Shown piece by piece: positions 1 through 64,000 of a DNA stretch of 64,000 bases. The notes beneath the pieces were generated by a model. It had not been told where the DNA came from and did no database searches. It worked only from the letters and a program-made list of their open reading frames with translations. The stretch's first letter is position 1. Every line of letters begins with the position of its first letter. Both the position numbers and the translations under genes were made by a program. This DNA comes from Cylindrodendrum hubeiense (taxonomy: Eukaryota > Ascomycota > Sordariomycetes > Hypocreales > Nectriaceae): positions 54,483-118,482 of the forward strand of contig JAANBB010000088.1 in assembly GCA_014621425.1 (NCBI GenBank), written 5' to 3'.

Positions 1-1
1 C

Positions 2-519
2 CTGGTTCAGGCTATTGCCGCCGCCGAGGCGGGCGTCGATGCCATTGCCCCGTATGTTGGACGTATTGCCGACTGGGGCAAATTGCACGGCGTTGAGGGA
101 GACCTGGGCGTCGCTACCGTGTCAACGATCCAGAATTACCTGCGAAAGTATGGTCTGAGCACGAAGGTCATGGCAGCAAGCTTCAGAAATGTTGGTCAAG
201 TTCGCGACTTGGCCGGCATTGATCTGCTCACTGCAGCACCGGCCATTCTCGAAGCAGTGGAGAAGGAGACGGAGCCCATTGTCGCCAAGTTGACAACACA
301 GAGTGGTACGTATCAATGAACAACCCTACGACTTCCTGCTAATCATGCCTAGCACAAAACTCGGACTTGCCTGAAGTTTCCTACATTAACGATGAATCGG
401 CCTTTAGATGGGCGTTTAATGCTGACGCCTGCGCGGTGGAGAAGTCGGCTGACGCCATGAAGAAGTTTGGCGACGATACGGAGAAGCTGAAGGCACTTCT
501 AGCGGGATTGCTTGCCTGA
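2..519 (+). CDS. Transaldolase, C-terminal part (5'-truncated by window edge)
   Basis: Transaldolases move a dihydroxyacetone unit between sugar phosphates in the cytosolic non-oxidative pentose phosphate pathway. The visible frame reads AEAGVDAIAPYVGRIADW, then VMAASFRNVGQVRDLAG and DLLTAAP, which match the second half of class I transaldolases (SPFVGRI, GASFRN and LT-P blocks). An intron lies at 306-352 (GTACGT donor, CCTAG acceptor). The exons join in frame and continue with SYINDESAFRWAFN, the usual C-terminal helix. The divergence from the housekeeping consensus (AAAEAGV, SADAMKKFG) suggests a paralogue rather than the main enzyme. It lies 0.7 kb upstream of a sugar kinase on the same strand. 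The catalytic lysine lies outside the window. Confidence 0.9.
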
Positions 520-1250
520 GGAGTTTACGTACTCTATGACTGTGGACTAGCCACGGCCGCTTAAATGGCTGACTGCGGAATGTAGATCATGCAATTAGGC
601 ACGCTCAAAGTTATAATTTTAAACCTGCATTGAAGGTCTGAACTCACCATAGTCAACCTCGTAGTCAAATACTGCTCTAGTTTTGGTAGTCGCTATTGAC
701 GCAATCGGATTTTGCCTCAAATGCCATATCATCATTTCCATGTAATCCACTCCCAAAATAGTGATCAAATGACCAATTCTGTCACTTTCTTCCGTGGTGT
801 TCGGCTATCATCGTTCGCAAGCCCCCTTCTCAAACAGGGAGACTGTAGGCTGCGTGACCTCGTCTGTTCCCGAGTCAAGCGACATCATTTCGTGTGTAGA
901 CTTTCGCCGCTCATCGGGACACCTGATGGCACTCAATCTCCACCTTCCCCACAGCCATCCCCATGTTTGTGTGGTGTGGTGACTAGTGGAGCATCGGGGA
1001 ATGCGTCGGGGGATCCTCCGACGGATGCGACTCGCGTGATGCCTCGACAAAGGTGGAGCAAGTTCCCCATAATTGCCCCGGAACCGAGGGAGGGTGTCAT
1101 TCAGAGCAATACCGACCATCATGTCAAGTTCAGGATTTAATGACTGAATCTCCTCTCCCATTTCTAAGCTGAACAGAACAAGCCATTTCTGTCTCATAAT
1201 TACACGAACATCCTTGAGTCTCCCACACCACGCCACACCACACTAACATT
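520..1250. other. Intergenic region upstream of the anhydro-sugar kinase
   Basis: This stretch holds the transaldolase 3' UTR and the kinase promoter. A 142-codon open frame at 712-1140 resembles no family and has an overlapping open frame on the opposite strand, so it is not called. CT- and CCACACCA-rich sequence at 1215-1250 lies directly before the kinase start and looks like a 5' UTR. Confidence 0.5.
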
Positions 1251-2534
1251 ATGGTGTACATCGTTGGCCTCAACAGCGGCTCGTCTTTTGACGGCGTGGA
1301 TGCTGTTCTATGCAAAATCTCTCTTGCAGAGGACGGCCATCCGACTCGTCCAGAGTACATAGATGGCTTAACAGTAGACTGGCCATTGGAGCTGCAGCCT
1401 CTCATTCTGCGAGCTTTTGACAACGACCTCACCATTTTTGAGATGACAAGACTGAACTACGTCGCTGGTGCCTTATACGCAGAGGCAGCGAATGGTCTGA
1501 TCGCTCAAAACAACCTGAAACCCCAGGACATCTTTGTCATTGGCTATGACGGACAAACCATCTACCAAGAGCCTCCAAACCGCGTCAAGGAGCGTGAATA
1601 CATACTGAGTGGTAACAAGAGCCTACCGGACCTTTGGTTGAAGGGCGGCTACCCCTGCGGCTTCTTTATTGCGGAATCAGGCGTGGTCGCGGCGTTGACA
1701 GATGTGGATACGGTAACGCAGTTCAGACCAGTCGACCACGCGCTCGGTGGTTCAGCTGCACCTCTCATGCAGTATCTCGACTTTGTCGCGTTTCGAAATG
1801 ACGGGCCAACCGTGACGCTAAACATCGGCGGCATCGCCAACTTGCAGCTTGCAGATAAGGATCGCAGCAAGATGATGGCCTTCGATACTGGCCCCGGCAA
1901 CGTCATGATTGACCATGTCGTGAAGGCCAGGACGGGCCGTGGCTACGACAAGGATGGAGAACTGGCTGCCAAGGGCAACGCGATTGCATCGCTTCTCGCG
2001 GAGCTTCAAACCCACGACTTTTACACACGCAAACCACCTCGCTCAGCCTGGCGGTTGGATTTTGGTGCCAGTTACGCCGACAGAATCCTTGAAAAATACG
2101 CCGCCGAGTCGACAGAAGACATTCTCGCCACGCTGACCCAATTCACGGCCTTGTCTATCACGAGCAGTCTCGTCGACTTTATTCTTCCCCGGACTGCCGT
2201 AGTGCAGGTCATTGCATCCGGCGGCGGTACAAGGAACGCGACGTTGATGAAGAACCTGGGCGCCGAGATTGCCAAGCATGGCCTTACGCTGTCCGTCAGC
2301 GACAAGTTCGGTATTCCAGCTGCCTACAAGGAAGCCATAAAGTTCGCGACTTTAGCATTTGCAAACAAGCACGGTTTGGCGAATAACATCCCTGCTGCTG
2401 GGGGTGCCGTCAAATACGCTGTTCTTGGAAAACTGTCGCTTGCGCCCTGGAGAGCCAAGAATGCAGAGGAGGTTATTGGAAGGAACGAATTAGTGCTAGG
2501 TTTAGGGAAGAGTGAGTTCTGTCCTGATCAATGA
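1251..2534 (+). CDS. Anhydro-sugar kinase, AnmK / levoglucosan kinase family
   Basis: Single exon, 427 aa. Members cleave the 1,6-anhydro bond and phosphorylate the sugar in one ATP-dependent step. Bacterial AnmK acts on anhydro-N-acetylmuramic acid; the yeast Lipomyces levoglucosan kinase of the same family gives glucose 6-phosphate. Visible motifs are the N-terminal phosphate loop GLNSGSSFDGVD (family GTMSGTSxDGxD), VGYDGQTIYQ, TLNIGGIANLQL, FDTGPGNVMID and ASGGGTRNATLM. Length matches the family (about 370-440 aa) and all motifs are present, so it should be active. Fungi lack peptidoglycan, so an anhydro-hexose substrate, or scavenged bacterial wall sugar, is more likely than endogenous murein. 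The start is the first ATG after a CCACACCACACT leader. Proximity to transaldolase fits a sugar-phosphate role, which is inference. Confidence 0.9.
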   Translation: MVYIVGLNSGSSFDGVDAVLCKISLAEDGHPTRPEYIDGLTVDWPLELQPLILRAFDNDLTIFEMTRLNYVAGALYAEAANGLIAQNNLKPQDIFVIGYDGQTIYQEPPNRVKEREYILSGNKSLPDLWLKGGYPCGFFIAESGVVAALTDVDTVTQFRPVDHALGGSAAPLMQYLDFVAFRNDGPTVTLNIGGIANLQLADKDRSKMMAFDTGPGNVMIDHVVKARTGRGYDKDGELAAKGNAIASLLAELQTHDFYTRKPPRSAWRLDFGASYADRILEKYAAESTEDILATLTQFTALSITSSLVDFILPRTAVVQVIASGGGTRNATLMKNLGAEIAKHGLTLSVSDKFGIPAAYKEAIKFATLAFANKHGLANNIPAAGGAVKYAVLGKLSLAPWRAKNAEEVIGRNELVLGLGKSEFCPDQ

Positions 2535-2968
2535 CGCTTCAGCGAAAGCTAATGGAGAAAACAGCAAATGGAACTCATACCAACGGGACCAACGGAGCCA
2601 ACGGGGCATGATCGGTTTGATGTAAGATTGTGTAGTTCTCACCCCAGGAGATTAAGTCTAAAATACTCTTATTGGGCACCTTGTTCACCGCATGACAGTC
2701 GGGGACGCAGCGATGATATTCCGGGTCAAGACAGTCGGCACTCACGACGTCACATGCCGAGCCTAATGGCGCCCAACCAAGGATGGACGAGGACAGGGAC
2801 CAATATGTAGCTAAATTTACAGCCATTAGCACGGCTTTTCCTCCTCACTTTTTACTTCTCTATTTTGTAGAAAACCTCACAGCTCGAGCAAGGCTCACTG
2901 ATGCTCCCCTCCCCCGACTGTGCTTTGGCGCCCAAAAACCCCCCACGGACCAGACATTTTCTGAGCTG
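2535..2968. other. Intergenic region between sugar kinase and HET gene
   Basis: No family-matching frame is seen. The frame of the HET gene is open back to an ATG at 2783, but the residues encoded there are not HET-like and include a long hydrophobic stretch, so this is treated as promoter and 5' UTR. A CT-rich tract lies around 2835-2865. Confidence 0.4.
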
Positions 2969-4237
2969 ATGGATTTCAAATATCAGCGGAGGCTCGGAAA
3001 GGATGAGCTCAGACTTATTCAGCCAATTCTGTTGAATCACAACCACATCAGTTTTCGGACGTTGACAATCTCGAGAGCGGGTGCCCCTCAATATACCGCC
3101 GTTTCATACACCTGGGGCGACGATGAACCTTCAGACACAATCCAATTGGACAGTCAGAAATTTTGCGTCAGGCCTAATTTGTGGTCGTGCCTGTACTATC
3201 TAGGTCGTGGCGCACAAAATTCATGCGTGAACTACTTGTGGGTAGATGCGATATGCATCAACCAAACCGACAACGTCGAACGGAGTGCCCAAGTCTCTTC
3301 CATGGACGAAACTTATAAAAACGCTGGTTTTGTATCCGTTTGGTTGGGCCTCGTACCCTTGCCTGAGGCCTACTCTAACCGAATACTCAAAAATAAACGT
3401 GCCAGAACGTTAGAGTCTGATGGATTCAACTTCTCTGACTCCATGGCAGAGGTCGCAAATCGCCCGTACTGGTCTCGCTTTTGGGTGATTCAAGAATTCC
3501 TCCTTGGAAAAGATGTTATACTGTATTGCAGCAACATCGGAATCAACTGGGTCGATTTTAAATTTACGTTGTGCAGAAATGCGCACATCGATGAGTTTGG
3601 AGACATGAGTCAACTGGACGGCAAAGAAAGTACCTTCAAGGCTTTGCCACTGGTGATGGGACGCCATCCCGATAGGCTCCCAGAGTTATTCCAGCCACTT
3701 TACAGCCTTCTAGTCAACCATCGCGGATCGAAATGCAAGGACTCCAGAGACAGAATCTTCTCACTTATGGGATTGATTTGCCCTGACGAGCGACGGTTTC
3801 TGAGCAGGGTTTTCCCAAATTATGATATGACAGAAGATCATGTACGCATCATTACTTTAGCGTACTTGATCCACGTTGGATCTCTTGAACCCCCTTATAA
3901 GACAATAACCCAAACTTCAGAAGAGATATTTCTAGGCCTCGGAGTAGAGTCCGCGATGGAGAGAAAAAGACTCATACGTCGAGCTGAGAGGTTTGATCCC
4001 ATTGGCCTTGAGTCATCAAGCGAGTTTTTAGGGATTCTGGCACTCCATGATGAAATGGAACGGTTCCAGGAGTTGGATGCTCTCAATGATGAACTAGAAC
4101 AGTTCCAAGGGTTGGGTTCAGAAAACATCGAGGCAGGGGAGACAGGCGAGACAGAACCTCGAACGAACACGACAAGAAGGATTATCGGGGTTCTAATTTT
4201 CATACTCGTAGTGACAGTAGTTTGGTCACATCAATGA
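2969..4237 (+). CDS. HET-domain protein with C-terminal membrane anchor
   Basis: HET domains trigger growth arrest or cell death in vegetative incompatibility, and the same architecture is thought to serve broader non-self recognition. The canonical blocks appear in order: YTAVSYTWGD, LWVDAICINQTD, YWSRFWVIQEF and RDRIFSLMGL. I chose the ATG at 2969 (422 aa) because MDFKYQRRL begins the usual region just ahead of the domain; an upstream in-frame ATG at 2783 would add 62 non-conserved residues. The last 20 residues follow a basic TRR and form one hydrophobic segment (IIGVLIFILVVTVVW) with a three-residue tail. That is the layout of a tail-anchored protein, unusual for HET proteins and suggesting membrane tethering. 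Two glutamate-rich repeats (DEMERFQELDALNDELEQFQ) precede it. Confidence 0.88.
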   Translation: MDFKYQRRLGKDELRLIQPILLNHNHISFRTLTISRAGAPQYTAVSYTWGDDEPSDTIQLDSQKFCVRPNLWSCLYYLGRGAQNSCVNYLWVDAICINQTDNVERSAQVSSMDETYKNAGFVSVWLGLVPLPEAYSNRILKNKRARTLESDGFNFSDSMAEVANRPYWSRFWVIQEFLLGKDVILYCSNIGINWVDFKFTLCRNAHIDEFGDMSQLDGKESTFKALPLVMGRHPDRLPELFQPLYSLLVNHRGSKCKDSRDRIFSLMGLICPDERRFLSRVFPNYDMTEDHVRIITLAYLIHVGSLEPPYKTITQTSEEIFLGLGVESAMERKRLIRRAERFDPIGLESSSEFLGILALHDEMERFQELDALNDELEQFQGLGSENIEAGETGETEPRTNTTRRIIGVLIFILVVTVVWSHQ

Positions 4238-4441
4238 TTAGCAAGGATGCTAGTCTTTGTAAAATTGTCGGGACTTGGAGATTAGAAAATTCGCGCTTTG
4301 TTGTCAAGTTAAATCCTGCTTGAGTGTTCATAGTAAAGGGAATAATTCACAATAACATTCCGGGCCTAAAAGATAATACTCCATCCAAATCCAGCAAAGT
4401 CTACGCTGGTGCGGCTCTGTGGCCCCACCATCACTCACTCT

Positions 4442-6166
4442 TCATCGACGCACCTGCACCGGGTGTGCCTCCGTGTTGAACACAAACCCATTGAACGCCC
4501 CTTGACCCTGCACTTGGACGATCGAATCAGGCGCAAAGATGAGATACAAGTACTTGAGCGTCTCGGCCAGCCAGAAACTCTGCATGAAGTCGCCATGGCC
4601 TCCACCATCCTCCTTGGTCACATCGCGCAGGTGTGCATAGCCACTGCCAGCGCGGCACGCCCGCTCGATATGCTGGAAGCCCAGCCAGGCCATATTCTGG
4701 TACTTGGGGTCACCTGTGGCGCGGTATGCGTAGTATAGGCTCTCCATGGTTTCGGGTCGAAGGATGTAGCCTCGCGACGTGGCCCAGAAGCCGGCTTTGT
4801 CGTAAAATTCGGCCTGGTCGTCTGGAGGAGCTGCATTATCGGCACTAAGTTCCTGCGCGCTGTCGACCCAGCGGAAGCCTTCGGGGCCGACGCCGCTGGC
4901 AGTCTGGTAGTATGTCTCGTAGTATGACTCGGCAAGCTCAAGACCAAAGCTGGTGTACTTGTCCTGATTGAGCACGATGCCTCCGAGGATGAAGCTGCCG
5001 CCGGCGAAGCTAGCCACTGGACCTGTGTGTTAATTCCATGCAACCTTGGCTTTCTCGGGAGTACTTACAGTGGCCAGAGCTCGGATATGTCGTTTTTCCC
5101 GAGTATCCAGAAAGGAAGGTCAAATCCTCGCGTGAGGTCGGGTGCGATGCGAGGAACTCCATGGTGGAGTCTGCAGCCAGGATCCACCGGTCTTTGTACT
5201 CGCCGAACTCCTTCGGATCGTACAAGTACATCTTGATCAGATACTCGTAGAAACTATCCGTGCCACCACCCCATCCTCCATTGCTGTCCAAGAATTTGCC
5301 GTCCTTGGTGCTGACCTGGTGTCCTACCAGTCCGGGGAAAGGCTCTGGGCTTCCAGTGGGGCGAAGCATGTATTCCTGAGCACGCTGTGACAGCTTGGCG
5401 TATTTTGGGTTTCCGGTAAGGTCGCTGAGGCGTGTCCACTCCAGCACCAGTGTGCCGAAGCCAGCGATGGAGTTGCGGTCGGCACCACTGAGACGCGGCT
5501 CTGGGTTCAGGTAGATGACACCGTCGGGGACGCCGCTGGGAGTGTCAAATGCGATGCTCAGGCTGTCCGCGAGACTTTCGGCCTGTTTGAGCAGAGCTTC
5601 GACCTCCTCGGGTTTGGTTTTAAGATGCTTCATGGGACCTTTCAAAAGGTCATAGCCTGTCATAGTTAGTCAAAACTCAGAGGCTTCAAGCAGTCAAATG
5701 GCTGGGCGTTACCGGAAATCAAGCCGCCTAGATATCTGATAGTAGTCTCGAAGACGGAGATGCCTTGGTTGGCTGCTTTCGTCGTGGTAAAGTCTATCTT
5801 GGGGATGTACTCTAAGATCTGGTTCACAATCTCGGTTTCCTCCATGAGGATAGCAGTGGTCAGTGTATCAACAGAGGTTACGCTCCACCCATTCCTAGAC
5901 ACCCTAGTCAGTGGACGCAGGTTAAAAGAGCCTCATGTGGGGACAAACCTGTCATCCGCGAATGTGTTGCTGATGGGGCGTAGGCTATCATGAGGGAAGG
6001 CATGATCGTAATAGGCCTTCCATGATGTCTGGAAGACTTCTCTCACGGCGTCGGCTCTGCTGGCGTTTGGGCGCGGGACAGCCCGTTTCGCGGCATTTGG
6101 CAACGGTGACACGAGCATCGGGAGAGTTGATCCCAGGATAAGGGCTAGTCCGCTGCTTAGTCTCAT
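4442..6166 (-). CDS. Secreted class I alpha-1,2-mannosidase, GH47
   Basis: Calcium-dependent inverting enzyme that trims alpha-1,2-linked mannose from N-glycans; secreted fungal forms also act outside the cell. Exons on the minus strand are 5949-6166, 5713-5894, 5069-5656 and 4442-5022, giving 522 aa with all introns 46-56 nt and in frame. The N-terminus is a signal peptide (MRLSSGLALILGSTLPMLVS). The first splice restores DDRNGWSVTSVDTL, a GH47 hallmark. Further blocks are GGWGGGTDSFYEYLIKMY, FAGGSFILGG, RPETMESLYYAYRAT and the C-terminal TEAHP that ligates calcium. Length matches the family (about 500-520 aa). All hallmark blocks are present, so I expect an active enzyme. The class-specific retention membrane anchor is absent, which fits secretion or vesicular localisation. 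Confidence 0.93.
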
Positions 6167-7174
6167 GATGCTAGAGCGAAGTGAACGGGACGGATACGCA
6201 CGATGGACTCAATCCGGGTGGATGGGTTCTAGATATTAAGAGATAGAACTACGATGGCGGCAAGTGATGATCGTCAGGGGGGTCGGGGAGATTTGATGGT
6301 TTCAGTGGTCTCAATCACAAGACAAAGTGGCGGCTCTCGCGGGGTTTTGTCTGGTGATCCTCCCTCTCCCGTCCGCCCTTTATCCGGCACATTATTATAG
6401 CCGAGAGTCTCAAAAGCACTGAAGTGCTATAAGCGGGCCGCAACAAAGAAACGCTAGGCCCATCGTGGTGGGCGTGATGAGTCCAAAGGCGGCATAGCCT
6501 CCCTGGTAGCGTGACACCATCAAGATGGCGGGATAGCGGCATGTCCCCCCGACGTGTCCCCGACGCGTAAACAGGGCGCTCCCTCGCGATCAGCATGCGC
6601 AGCCGTGTCTGCAGTCTCTGACTCTCTTCTCGGCGGCTCAGGAGATTGCATGGACGTGTTTAATAGTCGTTCATGCAAACCAGGGTATTGGTGATTTGTC
6701 TCAGACGCAAGCAACCAATCAGATTGCTGAGATATGGGTCAAGGGCGGGGTTGCTGGTGGTGTGAAGGGGGAACGAAGTGAATGGCAACTCAAAGTTGGA
6801 ACAGTGCTCAAAGGCCATCGATGATTTAAGAAAGCTTTCTTATTTGCATATTCTCACTCTTCTCCCATAAAAGTTTCAATCATGCTTGTTCTCGGAATTT
6901 TCCTCCTACTGTGCCTTTGATCAATCAAGGTATTCCTCGTTTGGCTGTAGGGTAGGCTATCTTCCCTCAGATCTACGTCGCACCTCAGCAGCAGTCACGA
7001 AGAAGACCCCCAGAGCTACCAGGTCTAGAGCCTAAAAATGGAGTATAGAATGCAACGGTATGTTGATATATCATCGGCCGTTGTTTCTGGGTGGACATTT
7101 CCAAAAATGAAGAGCATGTACTCACACTACATCTATTGAAATGAATGGAGCAAATGCAAAAAGAAAATGTTAAG
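6167..7174. other. Intergenic region, mannosidase promoter side
   Basis: I see no supported gene. The first 100 bases upstream of the mannosidase start are its promoter. Short open frames around 6315-6714 on the minus strand match nothing. Confidence 0.4.
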
Positions 7175-7256
7175 CGACATAGGCCTGATTTGAACAGACG
7201 CCTCCGAAGAGATATGATTTCTAGTCATACGCATTAGACCACTCTGCCACTATGCC
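7175..7256 (-). tRNA. tRNA-Ser (anticodon AGA)
   Basis: The reverse complement folds as a class II cloverleaf of 82 nt. The acceptor stem is GGCATAG/CTATGTC with one G-U pair, and the discriminator is G. The D arm holds the A-box TGGCAGAGTGG. The anticodon stem TATGA/TCATA closes a seven-base loop CTAGAAA with anticodon AGA, reading UCU. A long variable arm with a UUCG-type loop marks serine or leucine. The T arm GTCTG/CAGGC carries a normal TTCAAAT loop. There is no intron. The B-box departs from the GGTTCGA consensus, so reduced expression is possible, but no pairing is broken. Confidence 0.85.
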
Positions 7257-8419
7257 TTGTTTGCTGATGGAGATTTTGCTCACTAATGTGGGCTAAAAGG
7301 GTTACCTAGTGGTGTCCACAAGGGTCTAGGCCCTCTTTGCCCCCGCATCACACTCTGCATGGGCAACATCGGAATACACACTCGTTTACGATAAATATTG
7401 ATTGAATTGGACATGCCGAACGCATTGGTGAGAGTATCAATTGGCTTTTGCAGTTGAAGCATGATCTTGGTCACTCTCCGTTGCACGGCAAACTAAGAGT
7501 ATCACCCTACTAGGCTTACCCTGTGTCTTGCCTGGTGGAGAAAACGACGAGTGTGTCGGCCGGCCTTAAGAGGATAGTTATTCGGTATGGACATCTCTCA
7601 AAGCTTTAAGCAACTGTAAGTATTCAGTCATCTCTTTCCAATGACTGGGAAGGATTTCGCTTGAATCGTTACCAAGCCCACTGTGAAATCGGCAGTAAGA
7701 TTGAAGCTGTTGTTGAGACATATGCCTTGTTGAGTCATGGCACTACTAGGCTTTGGCTTCCGCACAGAACTATACCTGACAGTAACGGCGGAAGCGACAG
7801 AAAAGTCAGGTTGAGTTGTATCTTGGGGTTTAATTCTTGGCGTAAGCCACGCTGCGACTTTCCTGAACAGGAGCCGATTTCGGGCCCAGGCGAAAGCTTA
7901 TGGCCGATGGTCATGTAACCCACCGCGATTCATTCAATGCTGGCCTCGTCACCCAATTGGTTGTCGAATGACAATCCATGCCCTCGGCGGCTACCCTTGG
8001 CCAATTTTCATGCACAATTCTGTGAGGCTCGCCTCTCTATCGCTAGCCTTTGGGGGCCGAATTTGTTCGCTTGGGATGGCTGCGTTTGAGACTCGGCGTT
8101 ATTGATCTCTGTCTCCCCCTTACTTGCTCATCCGCCCAAAAGCTATTCCCACCTGAGAACGAGTTTATTCAGCATCAAGTGCCTCAAAGGGACGTCGAAA
8201 CTCTCTCTCAATTATGGAGAATTCAGAAACCTCATCACTCTGCTGGATGCAACCCCTCCGTGGCGAATCGACCAAGGTAGAGGGGAGAGATAGTAAATCG
8301 CCAAAATTATGTGTTGAGATTCAGCCTGACCGTGTACCAGGCCCCCCAGAGACAGGGCAGCTAAAAATGCTTCCGAAATTATATAAAATATTGCCAAGTA
8401 CCGCTCTTCCACATTATAG
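7257..8419. other. Intergenic region between tRNA and second HET gene
   Basis: No supported gene. An 85-codon frame at 7661-7918 overlaps an open frame on the other strand and resembles nothing. The last few hundred bases are the 3' flank of the HET gene read from the right. Confidence 0.35.
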
Positions 8420-10510
8420 CTATTCAATAATGAAATCTTCAATATCATCTTCCAGCAGCCCCTCATTCAAGCCACTGTAAGTTACACCTAACACAAAGCA
8501 CTTGCCCACGAAACCCCAGATAGTCTTGCCGTCCTCTTCTCGCCTCCTTCTGATCACGCAAGGCAGATTTCCCCCAAACAGTTGCGCGATGATATCTCCT
8601 GGCTCTGCAATATCAGGGGCCAGACCCATAAACCCGTCGTCGGTGATGAACCATGTACGGGATCGTACAAATTCATCCTGTGGAAATGTGATACGAGTGC
8701 GATAGTGAGGGGTTACCAAACTGTACAGGCTCGCCTGCGTGTATCTGGGCTCAATCGAGCTACGCTCTGTGCCAGAGTTCATGGTATAGAGGGATGGTTC
8801 CGTTCCCGCGCCATGAAATTTGACGAAGACATGCTTATTTGGACCTCCGAGACCAGGTGCATCTTTCATAAATGCTGGTCTTAGCCTCGGGCGGTCTCGT
8901 GGAGCTCGACGGTATGACCAAAATGACTCTTGGCGCTCGATCCCTTCCTCGGCATCACAGAGCGGCTCCTTAAGCATTACTGTTTTGACAAATGCCTCTT
9001 TGTAGGTTATATATGTGGTTGGATAAGGCTCTGGGAAAGAGTTGATGAGTTCTGCATGTCTCCCTGCGTCCCAGTCTTCTCGTTTGACCAGTTCAACGTG
9101 CTTGATTTGGAGTAATTGAACCCCTCGAACAGTTAGTCGCAAAGGCATGACCAGAGGAATTGTTAAGTCAGGGAACTCGATTTTGCATCTTGGATCCCTT
9201 TCCTTTGCATAACTGCTTTCAGATATTTCCTTGCGAAGACTTCCGTCAGCCGCCACGAAACTGTACATTAATGGCTTGCCATTCCAGGGGCGTCTCCAAT
9301 CCGGTACCCACGATGGCAGATCTTGTGCGTGGTAGGATCCGTTGACACACATAAGCCACGTCAATGGGCGACGAGGTGATATCTTGAACCAAGCATACGT
9401 AACTCTGACATACACCTCTGCCAGGCTAAGGGAATAGTCGACTTTGGGAACGTGGCCGCCGTGTCCTCTCGCTATCCCCAACAAAGCAAACACGTGGTCC
9501 CTCGGGTCCGTCGCATGACATCCCCGAGAGCGCATTTGAAGATAGATGAGATGGTTGGCGGAGCCAGCATCTTTGACTAGATCCGAGTCCTCGGAGACTG
9601 GTCCAAGTTCCAGGGCGTTTATCAGGGCTCGCGTGGTTTGTCGCTGCTCCTCTAGGTTGAGTGGAATCCTGATGTGAACGCGGCCTGCATCATCATCGTG
9701 CATTTCACTCCTCCAAACTACTCGACATGCGGCGAGCAGGGTTTCCCACGCCATGGTTCCGTGTTCGGTGAAAATGATTGGTTGTTCCGAGATGACAACT
9801 TCTTGGATGATCCATACGCGGTGGAACCACGGGAGCTCAAAGAAGTCCATAAGAACATGCCAAGGATCGTGTTTTACAGGTTCAGAATCTGGGAACACTG
9901 AGCTGTTGGAAAAACGCATCACGTCCGACAAGCGGCTTGGTAATTTTTCTGTTTCCCAGGCCTCCATTGCAGCAAGAGCCTTGATAATTTTGAAAGCGGC
10001 CGGCATCAGTTCAAATCCTGTGAGGCAGATTATTGTGAACGTTGCAAGGCCATAGAATACGTGCATGATATTAACTTGGCTTGTCTTTTCGGCGATATCG
10101 TCTTGGTTGATGCAGAGGGAGTCAATCCAGAGTGGAACAAATGTCTCCTCGCTGCGGATAGATTGCAAGACCTTGCGTAAGTTGTCGGTGACCATGAAGT
10201 AGGCAGATGGCGGCACGTCGGTATTGACGCTTATCCATTCCCGTCCATCGTCGCGTGTTGTGCGGGTTACAATCGAAGTTGCTGCACCGATGCGATGGAT
10301 CCGCTCGTTGTTGCCCCATACGTAGGAAACTGCATTGAACCCATGACTGGATACTCCTTGTACCGAAATACTGACTACCAACTCGTCGGAGCCAGTACCG
10401 GGATGGAGGTGGACGACTCTAAACTCGTTTTCGCGGAGTGGATCATATTGGTATGGCGGTAGTTGTAGAAGTTCGTCGGCCGTTGGCGGCCGTATTGAGC
10501 GCCATGCCAT
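8420..10510 (-). CDS. HET-domain protein (696 aa)
   Basis: Single-exon heterokaryon-incompatibility domain protein. N-terminal YQYDPLRENEFRVVHLHPG is the typical lead-in, followed by FNAVSYVWGN, PLWIDSLCINQDD, FHRVWIIQEVV and RDHVFALLGIARGHG. The remaining 350 residues contain LPSWVPDWRRPW, a conserved post-HET block, and a C-terminal GDIIAQLFGGNLPCVIRR-type block common in long HET proteins. No partner domain (NACHT, WD40 or ankyrin) is attached. Inferred role: cytosolic trigger of incompatibility-type death. It is transcribed divergently from the AlkB-like gene, with 606 bases between start codons. The first ATG is used; no better start is present. Confidence 0.92.
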   Translation of the reverse strand: MAWRSIRPPTADELLQLPPYQYDPLRENEFRVVHLHPGTGSDELVVSISVQGVSSHGFNAVSYVWGNNERIHRIGAATSIVTRTTRDDGREWISVNTDVPPSAYFMVTDNLRKVLQSIRSEETFVPLWIDSLCINQDDIAEKTSQVNIMHVFYGLATFTIICLTGFELMPAAFKIIKALAAMEAWETEKLPSRLSDVMRFSNSSVFPDSEPVKHDPWHVLMDFFELPWFHRVWIIQEVVISEQPIIFTEHGTMAWETLLAACRVVWRSEMHDDDAGRVHIRIPLNLEEQRQTTRALINALELGPVSEDSDLVKDAGSANHLIYLQMRSRGCHATDPRDHVFALLGIARGHGGHVPKVDYSLSLAEVYVRVTYAWFKISPRRPLTWLMCVNGSYHAQDLPSWVPDWRRPWNGKPLMYSFVAADGSLRKEISESSYAKERDPRCKIEFPDLTIPLVMPLRLTVRGVQLLQIKHVELVKREDWDAGRHAELINSFPEPYPTTYITYKEAFVKTVMLKEPLCDAEEGIERQESFWSYRRAPRDRPRLRPAFMKDAPGLGGPNKHVFVKFHGAGTEPSLYTMNSGTERSSIEPRYTQASLYSLVTPHYRTRITFPQDEFVRSRTWFITDDGFMGLAPDIAEPGDIIAQLFGGNLPCVIRRRREEDGKTIWGFVGKCFVLGVTYSGLNEGLLEDDIEDFIIE

Positions 10511-11116
10511 TGCTCCTCAGTTCTATGACTTCAAGAGGAATACGAAGTTGGTCGAGTTGGGCGCAAGGGAGGTTTAATGGCGTTTCTGATCGACGGCGGG
10601 GAAGATGGAGAGGATACCTGCCTCAAGGTGCTGCGCCTCGAGCGGCTGAAATGATGCATATGCATCGCCTCATTGTGACCCCAGCTGCGCTCTTGGCGAC
10701 CAAAATGTATAACAACTAGAGCGGAAGGCAGATTTCAATGTTCAGGATGAGGATAATACACTTTCTGTTCTTCATTAAAGTGGTCTGATTAGGTGTGATA
10801 TCCGCACTACTTCCGCAAGGTGGGTTACGTCTAGGACTTTTCGCAACCTGCGTTTGAAGCGCGAATAACAAAGGCAAAAAAAGTCAAAAGAAAATAACAT
10901 TATTGGCTTAGGGAGTGGAATTTGCCATGGTGTCTCTCCCGATGCAATCGCATGACCGTCGCTGAATGTCTGGTGATGTTTGGTGCACAGCATCACATCA
11001 CGTGATGGAAAATTCAACTCTCATTTCAGGTTTATTGCTCATCTCAGGCCATAAATCCGAAATCACTCCTCGGCTCAAAATACGACCGCAATATATCCTG
11101 GGAAATTCCAGACGCT
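10511..11116. other. Divergent promoter region, HET and AlkB-like genes
   Basis: Shared upstream sequence of two divergent genes. I see no reading frame with family similarity. A purine-rich AAAAAAAGTCAAAAGAAAATAA-like patch lies around 10876-10898. Confidence 0.4.
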
Positions 11117-11857
11117 TTGAAGGTCTCTAAAAATACTATGGAAGAACTTCCCATCTCTCCCTCTGGGGTTTTAATGCAGACCAACTTCATCACGCCCGCC
11201 CATGAAGAGAAGCTCGTGCATATCTTCCAGAATGAACTCGAGTGGCCAGATCGCCCAGGGCGCCTTTCGTTGCATTACGGCTATACTTTCAGTTATAAGA
11301 CATTCGGTATCGACGAGAATATCCCCTTTAAGCCGTTTCCGGACTGGCTCGTCCCTCTACTGCCCACAACCGAAGGCCGCCAACCAGACCAAGTCTGCCT
11401 CCAACACTATGCTCCTGGCACAGGCATCCCGCCGCACGTCGACACACACAGCACATACGACCAACTGTATGCGCTATCATTAGGGGCGCCGGTTTTTATG
11501 CAGTTCCGCGACAAGGTGTCGGGGGAGAGAACCGATGTCGATTTAGTGCCAAGGAGCATGTTGCAGATGAGCGGGGATTCGAGATTGCACTGGACGCACA
11601 GCATCAAGTCTCGCAAGACAGATACACTTTCGGATGGGACCGTGAGGCTAAGGCAGGATAGATGGAGTATCACCTATCGTTGGCTGCGTGAGGGCGGCGA
11701 GTGCGAGTGTGGCGATGAGAATCTGTGCGACACAGCGCAGAGCCGGATAGGCGTGGAGCGGGAATACCGGTGGAAACAGTACGAGTCAGATGCGAAAAAG
11801 GACGAGGAAAATAAGGTGACAGTACCCGATGTGGTGCAGAAGGATCATGACGTGTAA
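11117..11857 (+). CDS. AlkB-like 2-oxoglutarate/Fe(II) dioxygenase
   Basis: Oxidative demethylase family acting on alkylated nucleic acid, or on tRNA wobble modifications in the ALKBH8 branch. Single exon, 246 aa. The iron-binding HxD is HVD in IPPHVDTHSTYD. The distal histidine is in LHWTHSI, and the 2-oxoglutarate arginines are in RWSITYRW. CLQHYAPGTGIPPH and SLGAPVFMQFR are typical of the ALKBH8/ALKBH1-like dioxygenase core; no RRM or methyltransferase domain is fused. The C-terminus is charged and poorly conserved. An in-frame ATG at 11138 could be the true start. A decayed copy of the 3' end of this gene lies at 18.2-18.4 kb. Confidence 0.88.
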   Translation: MKVSKNTMEELPISPSGVLMQTNFITPAHEEKLVHIFQNELEWPDRPGRLSLHYGYTFSYKTFGIDENIPFKPFPDWLVPLLPTTEGRQPDQVCLQHYAPGTGIPPHVDTHSTYDQLYALSLGAPVFMQFRDKVSGERTDVDLVPRSMLQMSGDSRLHWTHSIKSRKTDTLSDGTVRLRQDRWSITYRWLREGGECECGDENLCDTAQSRIGVEREYRWKQYESDAKKDEENKVTVPDVVQKDHDV

Positions 11858-12373
11858 GGCTAGCATGTTGAAATAAAACGGGCACCGCCCGAATAAACGG
11901 GATTACTACTCTGCTCGGGTAGGTTTTCTAGAAGCTTCACTCTTTACCAGGATCTTGGAGATGATAGCACCCAAATTAAGCCTCTTAATATTTTGCCTGC
12001 TACCTTTCCCATTTCCTCTCGTGCGTTACATAAACATTCTAAACACGACTAGGTAGCCCGCCAATCCAGAAGGCAGCGAAGAGTTGCATTGTGACCTGTA
12101 TAAGCTATACTTAAATCACAAAACATTGCAGCGACTATCGTCCTACCCGGGCTATAGATGTAAGTAGGTCCTCCTATTATCTACCGCCGAATACTCCAGT
12201 TCCAAATGTCAGATACGACTTCAGGGGAAATATCTCGAAATATTCGACCAGTTCTAGACTGGAGAAGAGATACCCTAAATGATTGATTTTACAAATAGAG
12301 TAGCAGAAAATGAGGATATGAATTACAATATCGCAATCTCATGGCATAAAGCGTACAGTAGCTTATCGACTGT
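11858..12373. other. Convergent intergenic region after AlkB-like gene
   Basis: 3' flanks of two convergent genes. A short perfect hairpin (CGGGC-ACC-GCCCG) sits at 11879-11891, just 22 bases past the AlkB-like stop. The same hairpin is preserved in the relic at 18381-18393. Otherwise AT-rich and featureless. Confidence 0.5.
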
Positions 12374-14231
12374 CTAGTGATCCTCCGTAATAGCATATGG
12401 TAGTGGAGTCCAGTCAAGCCTATCCTTCAAGTTAACACCAGCGCCGTTCTCAAGTAGCAGCTTAACAACGGCCTCGTGTCCTCTTTCCATAGCGCATTGC
12501 AACGGCGTCAAACCACAGCCAGCCTTTGAGTTAACGTCAGCGCCGTTCTCCAGCAGCAACTTAATAACAGACACATGCCCTCCTTCAACAGCATAAAATA
12601 ACGAAGTCCAGCCATAACCAATCTTTGTATTGACGTCAGCGCCATTCTCGAGTAGCAGCTCAACAACGGCCTCATGTCCCCTATCAGCAGCACACAGCAA
12701 TGGAGTCCATCCAGAGCCAGTCTTCGAGTTAACGCCAGCGCCGTTTTTAAGTAGCAGCTTAACAACAGCATCATGTCCTCCTCTGATAGCAAAGAATAAT
12801 GGTGTCCAGTCAGGCCCAATCTTCGAATCAATTCTTGCGCCGTTATCAAGCAGTAGCTTAGCAACGGCCCGATGTCCTCCCTCAGCAGCGCAGAATAATG
12901 GTGTCCAGCCAGATAAATCCTTCCAATCAACATTGGCGCTGTTTTTAAGCAGCAGCTTAACGATGGCTTCATGCCCCCCTCTAGCAGCATAGAATAATGG
13001 TGTCTGCCAAGACACGTCCCTTGCGTTAATGCTAGCACCGTTCCTACACAATAGCGTAATGACGGCCTCATTTCCTTGTCTAGCAGCGTAGAATAATGGG
13101 GACCGAATATCCATATCCAGCATGTTGGCATCAGCCCCTTTGTCGAGCAGAAGCTTGATGATCTTATGGGAGGCGCCACAGCATGCAATATGAAGGGGTG
13201 ACCGGCCAAAGTGATCAATTATACTCGTGGGTTCGTCGGATAGATTGAGAAGGTTGGTGATGATGGTTTCAAGACCAAGATCGAGAGCCACATGCAGCAA
13301 GGACCGTCCTAGTACGTCTCTCTGTGCAACAGGATGCTGCTGATCTGAAGGTAATGACAAAAGAATACTCGCTTCTGTTCGCAGGAGAAGGTTATGTAGC
13401 GGAGGTATTGACATGACCTCATAACCATAGATAGAGTTTAAGCGTTGTATGCTTTCGCTATGAATATCGTAATACTTTTGCAACTCGACGGGCCAATGAG
13501 GCGATTGTGATAGATCAACAAGCCGGACTTCTTGCATCATCAAGGCTGCGCCAATATCACCAGTATTTCGCACGTGATCAACGGCATCTGCCGAGATTCT
13601 GGCTTCTTGACATGTTTCAAGACATGACTCTTCGGTTGAAAGCAGAAGGGTAAGAGAGGTGAGAGGGGCAAAAAGATGGCTCGAAGAAGGGCATTCGTCC
13701 AATTGAGACTTGATGAGAAAAAAGACGGCTACTTTTTCGGTCTTGACGAAGGAAAAGAAATCCTGTATACCCTTGGGTGTAGAAAACCATTGAAATACTG
13801 TATCCCTTGCGTTGATGATTGTGTGGGCAGATTTTGCGTAGAGGCTTAATCGTCTAAGCCATGCAACTCTCAGCACGCTAGTTAATAATTGTCAGCTAGG
13901 AAGGTGCGTCAACCAGAGACCAATTAGAGAGCATACAGGTCATGGAACCTTTGAATGTTGCGAGTGCCGGTGTCCTCGCCACTTAGGTTAAGCGGTAAGC
14001 GTTGAGATTCCTTGGTCCGCTGACTTTCAGAACAGTCAAGCCTCAGCTCGATACATCGGTTGCATTTCTGAGGCCATACCCGGTTGGTGGGCTCACACTA
14101 ACAAGTGGTGGATGGCATGTGAGCTGATGTTGCTGGAGGGCATCAACAACACGAACCTTCTTCTTAGCCGTCCTACAATGACGACATTTTTCATAATTGA
14201 GGCATCGCCTCTTCCGTGGAGATTGATCCAT
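12374..14231 (-). CDS. Zn2Cys6 zinc-cluster / ankyrin-repeat fusion protein
   Basis: Exons on the minus strand: 14157-14231, 13937-14097 and 12374-13877, giving 579 aa. Splicing the first intron (59 nt, GTTCGT donor, CTCAC branch, TTAG acceptor) creates a complete zinc cluster with spacing C-x2-C-x6-C-x10-C-x2-C-x6-C at residues 16-47, preceded by basic PRKRR. The second intron (59 nt, GTATGC donor) joins IQRFHDL to VLRVAWLRR. Residues about 80-260 are a helical region I cannot assign. Residues about 267-579 are nine to ten ankyrin repeats, highly alike (GWTPLFYAAEGGHEAVVKLLLENGADVN type). The zinc cluster predicts DNA binding and the repeats predict protein binding. Whether it acts as a regulator or as a recognition receptor is unknown. 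Without the two splices only an ankyrin protein would be called. Confidence 0.8.
12395..13200 (-). repeat. Near-uniform 99-bp ankyrin-coding repeat array
   Basis: About eight consecutive 33-codon units share long stretches at the DNA level, for example repeated GGTGTCCAGYCAG, AGCAGCTTAACAACGGC and TCATGTCC elements read on the + strand every 99 bases. The uniformity at DNA level, not only protein level, implies recent duplication or gene conversion. Such arrays can change copy number. Confidence 0.8.
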
Positions 14232-15260
14232 GCGGAGGGGATAAATCAATGTGGTGAATGGAATAAATTCGGGAGCGATGTAGCGAACAACAGTTTGGAG
14301 TTCTCTAGATTGTCGTAGTGTCGCAGTGGTCGCAGTCAAAAGCGGGGGAATCAGGCCGGTTTATCAAGGATTGCATCGCGAGTCAGATAAGGGCGGAGGG
14401 AGAGGAGGCAAAGTGCACATTGCGACAGTCAACCATGTGAGATGAATTGTCGGCAGCCACAGTCACCCCGCAGAGTCTCAGAAGTGATGAATGCACCGCC
14501 CATCTGACGATGACTTCGAAGACCAATAACGCACTGGCGCACTGACGCACGGGAAGAGCAATGACAACAGTGGCGCTCAACCTGCGCTTCCAGACTCCTC
14601 TGACGCCACAGCTGGCCATGAACAACGGCCAATGGCGCACTGAGCGCACTGGGCTTGCCAATAACAACCGAGCAACTACAGCAGCTGCTTAAGTGTAACC
14701 CCGTCTGTCTGGGGATCCTCACTGGCTGGCGCACTGTCTGACGCCTTTGCTGGCGCACCCAATGCTGCAACAATGCCAGCCAACGGCGCAGTAGTCGCAG
14801 TAGTTGCAGTGGCTCTTCTGCCCGCACTCGTTTTATCAAGGCATCCCTCTATCAGCCCGATAAGGGGGGGTTTGTCACCCCCAGCTTGAGTGACTTCCAG
14901 AATTCTACCTGACAACGAGCTGGAAGCCAATAGCGCACCCGCGCACTGACGCACTGGGCGCCACGATCCAGAGCCGAGCCTTTTGATTGAAGAGGCAATT
15001 CCCTCCACTCCATTTCTCTCCTCTTCACAGGAAGTGGCCAATGGCGCACTTTCGCAATAGCAAACGCGTCACATTTCTCTCACATCCGCTACGACTTTGT
15101 CTTTGGACCCGCGGCGTGGTGAGAGAGAAGCCAGGCCGACTCTTCAAGCCTCATACAGCGGCGTAGTGAATATAAATCAACCACAATTCCCTGTTTCCAC
15201 AGCCTCAATCCAAGCCTATTACCCACATATTTCCAATTACACACTTTCCCCAGATCAACT
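14232..15260. repeat. Intergenic region with two degenerate repeat units rich in GCGCACTG and CCAAT
   Basis: A unit at about 14361-14660 recurs at about 14831-15060. Both start with TTATCAAGG plus GATAAGGG and contain CCAATaaCGCAC-type boxes followed by GCGCACTGACGCAC (14522-14553 and 14927-14958) and a GCCAATGGCGCACT block (14628 and 15038). Open frames on the minus strand across both units are similar to each other (RHWPL, RQCASA) but match no family. This may be a decayed local duplication or a promoter repeat of the next gene; nothing more can be supported. Confidence 0.5.
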
Positions 15261-15953
15261 ATGTCTTCGTTATCACATGAATCTTTTGTTCCCAGCCCCG
15301 CATCCAGGATTAGCTGGCGTGTCGTCATGATTGACCGGCACGGCCATTACTTCCTTCATGAACTGCCGCTGTTGCCGTCAGACCAAGGGCCCGAAGTTGT
15401 CCGCAAGCTCGTCAGGTACTACGAGGAGACCTTAGGAGACATGTGCTGGCTCGTAAGGGCCATTCCCTTTATGGCTCTTGTTGTTTGCACAGTCGCTCTC
15501 TCTCCGGCATGTTCATCCATCATGACCTGGGCGTATCTAAATCTGACCCTGACCCTTCCACAGGTGCCAATCGAGGACATCTCTCTTAACATTCCCTGCG
15601 CAATTGATATCAACTCTAGCCCAAGTCGCTGTCATGTCCTCACGAGAGCAGTACAAGACACGAGGAGCCTCCCAAATACCCCGAACTTTATAACGTCCTA
15701 CAGTCGCTTCGAGGTTGTTCGTGAGACGTTGGGAAATGTGTGTACCAGAGACGCCATATTGATTCGCTTAGAGCTCAACAAGCGTAGCCTCCTTGTCTTC
15801 ATCATCTCCATTGTTGGCTTTTCTATTGGCCTTGGAGTCATATCTGGCATCTGTCGACAGAGTCTAGATACCGGATTGGGAGTGTTTGGTGTCATCATAG
15901 GAGTGATTGGCATCGGCATGGGCCTTTTGACCTGGTGGTTGCAGGATGTGTGA
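15261..15953 (+). CDS. Small membrane protein of unknown function
   Basis: Single exon, 230 aa, no family recognised. Residues about 20-60 are a soluble segment (SWRVVMIDRHGHYFLHELP). A hydrophobic segment follows at about 63-85, then a roughly 90-residue loop with three cysteines. Two C-terminal membrane segments (LLVFIISIVGFSIGLGVIS and GVFGVIIGVIGIGMGLLTWW) are joined by a short loop. The glycine-rich packing of the last two suggests a helical hairpin. The start is the first ATG after an unusually long leader. The upstream repeat-rich region contains CCAAT boxes that could serve as its promoter. That it is protein-coding is inferred from length, membrane pattern and lack of stops. Confidence 0.6.
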   Translation: MSSLSHESFVPSPASRISWRVVMIDRHGHYFLHELPLLPSDQGPEVVRKLVRYYEETLGDMCWLVRAIPFMALVVCTVALSPACSSIMTWAYLNLTLTLPQVPIEDISLNIPCAIDINSSPSRCHVLTRAVQDTRSLPNTPNFITSYSRFEVVRETLGNVCTRDAILIRLELNKRSLLVFIISIVGFSIGLGVISGICRQSLDTGLGVFGVIIGVIGIGMGLLTWWLQDV

Positions 15954-16699
15954 AGGGGAGAAATCTTTTGCATTCGTTCACTGAGATAGATAGGGTGGAG
16001 CGGTAGTGTAAGTTAATCTCTAGGTCGGGGGGCAGGGGTTCAATGTGGGCCACCCTTGGCAACGCTCAGCGTCATGTTAGGGACTGGGGCGGGTGTGGAG
16101 AGCAACATCTAAATTGTATCTACTGCAATGGGGCGCTATACTGTGTAGAGCTAGGTGAACTAGGCCATCACACACAATTAACGACGGGGAACGAAAACCC
16201 TGTTCTAGCCATGTCTTGAACAGTGCTTCCCACAGTAGCGACGATGAATATCGCCAGAATGCTCAGTTTTCTTCTAATCTGAATGGTATCTGTCTTCTGT
16301 ACACGTGTGTACATTGGGGCTCAGGTTCAGAAGTGTGATGAGTAAGGCGGCCGAGTTGGGCCAGCTGCATCTTGGTCACAATCACGTGCTTCGTTCATCC
16401 CATCAATCAATGGCATGCCTCTTCGCCACTAATAGCAAGCATTGAAGCCGCCGTGGTCCACAGCCCAAGGTGGCCTCATCTATTTCATGGATCATCTCCG
16501 ATCTGAGGGAGTTGGTAAATATATAAATCGGTGGATAGTTGAGACCAAAAGTTTCAATATCTCACCGGACTAGGAGTGATGATGTGACAACGTTCGTTAC
16601 GCCCACGTACTACTAATCTAAAAAGAAATCAACTATACAGCAGCCTTGAAAAATGGATTGACATGCTTGTTAGGGGCAGGTTATCACAGGTGCTTCATA
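15954..16699. other. Intergenic region, no gene seen
   Basis: No supported reading frame. The sequence grades into the relic zone on its right. Confidence 0.35.
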
Positions 16700-16866
16700 T
16701 AGGTTTCTTTTTCTTTCTTCTGGACTTCCCATCGGGATTGCACGTCCTAAACCGCTTGGTCAACATCATCCAGCTTGTGGGCACTGGAGTTGTTGTGGAA
16801 TGGGCCAACACAAGCTTTCGGAAAACCTTCCATGACTCACATAACTTTTGCTATATTTTGAGCAGG
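16700..16866 (-). pseudogene. Relic of a DUF7708-type gene (exon 2 fragment)
   Basis: The + strand here aligns with 20112-20278 inside the intact DUF7708-type gene. Examples are CCTAAACCGCTTGGTCAAC against CCTGAACCGCTTGTTCAAC, and ATTTTGAGCAG against GTTTTGAGCAA. Translated on the minus strand, it reads LVLAHSTTTPVPTSW against LVPGYSATTPLPTSW in the intact protein. An in-frame stop (after LLKI) and a frameshift after PTSW make it non-functional. The orientation is the same as the intact copy 3.4 kb away. Confidence 0.75.
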
Positions 16867-17504
16867 ACCGAATCATCCCCTAGTCTACGACTTTGTCAGC
16901 CAGTGTGACTGAGGCAGAGTGAGAGGACAGGGTCAAGGGTTGATTTTATCTTGCTTGCTTGGCCCCTGGGCCTGTGACCCTCTGGAATCATAATAATACA
17001 GTGCGGTTAGTACGGAGTACATGGCCAATCCCCATTCGCACCACACTACCCCTAAAGCACGACTTGATAGGGTCCGCACAGGGGCTACAATAGTTTTGAA
17101 CCCTGCTTTCCTATAGCTAGGTGCATAAGTCGCGATACCAGCTCTGCATTGGAGTGTTGCCCTTTTCCTAGTCGCGCAACAACCATCTTCCCTCACTCGG
17201 TGCGGAACCAAACTCACATTCACTATCAGCACTTCAAACACACTCTCATCTCTACCAAAATAACACCGCGAAAGTGATTGAATCATCATCTTAATTCCTA
17301 GTGTCAACCAATCCCGTTCGACGTTCTGCTCAAATTGACTGGACGATTGCTTGTGCCAGCGATGATCCGCCACTCAACTTTAATAATGTGATGACCCTAT
17401 ACTACTGTCGCTAGATCTCGCATCATAACTCGCTATATTAACATCCCACATGGCGCGAAAAAGAAGCCTTCCTCAGGGGCCTGATCTCTCCAGGATGCCC
17501 TCCG
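16867..17504. other. Intergenic region between relics
   Basis: A 146-codon minus-strand frame at 16933-17373 has no recognisable features and is not called. Nothing else is seen. Confidence 0.35.
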
Positions 17505-18031
17505 CTGATGATCTTAATCGCACGAAAACAGGCAATGAGACAAAAGAGCACAAGGGAACGCATCCAAATAGTAACATCTCCTTTCCTCATGCTTCTTCCA
17601 TGCCTCCTCGATACCAACATTCTTGGTTGGGTAGGGCGGGCTACTCTGTCTAATGGAGGAGGAGCTCTCGCAGCATTTTCAAATATCTGGAACATTCTGT
17701 ACTTCATACCCTCGGTACTATTGGTTGAATGATTGTTGGAGAGATCTCCTCCACTCGCCTTCGTGAAAAGACTTCCTCGGTTAGTTCAATTGCTAATGCG
17801 GTCTCTGGCACGGCCTGGTCAATCGCAATCCCATATCTTATCAATGCTGAGGAAGCTAATCTCGGACCTAAGGCTGGAGGTGATTTCTTGGGGCATTCTG
17901 TTATACCTGCGATCGTGTGTTTCCTAGTTATCCCTGGAAAAAAGGTCAAACCTTTGCACAGCTTGATGAACTCTTTCAGAGGCAAATTTCTGCACGGAAA
18001 TTTTAAGAGCCAGAGTAGAATAAACTTTTAG
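17505..18031 (+). pseudogene. Decayed MFS sugar-transporter fragment
   Basis: The frame at 17729-17943 encodes EISSTRLREKTSSVSSIANA and WSIAIPYLINAEEANLGPKAGG, which are typical of the last four membrane segments of maltose/hexose permeases. At about 17944 the signature moves to another frame (GQTFAQLDELF, QISARKF) and then stops, so there is a frameshift. Upstream, another frame (17508-17732) carries membrane-like sequence ending in a stop at the junction. The N-terminal half of a transporter is missing. It is not a copy of either intact transporter in the window, whose equivalents differ strongly. Confidence 0.8.
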
Positions 18032-18083
18032 TATCGGAGATCAGGCATATGACACTAAGCAATATACATTACTTTGTCTGACA

Positions 18084-18177
18084 TTTAATAACAGCCGACA
18101 GTCTTATGACTCCTACTTTGTTTTAGTTAATTTCAACTGACATCTACGACTAAATCTCACTGGCTCCTTCGACTGAG
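18084..18177. repeat. Diverged copy of the AAA-gene 3' flank
   Basis: Aligns at roughly 70% by eye with 23966-24055, just past the AAA ATPase stop: GACAGTCTTATGACTCCTAC here against TGCAGTCCTACGACTCGTAC there, and AACTGACAT shared. Many differences are C in the distant copy against T here, as expected for repeat-induced point mutation. Confidence 0.55.
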
Positions 18178-18197
18178 TGTAGCACTCTTTCTCTACC

Positions 18198-18405
18198 CAA
18201 TGGCTGAGACCATCGCCATTAGAGAATCCATGTTAAATAGCGCAGAGACGAATAGACGTGAAGCGAGAATACCGATGGAAACAATAGGAGGTGAATGCGA
18301 AAATGGACGATGAGAATAAGGCGGCAGTAACCGACGCACAAAAGGATCAGGACTTGTAAGCTTAGCATGTTGGAATAAAACGGGCACCGCCCGATAATGG
18401 AATCA
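18198..18405 (+). pseudogene. Decayed copy of the AlkB-like gene 3' end
   Basis: Matches about 11685-11895, covering the last 55 codons, the stop and the 3' flank of the AlkB-like gene. GAATACCGGTGGAAACAG in the gene is GAATACCGATGGAAACAA here. The downstream TAGCATGTTG-AATAAAACGGGCACCGCCCG block, including the hairpin, is almost unchanged. Within the first 40 aligned bases nearly all substitutions are G to A on this strand. The 5' two-thirds of the gene is absent, so it is a fragment, not a functional gene. Confidence 0.8.
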
Positions 18406-20558
18406 GTATGACACTATCCGACCGGACCTTGCTGCTCTTCCTGTTCCACCTGGAGATAGTGAACCACACAAAAATATGTCTCTTTCATCCAACTGCCGAC
18501 AGAGTGGCTCTGAAAGTCCGTCTGTAGTGAAAAGAACTTTGAGAATCCGACCCCCTTCTGCCTCGCCAGAATCCACCAACTCCTTCAAGCAGCAGACGAG
18601 TTGATCCAGTTTACCATCTGTGCTGTGCTCAAAGTCATCTTCTAACAAGGCAAACCCATCGATAACGACAAGAAGCAAAGGCAGGGATACTGAGTTCACT
18701 AGATCCTTGAAGAGGGATAAAGCTGCGTCCCATGTGCGCAGGGTTCCATCAAGACTAGCCAGCCTCATTTTGCCAAATCTTGGCGCCTCTGCATTCAACT
18801 CCGGGGGCAAAAGATTAATCACCTGCCGGATCATACTGTACAATAAGGCTGACAGTTCCATGGATTCCTTTGTCCTATTCGGGGGAGCGTCCTCTGATGA
18901 TATCCGACAGAAGTACGAAATTACCGGAACATTGATATCTCGAGCTAGAGAGATATACTTTGAGACGGCTTCTGACAAGGGATTGGACTCGAACCCTTGG
19001 TATCGACTGTGGGAATAAATGATTTGCGACTCCATAGTCTCTGTGAATCCCTTCAGTCGCATGACGAAGTTGGGGTCGGCAAGGATGGGCTTGATCGATT
19101 CTGTTAATGAATAGACTTGACCCCGGTCGAAGAAGTCTTCGAAATTTCGGGATTCGAACTGGATATCAGCCCCTCTCTGTGGCAGCGATGCCACAGCAGT
19201 CACACGCTCATCTCCGCGGTTAGATGTACAGGAACTACTGGAGCCTTGGCTCAAAGTTAGCACTTCTCAAATCCGTCGTCAAACTCAAACGTACTAGATA
19301 CGCTGTGCTGCTGTAGCTGCCTCATGCTTGGAGAACTAGTGAGCGTAGCTTGCTGCATAAGAAGGTCTGTCATGCCCGATCCAGAGATTTGTTGCCGGAA
19401 CATCTCAAAGAACTTATTGGCAAAGGTTTGCATATCATCACTCCACTCCTCTCTGGACTTTTGAAACTGAGATGGCAAGATGTTCTCAACCAGATCGGCC
19501 ACTGCTTCGTTTTGGAGTCTAGATTGTATGTGACTTGTTTCTTGAAGTTTCATCAAGTATTTCATGCCTCCGCTTGCATTTTCCAATATCAATTTCGAAA
19601 CCCGAACGTCGGCAGACATATAAAGCTGGATATGTTGGCAGAGAAGACTAGCAATATCTTTGACTTGGTCAAGATCTACTTGAAAGGTAAGGTATATGTT
19701 CTCGTTGAAACTCTTCAAGAGTCTTGTCCTGCTCCGTGTTGTATACCAAGCCATGAACTTGGTCAGATATGTGAAGATCTGCGAATAGAGGCGCATAGCC
19801 AATTGTTGAATCCCCAAAGTATTATAGACCTGGCTTTTTTGGACCATGCTGACTGCATCATTAATAACTACAATACCCTGTGCGAAGGCCTCTGTAATGT
19901 TGATATGATTTGCAGACGCCTATAATGCAAGACTTGTTAGCTCAGATATTTGAAAGCCGTGAATCTCTGCAAACCTTGATAATCATGGCCACAGATCCAG
20001 CGATGAGTGAGGTGTACACGCTCTCTGATGGGAGTAGCTTAAGTGCTGTTGAGTGATTGTTTAGTCCATTGCACATCCTTCGCAGATAACTCTTAGCCTT
20101 TCCAACATGTGTTTCTTTCGTTCTTGAATCCCAGCGCGCTTGCACATCCTGAACCGCTTGTTCAACATCAGCCCAGCTCGTGGGGAGGGGAGTCGTCGCA
20201 GAGTAACCCGGCACAAGTTTTTGGAAACTTTTGACAGCCTCGAAGAGCTCTTTTCGAGTTTTGAGCAACGCATTCTCATCTCCTCGTCTTTTGACCTTGT
20301 TAGTACATCAATGCGAAGATATCACGGTGGAATAACGAGAGCGGCGATAACAAACCTTGTCCCAGAAAAATGCTCCTCTATGCGTTTTATCTCATCCTGT
20401 ACCTCTCTTGCTTTTCTGTCCGTCTCATTTGCGACATCTGCGTGAAGTTGGCTAAACTGTTCGTTGTCAGGTTCCGATCGGGGAATCGAATCGATCTCCC
20501 ATGAATATCGCTGTACAAGCGCGCGGGGTTCTGGATCGATAAACGGTGCGAACTCCAT
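18403..20558 (-). CDS. DUF7708-type fungal STAND-like accessory protein
   Basis: Exons on the minus strand: 20356-20558, 19975-20287, 19295-19919 and 18403-19244, giving 660 aa. The introns are 68, 55 and 50 nt; the last uses GTACGT with a GCTAAC branch (a GTTTGA alternative is also in frame). The region around residues 68-190 (WADVEQAVQDVQARWD, AKSYLRRMCNGLNNHSTALKLLP) matches the alpha-helical DUF7708 found at the N-terminus of fungal NLR-like and related proteins. A helical middle follows, then a C-terminal alpha/beta region with LPLLLVVIDGFALLEDD, reminiscent of a Walker B strand. No P-loop is visible, so ATP use is not claimed. The C-terminus ends in the junction with the AlkB relic and may be truncated. 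Start codons of this and the AAA gene are 788 bases apart, divergent. Confidence 0.75.
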
Positions 20559-21345
20559 TACTCTTCCTTATGATAGCATCAGACTAAAATTCTTTGGCGT
20601 ATTCTTAAAAACAATGTTTCGGGTACACGGCTTTTGTGTGCTGGAGCAATGTGCGATGATTCGCGTTTAATGTCCAAGAAAGATCGTTATCGTGCAAGCT
20701 TACGCAGCGTCGCTGTTGGAATCGGTGATGGCTGAAATATTAGCATTGTACACGCGGCATTGTAAATATGCTTGCATGTCTGCGAGCCTGCCCAAACGCC
20801 TTCATCTCACATGGTCAATTGTTAGGCAATCAAATCGCCTAGCTGCAAGTCAGCCCAAAGTTGCACAATTAACACAGCCCCCACCTGGACAGACTAGGTG
20901 CCGCCCGAGAAACATTAAACTAGTCTGTGTAGGGCAGAATATTTGGTGATCATATGCAGCCACCGTGATTTAAATCAGGCTGTCGGCAAATGTTGCCGGT
21001 TCATTCGCTCTGCCAAGCCTCCACCTTCTCAGCTCTCTTGATATCGTGCAGTTAAAATTGGTTACTCACCCTGCAGCTGAATCGACTAGGTGGGGATGTG
21101 TGATGGATTCAAGGGTTGATGGTCAAAAATAGATTGAGCCGCATGAATCCCGTATGTATCTAAATACCGCACGGGAAGCCACACCTTTGACCAGGCAATG
21201 ATCGGGGAACAGTATTCTGCCTGAAATCTTAAATCAGAGCCGATGCTCTATTCAAGTCCACCCCAGATACCTACCTCTCTCAATTACTGTTTAGGGTCAA
21301 ATACTTTCCCTACCTGCGACATCAAACTCGTATTCTGAACTCAAA
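20559..21345. other. Divergent promoter region, DUF7708-type and AAA genes
   Basis: Shared upstream region. No coding frame is supported. A CT-rich leader with CTCTCAATTACTG lies at 21275-21290, before the AAA start. Confidence 0.4.
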
Positions 21346-23935
21346 ATGGACACCGTCAGTTTAATATAGTACGAAACTGAACCCCCGGCTTCTAACTCTC
21401 AAGCGTAGACACCCCGTTCTGAAAACGAGACAACCCAACTGAAACAAAATGAGGCACCCAATATCGCAGTACCTCAATCAACAGACACGACGAATTTGAT
21501 CAAATACAGTATCGAATATCGCAATACATCATCAGAAGAAAGAATATCATTTGACAGCAATGATGAAAAAATCGCACAGCAGACACAGTCTGAAGTTCTG
21601 GAGTATGTCGAAGTTCGACTTACGAACGAGGCGATCAACAACACCAAGTCGAACCAGGATTCAAGAAGAAACCTACGGGAAATTGGAAAAGGACACCCCT
21701 ATATGAGAATTCTCTCCCCCGCTGTAAACGAGGCTCTGCGGTGTGTAGTTGATTACTATCCTGATATTGACTTTTCTGCCGACGTGATTGAAGTCCCAGC
21801 ACCATTTGCCGTTTTCTTTTTTTTCGAAGAACAATTAACGGAGTATCGCCAACGTCTGGAGAAGCCTCAGTCTCAATACGAACAGTCGTCTACCTGCTCA
21901 AACCGATTTGCAGCGAAACACATTGCTGTCGCCCAAGAATTCGTTAACGAAAAGTACCAGGCGGCTGTCGAAGCGGAACGAGAGCGCCATTCTAGGGGAT
22001 ATGCCACATTCGACATGATGTGGCTGCTCTTTAAGCCAGGCTCCGATGTATTCCTGGACGCACAATTCGTGGATGAACACAAACCCTATGTAGTGAGTTC
22101 CTTGGAATTTGAATTGGTGGATGGCACAGTCAACAAATATGTGATTAAATGCTGGCACCTGGACGCCAACTCCGTCTGGGTCGGACCTGCTCCATGGGCT
22201 CACCGTGTTGAGCGATTCGCTGGAGAGAAGAGCATCGTATCTTTTCAGACGTACCCTTGCGAGTACTTACGTTTCACAACCGGAATGCTTGAGCAAGATA
22301 TTGTTGAGATCAAGGAACACTTCATACAAAGTGGAAGGAAGTGGTACCGTCTTCGACAGAAAGACCACTGCTACTCTTTTGACGGTGTAACTGCGTATGC
22401 ACCGAGGCGACATGTCAGTATCTATCTCTTAACTCCCCTTAAATAGGGTGATCAGCTAACCCAACTTCAGTTTATCAGTTGTGTCATGGTGGATCCAATT
22501 CAATACTGTCTGCGTGATGATGATGACTCAACAATAGCAGAACGAAGTAACTTACTCGATAGTGTTGAGCATCCGTCGAGTCCATTTAAAATCTGCACAT
22601 GTGAGTGGTGTGAAGAGCTCATATACAAACACGCCTCAAAACCAAAATTCACGGGCTACAGTGAAATCACGCCCAGGCAGATTGAAGACCTGACTAGTCA
22701 TCAATATTTCCTGTGCGATAGCATGGTGGAGGCATTTGTGTTCAAGACACGTTCCTGGGGTATGTGCACAGATTATACATCGTTATTGAGCCTATTACTT
22801 ACATGTCTTAGAACACCTTCACATCTCGGGATTTAAAGAACCCTGTTTTGACAAGACACTCTTTGAGCGTCTCGTAATGAAGGAATCCACAAAGGATTTG
22901 ATTAAAGACCTAACAAAGATGTATATTCGAGACAATACGAACCAAGCCTTGCAAGAAATTAAGCCATTCTTCAAAATCAGCTCTGTTCACAAACCTGCGC
23001 ATTCACAGAGACAAAAAACAACATGGTCCGCAGATTTCATCCAGGGGAAAGGAGAAGGACTAACTTTTCTCCTCCACGGCAAGCCAGGAGTTGGAAAGAC
23101 GTACACTGCGGGTTTGTTCCCACGCCATTTGCCGATAGAGCCCTTCTGACACGTGTAGAATGCATTGCGGACTTTACAGAACGGCCGCTGTTGTCACTGA
23201 CTTGTTCCGACATCGGCGTGGAACCAGCAGAAATTGAACAGAATCTCCTGAAATGGTTCAAATTGGCAGACAAATGGGGTGCTATTATGCTCATCGACGA
23301 AGCCGACATCTACATGGAGCAGCGACAGGTGCAGGATATAGAACGCAACCATTTGGTGGCGGGTTTTCTCCGTGCCCTCGAGTATTTCAAGGGTATCCTA
23401 TTTCTCACGACCAACCGCGTTGGAACATTTGATGAAGCCTTCATTTCACGAATCCACGTGCAGTTGTATTACCCAGAATTTGGAGATGATGATCGGGAGA
23501 GGGTTTGGGACACGTTCTTTCAGAAGTTGGAAGAAGATCGCGAGACAACAATGCGGATCCAACAACCAACAAAGGACTATGTGCAGTCTCGGGAGCTCCG
23601 GGAGCTAAAATGGAATGGCAGGGAGATAAGAAATGGTAAGAAAAAACATTGTCGGCCGTATGAAACTCGCCTTGGACTGACATTCATTTCCTGCAGCATT
23701 CCAAGTCGCCGTTGCCCTTGCCGAGTCCCAAGGAAGGAAAGATGCACAAGGTCGCGTGCTTATCCTGCCGGAACATCTCAAGGCTACTGTGCAAATGTCG
23801 AAGGAATTCAAGGATTATCTTCTCAAGCTTCACAAACAAGATCCAAGCAAGAGAGCTGCAATGCTGGGCAATAGATATGACGCCTATGGTTCGACATCGG
23901 CTTCAGAGGGGAACAAGGTTTCTGAAAAATATTAA
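21346..23935 (+). CDS. AAA ATPase with N-terminal DUF7025-type domain
   Basis: Exons: 21346-21354, 21409-22413, 22471-22759, 22812-23111, 23159-23635 and 23697-23935, all in frame, giving 772 aa. The first exon is only nine bases; it is required because exon 2 has no early in-frame ATG. Residues about 150-300 resemble the DUF7025 domain that precedes this fungal AAA module (FDMMWLLFKPGSDV). Walker A is GKPGVGKT at 524-531. Splicing at 23111/23159 restores YTAECIADFTERPLLSLTC. Walker B is AIMLIDEAD at about 577. LTTNRVGTFDEAFISRIHV carries sensor 1 and the arginine finger. The C-terminal lid ends in RAAMLGNRYDAYG. All catalytic elements are present. Substrate unknown; the family is abundant in moulds and located in accessory regions. 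Confidence 0.9.
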
Positions 23936-26549
23936 TATGAGCTTGGTAGATTACTGTGTCTGAAATTCAACAACAGTGTGCAGTCCTACGACTCGTACTT
24001 GCCTCAAATTATTTGAACTGACATGCGCAACCAAATCTCGCCCGCCTTTCAACGTAATATGGTGATCTTTCTCCAACCACTGAGCAGGACTATCATTATT
24101 ACTTCGCGTCTGGAGATTCCTCGTCTGTCGGAATGGTATAAGTTCTTGTTTTGCGAATGCTGGTATGATCAGCGTGTAAGCGTCAGCTGTGCACTCCTGT
24201 AATGCGAATTGCGCTCACAATGACCGTGATGATGCCGAGTGGACCAACAGCCGACAGAAAATTATCGGCCCAGCTCATAGACGCGCTGGGAAATTGGTTG
24301 GTAACCTAGTAGCCAAATAGTGTCAAAAGCGGTGCGAAACCACTGAAGAAATGGCTCGAAAATTCGTCACCAGTGGATTCGTCGGAGCCATCGCTCGTGG
24401 TGTTGTCCGTGAGGGGAGCTCAAATATTCTCTCAAGGATTGGCAAGGATCGATCACATGGGAAGGCCAGGGGGTTGGCCCCTTTACAAATACGGTGGGCA
24501 CATTCCCTCCGTCCTCCTTCATCAACCCTTGCGGTGGGGCTTACTCGCGCTCGGCCGCGACGGGCCTCCGGGGACCACGTGATATTCCTCATCTCACACT
24601 CTATCTGCAGCTAGCCTTTTCCCTACACGGCAGCTAGGTGAGGCCTAGCGCAGTCAGTAGTTTGACGTGTGATCTAGGGTAGTCAGACCGTGCAGGGCTT
24701 GCACGAGGAGCGTACCATGGTATCGGTCTGAGGAACAGAGGTGCTGTCGAGTCTAGTCATGATGTATTGTAGATCTAGATAACCAGGTTTCATTGATAGT
24801 TGAGGGGGGTATATATTGCTCCGATCTTATATGGGCAAGTTCACACAGACCGTGCAGTGTCATGTGCCAACGTGGAGCAACAACTTTCCTACAGCAGTAA
24901 ATCGAACGCCACACCCTAGGTTGCGGCATGCTTCTTCCTGCCATCACCGGCCGTGACCAAGGTCGTTCTCGTTCAAGCTGTGTGGAGGCATCTTGAAGAA
25001 GAAAAAAAGACGCCTGATCTGACACCGGAGTTCTCGGGCCAGGATGCGAAAAGGTAGACTGATGGATTGAAACCAGCCAGTTGGCTCCCAAATATTATTT
25101 GTGACAAATCTCTTTTTTCTTGGCCCATTTTCCCTCGCATCGCAAAAGTGGCAGAAATGTGGCACAGGCGATGCAGCGCAAGCCCCGACACGGACGGCAT
25201 CTGCGTGTCAGGGCCGTCCAAGCCCGCCCATTCTTTACCCCGGATTAAAAAGGTTCTTTTCTCCGCGCCATGACCGCGCTGCTCGCAACCATCATTCCCG
25301 ACTTTACCGCAGGAACGGCTGTGCCCCGGCGAGGCATTGGGCTCGATCCGGCCTGGTGGCGCTGAGACGGAGATGCGGGGGATTGATCCGTTAGTGTCAA
25401 TAGTCGTTTGTGGGAGCAAACCGTCAGATTGCGGGGAAATGAGCTGCCTCTACGGCGTGGCCAAAGCCTCGCTGTGCTGCCTGTCATGTGATCGTTGGGC
25501 CTCTGGACGACTCTTCGTCTGAACTATTCACAACTGGCGATGGCGTCGAGAAGGGGCTTAGTTCGTATACCTTGATCTGTATTAGGCGCCCAGCCGCCGC
25601 TTCTTGCTCCTCTCGTCCTCAGCATCGACAGTCCTACCCCGGAGCAACTCCCGGAACCCCTGTCCACCCACATGCGTACGCAGGGGTTCGCCTTCAGAGG
25701 ATGTGCGGCACGACGGGCCGGCCACAGTTCGTCCACTTCTGGTGAGCCCCTTGCTTCATACGAAAATGTCACGAGGAGCAAGAGAAATTCCCTCCCGCCA
25801 AGGTCAGCGGCTTCGACAACCGAAATCGTTCCACACAGCTCGGCTCCGTCGCCTAGTCAGCCGACAAGGCCCCCCCCCCCTTCCACCCATACAATCCTCG
25901 CGGGCCAAGAGGCCGACGAGCCTGGATTCAGCGTCGGAACGTAATCACCCAGCGGCTGCGTCTGCGCTGCGACTCTAATTTAGCACCTGAGCGTCCGCGA
26001 CAACAGCCAATCACTGCTCGCAGCCTTCCTTAGTCGGTCCTACCTGGTCCGCACATCCATCAGTCCATAGGAGACATCCCTCCTCAATCGGCACCAGATA
26101 CTCGTGTACCGGTTCAGCCATCTAATTTATTGCCGCTTCGAATTCCACCAGACTGGGGACGACAGCGTCGACTGCGAGTCTAGGCCACAAAGGCGACAGC
26201 CACCTGATGCCGCCGACTGCCAGCACGCACCGGAGGCCCGTCCGTCCATCCGTCACCCCCAAGTTCAGAGGGCATCGCTAGCGAGCAACAGGGTGTTTAG
26301 TGGGCTGGAAACCCCTTCAGCCTTCTGAGATCTAGGTGTTGAATTAGATCTGCAGGTCGCGTTCCATCCGTGCAGGGATCGGAAACCCGGCCCCAGCAGC
26401 ATCACCAGACGGTACGCCTATGTTTACAGAGCAGTTATATATACCGCTTCCTCCCCTCTCTAAAATGAGACTGTAGCATCCAAACATTCTCCCCATACTC
26501 AGCAAACAACAGCTAGCTCAACGACTCGAGCCCATCGGCAACACTGACA
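23936..26549. other. Long intergenic region upstream of sugar transporter
   Basis: No supported gene in 2.6 kb. The first 120 bases are the sequence duplicated at 18.08 kb. An 11-base C run lies at 25870-25880. SYGGRG-type sequences, the binding consensus of the carbon repressor CreA, occur at 24568-24573 and 25375-25380, but this short motif is expected by chance. Short GC-rich frames on both strands match nothing. Confidence 0.4.
26436..26443 (+). promoter_or_regulatory. TATA box of the sugar transporter gene
   Basis: Perfect TATATATA 107 bases before the ATG, followed by a CT-rich tract (CTTCCTCCCCTCTCT). This is the usual arrangement of a strongly expressed fungal promoter. Inferred from sequence and position only. 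Confidence 0.5.
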
Positions 26550-28486
26550 ATGGGGTCCTCCATCAACGACGAGAAGAAAGATGTAGGTTCTGGTTGTCCA
26601 CCGAGGCTTCCTCCTGCTAATCCGCTTGTTGCAGGTCGACTTCGAACATCGGGTGACTACCACCAAGACAGCGATCGGAGATGAAGCTTTCCAGCAGGCC
26701 ATGCTCAAGGAGCCGCCGCCAAAGATCGCCGCTCCTATCTTGATCATTGCCAGTCTTGTCGCCTTCTGTTGCTCGACTGCCAATGGTTTTGATGGATCGC
26801 TTTTCGGAACCCTTCTCTCCAACGAAGACTTCAAAGACTTCTTCGCAGTGGACAACGCCGGCATCGGAACTGGTAGGCCATTGAAAACGACTCTCCCTTG
26901 AAGCTCTCGGAAACTAATACAGGTCTTTTTCTAGGTATCGTCACCTCCATGTACCAGATCGGATCCGTCGTCGCTATCCCCTTTGTTGGTCCTTTCATCG
27001 ACACCTGGGGTCGAAGGGCAGGCATGACAATTGGCGCCTCTATCATCATTCTCGGAGTCATCATCCAGATCGCCACCATCGCCAACGCCAGTGTCGACCA
27101 GTTCATGGCAGGCCGCTTCTTCCTCGGTTTCGGTGTCAGTATCGCTGCGGCTGCCGGTCCCGTCTACGTCGTCGAAGTTTCCCACCCGGCACACCGCGGT
27201 GTCATCACCGGTCTGTACAACGTCATGTGGCCCGTCGGTGCGATTGTTGCTAGTGGTGCTGCTCGAGGAGGTGCCAACTACGACGGAAACACTTCGTGGA
27301 TGATCCCGGTTGGACTCCAGTTGATGTTCCCTTGCGTCATTGCCTTCAGTGCCATGTTTCTCCCCGAATCCCCACGCTGGCTTTACACTCGTGGCAAGAA
27401 GGAGTTGGCCACTGAAACCCTGGTTAGACTCCACGGCCATGGCAACCGCGAGAGTGAATGGGTTAAGCTCCAGCTTAATGAATACGAGCAGCATCTGGAG
27501 ATGGACGGCACAGATAAGAAGTGGTGGGACTACCGCGCCCTCTTTACTTCCCGTGCCTCGATCTACCGCCTCACCTGCAACTGCCTTGTGTCTCTCTTCG
27601 GACAGTGGGCGGGTAACAGTATGTTTTTCTACATCGACACTAAAAAGAATGCTGACAGCTAACTTTCATCACCAGACGTTGTCTCCTACTACCTGAGTGC
27701 TTTCCTCGACACAGCTGGAATCAAGGGTGAGAAGAAGCAGATGAACGTCGCCATCGGCATGAACGCTGTTCAGATCGTCTTCGCTACCGTCGGTGCCAGC
27801 ATTACCGATACAGTGGGCCGTCGCCCTATGCTCATCATCGTCAATATTGTTTGCGGTCTTTGCTGGATTGGTATCACCGTTCCTGCTTCTATCGCCAACA
27901 TCACGGATACCGAAAATGACGCTCAGATCGATGCTGTTTCCCCAGCAGTCAGCAGGGCTGTTTTGGCATGGGTCTACATTTTCCAGATCTCCTACTCCAT
28001 TGGATGGACTCCCCTGCAGGCTCTCTACCCCGTCGAAGTCCTCAGCTACGAGATTCGAGCCAAGGGAATGGCTTTCAGCTCCCTCTTCACTTCAGCAGGT
28101 ACGAAGTGCTTTACCACGCTGGCGAGAGTCGTTTAGATGCTAACATACACTTCCAATAGCTATGCTTGTTATGCAGTTCGGTATGCCCGTCGCGCTGAAG
28201 AACATTGCCTGGAAGACCTACATTGTATTCTGTGTCTGGTGCTTCATCCAGTCAGGTATTCTGTACTTCCTCGTCCCTGAGACCAAGAACCGAACCGTGA
28301 GTTGCCCTGTTCTAAACCATTTACTTCTTTCTAACCCCCCATCTCCTACAGCTCGAGGAACTCGACCACATCTTCTCTTCCAAGAGCCCCGTCAAGACTT
28401 CCAACCAACGGAAGGTTTATGCGGTCGACAACCATGACAATATTATTCATGTCGATGACAAGACAGCCGAACCCAGCTACGCTTAA
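26550..28486 (+). CDS. MFS sugar transporter (lactose/hexose permease type)
   Basis: Exons: 26550-26582, 26635-26872, 26923-27618, 27676-28098, 28160-28296 and 28352-28486, giving 553 aa; introns are 50-61 nt. Twelve-segment major facilitator, sugar porter family, plasma membrane H+ symporter by family. Signatures in order: GFDGSLFG (first segment), DTWGRR, PESPRWLYTRGKKELA, DTVGRRP, QALYPVEVLSYEIRAKGM and PETKNRTLEELDHIF, the last completed by the final splice. The N-terminal EAFQQAMLKEPPP block is common in fungal lactose/disaccharide permeases, but the substrate is not readable from sequence. Strong promoter features and no decay suggest an expressed gene. Confidence 0.93.
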
Positions 28487-29749
28487 GTCTAATAGTACTT
28501 ATCTCATTCTGATCACAATGGCCGAGCATCGCAGTAGTTCTAAGACATTAAAAGTCGCTTTCTCTTTCAGATGAGGCTCCGTCTTACGAATTAAGGATAA
28601 TTACATGCACTGGCAGATATTACTAGTTATACCTCAGAGATTGCTTAGTTTTAATGTACACCGTGTTTGGGGCTTTTTATTGCCCTATTCAGTTTCATGA
28701 GAAATATCGAAGTGATTTAGTGGTTGCAAGAATATACGTGCACATTTAGCACCACATCAGATACTGGATGACACAGTAGTTATGGATGCGCATTGATCTT
28801 TGGACCAGGCTATTAATGTACACTTAATTTAGTGACATGCCCAGCTTTTAAAATTAAACACGAGGATGAAGGGCATCCAACACGGCCATGATCATGCAGT
28901 CGAATGCAAAGGCAGTTGCATATCGGTAAATCGGAGCTTTTAGGGGTGGCGCGGCGTTGGTGGGGCTCGGCAAGTCCTCCAATCTTCCGCACCACCGCCA
29001 GATCAAAACGACTCGCGGTGCCTCCTCGAGATTACTCGAATGGCGTGACAATTTCTGGGGGAAACAACCGCGGAGCTAATTCATTTAGAGCGAAGGTCAA
29101 AGATCGCGGATATTGCTGCCTGAGGCGGAACAGCCGGTAAATGATAGCATCACAAAGTCTCTGGGTGGGTGGTGCTACCCTACACCTTCGAGTTTACTTA
29201 CAGTTCTTTCCAAAGTACGTCAGAAATATGCAATTAAATTCTGGCTTACAAAAACAAAAGTCTTGTGGTTTTCTCTTCTAACTGGCAATGGAGATTTAAA
29301 ATAAAATCGTCTTATCCCACTGACCTTTCCGCAAAAGATGGTTCGGATTCGTTTTTGATGCCTTCCAGTTCTCCACGACAGAAGGCCAAATATTTTGGAT
29401 TTGAAAGAAGACAAGCTAACCGAAATACCATGTAACTTAAATCCAATTTTATGTGTATATTCTGTGCATCGCAGTCGGTTTGCGTTCAGCTCAATGCCAT
29501 TGGGACCCACATCTAGATGCCTGAGAGACGCGTCTGACGTGTGATGGAATTTAGGTGCACCCTTGCTCAAGCTGACGCTAATCTCCCAAAAATAAAATAG
29601 GGTCGGGTTCTACTCTCTCCAGTCGCATCAGTAATCGCCGTCAACTAACATCAACCATACCTAGCTTCCGTCGTCTATCCTAGCCTGCTGATAAAGCATC
29701 ACTGAGGGACTGAGTTGACTGCTTCAGTGTATACGTCGACAACTCGAAG
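28487..29749. other. Intergenic region between transporter and hydrolase
   Basis: AT-rich in its first 400 bases. Several sub-120-codon frames at 28813-29570 lack any recognisable domain and are not called. Confidence 0.35.
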
Positions 29750-30601
29750 ATGATCTCGGAATCTTATCCCGCGCCTTGTGATCACCAGCTGTCCACTCTC
29801 CCTTCGGGTGCTGCAGTGCATAAATGGTCATGCGTCTCACCTGTGGCTATCTTTATACTGCAACATGGATTTGGGGAGTACGCAGAACGTTACGTCTCGT
29901 CTCACTCCGAACTCATCCGGAAACTCAATGAGAAAAGAATCGACGTTTGGGCCATAGATCTCTGGGGCCATGGAAGCTCTCCAGGGACTCGCGGAAGGGT
30001 GCATGTTGAGAAAGCGGTCCAGGACCATATCCAGTTGCGACATCAAGCAGCTGCGCAAGGGCTGCCCGTATTTCTCTTCGGGCTTTCGCTGGGCGGCCTG
30101 GTAACAGCGGGGAGCGTCACCCAGGACTCATCTCGCGTGGATGGGGTTATTCTTGCCAGTCCAGCTTTGCCCGTGCCGTTCTCTCCTCTCGGGGAACGTG
30201 CCATCGGCTTGCTTGCGCGCATATTACCGACTGTGGATGTACCCAAGGATAGGACACCCATCGAGAAGCTGTTCCGCGACATGGAGCAGATACGCCTTGC
30301 TGAGGCTGATACGTTGATGTTCAGGGGGAGAATGCCACTTTTGCTTGCTGCCACTGCTCTACAGGTGGGAACGGCCATGTGGGACAAGTTGGGCGAATGG
30401 CGGACACCAACACTGGTCATCCACGGCACAAGTGATATTGCGGCGCCTTGCGAAACTAGCAAGACCTTCGTTGACGAGATTGCGTCACCGGAAAAGATAC
30501 TACACCTGGTAGAGGGGGGTTATCATGAGCTTCTGAACGATTTGGATCCGGACAACATTGTACAGCTTATCCTTACCTGGCTCAAGGATCGACTCTCTTA
30601 A
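29750..30601 (+). CDS. Alpha/beta hydrolase, monoacylglycerol-lipase-like
   Basis: Serine hydrolase of the S33/monoglyceride lipase group, 283 aa, single exon. The oxyanion block LQHGFGEYAERY (family HG-GEH-xRY) and DLWGHGSSPGTRGRV come first. The nucleophile elbow is GLSLGG, the acid is in HGTSDIAAP, and the histidine is in GGYHELLND, so the Ser-Asp-His triad is complete. There is no signal peptide or membrane anchor, so it is probably cytosolic or lipid-droplet associated. Natural substrates would be monoacylglycerols or small esters; specificity cannot be read. It is convergent with the regulator to its right, with about 100 bases between stops. Confidence 0.9.
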   Translation: MISESYPAPCDHQLSTLPSGAAVHKWSCVSPVAIFILQHGFGEYAERYVSSHSELIRKLNEKRIDVWAIDLWGHGSSPGTRGRVHVEKAVQDHIQLRHQAAAQGLPVFLFGLSLGGLVTAGSVTQDSSRVDGVILASPALPVPFSPLGERAIGLLARILPTVDVPKDRTPIEKLFRDMEQIRLAEADTLMFRGRMPLLLAATALQVGTAMWDKLGEWRTPTLVIHGTSDIAAPCETSKTFVDEIASPEKILHLVEGGYHELLNDLDPDNIVQLILTWLKDRLS

Positions 30602-30703
30602 GCATCATACATCATCAGTCCATCATTTATCTCAGCTGCTGCAAGCCCTTATATCTAATTAACCTTGTTTATCACTCCAAAACCTCTCAATATCACAATG
30701 AAT

Positions 30704-31955
30704 CTAACTAGTGGTACGAGCAGTCAAGTGTTCTTCTAAAGCTGCTTTGGGAAACTTCAGCCATCCCTGCCACTCGGAGCCCAGGCTTCCACAAATGGAC
30801 TCAAGCAGGAACCGACTGCCGTCGCCGATCGCCCAGAAATGCCGACCACGATGTAATAGTACCGCATAGTGGGCGAGTATAACAAGGGCTTCTGATTGCC
30901 GTTGGTGCAGCAAATCTATGTACTCCGGAGAAGCAAGTATCAGCCATGCAACTATTGCGGGCAGTCGGATTTTGTTTTCCGAAGCTGCATGCTGGGAATC
31001 GAACACCTGCTGAAGATATACTACTGCTTGCTGATATGCCTTCCGAGAGGACGCGTTTATATTTGCGGCATCGACCATATCATGCAGTGCGTCGCATTCT
31101 GACCCATTTGCATCTGTCGGTTGCATGATGGATTGATCATCAAGAAGGGGTCCTAACTCCGTGTCGCGCAGCAGATGTTTGCTTTGGCCCATGACGGCTA
31201 GCACACCGCGATACACAGTTATACAATGTGTGAATCCATCGATGAACGCACTGAGATTGTCTCGTTGATACATCAATGTCTCGCAAAGGAGCTGGGCGCC
31301 AACCAATGTCGAGAATAGGAACATGGGGACGCAGTTGGCAGGGGTAACTTCCAGGACGGGGTTGGCTTCGTTGAATAGTGATAGAGCACGGCTTTGCAAG
31401 CCCGTAGCATATTCGCGGTAATAGGTGCATGATTCGGTAGGCATGGTGCTTAGATGTAAAGCTGATATTGCTAGAGTTTGATGCATCAGATACGGTGTTC
31501 TAATGGCATGCTTTATGTACATGGCGATCGGAATGACGTCTGTGTGCACTGACGTCTCGACGTGTAGAAATCCTTCGCTGAACAGATTGTTGAAGAGCTC
31601 GATATGAGTGGAGTTTACGTTGTAAGGGTCAACTGGTTGGTGATTGCTAATGCCGAGTTCAGGCCATGAAGTTGGCGTTGGTGTTGAGGGAGCGGTTGAG
31701 ATAGTGCTCGATGACGCGGCATGTGAATGGGCATGGGAGTAAGCTGGCACGATGTACGGCGAGTCTCTGCTAAGATATGAGCAGCGCATCTCTGACGCGC
31801 CACAGTTGGCGCAAATTGGTCGACGTTCATCGCACTTCAAGAGTCGGTTAGGTGTTAGAGTCAAGGGCCGATAGGACAAGCCGACTCACCTTCATGTGCC
31901 GTCTTTTGCATTCAAGACACCCATTTTTGGACTTTTTGTGAGGTCGACGAGACAT
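30704..31955 (-). CDS. Zn2Cys6 transcription factor, UPC2-like
   Basis: Two exons, 31890-31955 and 30704-31834, joined by a 55-nt intron (GTGAGT donor) that falls inside the zinc cluster; 398 aa. The cluster is residues 13-40 with C-x2-C-x6-C-x6-C-x2-C-x6-C spacing. The lead-in PHKKSKNGCLECKRRHMKCD is the signature of the sterol-uptake-control (Upc2/Ecm22-like) branch. The rest (HIELFNNLFSEGF, RTPYLMHQTLAISALHLS) is the fungal-specific activation and ligand domain. Nuclear regulator by family. It is divergent from an RTA1-like gene across 730 bases that carry a 20-bp palindrome and half-sites, so it may regulate that gene and itself (inference). Confidence 0.92.
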
Positions 31956-32685
31956 GGCTCAGTGCAACACCTACGTAATTATAGCTTTACTGGAGCTATT
32001 CAGTGCCTAACCTAAGTATGGGCTATGGTCTACCGAAGCGGCTATCTCGGCAGTTTGATGCGTGCCAGGCTCCAGGCAGCAAGCTCAATGGTGCAGCCAG
32101 AATTGTGGTCATGGCATTCGGAGGCACATTGCTCCGCGCCGAGTTCTGGAAATTGCCTGTGAGATTGTGCTGACACGCCTCGTATCACAACCCTGATACA
32201 AGGTTGGTGAGGAAGATTGGAATTTCCGGTCTTGTTCCTCGTACGCTGAGCCACTCAAAACACCCGGTGAGACCCACCATTTTAGTGTACGCGTACACTA
32301 AGCCCAAAGCATCCAGGGAGATCCCGCCTTGCTAGTGTACGTGCGAGCTAACCCCAAAACTGGGGTATACTCGTACACTAACTCGTGTGAGACGTTGATC
32401 CGGGATCGATCTCTAAATAAAGCTGTCGGCTCTTGCGATATGCAGATTTCGCAGTAACAGTTGTCATTTTGTTGATTGAGGCTGTGTGCAGCCAGACATA
32501 CATATATACCCTCTTCTTCCTTGACTGGAGCTGCAGCTAACTAAGAACCAGATCATCCCCGAAGCCCAAGACTCACCCTCACTCAGCGAGACATTCACCT
32601 AAAGGCATTGATCTTAATCGTTTGTGGGGTCTCGAAGTCCTGCTCGGCCTCCATTTTCTCCGACACACCCCTACATACGACGACC
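31956..32685. other. Divergent promoter region, regulator and RTA1-like gene
   Basis: 730 bases between start codons. It contains the palindromic site cluster described separately, and a CTAAATAAAGC patch at 32411-32421. No reading frame is supported. Confidence 0.5.
32282..32381. promoter_or_regulatory. Palindromic operator candidate with additional half-sites
   Basis: A perfect 20-bp palindrome, TTAGTGTACGCGTACACTAA, sits at 32282-32301. Its half-site recurs as CTAGTGTACG at 32332-32341 and CGTACACTAA at 32372-32381. Three sites within 100 bases, about 310-400 bases before the RTA1-like start, suggest binding by a dimeric factor; the adjacent zinc-cluster regulator is the obvious candidate. 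Confidence 0.65.
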
Positions 32686-33619
32686 ATGACCCAACTGAAG
32701 CCCGTCGACGGGTCAGACGTCTACCTCTGGAAACATCTTCCTTCAATCCCAGCCGCAAGCGCATTCCTCGTCTTATTCACGTTGATTACTGCCATTCACT
32801 GTTGGCGTATGGTTAAGACGCAAGCATGGTTCACTAGCGCTTTTGCTATCGGTGGATTGTGTACGTGGTTTTCTCTGTCCTATCTTGTCAGGCAATATGG
32901 CAAACCATTTGGTTTACTCAGAAAGACTTTTGTACTTGCTAACTCCTTTTTCTTTTCCAGTTCAAATAATCGGCTATGCCATCCGCATACTTTCTCATTA
33001 CTACACGAACCAGATCGCGCCATACGTCATCCAAATCACCTTCATTCTCCTCGCGCCCGTCTTCTACGCCGCCTCGATCTATATGGTGCTCAGCCGTCTG
33101 GTTGTCAGCGTGAACGGCGAGCGTTGCTCAATCGTTCGCCCCTCCAGGATGACAAAGATATTCCTCGCCGGCGATCTCCTCTCGCTGTCTGTACAGGGAA
33201 ATGCTGCCGGGTTAACGGCAAAGGCCAAGACTCAAAAGATTGGAGAATATATCGTCGTCTCTGGCCTATTTATCCAGTTGATTGTGTTTGGATACTTCAT
33301 CGCCGTTGCGGTGATATTCGACATGAGGATGCGGAGACATGTCATCAAGGAGCCCGAGCTGACACGAAATATCCCGTGGAGACAAGGATTGAAGATGCTC
33401 TACGCCTGTAGCGTGTTGATTATGGTAAGATCAATCTTTCGCGTTGTTGAGTATCTGATGGGCGTGGATGGGTATTTGTTGTCTCATGAGTGGCCCATGT
33501 ACGTCTTTGATGCTGTGCTCATGTTGGCTGTCCAGATCATTTTCTTTGTTTGGTTCCCGGACAAGTTTAGCCAGGGCGAAGGGCACGTCCTCGTGGGGAA
33601 TGAGTTGATAACTCGGTAA
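32686..33619 (+). CDS. RTA1-like seven-segment membrane protein
   Basis: Two exons, 32686-32860 and 32961-33619, with a 100-nt intron ending in a long pyrimidine tract; 277 aa. The RTA1/RSB1 family is fungal-specific, with seven membrane helices, and is linked to lipid translocation and resistance to toxic lipids or 7-aminocholesterol. Hallmarks are the helix-4 stretch AGDLLSLSVQGNAAGL, then RSIFRVVEYLMG and GYLLSHEWPMYVFDAVLM. Seven hydrophobic stretches can be counted and the loops are short, as expected. In yeasts several RTA-type genes respond to sterol or multidrug zinc-cluster regulators, which fits the divergent UPC2-like neighbour; the link here is inference. Confidence 0.92.
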
Positions 33620-33864
33620 AGACCCAACGGACGCCCAATTCAAGAAAAGAGTGGATGACGCCGTGAGAGTACGATCGTATGCTGGGTATGGTTGGTTGGA
33701 GGCAATTTCATGTATCGTTTTAATAGAATAACACTACCCTCACTAATATTTCAATCTTCCCCGTAAGCCTACTACTCAACAAAGATTCAGAACTCCGACA
33801 CGGAATGAGCTTCTCAGGACCGTAGAGTCTCGACTCGGCTGACTGCTTGATATTTCACCGCTCT

Positions 33865-34632
33865 TCAATTCCTCCCACTACCAGATTGGTGTCGGCCCAT
33901 ACTTGGGCTTCTTCTTTGGAGGATAGCTGGCAATGACAAAAAGTCATATACCGAAACGGCTAGAAGAATTAAACCAACTATGTAGTAAGTAGGTTCGGTA
34001 AATATTTCCGGAATTGTAAGAGCCCAGAAGCTGAAGGGAGCAAACGTCCAGATTGTCCCAACAATGTTGACAAGCGCAAACCCAAGACTGAGCCCTTCTC
34101 TCGATCCTCTTTCCAAGTACCCCGGGGTCAGGCCAAGCACAATAAGAACGTTGGTGAGAGAGAACCATTGCATTAAGCAACCTTCTCCCATAAGAAGAAT
34201 CATTAATGCAACGACAGCGTACATGCCCATTTGTAGGACAACAGCATAACAGAGGACTGGGCGGAGTTGAGGATTTGGACCAAAGTAAGACGAGAAGGTA
34301 GCCGCGCGATTCTTTGTGATATCTCGGTAAATGCAGAAGATTTCGAGGCAAGTCCAGATCAACAGAGCTACTGATGTTCCTCGAAGGAACCAATGTCCAT
34401 TGTATCGCGAGGCTGCGTTGGCGAGCAAAAACGACCATGTAGAGTCATGGGCAAGGTAGAAGGAGTGCATCCAAAAGGGCATGGGGCCCTTTCCTTCCCG
34501 TAGAGTCAGACTGATGGCGTAGACATACTGGGCGTAGCCAACCATGAAGCTAATTCCAGCTGCTGCTAGTAACGGTGTGTTGTCGAGGGTGAATGTTTCC
34601 GTGAGTCTCTCATAATAGTCTATGTTCATCAT
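33865..34632 (-). CDS. Polytopic integral membrane protein, function unknown
   Basis: Single exon, 255 aa, with about seven hydrophobic segments from LLAAAGISFMVGYAQYVYAI to YYIVGLILLAVSVYDFL. Conserved-looking polar positions inside membrane regions (FYLAHDSTWSFLLAN, LEIFCIYRDI) suggest a channel, receptor or membrane enzyme. Size and topology recall the small membrane-bound terpene cyclases of fungal meroterpenoid pathways, but I could not find their diagnostic residues and no biosynthetic genes lie nearby, so that assignment is not made. The polar C-terminus (RRSPSMGRHQSGSGRN) may be misread if a late intron exists. It is convergent with the RTA1-like gene, 245 bases between stops. Confidence 0.75.
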   Translation of the reverse strand: MMNIDYYERLTETFTLDNTPLLAAAGISFMVGYAQYVYAISLTLREGKGPMPFWMHSFYLAHDSTWSFLLANAASRYNGHWFLRGTSVALLIWTCLEIFCIYRDITKNRAATFSSYFGPNPQLRPVLCYAVVLQMGMYAVVALMILLMGEGCLMQWFSLTNVLIVLGLTPGYLERGSREGLSLGFALVNIVGTIWTFAPFSFWALTIPEIFTEPTYYIVGLILLAVSVYDFLSLPAILQRRSPSMGRHQSGSGRN

Positions 34633-37229
34633 GGCGAATGTTGGAAATGTGAATCATAAGCCTAGGTGATTGGTTATGGTAAATGTGTGATTGAAGCAAC
34701 AAGTACTCGGGGGCTCTGATGTCTTAAATAATGGACCCCAGTGGACAAGCTAAGCTGGCAGGGGACTTTCATTCAGAGGAGAAACCCAAAATCTCACAAG
34801 CACCGTGTCCAAATATTTAGCGAATATTCGGGAAACGTCCTGATACGACTCATGGTCCCGGATCAAAGGGACCCATATCTCCGAGCATCCACGAGGATCC
34901 ACTCGCGATAGCTCATTTGATCAGTCCATCAGGGGATATTCTGGAGGCGAACTGGGTCTAATAGTCGAATGATGCACTAACAAGACGCTAAGGCTTTTCA
35001 GGCAGTACGCAAGCCCCATGAAGTGAGGTGTTTCGGCGTTCTGACTTACTGAGTGGGCAACCTGGTCTCTGTTGTTCGTGAGGAGACTGGGGTCTGACGC
35101 ATTTCTGGAGATGCATCATAGGCCATTTATGAACACAAACTCGCAGTGAATGAATTGAATGATGTTGGAAATCCAGCCAAGACCGAAATTCCCGGTATTC
35201 TGGGTAAAGCCTTCACGTGAGGGAATATTTATCTTCAAGGGTCTCCGATCGAGTCGATGCCCCGGTTTCGGGTTCTGACAGGGGTCCGCAGGCTCAGGAT
35301 ACCGAGCGAGATGCATGCAATCTTCATCTAAAGCACCGCATTTTCGTTGGAACACCAGGTGATTCGCTAAGCTATTGAAGAAATTTCAACATGCAATCAA
35401 CCGGACAACGTCGCGTGGTCATACGAGTCACAGGGTCACGGCGTTCGTTCGGAAATTGAGGCCGGGAAAGTCGAAGCTACAACTCCGAACAAGTGCTGTC
35501 CGGAAAATCGGAGTTCAGGCGTCAAACATTAGCAAAGGTCCGAAACACCGAACAAAGAGAACCTACGCGGGATGGGTCATTTAACTACATATTCTAGTCT
35601 TACTGATGTCGGCCCGAAGCTTTCCTTACTACTCCCCAGGTGGGCTCGCAGTCAAGATCGGAAAGAGAAGCCGAGGGACCACTAACTCGTTGTGGGAGCA
35701 AAGTTTACCCTGGTAGATCGAACAGCGGTGTATCTGACTACGGACTTTAAGTGTTCGTTTACCTTGTTGCTCTCCCGTTGCCATCTCACCATTCATCATG
35801 CCAAGTATGTAACAGTCTCCGGCTAGAATTCAGTGTTCTTTTCGTCGCCTGTCATAAAAATGTGACCCTAATCCAATCGCTATTAAAGCAGGCGAGCGAG
35901 CTGGGAAGGTTTAATTTCGAAGTTGTAACATCAGTGTACGTGTATCTTCGCCAATCAATGCAAAATAAGATGCAGACGACTGCGAAGCGGCAGGAGATTA
36001 TGACTAACATCCGGGATCTATTCTCGTCACAATACCACTGGCACAGATCTAGACAACGCAAAGCTTTACATTCATGACAACTGATAAATCCTTTCTCGTG
36101 CCGATCTGAGTGGTATCGTTGTTGGGTTACACAATTTGCTTACCAACTCTACTCAGGAAGATATCTCTCACTGTTACTTGACAACGCGCAGCTGCAGGAT
36201 GTTTTGGGATGATTCACCGAGTAGTTCAAGACGATATTTGACCAGCTAACTGGTAAGGCCGGATGAGGCAACCCAGGTATTCGTATCGAAATAAAATAGG
36301 AATCCATGTTTTGGTGTAAGAGGATCGTCTCATAGCCATTGCAGACAGGCGAGTATATTTCTCCGTCTTTTAAGCAGTGGTGTAGGTAATGATCGTCCCA
36401 GATAGAATTTACACCGTTGCTGAACCAACCGGAACCGAGCCGGCCAGGGTATTTACTGGCAACAGAGCTGTGACTTCTTCCACTATGACCTCAGCTTGGC
36501 ACAACCGAGACCGATAAGTCCCAGGAGATTACAATTGAGAGCTAAAATGAGATAAAAATAATGGCAGGCCTCTAGTTTGCCAAGACGTCACATATGATCC
36601 TCATCTAGAATTAGCTGCAGCCTGGAGATTGTCAACTTGAGCAGCGGCAAACTTGACAGTGTCTGTGGAAATCTAAGAAATCTAACTGACGCACGAGCTC
36701 TGGATGCATGGGAGTCGAGAGTTCTTTTAGCGCCCGTCTCGTGGTCAGTGGGTAGTGCACGTTGTCGTGTCTCAGATGGTATGAATCGCCATTGCCCACT
36801 CATTTTTATATCTCCCAAACTGCCGATTCTGGGATTTCGTTGTCCTCCAATCGTTGCGCTACAGTGTACAGTCCCGTCGTGCGTTGTTTCATCCATCGCG
36901 TCACCAACAGCTCGAATCCCTCCACCTGCTGCTCAGCCGCTCGATCCCCGTGTTTCAAGCCCCGTTACTGCTCCACTTATCGTCGCATTGACTTAATGTT
37001 ATTGGCGGTTGTCAAGCTTCATGATGAAGCTCCCGGAGCTAGCAGCCAGGGATTGGTTTTATTAGTAGTACGGGGGAAGGATGGAAGCTGTTTAAAAAAG
37101 CTCGGCTCCCGCATGCTGCTTTCAGGTCCCATCACCAGCTTTCAACTGCGTCGCGACACCAACCTACCCCGTCAATTGACTCAATTGCTTCCAGAAGTCT
37201 CTGAATAGACGATACAAAGAACCCGCATC
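34633..37229. other. Long gene-poor region
   Basis: 2.6 kb with no supported gene. Open frames at 35116-35355, 35751-36077 and 36588-37208 are short, unsupported and overlapped by frames on the other strand. The last 150 bases are the promoter and leader of the GPI-protein gene. Confidence 0.4.
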
Positions 37230-37919
37230 ATGACGCGATCTCTGTTTCTTCTAGCTCTGTACAGCGGTGCTGCTGCAGCCGCCGCGGCGAAGACGACTGT
37301 GAAGGTCGACTTTATTGGTTACAATCAGGAAGGCGTCCAGGCCTCCATCGTTGACGTCGATTCCGCAGCCACCACCTTTGCCCTCAGTTGCCCGGAATCA
37401 GCCTCCTGCTATGTGCCTGGTGGGTCGATGAACTTTACATACGGCCCATCTACAATGGCGTATACTTTTGTTGATGATGAATCACACATGTGAGTATTCT
37501 GAAAGTTCTAGCAAGCAATGCTGCATGCGAGATCAGTGACTAATGCAATATACGCGTCATTCAGTACCAACTCTTTAAGTTGTAAGCTGACGCCCAGCAA
37601 AGACGTCGCCGATTGCACGGGCGTGGTGGAGTCTAAGGCCTCAGGGACCGTAAGAACATCGGCTATAAAGACGACAGCGAGCGGATACACGGCCACCGCC
37701 ATCAACGTCACGATCACAGCCGGTGCCACCAAGCTCTCAGCCAATGCAGCAGAAACTACCGGTTCGGACGCCACTGCCTCCACTGTCGCCACTGCAGCCG
37801 CCACCGGTTCCTCATCTACTGCAAGCAATACAGATAACGGAGGAGGACCTGTCGCCACGCAGAACGTTGTCCTCGCGGGTTTTGTGGCCGCGGTTGGTGG
37901 TGCGGTCATGTTGCTCTAG
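37230..37919 (+). CDS. GPI-anchored cell-surface protein
   Basis: Two exons, 37230-37489 and 37565-37919, with a 75-nt intron (GTGAGT, ATTCAG); 204 aa. Signal peptide MTRSLFLLALYSGAAAAAAA. A mature domain with two cysteines (LSCPESASCYVPGG) and two more after the splice (LSCKLTPSKDVADC) suggests two disulfides. A Ser/Thr/Ala-rich stalk follows (TGSDATASTVATAAATGSSS). The C-terminus NGGGPVATQNVVLAGFVAAVGG is a GPI signal: small omega-site residues then a hydrophobic tail. This layout is typical of mould wall or membrane proteins. No catalytic domain is seen; the role is presumably structural or adhesive. Confidence 0.88.
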
Positions 37920-38497
37920 AGTAGTAGAAATAGGCAACTGCGAGTGTCGCAGATTTGGAGGTGAATAGGAACTACGATTCAATGCTTGTGGCTCTTTTGA
38001 AGAATTGGAAGGCGAATACTAGCTGTGGATAAATTTTAAAACTCAGCGCGGGGTGAGGGTTAAGTGAGGGCAATAGGTGAGAGATTCATGTAATCCACCA
38101 AACATACCTAATTATCGCAAACAATGCCTGCCCGTTCCGCATGAAAACTCAAACTTTTGGCGCCTCAAGAAGTTCCTAGATATTATGCCAAGGTCGGCTC
38201 GTTCCTGAATTGTCTGAGTAACACCGAGATGATAGCTAAGTCAAAGGATATGAGCTCCACAGCAACGGACAAGCAGAACTTGAGATGATCTGGCCAGTCA
38301 TTCTATAACCAAAACCCAGTTCATTCATGACATGCTTCGTAAGCATCGACCTTGGGAAGAAAATATTTCCACCGCAAGGTGTATTTCCTATATAATTATT
38401 CTACAATTAGTGCATCCGCTACCACGTGCTCTGGAGGGTCGAGTTGACATAGTAATATCACTGACTCTACAGTCACCTAGCTCACTTATAAAGCAGT
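37920..38497. other. Convergent intergenic region
   Basis: 3' flanks of two convergent genes. Nothing else is supported. Confidence 0.35.
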
Positions 38498-38890
38498 TTA
38501 AAACCATCCAACCAACCGGGCACCTAGCCCAAAGCTCAATGGAACGAAGATCCAGTGGCCCCATTCCATACCTTCGATCTGCCATCGACTAATGAACCCA
38601 TCGATCAGAGCAATCGGGGTGCCCGAGAGCATCACGTAGCCTAGTGTTTTTCGGTCTGCGGTGAACCAAACAGCAATTATCGTCAGGCTTATCGTCAAGT
38701 TTCGTACACCCGCCATTCGTACGAGAGAATGTGCGAGTTTCTGCCCCTCCAGCTCCGGTGGGGCGGGAAACCCCAGGAGTGAGAGCGCGTTCCCGGGGCG
38801 GAGAAGTGAGTTAAGACCAACTAGACCAGGCATCAGGCCAAGGGCAAAGACCACGTTCGCAGTGTAGTCATTGCTTTGAATGTGGCCCAT
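38498..38890 (-). CDS. Small DUF4267-type membrane protein
   Basis: 130 aa with four hydrophobic segments. The pattern NVVFALGLMPGLVGLNSLL, ALSLLGFP, RMAGVRNLTISLTIIAVWF and GTPIALIDGFISRW matches the small four-helix DUF4267 proteins widespread in moulds, with the recurrent VRN and DG motifs. I chose the ATG at 38890; the frame stays open upstream to 39094, but those residues are low in complexity and unlike the family. Function is unknown. Family members often lie near secondary-metabolite or stress genes, but no such cluster is evident here. Confidence 0.82.
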   Translation of the reverse strand: MGHIQSNDYTANVVFALGLMPGLVGLNSLLRPGNALSLLGFPAPPELEGQKLAHSLVRMAGVRNLTISLTIIAVWFTADRKTLGYVMLSGTPIALIDGFISRWQIEGMEWGHWIFVPLSFGLGARLVGWF

Positions 38891-39956
38891 TTTGGGTTGG
38901 TTCTTAGGTCTTGAGTGTGATATCGTGATGTGAATTTTACAATTTGGAGCAATTGAGATTTTGAGATTTTCTTTTATGATCTGAATCAGTTGTATGTTTA
39001 AGTCTGGGTTCAGCCTGGATTTAAACCTAGGCGCTAGTCTAGGTGGTGTTGACGGGCAGAACCCCGACATTATGCCCGATAGCGAATAGTTCAACGGACT
39101 AATGAAATGCTAGGTCACAGGATTAAGAGCGTGATTTGGACGCACTTGTCGGTTTAGGGCGTGCTCAAACTGTAATAAACCGCCGAACTGCTAAATGGCA
39201 CTTCGGTTCTAGCTGCGAAAATACGGTAATACCTTCAATATCCCAACATAGTTACGCTGTTACGCATCTTTCCACTTTCTTCCTGCTGGGGTTGTTTTTA
39301 CTTATTTGATGTTATTTTGATCACAACCAGTTGATCTTGTCGCGAATCTGTTTGAGCCTGGCTAATTTTGCTGGTCGTCAACCTACCAACCAGGGTGCTG
39401 GTGACGTCGTATTTTGCAATTGACTACTGGAAAATCCTCTTCGGCCAATTCTATTCGAATATTCGTTGTCGGCTTTGTTGTTGTCGGACATTTTCTGACA
39501 GCGAAGCGGCCATAACATCTGGCATTGTCGCTAGCGGAAAATCTTTATTCTTGACGATCAAATTGCACTCTCAAACAATTCGGAATATCCCAACCCGAAC
39601 AGGGAAGACGGACGTTACAAAAGGACCTGTTATACCGGTGAGTTCCTAAATCAGAGAAGACTGCAAAGCTAGCCTCGATCTGTAAGGGCTCGGTTGGGGT
39701 CTCATTTCCACATCGGCATCGAAGAGGCACAGCTTTGCTTCGAGTCAGCTGAGATCCAATGTGCGGGGAAACGAACTATGACAGGGAATAATAATATCAC
39801 CCCCCAACCTCGGCTTCGTCTCGTCAATGGTGGCTTCTGAAAGTGGGATATTGAGTTTAACCGTCTGTGGTTCAGTGCTGAGCCGTTTCCTACATCATCA
39901 CCCCACTTGGGCATTCTTCACACCATTCTTTCGATCTTTGAACACAAACTGCAGTA
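38891..39956. other. Divergent promoter region, no gene seen
   Basis: 1.07 kb between the DUF4267 gene and the next gene. No supported frame. Confidence 0.35.
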
Positions 39957-40576
39957 ATGGCGGCCCCTCCCGAAAAGACCACCCATGATCTGAACGGAAA
40001 ATGGGTCATGGTAAGTATGTGCTGCTCGTGCTGCACCATTGTTATTGCTGATTTTGTCAACCGCGATAGAACAAAGAGCTTTCCGACAGCCCTGAGCCAG
40101 TTCTCTCACTACAAGGCATCAATTACTTCACGCGCAAGGGTATCTGCTTGTCGACGATAAACATTGAGATAAAGCAATATATCGCGCTACCCCTGCCCCC
40201 AAGCACATCGACGGACGAGGTCACACATCTCAACACAACCCAATGGAGCACCCTAAACAGCACCCAGGAGGACCGGTGCTTCGATAACACGATGCGCGAT
40301 CATTCAGATTGGATCTTCGGCGCAGTCAAGGGCCTTACGCGGTGGGTGAGTCTGGAAGAAATTGAAGATGAATTCTTGAAGAAGGACTGGCTCGTCGAAG
40401 GCGAGGGCAAGACGCTCATTTTCAGCTTCGCTGAAAGCCAGGGCAATGGCTGGGATGCCACACAGATCTGGGGGTTTCAGACTGTAAATGGCGAGAGGCG
40501 ATATTGTAGGCGTGCATTGGTCACAAAGGGCAAGAAGAGGGCCACTTTTTTGTCTGTTTACGACTACGCCTCGTAG
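39957..40576 (+). CDS. Small conserved fungal protein, lipocalin-like in layout
   Basis: Two exons, 39957-40010 and 40070-40576, with a 59-nt intron (GTAAGT, GATAG); 186 aa. The splice gives DLNGKWVMNKELSDSPEPVL, followed by LQGINYFTRKGICLSTINIEIKQY, HSDWIFGAVKGLTRWV, GWDATQIWGFQTVNGERRYCRR and KRATFLSVYDYAS. The N-terminal GKWVM start, short alternating strands and absence of a signal peptide suggest a small beta-barrel of fatty-acid-binding or lipocalin type. I recognise this as a recurrent uncharacterised ascomycete family, without a known ligand. Both exons show a consistent frame. Confidence 0.75.
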
Positions 40577-40798
40577 AAGGTGTGGTGTAGCGAGGTGTCT
40601 TATGGTCATTCAATATTTCTCTCTATTTTAAAATTGAAATAAATGTGCAACTTCAAGTCTCAAATCACGGCCAGGTGAGTCAAGCCTGCATAATTTAACA
40701 GCATATTTCATCCATCAGCTGGATTACAACCTTTACTGCTCTACGAAGAATCGGTTCCAAAGTGAATCCTAAATTACAGATTCTGTTTCTCTCTATTT

Positions 40799-43700
40799 TT
40801 AATCTGATGTGCTTCTCTTGCGTCTAGGTTCTATCCTCTGATATTCCACGTCGGAATTATCAGGCGTATCTTCTCCGTCACTAGCCGACCAATCCTCCTC
40901 GTCGCTATACATGACACCACCCTCCAACGCCTTCTGATACTTCAACTCTTCAATCTCATCACTCTTCTTCAAGGCATCTATAAAATCCCTCGAAGGACCG
41001 ACAGTGTGCCTCAGAAATGGGATAATCTCAATCGACGCCCCGGCATTCAGGGCCGCTACCAGCACCGCCACGCCCTTTCGTCCCTTCCAGTTCCCCGACA
41101 TGCCCTGCACAGAAATCCCCTTTCGTATTATAGTAGAAAATATAGTGCGATATGACGGCCTTTCCGCGATGCTAACAAATCGCTTGTTTGGTCGTGCGAG
41201 GAGGTAGCCACGGTGAATCTCTCGCACATCATATTGCCGTATTAGCGATCTGATTTCGCTATCACCTGTTTCTTCAGCTAAATCGCACAACTCTCCCCAG
41301 TCATCCATCAGCCATGCTGCATGCTCCAAAAGCATTTCCGCAATAGCGTAATCTGAGTGTCCAACAGCTTGATACAGCGCATTTGCATGCACAGGATGCG
41401 TAGCGAATACGTCAGCGCCCTTGTGCAGCAGGAGCCGCGTGATTGACTTGCGAGATGCAAAGGCAGCTGCTATAAGTGGTGTTCCATACCGACCTGCATT
41501 GGTATTGGCATTGGCGCCGTGATCAATGAGGAGCTTGACCATGTCCTCGTTTCCGATGGCCACAGACGCCTGCAGAGGAGATCCGTACACACGACAGAGC
41601 GAATTGGGGTTGCGATTGGCTTTCAGAAGGCATCTTAACTCCCGGATATCACCGGCCATTATAGCGCGGCAGAGGTAGTCCCCTGAAAGCGCATAGGCTA
41701 TCTTCATCTGCGTAGCAATGGTCTTCTCTTCTTGCCGCAAGGAAGCATTGTCGAGGAGAATACCCTGGAATAGTTGCCCATGTACAAAATCGTTTCCGTT
41801 CCACGCAACGTTTGCGTTGCCATAGCGCCAGCGTGGGTCAGATATTCTTCTGCGCTCACTCACAACAGCAGTTGTGTTTTGAGGGATGGGCTCGTATTTC
41901 CAGACATATGTGTGTGCATGAACTGTGGTGACTTCGCCCGTGTTTAGCTCGACTTCAACTCCTACACTCTGTCGCTGCAGCAGCGAATCTGTCTCAGATC
42001 GATCGTCATATCGCTCGTCTGAAGTGGCAGGCTTCATGTGGACAAGATTGCGCTCTGTTGAGGCGAAGATGAGGTCAAAATACCGGATTGCCTCCCTTGC
42101 CACGCCAGAAATCAAAAATCCTACAACGCCATTTGGGGAGCCGTGTGACGTAGGTGATGTCCCATTTCGGCCAGTTTCACTCTGTGTGACCTTCTGGATA
42201 ACTGCGCAATCAAGTCCCTCGGGTTGCCAACGAGAATACCCGCGTAGAAAGGCCGGGGTCATCAGCTCTGTAGTCCTCTGAAGGGACAAATTGGCCTTGG
42301 ACCAGTCCCTTGATTCAAGAACTAGGCGACGCTGAAGGTCTGGCGAATACGCGCCCTTAGTAGATTGAGAAGCTATTGCGTGGAGAACTGACGGGAACAT
42401 GAGACGACCATAAACGAAGATGTTGGTTGTACCTGGATCGACTCTTGCGTCCTCTACTTCGCGCCGGGAGAGGTGGTTTGTGCCTGCTAGTATGTATGAG
42501 GGGATCAAAGAGGCCTCTGGTAGTGGGAGACACTCGTGGTGATACAATGGTGGAGGTTTAATTGGCTCCGGCGCAATAAACGCTTGATCTCTGTCGAAGT
42601 CTTCGTCGTCATGGATGTAGCCGCGAGATGTCGGCTCTGGCCGCTGATCTTCAGGGAGGCCGACGAAGCGTTTCGATCCTGACTCCTTATTACTTTCAGT
42701 AACTAGTTCAGGGACTATTAGATCAATGTCATCTCCTTCTACAGCGAATGTGACTCGCTTCTTCTCTGGCTTCTTAGGCTCGGCAACGACCTTTGGCGAC
42801 GGATTTTGTGGTAGTTTTGCCGGTTCGTTTTCTTCATTTGTTGTTAGTCTCTCCTGTTTACATCCCTCTTCACAATACTGGACGGCTGGCGGTGATAGCT
42901 TTTGAGTGGGGGCTGATGGCACGCCAATAATCTCAGATACACCGTTGTCGAATTTGAGTTCCTGATTCTCGGGAGCCAGAGTAGTTTTCCCCGTCTCCGA
43001 CTGAGCCCCAACAGATGGATTAATAGATACCATGGTCCCCGAAGCCGGACTTTCTGAATTCTCAATGCCATCTCTAGATGCACAGTGATGACAGATATAC
43101 TCATACTCAGTCTGTGTATCCAGAATTGTGCTTCGGAGTTGGGCGGCAGTGGGTCGATCACTGGGTTTCTCTTGCAGCATCCACTCTGTCCAGTCGAGCA
43201 CAGGAATATCAAATGCTGCGCCAGAGCCGCGGAGCTTTTCTATCCAGAGACGAGTTGCGGGCTCGTTGAGACAAATTGTGCGGTAGTTTTCTGTACCGTG
43301 CTGCGAGAAGAAGCCCAGCATCTCGTTGTGAGTGTGACCGAACAGGATTGTGGCCATTTCAAGGAACACGCAACCTAGTGACCAAATATCACTGGCAGTG
43401 TTTCTATCCTGATGGAAATTAGCCTCTATTTCCAGCGTGATTGTGGAATGACGCCGGGGGACGAAGAAATGGCACTTACAGATCCTTCCATAACTTCAGG
43501 GCCCCAATATCTCGGAGTTCCCTCTTTCGACTCCCCATTTGTAGTCAAATGCCCGTCAAGGCAAATTCTCGACGTTCCAAAATCCGCCAGCAGAATCCGG
43601 CCGTCCTTGACAAGCACGTTGTTCGGCTTAATATCCTTATGTCGGATATTTTTCTTGTGGACATACGCCAGTGCCGTGACAAGACACCCGAAGAAGCCTC

Positions 43701-44568
43701 TGAGACTCTTCTTCCGTAGATCCGAATCCACGTCAGCCGAGTTGAGGTACTGGTGCAGATCTGTATTTGCCACCGGGCGCATGATTAATCCTAAGGCCGT
43801 TGAGTCCGTGTATGAACCTACGAGCTTAACCACATGTCGGTGAGAAATTGCCTTTAAGGCTTGTAACTCTTTCTCGAAGGATGCGAGCCGAAATTTGTCT
43901 TCAAGCACCGACTGGCCCCTGTGGATCTGCTTCCGCGCATACGTGTTCAATGTCCGCATACTGTACACTTCGTCCACTTCAGCGAAGCGGCCTGTGCCGA
44001 GGACTTTTAATGAATGAAAATACGCGTCTGCACCACCACGGAGATGGACGTGTCGCCCGCCTTCTTCGAGTTCAGATATGTCTTCCTCACGCCGGCAACG
44101 AACGATGCTCTGCAGATTCAGGAAACGAGACCGCTGGGTCGTGCCTTTAATGATGTCTGGGAGATTGCCTTCATTGTATGGAAGATAGTGATCTGTTCTT
44201 CCCTCTGCGACGAAAGTTGCCATCTTCTCTGGGGTGCCGAGCATCCAGAGGAGGGAAAAGGTGCGTGGACGAAGACTCCATTCGTACTTGCCATGATCCA
44301 GTAGAAGCTGAGAGATTGCGGGGAAGACGGCGTCGAGAAGGATTCTCTTGTCCAACAAAGGGTCATTGGGCTGCGGAAGGAACTTTGCTAGGCCTCTGCG
44401 GAAGAGCTCATCGGGCAGAACCCTTGTGATTGGTTTCGCTACAAGGTAAGTTGAATCGGAGTCGTTCATCTTCGTTGATTCGGTTGGCTGGTGTGGTGTT
44501 GATGTTTCGACGGGTAATTCGTCGTCGCCACCGAGCGACTCGTAAAATGGCCGTTGGTAGTTGGTCAT
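40799..44568 (-). CDS. Protein kinase / AIG2-like / ankyrin fusion protein
   Basis: Two exons, 43480-44568 and 40799-43408, 71-nt intron (GTAAGT, CATCAG) joining EGS to DRNTASDIWSLGC; 1232 aa. Residues 1-185 are a helical lead. The kinase covers about 186-460: glycine loop GTGRFAEV at 191, lysine K213, FEKEL for helix C, HKD at 310-312 with N317, DFG at 329-331 and GTPRYWGPE at 350. All catalytic residues are present. After a low-complexity linker, about 690-870 matches the AIG2/gamma-glutamylcyclotransferase fold (FVYGRLMFPSVL, FLRGYSRW, VVGFLISGV, AHTYVW), but the catalytic glutamate position (family LDxFEG) reads FDLIFA, so it is probably non-catalytic. Ankyrin repeats span about 936-1091. 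It is divergent from a HeLo-pseudokinase gene, 808 bases between starts. Confidence 0.87.
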
Positions 44569-45376
44569 CTTTTGATGTTGTGAGCTTAGTATTTAGTCAA
44601 CCAATGTATCAGGCCTAATAAAAATCACGGATGATGGTACCGAAAGTTATACGTCTTGACTGCATTGAATACGAAGAAGAGGTAAATGAGAATAAGTAAA
44701 TGAGGAAATATCCTCGATCACCCGACCATCATTATCTCGGATACTGGCGGCAAGTTATATTCACACCAAGACAACTTCGATCAGTACAATTCGGGCGAAC
44801 TTGCGAACCACATCGTAATACGACAAGAATTCGCCACACATGTTTGTACTGTTGCAGGTAACTACTAAAGTTAAGGCAACCGCAAGGCTGACGGTGGTCA
44901 TGCCTGGAATTAGTGCGGACTGGTGGTTGATGACGCAAATCACCGCCTCATTCAGGACAGCCCAATGACAGCACTGCCGTCGGCCCCCAAAATGTGATCG
45001 ACCCCTCCAACCTCGAGGCTTGATTTGGGTGACAACCCCATTAGTAGTGTTATAATTCAAGGCAGGCGAAGTGTGGCTGTACAGGACATGTGGTTATTAC
45101 AGGCTTATCATCGCTAGCAGTGTTCGCCTTGCCTGAAAATTGTCGTCAGTTGGTCGACTTACTAATCTTGGACACCGCCGCCTTGCATCGGCAAGGCAGA
45201 CTAGGTTGGCATTCATTCGCCACGCCCACATTGATGGTCTTGGCCAGTACAACTACATATCGCCGCAAAGCCCCTAATTAACATGCACGGGGACTAAGAT
45301 CAGTTGACTGTCAAGCTGACACAAAAGCGTTCTCTGTATTTTAGTAAGGTTCCTCGTCCACCTCGAAAACGCTACA
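44569..45376. promoter_or_regulatory. Shared divergent promoter of kinase fusion and HeLo-pseudokinase genes
   Basis: Only upstream sequence separates the two start codons. No reading frame in it resembles a family. The arrangement allows co-regulation, which is the main point of interest; no specific site was recognised. Confidence 0.45.
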
Positions 45377-47308
45377 ATGGATGCCGTCGGACTGGGACTG
45401 GGCTCCGTCTCATTGCTGTTCCAAGTGTTTGCAGGATGCATCAAAGGTACGGGTTCAGATTGTCATATTTGATCATAGGACTGACAGGGTAATTGACATG
45501 TAGGATATCAGCTTCTCTCCGAAGCACAAGGCCTCAAAAAAGACTACCAATTCTTTCGCATCCGCTTCAAAACAGAACAATACCGACTCCTTGACTGGGC
45601 CACTATTGGCCGCCTCACTGAGACAGATGAGACCCTTGTCATTAACACGGCGAGCAAGCCGCTCTTGCTAGACGTGCTCGACCAACAGCACAGACTGATG
45701 CTCCGCTTTGGTCGGCTGGATGACCGTCTCCGGCCGCTCACAAATCCGCTTCTTAGCGAACATCATGAATCTGACCATTCCAAGGGTAATCTCTTGGCCG
45801 ATATCGACTCAGTGCAGAATCGATTCCCGGACGCAAACGTTCTGCTCAACAAGTCGCTCGAGTTTATTCACAGTACCAGCAAATTTCCCACGAAATTGAG
45901 ATGGGCCATCTCCGATAAGGCGAAAATTGAAGAAATTCTCGCCAAGTTGACGGCATTGAACGATTACCTCGACCAACTGCTTAACAACCAGCAGCTCCAG
46001 AGTTTGGGGAATCAGCAAACAAGAACAAATTACCAGATCATGCAGCTCAATAACAAAGTCGATCATCTTTGTGAGCTTGTTCAAGCTGGACTTTTTACCC
46101 TTCCTCCTACCACAATTTTTCAGTTCGGCATGGCTGGCTCGCACGCATATCAGGATGAACCCGGACCCAGGCGAGAAGCCGGACTCGCGAGTCTTGCTCA
46201 GTTCAAAGCACTCATGTCCGCCATCGACAACGCGTCCCTAACGGAGGACTTCAAATCAAAACTAGGTCTAGCCAAGGCGACAGGTGAAAGGCAGCCGCTA
46301 CGTGTTTTATCTAGGGAGATCGAGGTGCTTGGAAAAATCCTGCCGTTATCAACAGCCAGAGTGTCAGCATGGTACAAACCCTCTGACGCATCCTGGCGCA
46401 AGGTCTGGATCGAATGGAAGAGCACGCACCCCGACTTTGCCCAAAAAACGGATGAGCTAAACCACCATCGCACGCTAAGCCGGTTTGAAGCCCTTGTCGA
46501 GCTCCTCCGCCAAGATAACGCTACTAAGCAGTTTCAAACCATGCGTTGCCTAGGCTACTACGTCGAGGAGCAGAGCGCCGGGAAACCCCGGTATGGTTTC
46601 GTCTTCGAGAACCCGGAGGGTATTGACCCGGGCCTGAAGCCTACGTCATTAATGGATCTGATGGAGACGCGCATGCCGAGCCTAAGCGCGCGAGTGAAGC
46701 TGATGAGGGCGTTGGCAGAGTGTCTTGAGAAACTTCACGCCGTGAACTGGCTCCACAAGGGTCTTCGAAGTCAAAGCGTTATTTTCTTCCAGGAATATTC
46801 TGGAGAAGTAGATTTAGCAAAGCCATATCTGTCTGGCTTTGATTATTCTCGTCCCGAGAGCGCCGAATATATGTCGGAGAGTCCACCAGCCGTGGCAGCA
46901 GAGGATCTGTATCGACATCCGGCTGTACAGGGTGGGCCGAGGGAAGATTCTTATGGGTTTGGGTTTAAGAAACAACATGATATTTACTCACTTGGCGTGC
47001 TATTGCTTGAGATTGTGTACTGGAAACCAATCTATGCCATTCTTGGGTTTGATAGTGCACAGGTTGTGCGGCCCAGAGAAATTGCGGGCGTGAAGACGAA
47101 GTTGCTCAAGGGAGGGCATGAGGCGTACGTGCGGAGTTATATGGGTGATACAGTTGCGGATATCGTCATGGCTTGTTTGAATGGGCCTGCTGCGTTTGGA
47201 GTCATGGAGAATATGGGAGGAGGGGATCCTGAATCTGCTTCTGCGCTAAGATTGCAGGAGGGACTTTTTGAGGTAATTGTAAAGAAGTTACAGGGAGTGA
47301 GCATTTAA
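45377..47308 (+). CDS. HeLo-domain pseudokinase (MLKL-like architecture)
   Basis: Two exons, 45377-45446 and 45504-47308 (57-nt intron), 624 aa. Residues 1-210 are a HeLo domain: MDAVGLGLGSVSLLFQVFAG, then YQLLSEAQGLKKDYQFFRIR and LLDWATIGRL. HeLo is the membrane-permeabilising helical bundle of HET-S, related in fold to the killer domain of MLKL. A linker with a possible coiled coil (QIMQLNNKVDHLCELV) follows. Residues about 340-620 have a kinase fold (VKLMRALAECLEKLHAVNW, DIYSLGVLLLEIVYW), but HRD is replaced by HKG (441-443) and DFG by SGFDYSR (about 466), so phosphotransfer is not expected. The likely role is a death effector held in check by its pseudokinase; this is inference from architecture. 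Confidence 0.88.
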
Positions 47309-47778
47309 CCAGGAGGGAGTAGAATAAACATAGAATACCACAGCCCAAGTTTGGACACACATAACAAATTCTACAAAGATGCAGTTCCAATATCATACTT
47401 AATACTTTCTTGAGTCAACGTTTAAGTGATAATTGTTGTTCTGGCTGTGAATTTCGCCTTGTTGGCCCACTTGTTGCAGGGAACAGGGGCATCCCGACTG
47501 CTCAGCCCACGCTCGGCCCTCGCTAGTAAAGGATTCCGAGATCCACCAACTTCTGTGGGCTGTTGGTTTGAAAAGGAAATTTGTAGGATCAACATCAAAT
47601 GATAAGTATATACGTGGCCTGATGGACGCATCGTGGATTGGAAGTTCGCATATCCTAATTGTGGAAACTCCTGCAACCGGTTGTATTTGGATGTCCCTTC
47701 ACACCTTATTTGAACCATCTCTCCCGACTTGTCGTCTTTTATCCACCATACGTCCAATTAAAGCCGCATATTTTAAAC
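47309..47778. other. Intergenic region upstream of AYR1-like gene
   Basis: The reading frame of the next gene is open back to 47659, but those residues are not family-like, so this is promoter and leader. Confidence 0.4.
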
Positions 47779-48666
47779 ATGTCTCACCCACGCACTATCC
47801 TCATCACAGGGTGCTCGGAAGGCGGGCTAGGGGATGCGCTTGCTCGCGCGCTCCACCAACAAGGCCAGCATGTCATCGCAACAGCAAGGAATCCCAAAAA
47901 GATGGCTCATTTCGAGGAGTTGGGTATTGAAAAACTGGAACTTGATGTTCTCTCTTCAGAGTCCATTTCTGCCTGTGTCGCTGCGGTCGCTGAGAGCACA
48001 GGCAGCCTCGATATGCTCATAAACAACTCTGGTGGGGGCTACGCGATGCCGTTGATTGATTCAGACCCAGATGTGTCGCGCCAATTGTTCGAGGTCAATG
48101 TTTGGGGCATGCTCGCGGTCACTCGAGCGTTTTTACCGCTGCTACTGAAGTCTGGAGAGGGGGGCACTATTGTGAACAATACGTCCATCAACTCAGTTTT
48201 GCCAATCCCAATGTGCGGAATCTACAATGCCAGCAAGGCTGCCGCTGCTATGATCACCGACAACCTGCGATTAGAGCTTGCGCCATTCAATCTGAAAGTT
48301 GTGGATCTGAAGACCGGCGCCGTCAAGAGCAACTTTTATGAGAACCGACAAGGTGGAGCGAAGCCGTCTCTGCCCAAAGACAGCCTTTACAACGTTGCAA
48401 AAGAGGATATCGAAAACATTTTGTTCGGAGCTCACACCGTGAAACTCAAGATCGATGCCGATCAATGGGCACAGCAGGTTGTGAAAGAACTGCTTAAGAC
48501 ATCACCTCCACTACAGATTTGGAAAGGCGGAAATGCACTATCTGCCTTCTTCTCGGCGTTTTTGCCGATTGCATTGATATTGCATGTCTTGTCCAAAGTC
48601 GGGGCCTTGGATATAGTCAAGAAGAATTGGAAGGGGATTGGGGGAAGTCATTCAAGCAAGCCATAG
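47779..48666 (+). CDS. Short-chain dehydrogenase, 1-acyl-DHAP reductase (AYR1)-like
   Basis: NADPH-dependent reductase of the classical SDR type, 295 aa, single exon. The cofactor loop is ITGCSEGGLGDALA. Other motifs are NNSGGGYAMPL (family NNAG), the catalytic serine in NNTSINS, YNASKAA (YxxxK) and a C-terminal hydrophobic helix (FFSAFLPIALILHVLSKVG) that fits attachment to ER or lipid droplets as in yeast Ayr1, which makes 1-acyl-glycerol 3-phosphate. The N-terminus is MSHPRTILITG, typical of the subfamily. AYR1 function is inferred from subfamily pattern; substrate specificity among these reductases is loose. Confidence 0.88.
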   Translation: MSHPRTILITGCSEGGLGDALARALHQQGQHVIATARNPKKMAHFEELGIEKLELDVLSSESISACVAAVAESTGSLDMLINNSGGGYAMPLIDSDPDVSRQLFEVNVWGMLAVTRAFLPLLLKSGEGGTIVNNTSINSVLPIPMCGIYNASKAAAAMITDNLRLELAPFNLKVVDLKTGAVKSNFYENRQGGAKPSLPKDSLYNVAKEDIENILFGAHTVKLKIDADQWAQQVVKELLKTSPPLQIWKGGNALSAFFSAFLPIALILHVLSKVGALDIVKKNWKGIGGSHSSKP

Positions 48667-50033
48667 TCATCCATGGGAAATCGTGATATGTATTATGCTC
48701 AATATTAGACTTAGAATAACTCACTCTAACTACAATAGTTTTCTTTTCCTGTGAGAGAATCATTTTGAAGAAATATCAACTCCCAGAAAATGTTCAATAA
48801 ATCGAATGATGCGGCGGGTATGACCCATATCAGACATGATTTATGACACCAATGCATGTCAGTGATTTTTCCGCTTGGTATTATGTGCTCTAAAGGTAGC
48901 AGCATCTACTTCTCTGCGGCCCATCACCCTTTGTACCATCCTTCATCAGAAGGATATACAGTCGTCACTTTCGACCATGTTAGCGTTGGGACAAGTGAAG
49001 GTTCTCCTCGAAGCATCCTTAGTATCCAACAGTAGTTGCAGGACTTCCGCGGTGTTTTAAGTTAGATGCAACCATCGGAGTAAGGCACTTTGGCGGATCC
49101 TTCTCGCCTTGTGGTGTAGGGATCAAATTTCGGTGGGATGCATGTCACGGTGCTGATGAGTGAATACCATGATCTGGCAGTTGGCATATCACAACGTCCT
49201 GCAGTGGGCAGTATTTCTTGTTCCACGCAGATCTCGTCATGCGCTCTCTGCGTTTATTTATCATGGACATTGCTGACGTTGTTGGTTTCTTCTCAGCGCA
49301 AAGAAGCCTAGGTTCGTTGACCTCGCGTGTAATAGCTCGAAACCTTTGATTATGGCTTCCAAGGATATGATGGAGGGATGGAAACCCCTTGAATGAAGCG
49401 GATAAATGTGCTAAACTCGCGCCATTGGGTGAGGCATTAAGGGTTGGTGGTGGGCATTTCGATTTGTACATGGGCGGCCTATCGTTTGAAAGGAGTATTC
49501 AAAGACAAGAAACGTTTCTGGGGTGTGTCCCAATAATAGTTTCCAGTGCTGTTCATTTACCAAGTTTGCAGTGCATTGGGGCGTTGCATGAATCCAACTC
49601 CCCTTGAAGCGCTAAAATTGCAGTGCAGGCGGATTTCCTCGGGGCTACAGACCAGAACCGTATAGAAGTTGCAGTCAATAGGCGTAAACATATATCCAGT
49701 GCTGGAGATGAAGGAATAATGAAAATGCATCTTATATGTATTGTCGTTCTCTTCAACCTAGCGAATCTAAGTTTGTAACGGTTGCTCGGTACCAAGGTGG
49801 AAGTTATTTTGCAAACAGTTGGGCGACAAAAATGAGTGATGTTACGACAGACTCAGAATTTCTTAAGTAGCTTGAGCAGTGTGGTACAATTTTAAACCAC
49901 AGATGGGATGAGCCCGGATTCTTGTTAGTACATTTCATCCAAACCCTTCAACTTAATACTCCATCGCGGACAATTTGAGACCAAGGACTTAACATGCTTC
50001 GATGAACCAGGCCTTCCGGAATCAACTGCAATG
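48667..50033. other. Convergent intergenic region
   Basis: 1.37 kb between two convergent dehydrogenase genes. No supported frame. Confidence 0.35.
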
Positions 50034-51029
50034 CTAGAACACCGTATTTCGCAAAAGTTCCGATTTATCATCTCGAATCCACTCTTGCAGCCAAGTGGGG
50101 AATCCTCTAATCCCGGATGCCAAACGATGGGTCCGGGGCAAGATTATTTGACCCCCTCGACCTGTTAGAACCTGCTTGACGACTGTATTTGCCACATACT
50201 CTGGCTCAAGGATAGGGCCGTTGAAGCCTGGGCTCGCGATCAATTTTTTGATCAGTGGTGTCCGAACCCAGTAAGGGTGCACAATGCTATCACAGGCGAT
50301 CATTAGATGATAATAATGCAACGACAGAGACGGATTATTGGCCCACCTTGTCCTTATCTTGCCCGCAGAGTGCCAGTGCTTCAGTTCCTGTCCCAAACCC
50401 TCGTGAAATGCGAGAGCAGAAGCCTTGGTGCAGCTGTAATCGACGTTGCCAGCAATGACGACGAAGCTAGCCATACTTGCCATGGTGACCACATGGCCAT
50501 GGTTCCGTTTGATCATTGCTGGCAAGAATTCCTGGATGAGCCAGAAGTGCGACAGTGTGTTTACCTCAAACATCCGCCGGATAAAGGAAGGCTCAGAGTT
50601 CAGTATAGATTTTCCCATGGCGATGCCGGCATTGTTAATGAGAACTGTTGGATCACCGATATCGTGTCGAACCTCCTCCGCGACCTTATGCACAGCTTCC
50701 GGAGACGTAATATCGGCTTTATAGAAGAAAACGCCTGTCGGGAGTGGTTCATTCGGTGGACTGAGGTCGAGGATTACGACCTTGATATTCCTCTGCGCAA
50801 ATTCCTGGACTATGAGCTTTCCCATACCACCGCTGCCTCCAGTAATGAGGATGATTTCCTTTGTCCAGTCCCAAAGGTCATCTGAGATCAGTCCGCCCTG
50901 GACTCTTCTGTTAAGAATACCATTCACTGTATAAGCGATGCTGATTGGGAGTATGACCAAGAGGGTCACCGCTAATGCCGGCGAGTTCTGAAGTTCAGAA
51001 ATTGCTACCTGTATATACGGCAAAGCCAT
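50034..51029 (-). CDS. Membrane-anchored short-chain dehydrogenase (17beta-HSD11/RDH10-like)
   Basis: Two exons, 50347-51029 and 50034-50286, 311 aa. The N-terminal hydrophobic helix (LAVTLLVILPISIAYTV) anchors it to ER or lipid droplet, as in the retinol/17beta-hydroxysteroid dehydrogenase-11 group. The cofactor loop is ITGGSGGMGKLIV. INNAGIAMGKSI, the serine in ASMAS and the catalytic Tyr-Lys in VDYSCTKAS complete the active site. The splice gives KIRTSIVHPYWVRTP, the family's typical post-active-site block. The 60-nt intron lacks an in-frame stop and has a length divisible by three, so retention would insert 20 residues without truncation. The lipid or steroid substrate is unknown. Confidence 0.88.
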   Translation of the reverse strand: MALPYIQVAISELQNSPALAVTLLVILPISIAYTVNGILNRRVQGGLISDDLWDWTKEIILITGGSGGMGKLIVQEFAQRNIKVVILDLSPPNEPLPTGVFFYKADITSPEAVHKVAEEVRHDIGDPTVLINNAGIAMGKSILNSEPSFIRRMFEVNTLSHFWLIQEFLPAMIKRNHGHVVTMASMASFVVIAGNVDYSCTKASALAFHEGLGQELKHWHSAGKIRTRWANNPSLSLHYYHLMIACDSIVHPYWVRTPLIKKLIASPGFNGPILEPEYVANTVVKQVLTGRGGQIILPRTHRLASGIRGFPTWLQEWIRDDKSELLRNTVF

Positions 51030-53118
51030 GTTTGAATGAGAATTGCGGAACTGTTTCGTATATAGTCCAAGGGGTTCAATAATTCTAGAGGAATGCTTCT
51101 GGGCAAATGAGTTTCGATGCTATAGCGAAAGATATTGACGAAGGAGGAAAATCGGGGCCAGGGAACAGTTATGCGGGGCGTTGTCTATATTAGCCAAGCT
51201 GGCCCGGCTAATGCAGACGACGACGCCACGGGCAGGGAATAGTACTAGGATAAATCAATAATGTTTGCATCACCTGATTCTTCAGCACGCCACATGTAGA
51301 TGCAAATATTTACTTTAGAAAATTCGCTAGTCCAGGCATGACATGAGCTCAGCTTAGGAGGAAAATCACTGCATTATCTAGAATAGATCCCGCTTGTTAC
51401 CTGAGCAAATTCCCCTCCATTAAAAGCAGGAGGAGGTCGGGCCTTAGCAGATTCGCAACTAGAACCTCAAAAGCAAGAACAAGACGGCCGCCAGTCCCAT
51501 GTGATCCGAGACTGTCCAGACTTACGATGAACATGTGACACCAGGGAAGCCACGACCTGTTCAGGACACCTAGCACATACTTTGCCAGGGTGAACGCTGA
51601 CAGGGTAAAAACCTCATACTGCATGCGGTTAGGATTGCCGTGGATCTCGGGGGCTGTTTGCAATGGCGTCTCGCTTCTCAGTTGAAATGCAACACCCCGC
51701 TTTCGCGCTTCATTCTGGCCGTGCATCGTGATGAGCTGAAGACGTCACATCATTGAAAGAAAGTTGAAGTAGAAATCCCAGCTCATACGGTAGAGGTTTC
51801 ACTCTACTGTCTATATGCTAGAGCAAGACAAATGTATGAGGAATGAAGCTAGGCGTGTTTCATTCGAAACGGAGAGCCAGGTGGACCTTGCTCCCGTTCC
51901 AGCGCGAAAATGGAAGTCGGAGCTTAACATCGCCGATCGCGGCCTGGTCCTGTGCGTGGCCATATCTGTTCGATTGTGTACACCGAGGGTGTGACATTTA
52001 TGCTTCTGGGAGACGCCACAGACGATCAAAGTCTGCTTATTCTCGAAATCGCAGACGGCGTGAACAGCAACCCACCCTCTCGCAGTCGGGTCATTGAGGA
52101 AAGTCATAGAATTTGCGAAATAACAGCCAATGGTTTTGCTACTTGCACATGATCCGCAAGCAGCGTATCGATTGGCAAACAAGGTCACCTATACACCCGG
52201 GGAATCAAGTAGCAACATGAAGCAGATTCAGAGAGCAAGTGGAGGAATTGGGCTTGTATTTAGTTCTTTCGACTTTGCTCATTTCCGAACCATGTGACTC
52301 AAGACGACATGGCAATGGATAGTTCATCGAGATAAAACAAACACAAACGACAAGAGTTGTTCTGTTTGTTTCGGATTTTCTTGAGAATGCCTCGGGAACG
52401 ACAAACCCATTGTATAGCGGGTTGCGTACTCAAAATCCCCCTAGTGGTCGGTCATCGTTTCCGTGGTTCGGTTAGGTCCGTGTTGAGGCCCGTTGGAGAC
52501 GGTATAAGTTACTTGCTAGAGGCTGGCTGCCCCCTAAGCCAAATCTCTAGCCATTTGCCTTCGCCACGTCTCCATTAGGACTAGAGTAGACGATTAGGTA
52601 ACCTAGATCGCATGCCTTTCTTTAGTGACCAAGGCCATCTGCTGCAAATACTGTCAAGCTAGATTACTTAACACATCTACCTACGAAGGGCGCAAGTGCG
52701 CTAGTTGTGTAGGCAGTACCTCAAGGGGTCTCACATCCATCTCTGAGGTGCCTACAAAGCGGAATTATGCCGGCAATTGAATTCACAACTGTGGCTGAGC
52801 GCACGCAGGTTTCTCTGTCGGTCAAGACGGTGTGGCACTTGTTGGTTGCGTTGTCAACATTTGATTGGAAGATATTTGGTGAGATGACATGTGTGGCTCA
52901 TGCGTGGCATACGAGGAGAGCCTACGTGAGAGCCTGGCTGCTTTGCCCCAAAATCGAAACGAGGCTGTGTACATATGCCGCGCGCATTTGATTTCTTCCG
53001 AGGTTGGGCTGCGATACCAACCGTTCCCTCAATCTCTTGCTTCGTCACACTCATCGCCGGCCATCAAAAATAAGCAACACAGACTTCGTTCTTCAAGCGC
53101 CTGACGATATCCGACGAT
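51030..53118. other. Intergenic region, no gene supported
   Basis: 2.1 kb. A minus-strand frame at 51397-51726 (109 codons) has a slightly protein-like composition but no recognisable domain. Frames at 51811-52188 are overlapped on the other strand. The last 150 bases are the leader of the following gene. Confidence 0.35.
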
Positions 53119-55928
53119 ATGGAGGTTGTCGGGGCTGTGGCAAGCTGCATCGCACTCGCGCAGGGGCTGGAGGCGGGGGTGCGTATGGTAAGCTTCTTCA
53201 AGAGCATTCCCGAGATCCAAAAAGATTACGAAGCCCTGCGTAAGGAAGTGAGTTGGTCCCCTACAATTTGAAATATTTCCACTGTTAGTAGGGGAAATAA
53301 CGCTGACTACGACCTGTAATGGTATTTTTCAGATCAAGTCCATCGAGAAGATACTCCAAGTTAGCCAAAGCGTTGCCGACTTCTGCCCCGACGACGAAAA
53401 CTCGCCGCTGATGATCGACGCGATCCAACAAGTGACAGAACTCGAGGGCGAACTCAAACAGTTCGCAGCGAGCGTTTCCTACTTAAAGAAAGGTCACAAG
53501 GAGAGAGCAAAGAAGCTCAAGTGGACCCTGGAACAAGACAAACTCGAGAAGATTCGCAAAAGGTTGGGTGATGCAAAGGCGAACCTGCAGATTGCATTTA
53601 TATACCATCAAGGCATAAAGATGAACGTCGCAGTGGCATCAATGTCTCAAACATTGTCATCCCTGACGCTGCAATGGCTCACTTCAGAACCCAGAAGAGC
53701 TGAAGAGCTTCCGGACATCTCCGTCGAAGGGAGCCAGACTACCGAACAACTAGAAGAGGATTCCGACAAGGAGTCTGTATCCGAAGTGGAAGAGCAATCA
53801 CTTGTTTCGATACCTAGTTCCATCGGGCATCACCTTCCTGTATTTCCGGAAGATGACGCTATCAACAAACTCAAGGCCTCGTATTACACGACATCAGCTA
53901 AATTTTCCCCTGGTTGTGGATGCCGCTGCCACTTTGGAAGAACAGAATACATGACTCGGCCATGGCTAAGAGCTCTACTAGGATCTTCGTCTCTGAACTT
54001 TAGCACAGTACCTGGCCCAGCTCATACACAGTGTACCGAGCCATACTGCAAACGTGGAGGCAGTGCGGTGTTGGTGTTGGAGCACCAATTTCCGAGTTGG
54101 CTCTGGGCAGGGGCATTGAGGATTAAAGCATCATACAATCCTCTCAGTGGGTTTCGGTACTCAAGTTCATTACGACCTTGTAAAGTACTATCAATAAACG
54201 ACGATGTCTGGTCTCAAATAGATGTTGGACATGTGGAGGCTTTGCACGAGTTTCTCGCCAACTCACCGCAATACTTCCCAGACGACGCTGATGACGGAGG
54301 TGAAGGACTTCTTCAGGTGGGTCAAGCCAGTATTTGGCTTTATTGCAACCAGACTAAATTCTATCAACAGTACGCCCTCATGAGCTACAATTTCGACATT
54401 GTAGAGTTCCTTATGAAATTATGGAATGATTTATTAATTGAAAAGGGCATCTCTAGGTATGTGGACGCAGCCATTTTACACCAGAACATCAATTACGTGA
54501 GAATAACTAATACGTTACAGGAAAGTGGGATTTCTAGCAAGTCGAATGCTCCACGATAACCCTAAACTCAGCGACCGGGATATCAATGTACTCAATTGTC
54601 TGGTAGAATTTTCGGACGAGGGACTAGAAATGACATCGACGAAGGTACTTCGTGCAGTCGTCAGCGGGGAGAGTCTTCAGGGATTGTTACAAGAAGAACC
54701 CTGGTCCATCAACGTGTTGGGCAATATGGGGGTTGCGCCAATTCACATGGCCGCGGAGCGGCATCCGGTGACAGTACTCAACGAGCTCATATCTGCAGGA
54801 GCCGACATTGACCTGAAAGACTACCTGGGCAGGACCCCGCTGATGGTTGCTGCAGCGTGCAACAACATGGACGGTGTACAGCGCCTGCTCCAGGCAAAAT
54901 CCAATGTGAACCTCCAAGATGACGACGGCTGGACAGCTTTGCATTTCGCTGTCATGTACGCTTCATCCAATGCCGTAGCGATGTTGCTGCTTGCCGGTGC
55001 GTCGGTCTCGGTATCAGACACGACTGGCGAATCGCCAGTGCACGCACTCGCATATTCGATGGAAGGTGCGCGCGACAAACTCAGCCACATGCAAACAGCC
55101 GCAGGTTTCGACATCGAGGCCAAAGACATTTCGGGACACACACCAATCATGCGCGCAATCGTGAAGAACAATTTACCATCCTTACGTTGTCTTGTCAATG
55201 CCGGTGCGATGCTATTTACCGCTGATGCCTACTCACAAAGCTGTCTACACCTCGCAGCTGGGTTCGCAAATGTGGAAGTCCTAAGTTATTTAAATAGTCT
55301 GACGTTCTCAGGCATCAACTCCAGTTATTTGCGTATTAACGGAAAGGACCCATGGGATATCTTACAATTCACCATTCATTCACCTCGATGGCAGCTTGGC
55401 TCCCTGAGACGTCCCGATATAGAAGCGCAGGAAGCATTCGCCCAACTATACCAGGGCATGCGAAACAGGAATCTGCAGAGCGACATCAATATTCTATATG
55501 AGGTCTTTCAGGCTCTGTCGGAAAAGGACAGCGGGACTTCAAGAACGAAGCTGGCGCCTTTAATCCAACAAAAGGAAGAATGGGGGCGATTGGATTTGCT
55601 GGAGACGCTTCGAGCCACCGCCGATCAAATACGGGCGGAAGAGTGGGAGACAGCCTCCCGTATGCTCAAAGATGCCATTGAATGTATGACACATGAGATG
55701 AAACTTTCGCCTGGGGAAAGGATTGTATGGGAGATTGCAGACTCAGATGAAAGTGGAGAAGAGTTCAGCAATGACGGTGATGAAGAAACAGACGGAAATG
55801 ACGACGAAGAAAATGATGACGATGAAGAGGACGACTCAGGATCCGACGGAGACTCTTCTACTTCTCACTACGAAGATGCGGCATCTGATCCCATTCACTC
55901 AAGGAGCGGCAGCTCCAGTGAGGACTAA
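53119..55928 (+). CDS. HeLo-like N-domain / ankyrin protein with acidic tail
   Basis: Exons 53119-53247, 53333-54456 and 54521-55928, giving 886 aa. The N-terminus MEVVGAVASCIALAQGLEAG, then DYEALRKEIKSIEKILQ and a long amphipathic helix, is the fungal N-terminal helical domain of NLR-type and ankyrin proteins, related to HeLo/HeLo-like domains. The second splice joins EKGISR to KVGFLASRMLHDNPKLS. A cysteine-rich CGCRCHFGR lies near residue 185. Ankyrin repeats span about 486-684 (RTPLMVAAACNNMDGVQRLL, GWTALHFAVMYASSNAVAML). The last 65 residues are almost all Asp/Glu/Ser. No NTPase domain is present. A recognition or signalling role is inferred from the architecture. Confidence 0.87.
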
Positions 55929-56065
55929 GGCGAGGGGCTCACCAACGTCCGGAACAATAGTTCGACACCAAGAGTTTCACTTGATTTCCAAGGTCCGACT
56001 TAAGGAATGATCATCTTGAGATATATGCTGTAACTACAATTCTATTCGTATCAACCTCCTAGCCA

Positions 56066-57656
56066 CTACTGGGCCAGCCTGCGAGGTGGTGGTGACAACC
56101 CCTGTTCTCTGACCGGTTCCACATCAAACCCGATACTCGAGTGCGACCCCCTGTCCTGTTCCACATCCAAGCTCCGCCCCGACCTGCTCTCGCCCCCCGG
56201 CAGCGCCCACGAGTCCGAGTGCGGCAGCGGCTCGGGCTCGTACTTGGCGTCGTCGAGCGGCCACGACGACGTCGGCACCTCGCGCCACGACTCGGCCGGC
56301 TCCTCGGGGATGTCCCGCAGCTCCACCCTGTCGTTGTTGGTGTTGTTGTCGCCGCCGAGGCCGCGCTCGTCCGCAAGCATGGCCGTTCCGTTGTTGTTCA
56401 CTCCAGTTGACACCCGGTTCCCACTAAACTTGCTTAGCCAGGTTGTGCTTTGTGCGTCCGTTGTGGAACCCAACTTCTTCGACGTGAGCGATGTGTGGAA
56501 GCTCTGGACGATCGGTCGCAGGATCGGTATGCATTGGACGATGATTGTGCCGGTGATTTCAGAAGAGTACCTGCAGATATTAGCTACTGCCCGAGGGGAA
56601 TTTGATATCGGGGAACTCACCAAACCTGTGACACACCGTTGCGCCCTGTTGAGACGAGTGTCAGTGGGAACGGTCATCAAGACCATCATGTAACTCACAT
56701 ATGTAGTACGCATCACGTTCATTCCCGTTATCCTTCCAGGCAATGCGAATGGCCGAGACGATAGCAACGCTGTCGCCAGATGTTAATTCAAATTCTCGGC
56801 GGGTCTTGGGGCGTCGATGCTCACATCATTCCCAAGCTCATGGTCGCGCAGAGACCAATCTTCTCCACCCTCCTCATCTCCAACCCCCGCGTAATCAACC
56901 AAGGAAAAGTCGCAAAAATGAAATCCATAATAATATTATACACTGGTAGCACCGTTAGTAGAGGTCCCGCTCCCGCGTCGTACTGGAATACTCACCGTTA
57001 CCTCCCTCCTTGAAACTGTCACGGAACTGCCACCCAATACAAAAGTTGAGTCGGTACCAGACGTCGTAGCTCTCTTTGTCGCAGACCTTAGCCCACTGGA
57101 AGAAGACCTTGAGAACCATGTACAGGTTCATGGTGACGATGCAAAACCACAGAACCCATTGCTGCCACTGGTTGCTGATCCGTAATAGCGTGACTCCGAA
57201 TGCCGTCTTGGTCCATGCTTGTCCGATGAGGGTGCCGCAGGAAGAGATGTTGATAAGAATGTGCATGCGGTCGTCCCAGCTTTCCGTCGTGTCTTTAAGC
57301 ACGTAGCCGGTGGCGAATTCGTGAACGATGAGAGCGTTGTTTGCGAGCAGAAGCATCTAGGCGTTGCCGGGTCAGCACGAGCGCACGCAAACCGAACAGT
57401 ACCAAGTCGAAGGAGCGCAGCCACTCACCCATGAAGCCGTGAGAATGTAATCGTCGTACCACAGTCCGTGTCGTCGTGTGACTTTGACATACAACCTCAA
57501 CATAAGAAAAAGCGTCGCGCCGGCGAAAAGCATCCATAATCCGAGATTGAGTTCCGTCCATGGGTTAACATAAGCCACTGCTGGGCCGTCGACTTCCTCG
57601 TCGTCTCGAGGAGTAAAATTCATCGTCACATGCTGACGTGGAAAGGAATGGTCCAT
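56066..57656 (-). CDS. Pth11-type rhodopsin-domain seven-helix receptor
   Basis: Six exons on the minus strand: 57429-57656, 56996-57356, 56825-56942, 56699-56769, 56621-56645 and 56066-56570, giving 435 aa. The fifth exon is only 25 nt and is needed to keep frame and to restore the stretch RNGVSQVWYSSEITGTI. The N-terminal membrane segments carry LWYDDYILTASW, the conserved DDY after helix two. Later come TKTAFGVTLLRI, MDFIFATFPWLI and IVQCIPILRPIV for the remaining helices. The 115-residue C-terminus is polar and acidic, as in many fungal GPCR-like proteins. Members sense surface or nutrient cues in plant-interacting moulds; this one's ligand is unknown. The first ATG is used; another in frame lies 11 codons on. 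Confidence 0.85.
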
Positions 57657-60600
57657 GTGGCGGCACAGAAGAGAAACAAAAATGAGCGAACGAATCCTAC
57701 GAGCCGGGGGCGGGACGGGTAGAAGAAGAGAAGAGAAGTCCCAACAACCAACAACAGCCGATTATAAACTCCGCGAATGGCCCCTCTCGAAACGGGCGGC
57801 CCTCCCCTACCCCTGGAGACTCTCCAGGATAATAAGCATTACGCGTTAGGTCCAAAAGGGGCGTCAAGGGTCGTGTGCCACCCCTAAGCCCGTTTGACAA
57901 ATGAGTACGACGTAGTGACAAAATTTCACGGCAGTGGACAGGGGAGCATGGGATGATTGGTGGATTCTATTGAAACGCATCTTCAAACTGTGAGGATCTG
58001 GGATATAAACTTATACAGATTGCGATGGAGACGGCCTGCATCGGGCCTCAGCAAAGAACAAAACAAAAAGAAAAAAGTGGCATCTGTCATCCTGCGTGTA
58101 TTATTCCGAAGCGTCGAGAGTTGATTGCCCGCTGCAACATTGCGGACCGGCGTGCCTCCCAAACGGAACATGCGGGGGGCGGAACACACGCTGCCTCCCC
58201 CTGGTTTTACCCGGCACCTCAGCCCTGGGCGGGGACGCCCGCGGGACTTCCGGTGGTATGGGAATTGCTTATTTCTGGAAGTCGACGACGGGCACTGACG
58301 ACGATGTGCGCCGCTGCGGCCACCGGTGCGTCGGATCCATTCGGGGCGGGACGGGGTCGCGTTTTTGGCTCCTGCTAACCCACTTATGCGACGGCCGGAT
58401 CGTCACACTAACCATGGGATTATTTAGCTATGTCGCTTAACCGAGCAGCTGGCTCTACCCATGCGCGGATGCAAGTGATGTTCCTTGTCGGAAGCGCACA
58501 AGTGGAATTGTCCCATCTCATCGTCCATGCTCGGTTCCCAGAAAACGAACTCGCTATCTATCGCGCTCTCCGGGGCATGTCACCGGTGGCATCACCGGTG
58601 ATTGGCGTCTGACATGACCTGACGGAGGAGAGCAGGCCACCGTTTCAAGCCTCCGGTGGCCAAGTCCCGACGCCCCAGAACGGTGACATTCTCCGCGTGC
58701 GATGCCATTTGGTCCCCACCGGTCCCCCTGGCGTCCTGCCAGGCCTTATGCGTCTTCTGTATAGATGAAACCCTCTAACGCAGGCTGTGGCGTAGGGTTG
58801 CACGTGGGTTCGTACCCCCCTGGCTAGGCCGTGGGCCCCGTGCCTCCGATACGTGGTACAATTATCCCGGTTGCGACGCCAAGAACGGATCTGTCCCGCC
58901 ATGTCCGCAGAACATCCCACATGGCCGCCCCTATTAAAACTGCGCGTTTTTCTCCGGGTATGCGCTTGCGGGCACTCCCTCCGAGCGAGCATCGCTATAA
59001 TTGGCCTCCGGGGAGGGAACAGCAGCCGCCCCATACGCACTTATCGAGATTCCAGGCACTGATAACTGGGCCGCCTTAAGTGCGTGCCTCCCCCGCGTGT
59101 GTGGCACAGGTTAGTTCCCATGACCGTCAATCCGGTTTTGAGCAGTGCCCAGCGCGGCACGGAGACAGATTAGGCTGGAACCCCGTATAATCAGCAGATT
59201 GCTATCTCAAAGCAGCCGACACATAGTTTGGGCGGATACGATCGCACCTATGCTCGATCGGATGCGGGAGCTGCGAAGCAAGCCACACGGACAGAGTTCA
59301 AAAGGGCTCCCTTGCTCGCCGCCACCTACGATCGGCGGTGGTCCAGAGAGGGTCAAACAGACTGGTATTAGAGTTCGGAACGATAATCTCACCGTTATCC
59401 AGCCCATCGATAACGCGTGGGCGCACCGCAGCTACCGACTGGACACGGACGGTGGCTATGGGGCCATTGCGCGGCCAAAGTCGCACGCATGGGGAAGTTG
59501 GCAAACCTCAAACACACGTGCGAAAAAGAGCCACTAAATACGATCCCGAGGTATATGGTGTAGGGACAGACGTCGCATACTTCGCAAGCACACCTTGGTA
59601 TGGCGCAAAGACTCAAGCAACCTGAGACTTGGCACCGCACGACTCTGAGCAACCGGGCGCAACAGGTCCAACTGACGCTGCTGGCGTTACCGTTACCGAG
59701 CTCTTGGCACCAGTGAGATACGGCGCCGTCATGATTGGCCTCGCCATGGCCTTAGCTCAGTCCGACGCGAGCGAGACTAATGCCTAGCGCCTCGTTCCTC
59801 CCGTCTTTGGGCGCCACCTGTCAACTGTCTCTCCCCCTGCCTTGTGTTGCATTCCGCCTTAGTGGTGAGTTGATATTGCTTCCACAGTGAGGGTGCCATT
59901 GAGATCGGGCGATGGCTTCCAATATGACATCGCTACTATGAACCTTCCATACTCATTTTTTTGTTCTTACTTCCAAAGCGTTGGAAAGCGCAATACTACA
60001 TTGATATAAGCTGCCCAACCTATAGGTTTGCTAGGGATGGACTATCTTGTAGGGTGGCAACAATTAAATAAACGCTGTGGGTCAGCTGGATTACAACTTG
60101 AGCTACTGGTAGCCTACCCTGAAGTCTGATGAAAGTTAAAACTAGAGCATTCTACAAGGTCCACTGGATATCGTATTACCATGAAGTTCCCCTTAATTTG
60201 GCAACTTCCTTCTCTTCTGATCCAATATGATCATTTACCCTGTACTTATGACACAATGAAGTCGTTTGTTGCCCTTATTGCTTTTCTCCCCGGGACGACC
60301 ACAGCACTTGCTAACAAAAATTGCTTTTGCTGGAAAGAATGCCATTCCTAAGAGGTCGAGTGATCTTTCCGTGCGTACACATTATTTGGTTTGCTTGACG
60401 TCAATTGCACCAACAATTATCAACTCATACAGGCCTGCGGAATTGTCTCTTCGTAACACATGAGAATTCTAAAAATTAAAATAAATTTACCGATTTTTAA
60501 CCCTACAGAGCAGTGGACGTTAGACACGCTGTCATGAATGGCAATACGTTCCAATGCCGGTGGGCCTCGCGTCCAGTAGAAAGCCATGAGTTGTTTTCTC

Positions 60601-61042
60601 ACCTCAGCGTTACATCGTTGGCTCAACACGAGACTTACCATTCGGCGTTCCGTTTCATTTTAGATTAAGGAAGATTTGCATCTTTCGATTGCATTTAATT
60701 TCGAGAAGGGATGGCGCAGCCAACGAGAATTTTTGGTAAATACTACCTATAAGTGGTGAGTAATATTACCAAAGGAAACCAGTGGTTGGGCTTCCGAGGG
60801 GGTTGAGTAAATTGGTGAAGGTTCAGTGCAGGTCATCGTATAGGGTAGCATCACTCATCTCCACAAGAGGCCGCGTCGTCATTTCTCACGCATTATGCGG
60901 CATAAACACAACTTTATTGGATCATTCATAAGTAGTTTCATTCATATCTCTCGCGCGTTTTCCTGATCTAACGCATCCACCCATCTATAGGTGAAATCGG
61001 CTTCAGCTTGTTTCTTCAAGCCCTTAGTCAAAGTCTCACATC
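57657..61042. other. 3.4-kb gene-poor region with a composition switch
   Basis: Up to about 59.85 kb the sequence is GC-rich, with many short frames open on both strands (typical of GC-rich non-coding DNA). After that it turns AT-rich. CACCGGTG occurs twice, 13 bases apart, at 58580-58602. I see no protein family, RNA gene or terminal repeat of a transposon. Confidence 0.4.
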
Positions 61043-62912
61043 TCATTTTCCTGCAACGGTACCTTCAAGATACTCTACTTGTTCTTCTGACGCCTTTATG
61101 ACATCGGTAGTGTCCACTTCACTGTGGTATTTCGTAAACTGTCTCGCCTTGACTCTCATCTCGAAGCGGTCTTCAATCTGAGCAAACGACAGCCCCTTGG
61201 TCTCTGGAAACTCCAACCAGATAATGACGAGGGCGATGAGGGAAGCTCCGAAAAAGATCCAGCCCATCTTTCCGCCCAGGTTGCCCGCATCTGTATTGAA
61301 CATATAAGGCACCACAACATTGAATATCGTGCTGAATGTGTAGTTGAATAGGAAGCCAATGGCCAATGTCTGGGCTCGAAGCTTGACGGCTGACAGTTCA
61401 CCAGCCAATGCCATTGCAGGTCCGATGACTGGGCCGATACTGAGCCAGACTAGCTGGAGTGAAATCCCAACACACCTGTTTCTGATTAGTCGTGGTTCTG
61501 CATGTGCACCATCAAAAGGGGAAGTATCTTACCAAAGCGAAGCCTTCGTCTGATTCGGGACCGAGCTTGCGATACCCATGATCAAGAATAAGGAGCTAGC
61601 GAAGACGGTTCCGCCAAGGATCATGGTCCGACGACCAAATACCGTCATGGCCCAGAAAGAAAATGCGCTGGAGATGATGGCGAGACCAATGCCAAGCTCA
61701 ACCAGCATCGCACTGCTAGTGGCTGACATTCCTGCGACGATCATAAAGTAGGGAGCATTGGACATGAAAGTCGCGCCGAGCATCTGAGAGAGACCATTGG
61801 CATAGAGCACGATGCGTGTTCGGCGCCAGTTGATGCCTCTGAAGCACTCGATGAACGAAGCGCCCTCTTTGATGTAGGACTCGTGGTTTGTAATGCTCCT
61901 GATGGCCTGCAACACGGGCTCGATGGGTTCAGCTGAGTGGTGGAGTTTCCTCAGCGACTGAGCAGCAGCCTCCATCTTGCCGTTGCGGACAAGGTAATAA
62001 GGAGACTCTGGGATAAATGGGACGCCAAGCAGGAGCAGACCTGGCCAGATCCATTCGGCGGCGAATACGAGCTTGTATCCGCTTCGATCGGGTATGCTAA
62101 TGCGAGTGAAGGCAACGGAAGCTGCAATCATATAACCGAGGTTCTGAAGATGTATTAGCATTGCTGTATAGCGAAGGCATATCTCAGAGCAGAGGAGTTG
62201 GGGCTAGTGGAAACATACCATGCTCATAGTAAATGCCGACAAGGCAACACCTCGAATGGCGGTCGGGGTGATCTCTGACACGTAGGTTTGGCCAGCAGTG
62301 ATGGCTGTTGATTAAAAAGAGGTTAGTACTAATTGAAGGCTGGAGAATGCACAAAACATTGGGTCGTACCTAGACCTAGACCCAAGGCGTTGATGATCTT
62401 GCCGCCCAAGAACTGCCCCGGACTCGACGATGTGTAGACGACGGCAACACCTGCGGCGGAGATGATGGCAGCTACCAAAAAGGCTAGACGACGGCCGAAT
62501 CGATCGGAGATGGGACCAGCAGCGTAGCAGCCAAGAGCGGTACCGACCTGCGCTAGAGCATTCCAGAGCGACTGCCAGTACGCGGGGATAGCGTACACCC
62601 CTCCTTCAAGGGAACCGAAGTCTTCACTGTAAAAGCATGTTAGCGGTAGACCGAAGTGGTGAAGTGTCGGGTCTAAACTCACACGAACGGCTGCATGCTC
62701 AGACACAGCGACAGCGTCAGGTTGTCAAAGCCATACATGGCCGCACCGAGGTTGGCAAAGGTGCAGCACATCAGGATCTTGCGGTGCCTCCACAGCACCT
62801 TGAGGAACTGCCATCCCGCCTCTGCGTCTTCAGGAGGAGCAGGAATGGTCGGCTCTTCGACCTCGACCGGCACTGGCCGAGGCGGTTTTTCAGAGACAGT
62901 CTCGTGGGCCAT
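61043..62912 (-). CDS. MFS sugar transporter next to rhamnosidase
   Basis: Exons on the minus strand: 62683-62912, 62370-62626, 62219-62304, 61533-62143 and 61043-61475, giving 538 aa; introns are 56-75 nt. Sugar porter family motifs: YGFDNLTLSL (first helix), AYWQSLWNALAQVGTALG, SDRFGRR, then TPTAIRGVALSAFTMSM from the short third exon, PESPYYLVRNGKMEAA, VFGRRTM, ELSAVKLRAQT and PETKGLSFAQIEDRFE. Twelve helices are accounted for. The divergent neighbour looks like an alpha-L-rhamnosidase, so uptake of rhamnose or a rhamnosylated sugar is a reasonable inference but not shown by the residues. Confidence 0.93.
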
Positions 62913-63817
62913 GGTGAAGAGTGCGGAGGATGAAGTCGAAGCGTAGCTGTCGGGCTTGGAGAAAACTTGGAGAAGAGGCGACGGCTGCTAACCTTTAATA
63001 GGGCTAGGGTCGACAGCTGCGATGACCTCGTTGCTTGCTCTTGGATGAGCAATGCCAACCCCGTGAGCGGCATCTTGCGCCGTGCGGTGGAGACTTCCCC
63101 GCAAGCCGCCCTGTTGCTGGCCATGTTTTCCCCGAATCCTGGGAATTGTCCACCTGAATCGTGGGGTTTTCAGGGCCCTATGGGGACTAACCTGGATGAA
63201 CCCCAGCCAAAGTCCACCCGCATCGTGGAGGTGGTGCATAGCGGCCGTGTATGGGCCAATTGTGCGAGACGTCCACCTTGTCTAAGGCTTCATCGGGACT
63301 AACTTAAATAAAGTCCACCCCAAATGCGGGGATTCCGACTCTTTGTGGACGCAGATGTGGCCAAAGTCCACCTATTCTGCTGAAGATTCTTTGGTTCCGT
63401 GGAGAGAACCTGGTCAAAGTCCGCCTGGGCTGCTGAAGATTATGCGGTTTCGTGGAGAAAACGCGGCCACAGTCCACCTGAATCGGCGAGATTCTGGGGC
63501 TTCGTGGCGATGATCTGGACGCGTCCCCCACTTGCCGCGGGCAACCTCCCTGCCCGCTCGTACTCTCGGTCAAACACAAGACGAAAGCTGGCCCACATAC
63601 TGACTAGAGTGATCATTCTCCCGTTTCGTTAGTTATGTCCGGGCCCTCGGGGGACACTACCCCGTTGCTGATTTATTCGTGCCGGAATTCCCGTAGATTT
63701 GGAGAAGGGCGCTGACACTTTGCCCTACACCGCATACAACTACTGATACAAATATTGCCGACGCAGCCGTTATCCTCTAGCCAACACAAGTATCTGATCG
63801 ACTTGTACTTCATCACA
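62913..63817. promoter_or_regulatory. Divergent promoter of transporter and rhamnosidase genes
   Basis: 905 bases between start codons, most of it occupied by the degenerate 53-bp repeat array listed separately. A CCAAT box lies at 63256-63260. No open frame here is supported. Confidence 0.5.
63148..63530. repeat. Array of seven degenerate GTCCACC repeats, 53-bp period
   Basis: GTCCACC (once GTCCGCC) occurs at 63148, 63212, 63271, 63313, 63366, 63419 and 63472. The last four are exactly 53 bases apart. The best units share AAAGTCCACC, then TGCTGAAGATT about 15 bases on, and a TTCGTGGAGA block near the end. Earlier units are more diverged (spacings 64, 59, 42). The spacers are similar, not unique, so it is not a CRISPR array. 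Its place in a divergent promoter raises the chance of a regulatory role. Confidence 0.75.
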
Positions 63818-64000
63818 ATGACTACTCCCTTCGCCGCCGCCGGCGCGGAATGGATCTGGGTCCCCGCATTTGACGACGCCGCCTTCCCCGCACAATTCGT
63901 CTCGCTGCGAAGGACATTCCAGCTGGACCAGGTCCCAGAGCAGGATGTGCTGCTGCATGTTTCTGCCGATACCAGATATCGCCTGTACCTGAATGGCCAG
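63818..64000 (+). CDS. Probable alpha-L-rhamnosidase, GH78, N-terminal start (3'-truncated)
   Basis: Sixty-one codons are visible before the window ends. GAEWIWVPAFDD, VSLRRTFQL, and SADTRYRLYLNG are the typical opening of GH78 alpha-L-rhamnosidases, where an N-terminal carbohydrate-binding-like beta domain precedes the catalytic barrel. No signal peptide is seen, so an intracellular form is likely. The enzyme would release L-rhamnose from glycosides. The start is the only ATG in a good position. The call rests on a short piece; other enzymes share this N-terminal domain. Confidence 0.7.
   Translation, partial: MTTPFAAAGAEWIWVPAFDDAAFPAQFVSLRRTFQLDQVPEQDVLLHVSADTRYRLYLNGQ

Follow-up and report, generated by a model that had tools for sequence, protein, structure and literature searches.

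The genome of Cylindrodendrum hubeiense carries a protein kinase gene and a HeLo-pseudokinase gene arranged head to head, at positions 40799..47308 of the window, the 64,000-nt stretch of DNA analysed here. The two genes probably constitute a regulated-cell-death module, in which the ankyrin-tailed kinase would control, and most likely activate, the HeLo executioner through its pseudokinase domain. This reading is proposed because a kinase with intact catalytic residues adjoins the HeLo-pseudokinase and because the same arrangement recurs elsewhere in the genome and is kept in related species. It is also based on one-chain fusions, on co-diversification, on the catalytic Asp having been kept by one partner and lost by the other, and on the hydroxyl retained at S/T481 of the pseudokinase.

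The kinase and the HeLo-pseudokinase

The kinase gene lies on the reverse strand, with its start codon at 44568, and consists of exon 1 (43480..44568, amino acids 1-363) and exon 2 (40799..43408, amino acids 364-1232 and the stop codon). The HeLo-pseudokinase gene, on the forward strand, starts at 45377 and has exons at 45377..45446 and 45504..47308 in the spliced model. An intergenic region of 808 bp (44569..45376) is common to the divergent pair. Both gene models are identical to public protein predictions, the spliced kinase model being 100 % identical to P0121. The preliminary description had presented the pair as a kinase with intact catalytic motifs and a sensor-like tail, facing a HeLo domain joined to a kinase fold without catalytic Asp and DFG. 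Both halves were borne out, by the K/D/N/D residues and ankyrin tail of the 1232 amino acid kinase and by HKG and GFD in the 624 amino acid partner.

The protein kinase domain (43118..44022, reverse strand, amino acids 183-460, Pfam 3e-43) is split by the 71-bp intron at 43409-43479 and contains the catalytic residues K213, D312, N317 and D329. In the alignment of 30 kinase homologs the catalytic K was present in 28 and D/N/D in 29, the remainder being gaps. Judged from these residues, the window kinase is apparently catalytically competent, in a protein separate from the executioner. The kinase domain is preceded by an N-terminal module (44023..44451, reverse strand, about amino acids 40-182) that is partly common to the fused kinases described below and had no match in the Pfam search of the kinase protein. 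An hhalign comparison of partner kinases with fused kinases (probability 100, E 1.3e-41) starts inside this module, at residue 92 of P0132, and continues through the kinase domain.

The tail of the kinase contains a GGACT/AIG2-like domain with a YGRLM motif (41753..42400, reverse strand, about amino acids 700-915) and ankyrin repeats (41228..41710, reverse strand, about amino acids 930-1090; Ank_2 7.3e-12 at amino acids 942-1031). PF06094 was found in 10 of the 30 kinase homologs at E ≤ 0.1 (best 6.3e-7) and was absent from the window kinase itself in the Pfam search, in which the GGACT/AIG2-like domain is thus probably degenerate. Neither NACHT nor NB-ARC was found in the kinase protein by Pfam search at E ≤ 0.1. 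The best 60 of 1169 PDB sequence matches included NEK7, NEK1, PDK1, SNF1, CDK16 and ankyrin proteins, RIPK not being among these, and NEK7, PDK1 and SNF1 were the best of the kinase-domain matches listed. In the fold search, for which the model of P0132 stood in for the window protein, the matches listed were kinase domains; this search is hence silent on the GGACT-like fold. FslK kinases were rejected as the identity of the partner kinase, as their loss in Ascomycota is reported in the portion of PMC3937382 consulted.

The HeLo domain of the second protein (45389..46075, forward strand, amino acids 5-214) spans the 57-bp intron at 45447-45503 and is full-length, its PF14479 match (7.9e-34; 117.7 bits, against a curated cut-off of 23.2) covering positions 1-204 of the 205 in the profile. 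The domain is helical in the predicted structure, and exon 1 encodes its hydrophobic N-terminal helix, which is retained in six aligned homologs. The C-terminal kinase fold (46286..47305, forward strand, amino acids 285-624) has HKG in place of HRD (46754..46762, amino acids 441-443) and GFD in place of DFG (46835..46843, amino acids 468-470). Among 117 aligned homologs (of 120 listed, three shorter than 541 amino acids having been dropped), the HRD site reads HKG in 114 and HKS, HKA and HKD (P0037) in one each, and the DFG site GFD in 107, GFE in nine and GFK in one; the catalytic Asp is thus absent from 116 and DFG from all 117.

Conservation points to S472 and S481 as candidate phospho-acceptors in a stretch of the activation loop (46847..46876, forward strand). 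S472 is kept in 113 of the 117 homologs. Position 481 is S or T in 116 (72 T, 44 S), retaining its hydroxyl although several neighbouring residues vary; it is one of two alignment columns in which S and T together reach at least 90 % and each makes up at least 20 %, column 418 narrowly failing. In the predicted structure amino acids 474-483 are below pLDDT 50.

Since both proteins have a kinase fold and tandem duplication is common, the pseudokinase might be a duplicate of the neighbouring kinase and their adjacency a functionless relic. This is very improbable: the kinase domains are distant, pairwise BLASTP aligning them weakly (E 0.083) and otherwise giving short matches at chance level, and the best PDB sequence matches differ, LIM kinase 1, PERK and B-Raf coming first for the pseudokinase and NEK7, PDK1 and SNF1 for the kinase. 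The partner kinases of the genome, moreover, form several unlike groups. The fold search of the HeLo-pseudokinase model listed matches to the kinase half, so that the HeLo half is not addressed by it; MLKL was not among the matches listed, which is no evidence of difference.

Kinase linkage across the C. hubeiense genome

The linkage of a kinase to the pseudokinase family is far above chance. A Pkinase match lies within 5 kb at 11 of the 16 pseudokinase-family loci, window included, and at 7 of the 10 that have a PF14479 HeLo match. The corresponding counts at control loci were 0/9 for other HeLo, 0/19 for other DUF7580, 2/150 for HET and 0/85 for NACHT genes (Fisher p 2e-14 for 11/16 against the four classes, and 4.6e-12 without the window and C712). 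The HeLo-restricted count of 7/10 gave p 2e-10, and p 0.002 against the nine HeLo loci without a pseudokinase. Every class of locus was measured against the same kinase list, and the counts are lower bounds, with 124 of 259 kinase candidates, 150 of 191 HET and 90 of 128 NACHT candidates scored.

The flanks were read at four unpaired loci (C131, C401, C46 and C500), at C103 and upstream of C712. Three further pairs came to light there, at loci that the initial tally had counted as unpaired; these were excluded from the statistics because flanks were read at unpaired loci only and not at controls. With them, 14 of the 16 pseudokinase-family loci have dedicated pairs or fusions. There are 13 dedicated adjacent pairs in the genome, that of the window and twelve others; ten are divergent and eight are at loci with a PF14479 HeLo match. 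Ankyrin repeats occur in 8 of the 13. At C786 and C523 they are part of the kinase protein itself; at C1, C390, C788, C401, C46 and C500 they lie in the frame immediately downstream on the same strand, which may be joined to the kinase by splicing. PF14479 above the cut-off is missing at 6 of the 16 loci, being weak at C357 (E 0.005) and not found at C1, C152, C634, C523b and C46; these six are accordingly pseudokinase-family loci whose killer domain is putative. No kinase was present in the flanks read at C131. The neighbour of C712, with a Pkinase match, was counted in the uniform tally but set aside as a dedicated pair, as its linkage looks coincidental; from its sequence features we take it to be, probably, a housekeeping kinase of the AAK1/ARK type. 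No HeLo-pseudokinase was found beside C103, the closest kinase paralog. One of the two kinase-linked HET loci lies near the pair at C634.

Such linkage could in principle be a by-product of fast-turnover accessory islands in which defence genes pile up, the proteins having no interaction. The genome has multiple copies of both families, and the HET gene near C634 fits this picture. Other immune-type families of the same genome, however, are almost without kinase linkage, and the fusion proteins and cross-species adjacency would be left unexplained, making such an origin highly improbable. In agreement with co-diversification, the distances among kinases and among pseudokinases were correlated over 10 pairs of the genome (Mantel r 0.72, P 2e-4), although the rank-based correlation was weak, at rho 0.25 (P 0.05). 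Inclusion of C712 lowered r to 0.57 and rho to 0.10 (P 0.22).

Relatives and one-chain fusions

In seven other species (eight including C. hubeiense), across three subclasses, the homologs of the window pair have locus tags that follow one another directly, and both genes occur together on one metagenome contig of 9.9 kb. Of the 23 top kinase homologs, own included, 13 share a contig with a HeLo-pseudokinase homolog, contigs being equated by equal recorded size. Gaeumannomyces tritici is represented among the relatives by two assemblies. In Aplosporella prunicola a relative of each gene is found on different contigs, a counter-example. The preliminary description had proposed linkage in relatives as a check, and linkage was seen in the seven species, on the metagenome contig, in the twelve other pairs of the genome and in the fusions, but not in A. 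prunicola; the genome-wide pairing, and kinase and pseudokinase in one protein, had not been foreseen. Most of the HeLo-pseudokinases listed from Dothideomycetes, at about 40 % identity, have no close kinase relative among the 120 kinase matches listed. A cross-species mirror correlation of r 0.89 (13 pairs) was given no weight, since it is accounted for by the common history of the species.

Kinase and pseudokinase occur in a single frame at C357 and C523b of the C. hubeiense genome and in relatives. The HeLo match is weak in these fusions: it reached E ≤ 0.1 in 6 of 23, and hhalign gave no alignment to HeLo. To credit them with a complete HeLo killer in cis was judged to go too far. In the fused P0244 and P0300 the first helix seems to be missing, because the match begins at profile position 37-38. 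This would suit a HeLo protein that is a membrane-targeted scaffold or receptor, recruiting the kinase for ordinary signalling rather than acting as an executioner. Against this, the stand-alone HeLo domain is full-length and has the conserved hydrophobic first helix that is described for toxic HeLo domains in the part of PMC10197012 consulted, and the scaffold role is judged improbable.

Proposed mechanism and known systems

In the proposed module, the ankyrin/GGACT-like tail of the kinase would sense a non-self or damage cue, and the kinase would then bind the pseudokinase and phosphorylate the activation-loop stretch, S472 and S/T481 being the candidates. Phosphorylation would free the HeLo bundle, and its hydrophobic first helix could then insert in the plasma membrane, so that the cell is killed or sealed off.

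The opposite sign is also conceivable: the kinase may phosphorylate and silence the HeLo protein as the antidote to a poison, death following, as in a guard system, when the kinase is lost or inhibited, for instance by a pathogen. In the fungal spore-killer Spok proteins a kinase domain does act as antidote, and linkage, fusion and co-diversification agree with either sign. Against restraint, the repeat tails resemble sensors that would turn a kinase on, and adjacency over three subclasses argues against a drive element. MLKL, characterised with the same architecture, is moreover activated by its kinase according to the excerpted text of PMC12881547. Restraint is therefore considered rather unlikely and activation is favoured, sequence and linkage by themselves being compatible with both.

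The recurrent pairing suggests that fungi may have their own kinase-controlled membrane-killing switch. That filamentous fungi hold a large undescribed class of necroptosis-type modules, each with an ankyrin-sensor kinase wired to its own HeLo-pseudokinase (about 14 pairs or fusions in one genome, single-chain forms included), is a tentative proposition, just short of evenly balanced. If true, the switch from kinase to pseudokinase to helical bundle would be older than animals or have been invented twice, and fungi would have, beside NLR-amyloid signalling, another principal pathway to regulated cell death. If confirmed, kinase-triggered helical-bundle killing would no longer be an animal speciality, and fungal genomes would be a source of many natural kinase-substrate pairs for the study of specificity. 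The neighbouring kinase at most pseudokinase-family loci of the genome, sometimes fused, names a likely upstream partner, and the question of activation is now approachable with two genes in yeast.

In searches of the open-licence PMC literature, no report of a linked kinase of HeLo-pseudokinases and no account of how the fungal proteins are switched on were found; relative to the papers searched the linked kinase would be the new element. The architecture itself was known already, as the preliminary description had rightly stated: HELL proteins of fungi that bear a kinase or pseudokinase domain, of the same architecture as the window HeLo-pseudokinase, appear in the excerpted text of PMC12881547, which describes no linked active kinase, one-chain fusion or genome-wide pairing. 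Plant MLKL-like proteins similarly join a HeLo-type bundle to a kinase-like domain, whereas a gene-paired kinase is not mentioned for them in the parts of PMC10951266 and PMC12881547 consulted.

The NWD2/HET-S and PNT1/HELLP systems, as described in portions of PMC7889193 and PMC10197012, likewise consist of two adjacent genes, for a repeat-tailed sensor and a HeLo-type executioner. In the C. hubeiense pair, however, the sensor is a protein kinase rather than a NACHT/NB-ARC protein, and would occupy the place held by the NLR in NWD2/HET-S-type modules. The executioner here ends in a pseudokinase, and no common amyloid motif was seen by BLASTP.

RIPK3-MLKL resembles the fungal pair in that an active kinase is separate from a protein with an N-terminal helical killer domain and a pseudokinase. 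MLKL has lost the catalytic Asp and DFG, and the fungal executioner likewise lacks both while keeping activation-loop hydroxyls. In contrast to the animal system, the fungal kinase is nearest to NEK7/PDK1 among the matches listed and not to RIPK, its tail is ankyrin/GGACT-like, and the RHIM core tetrad [IV]Q[IVLC]G was absent from both proteins in a motif search. The fungal genes are also physically paired and multiplied, and their function in cell death is putative. The earlier designation of the pair as a RIPK-MLKL counterpart consequently holds for its logic and not for membership, with NEK7/PDK1/SNF1 as best kinase matches and no RHIM core. By analogy, the fungal pair would work like RIPK-MLKL, membership in the RIPK family apart.

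The divergent gene pair

Identical public proteins and their lineage place the window in Cylindrodendrum hubeiense (Nectriaceae, Hypocreales), where it occupies C786:54483-118482 in an assembly of 47.5 Mb. The two genes are transcribed away from each other on both sides of an 808-bp intergenic region. The kinase gene, on the minus strand, has two exons and encodes 1232 amino acids: after an unnamed N-terminal module come the protein kinase domain, a linker that is long and variable, a GGACT/AIG2-like domain and finally ankyrin repeats. The partner gene, on the plus strand and also with two exons, encodes 624 amino acids, in which a HeLo domain is followed by a kinase-like one. Both gene models match public predictions over their full length, and the preliminary description was right in placing a kinase with catalytic residues beside a divergent HeLo-pseudokinase.

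The GGACT-like domain was named from relatives, since 10 of the 30 homologs match PF06094 at E ≤ 0.1; a Pfam search of the window kinase itself gave no PF06094 match. The domain, detectable in relatives and below detection here, corresponds to amino acids 700-915 (41753-42400) and is perhaps a degenerated enzyme taken over as a sensor. The neighbours of the pair are a small gene (39957-40576), with no Pfam match for its main frame, and a short-chain dehydrogenase (47780-48666).

Kinases beside pseudokinase-family loci in C. hubeiense

A search of the assembly with the HeLo-pseudokinase, exon matches being merged, gave a family of 16 loci. The HeLo domain (PF14479) was above the cut-off at ten of them (the window locus C786, C712, C14, C79, C788, C523, C401, C500, C390 and C131), weak at C357 (E 0.005) and not matched at C1, C152, C634, C46 and C523b, the second locus on C523. 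With a reference set of at least 115 loci from a Pkinase search and a distance limit of 5 kb, a kinase was found at 11 of the 16 loci (C1, C14, C152, C357, C390, C523, C634, C712, C786, C788 and C79), including 7 of the 10 HeLo-positive ones; the chance expectation from kinase density was 0.49 of 16. No kinase lay within this distance of nine HeLo loci without such a pseudokinase, 19 other DUF7580 loci or 85 NACHT loci (among the matches listed), and 2 of the 150 HET loci listed had one, one of the two adjoining the C634 pair. Fisher p was 2e-14 for 11/16 against the pooled controls (2/263), 4.6e-12 with the window and C712 removed from the family, and 5.7e-7 for 11/16 against the 28 nearest-class controls alone. 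For the HeLo-positive ten it was 2e-10, or 1e-7 if the window and C712 are left out; set against HeLo loci without the pseudokinase, it was 0.002. The pairing is stronger than had been claimed for the window, recurring in the genome and conserved in relatives, and is not a lone lucky neighbour.

The neighbour of C712 resembles a housekeeping kinase, so that this pairing is probably coincidental; no other kinase-like frame was found within 4.7 kb upstream. Since the kinase list is a lower bound, the flanks of four unpaired loci, C401, C46, C500 and C131, were read. The first three each had a divergent kinase, 0.6-2.4 kb distant, and at C131 none was present in the stretches of 3.8 and 3.7 kb read there. 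With these three kinases and the kinase domain in cis at C523b, 14 of the 16 loci are therefore dedicated pairs or fusions. Orientation was divergent in 10 of the 13 adjacent dedicated pairs, and ankyrin repeats accompanied the partner kinase in 8 of 13: at C786 and C523 they are part of the kinase itself, and at C1, C390, C788, C401, C46 and C500 they occupy the following frame on that strand, putatively spliced to it. In all 11 rows compared (C712 among them) the kinase kept the catalytic Asp and the pseudokinase had another residue at this position; the C390 kinase had DFS instead of DFG, and the C788 kinase HGDVKPSN in translation.

Kinase similarity tracked HeLo-pseudokinase similarity over ten dedicated pairs (Mantel r 0.72, P 2e-4; rank correlation 0.25, P 0.05), a set with some partial sequences and excluding the later found C401, C46 and C500 pairs. 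With C712 included, r dropped to 0.57 and the rank correlation to 0.10 (P 0.22). The signal was carried mainly by the groups C786/C79/C14/C523 and C152/C634.

The window kinase's closest paralog by C-lobe (43 % identity) lies at C103:11500-21500 (stretches L031, L036, L073 and L074); no neighbouring HeLo-pseudokinase was found there, and a second kinase is located about 2.6 kb downstream. At C634 an IBR/RING-type domain occupies its own frame downstream of the partner kinase (L062:2703-3230). The partner kinase frame at C79 (L030:1069-2775) has no ankyrin repeats in its terminal tail, which by eye may resemble a retropepsin-like fold.

Fused forms and linkage in relatives

At C357 (L019, C357:169992-173549) and C523b (L022, C523:108761-112453) an active-looking kinase domain lies upstream of the pseudokinase in the same open frame, as a single polypeptide, with the catalytic Asp and ADFG present in both (motifs HFDLAPRN and HHDLRPEN). 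A weak HeLo match lay between kinase and pseudokinase at C357 only, not at C523b. The C357 form is confirmed by a public prediction of 919 amino acids (P0244); a search with it yielded 78 proteins, 30 of which had Pkinase and DUF7580 together in precomputed domains, and among 23 aligned members, domain matches at E ≤ 0.1 were to Pkinase in 23, DUF7580 in 20 and HeLo in 6. In profile comparisons the kinase of the fused forms aligned, starting inside the N-terminal module, with the partner kinases of the two-gene loci (probability 100, E 1.3e-41), and the C-terminal portion of the fused forms with the pseudokinase (probability 100, E 6.4e-46). The two kinase domains therefore have relatives that are encoded side by side and others that are joined in a single protein. 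The HeLo portion of the fused forms gave no alignment in the profile comparison and was weak by Pfam, its match in the public proteins P0244 and P0300 starting past the profile's first helix. A third form is P0180 (Periconia digitata, 1693 amino acids), which combines a PigL_N/SesA-type helical domain, an active kinase of the window kinase's family and many ankyrin repeats.

Kinase homologs (23, P0121-P0143) were compared with the listed HeLo-pseudokinase homologs, in a database that clusters proteins at 90 %. For 13 of the 23, own counted, the contig had exactly the recorded size of a HeLo-pseudokinase homolog's. Locus tags were consecutive in 8 of these 13, again own counted (C. hubeiense, Neonectria punicea, N. 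ditissima, Fusarium zealandicum, F. sarcochroum, F. lateritium, Apiospora marii and Thyridium curvatum), covering Hypocreomycetidae, Xylariomycetidae and Sordariomycetidae. One of the 13, a metagenome contig of 9,939 bp, must carry both genes, and in Colletotrichum tanaceti, Xylaria telfairii, Apiospora kogelbergensis and Hypoxylon cercidicola the two genes had no more than the contig in common, the contigs of the last two being megabases long. The expectation that relatives with both genes keep them paired held in the seven other species with consecutive tags and failed in Aplosporella prunicola, a counter-example with the genes on different contigs, although the identity of its kinase is no higher than 36 %. 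Among the ten unmatched homologs, of which the A. prunicola kinase is one, the Fusarium nematophilum and Gaeumannomyces tritici matches came from different assemblies, one homolog sits on a 3.5-kb metagenome contig, and six had no same-species HeLo-pseudokinase among the matches listed, proteins being clustered at 90 %. For most of the HeLo-pseudokinases from Dothideomycetes, at about 40 % identity, no close relative of the kinase was among the 120 listed.

Candidate switch and comparison with RIPK-MLKL

Of 117 HeLo-pseudokinase homologs, 113 have Ser at residue 472 and 116 have a hydroxyl residue at 481 (44 Ser, 72 Thr). Only columns 481 and 148 reached 90 % Ser/Thr with no less than 20 % of either residue, column 418 falling narrowly short; amino acids 474-483 form one of four model segments with pLDDT <50. 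As judged from the alignment and the predicted model, the pattern at S472 and S/T481 would be expected of a phospho-acceptor loop, a candidate switch.

The kinase is plausible as an intracellular sensor because of its repeat tail and GGACT-like domain. Its tail would sense a cue inside the cell, the neighbour-encoded pseudokinase would be its likely substrate or binding partner, and loop phosphorylation could, by analogy with MLKL, release the HeLo bundle for membrane attack and killing. The main rival has the opposite sign, the kinase restraining the HeLo killer, and the genomic evidence suits a restraining kinase equally well.

In the passages of PMC12881547 covered here, no kinase was mentioned as a linked sensor of a HeLo-pseudokinase; excerpts of PMC10197012, PMC9815663, PMC12258605, PMC7889193, PMC5485727 and PMC7885112 contained no kinase/HeLo-pseudokinase pair, nor did those of PMC9119436, PMC12394161 and PMC8778642, and the portions of PMC2838846 and PMC3321046 had no passage matching kinase or related terms. 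Within these open-licence papers no precedent for the linked kinase was found; it may have been described earlier.

The comparison with RIPK-MLKL drawn in the preliminary description fits the logic of the pair well and is unproven for the mechanism.
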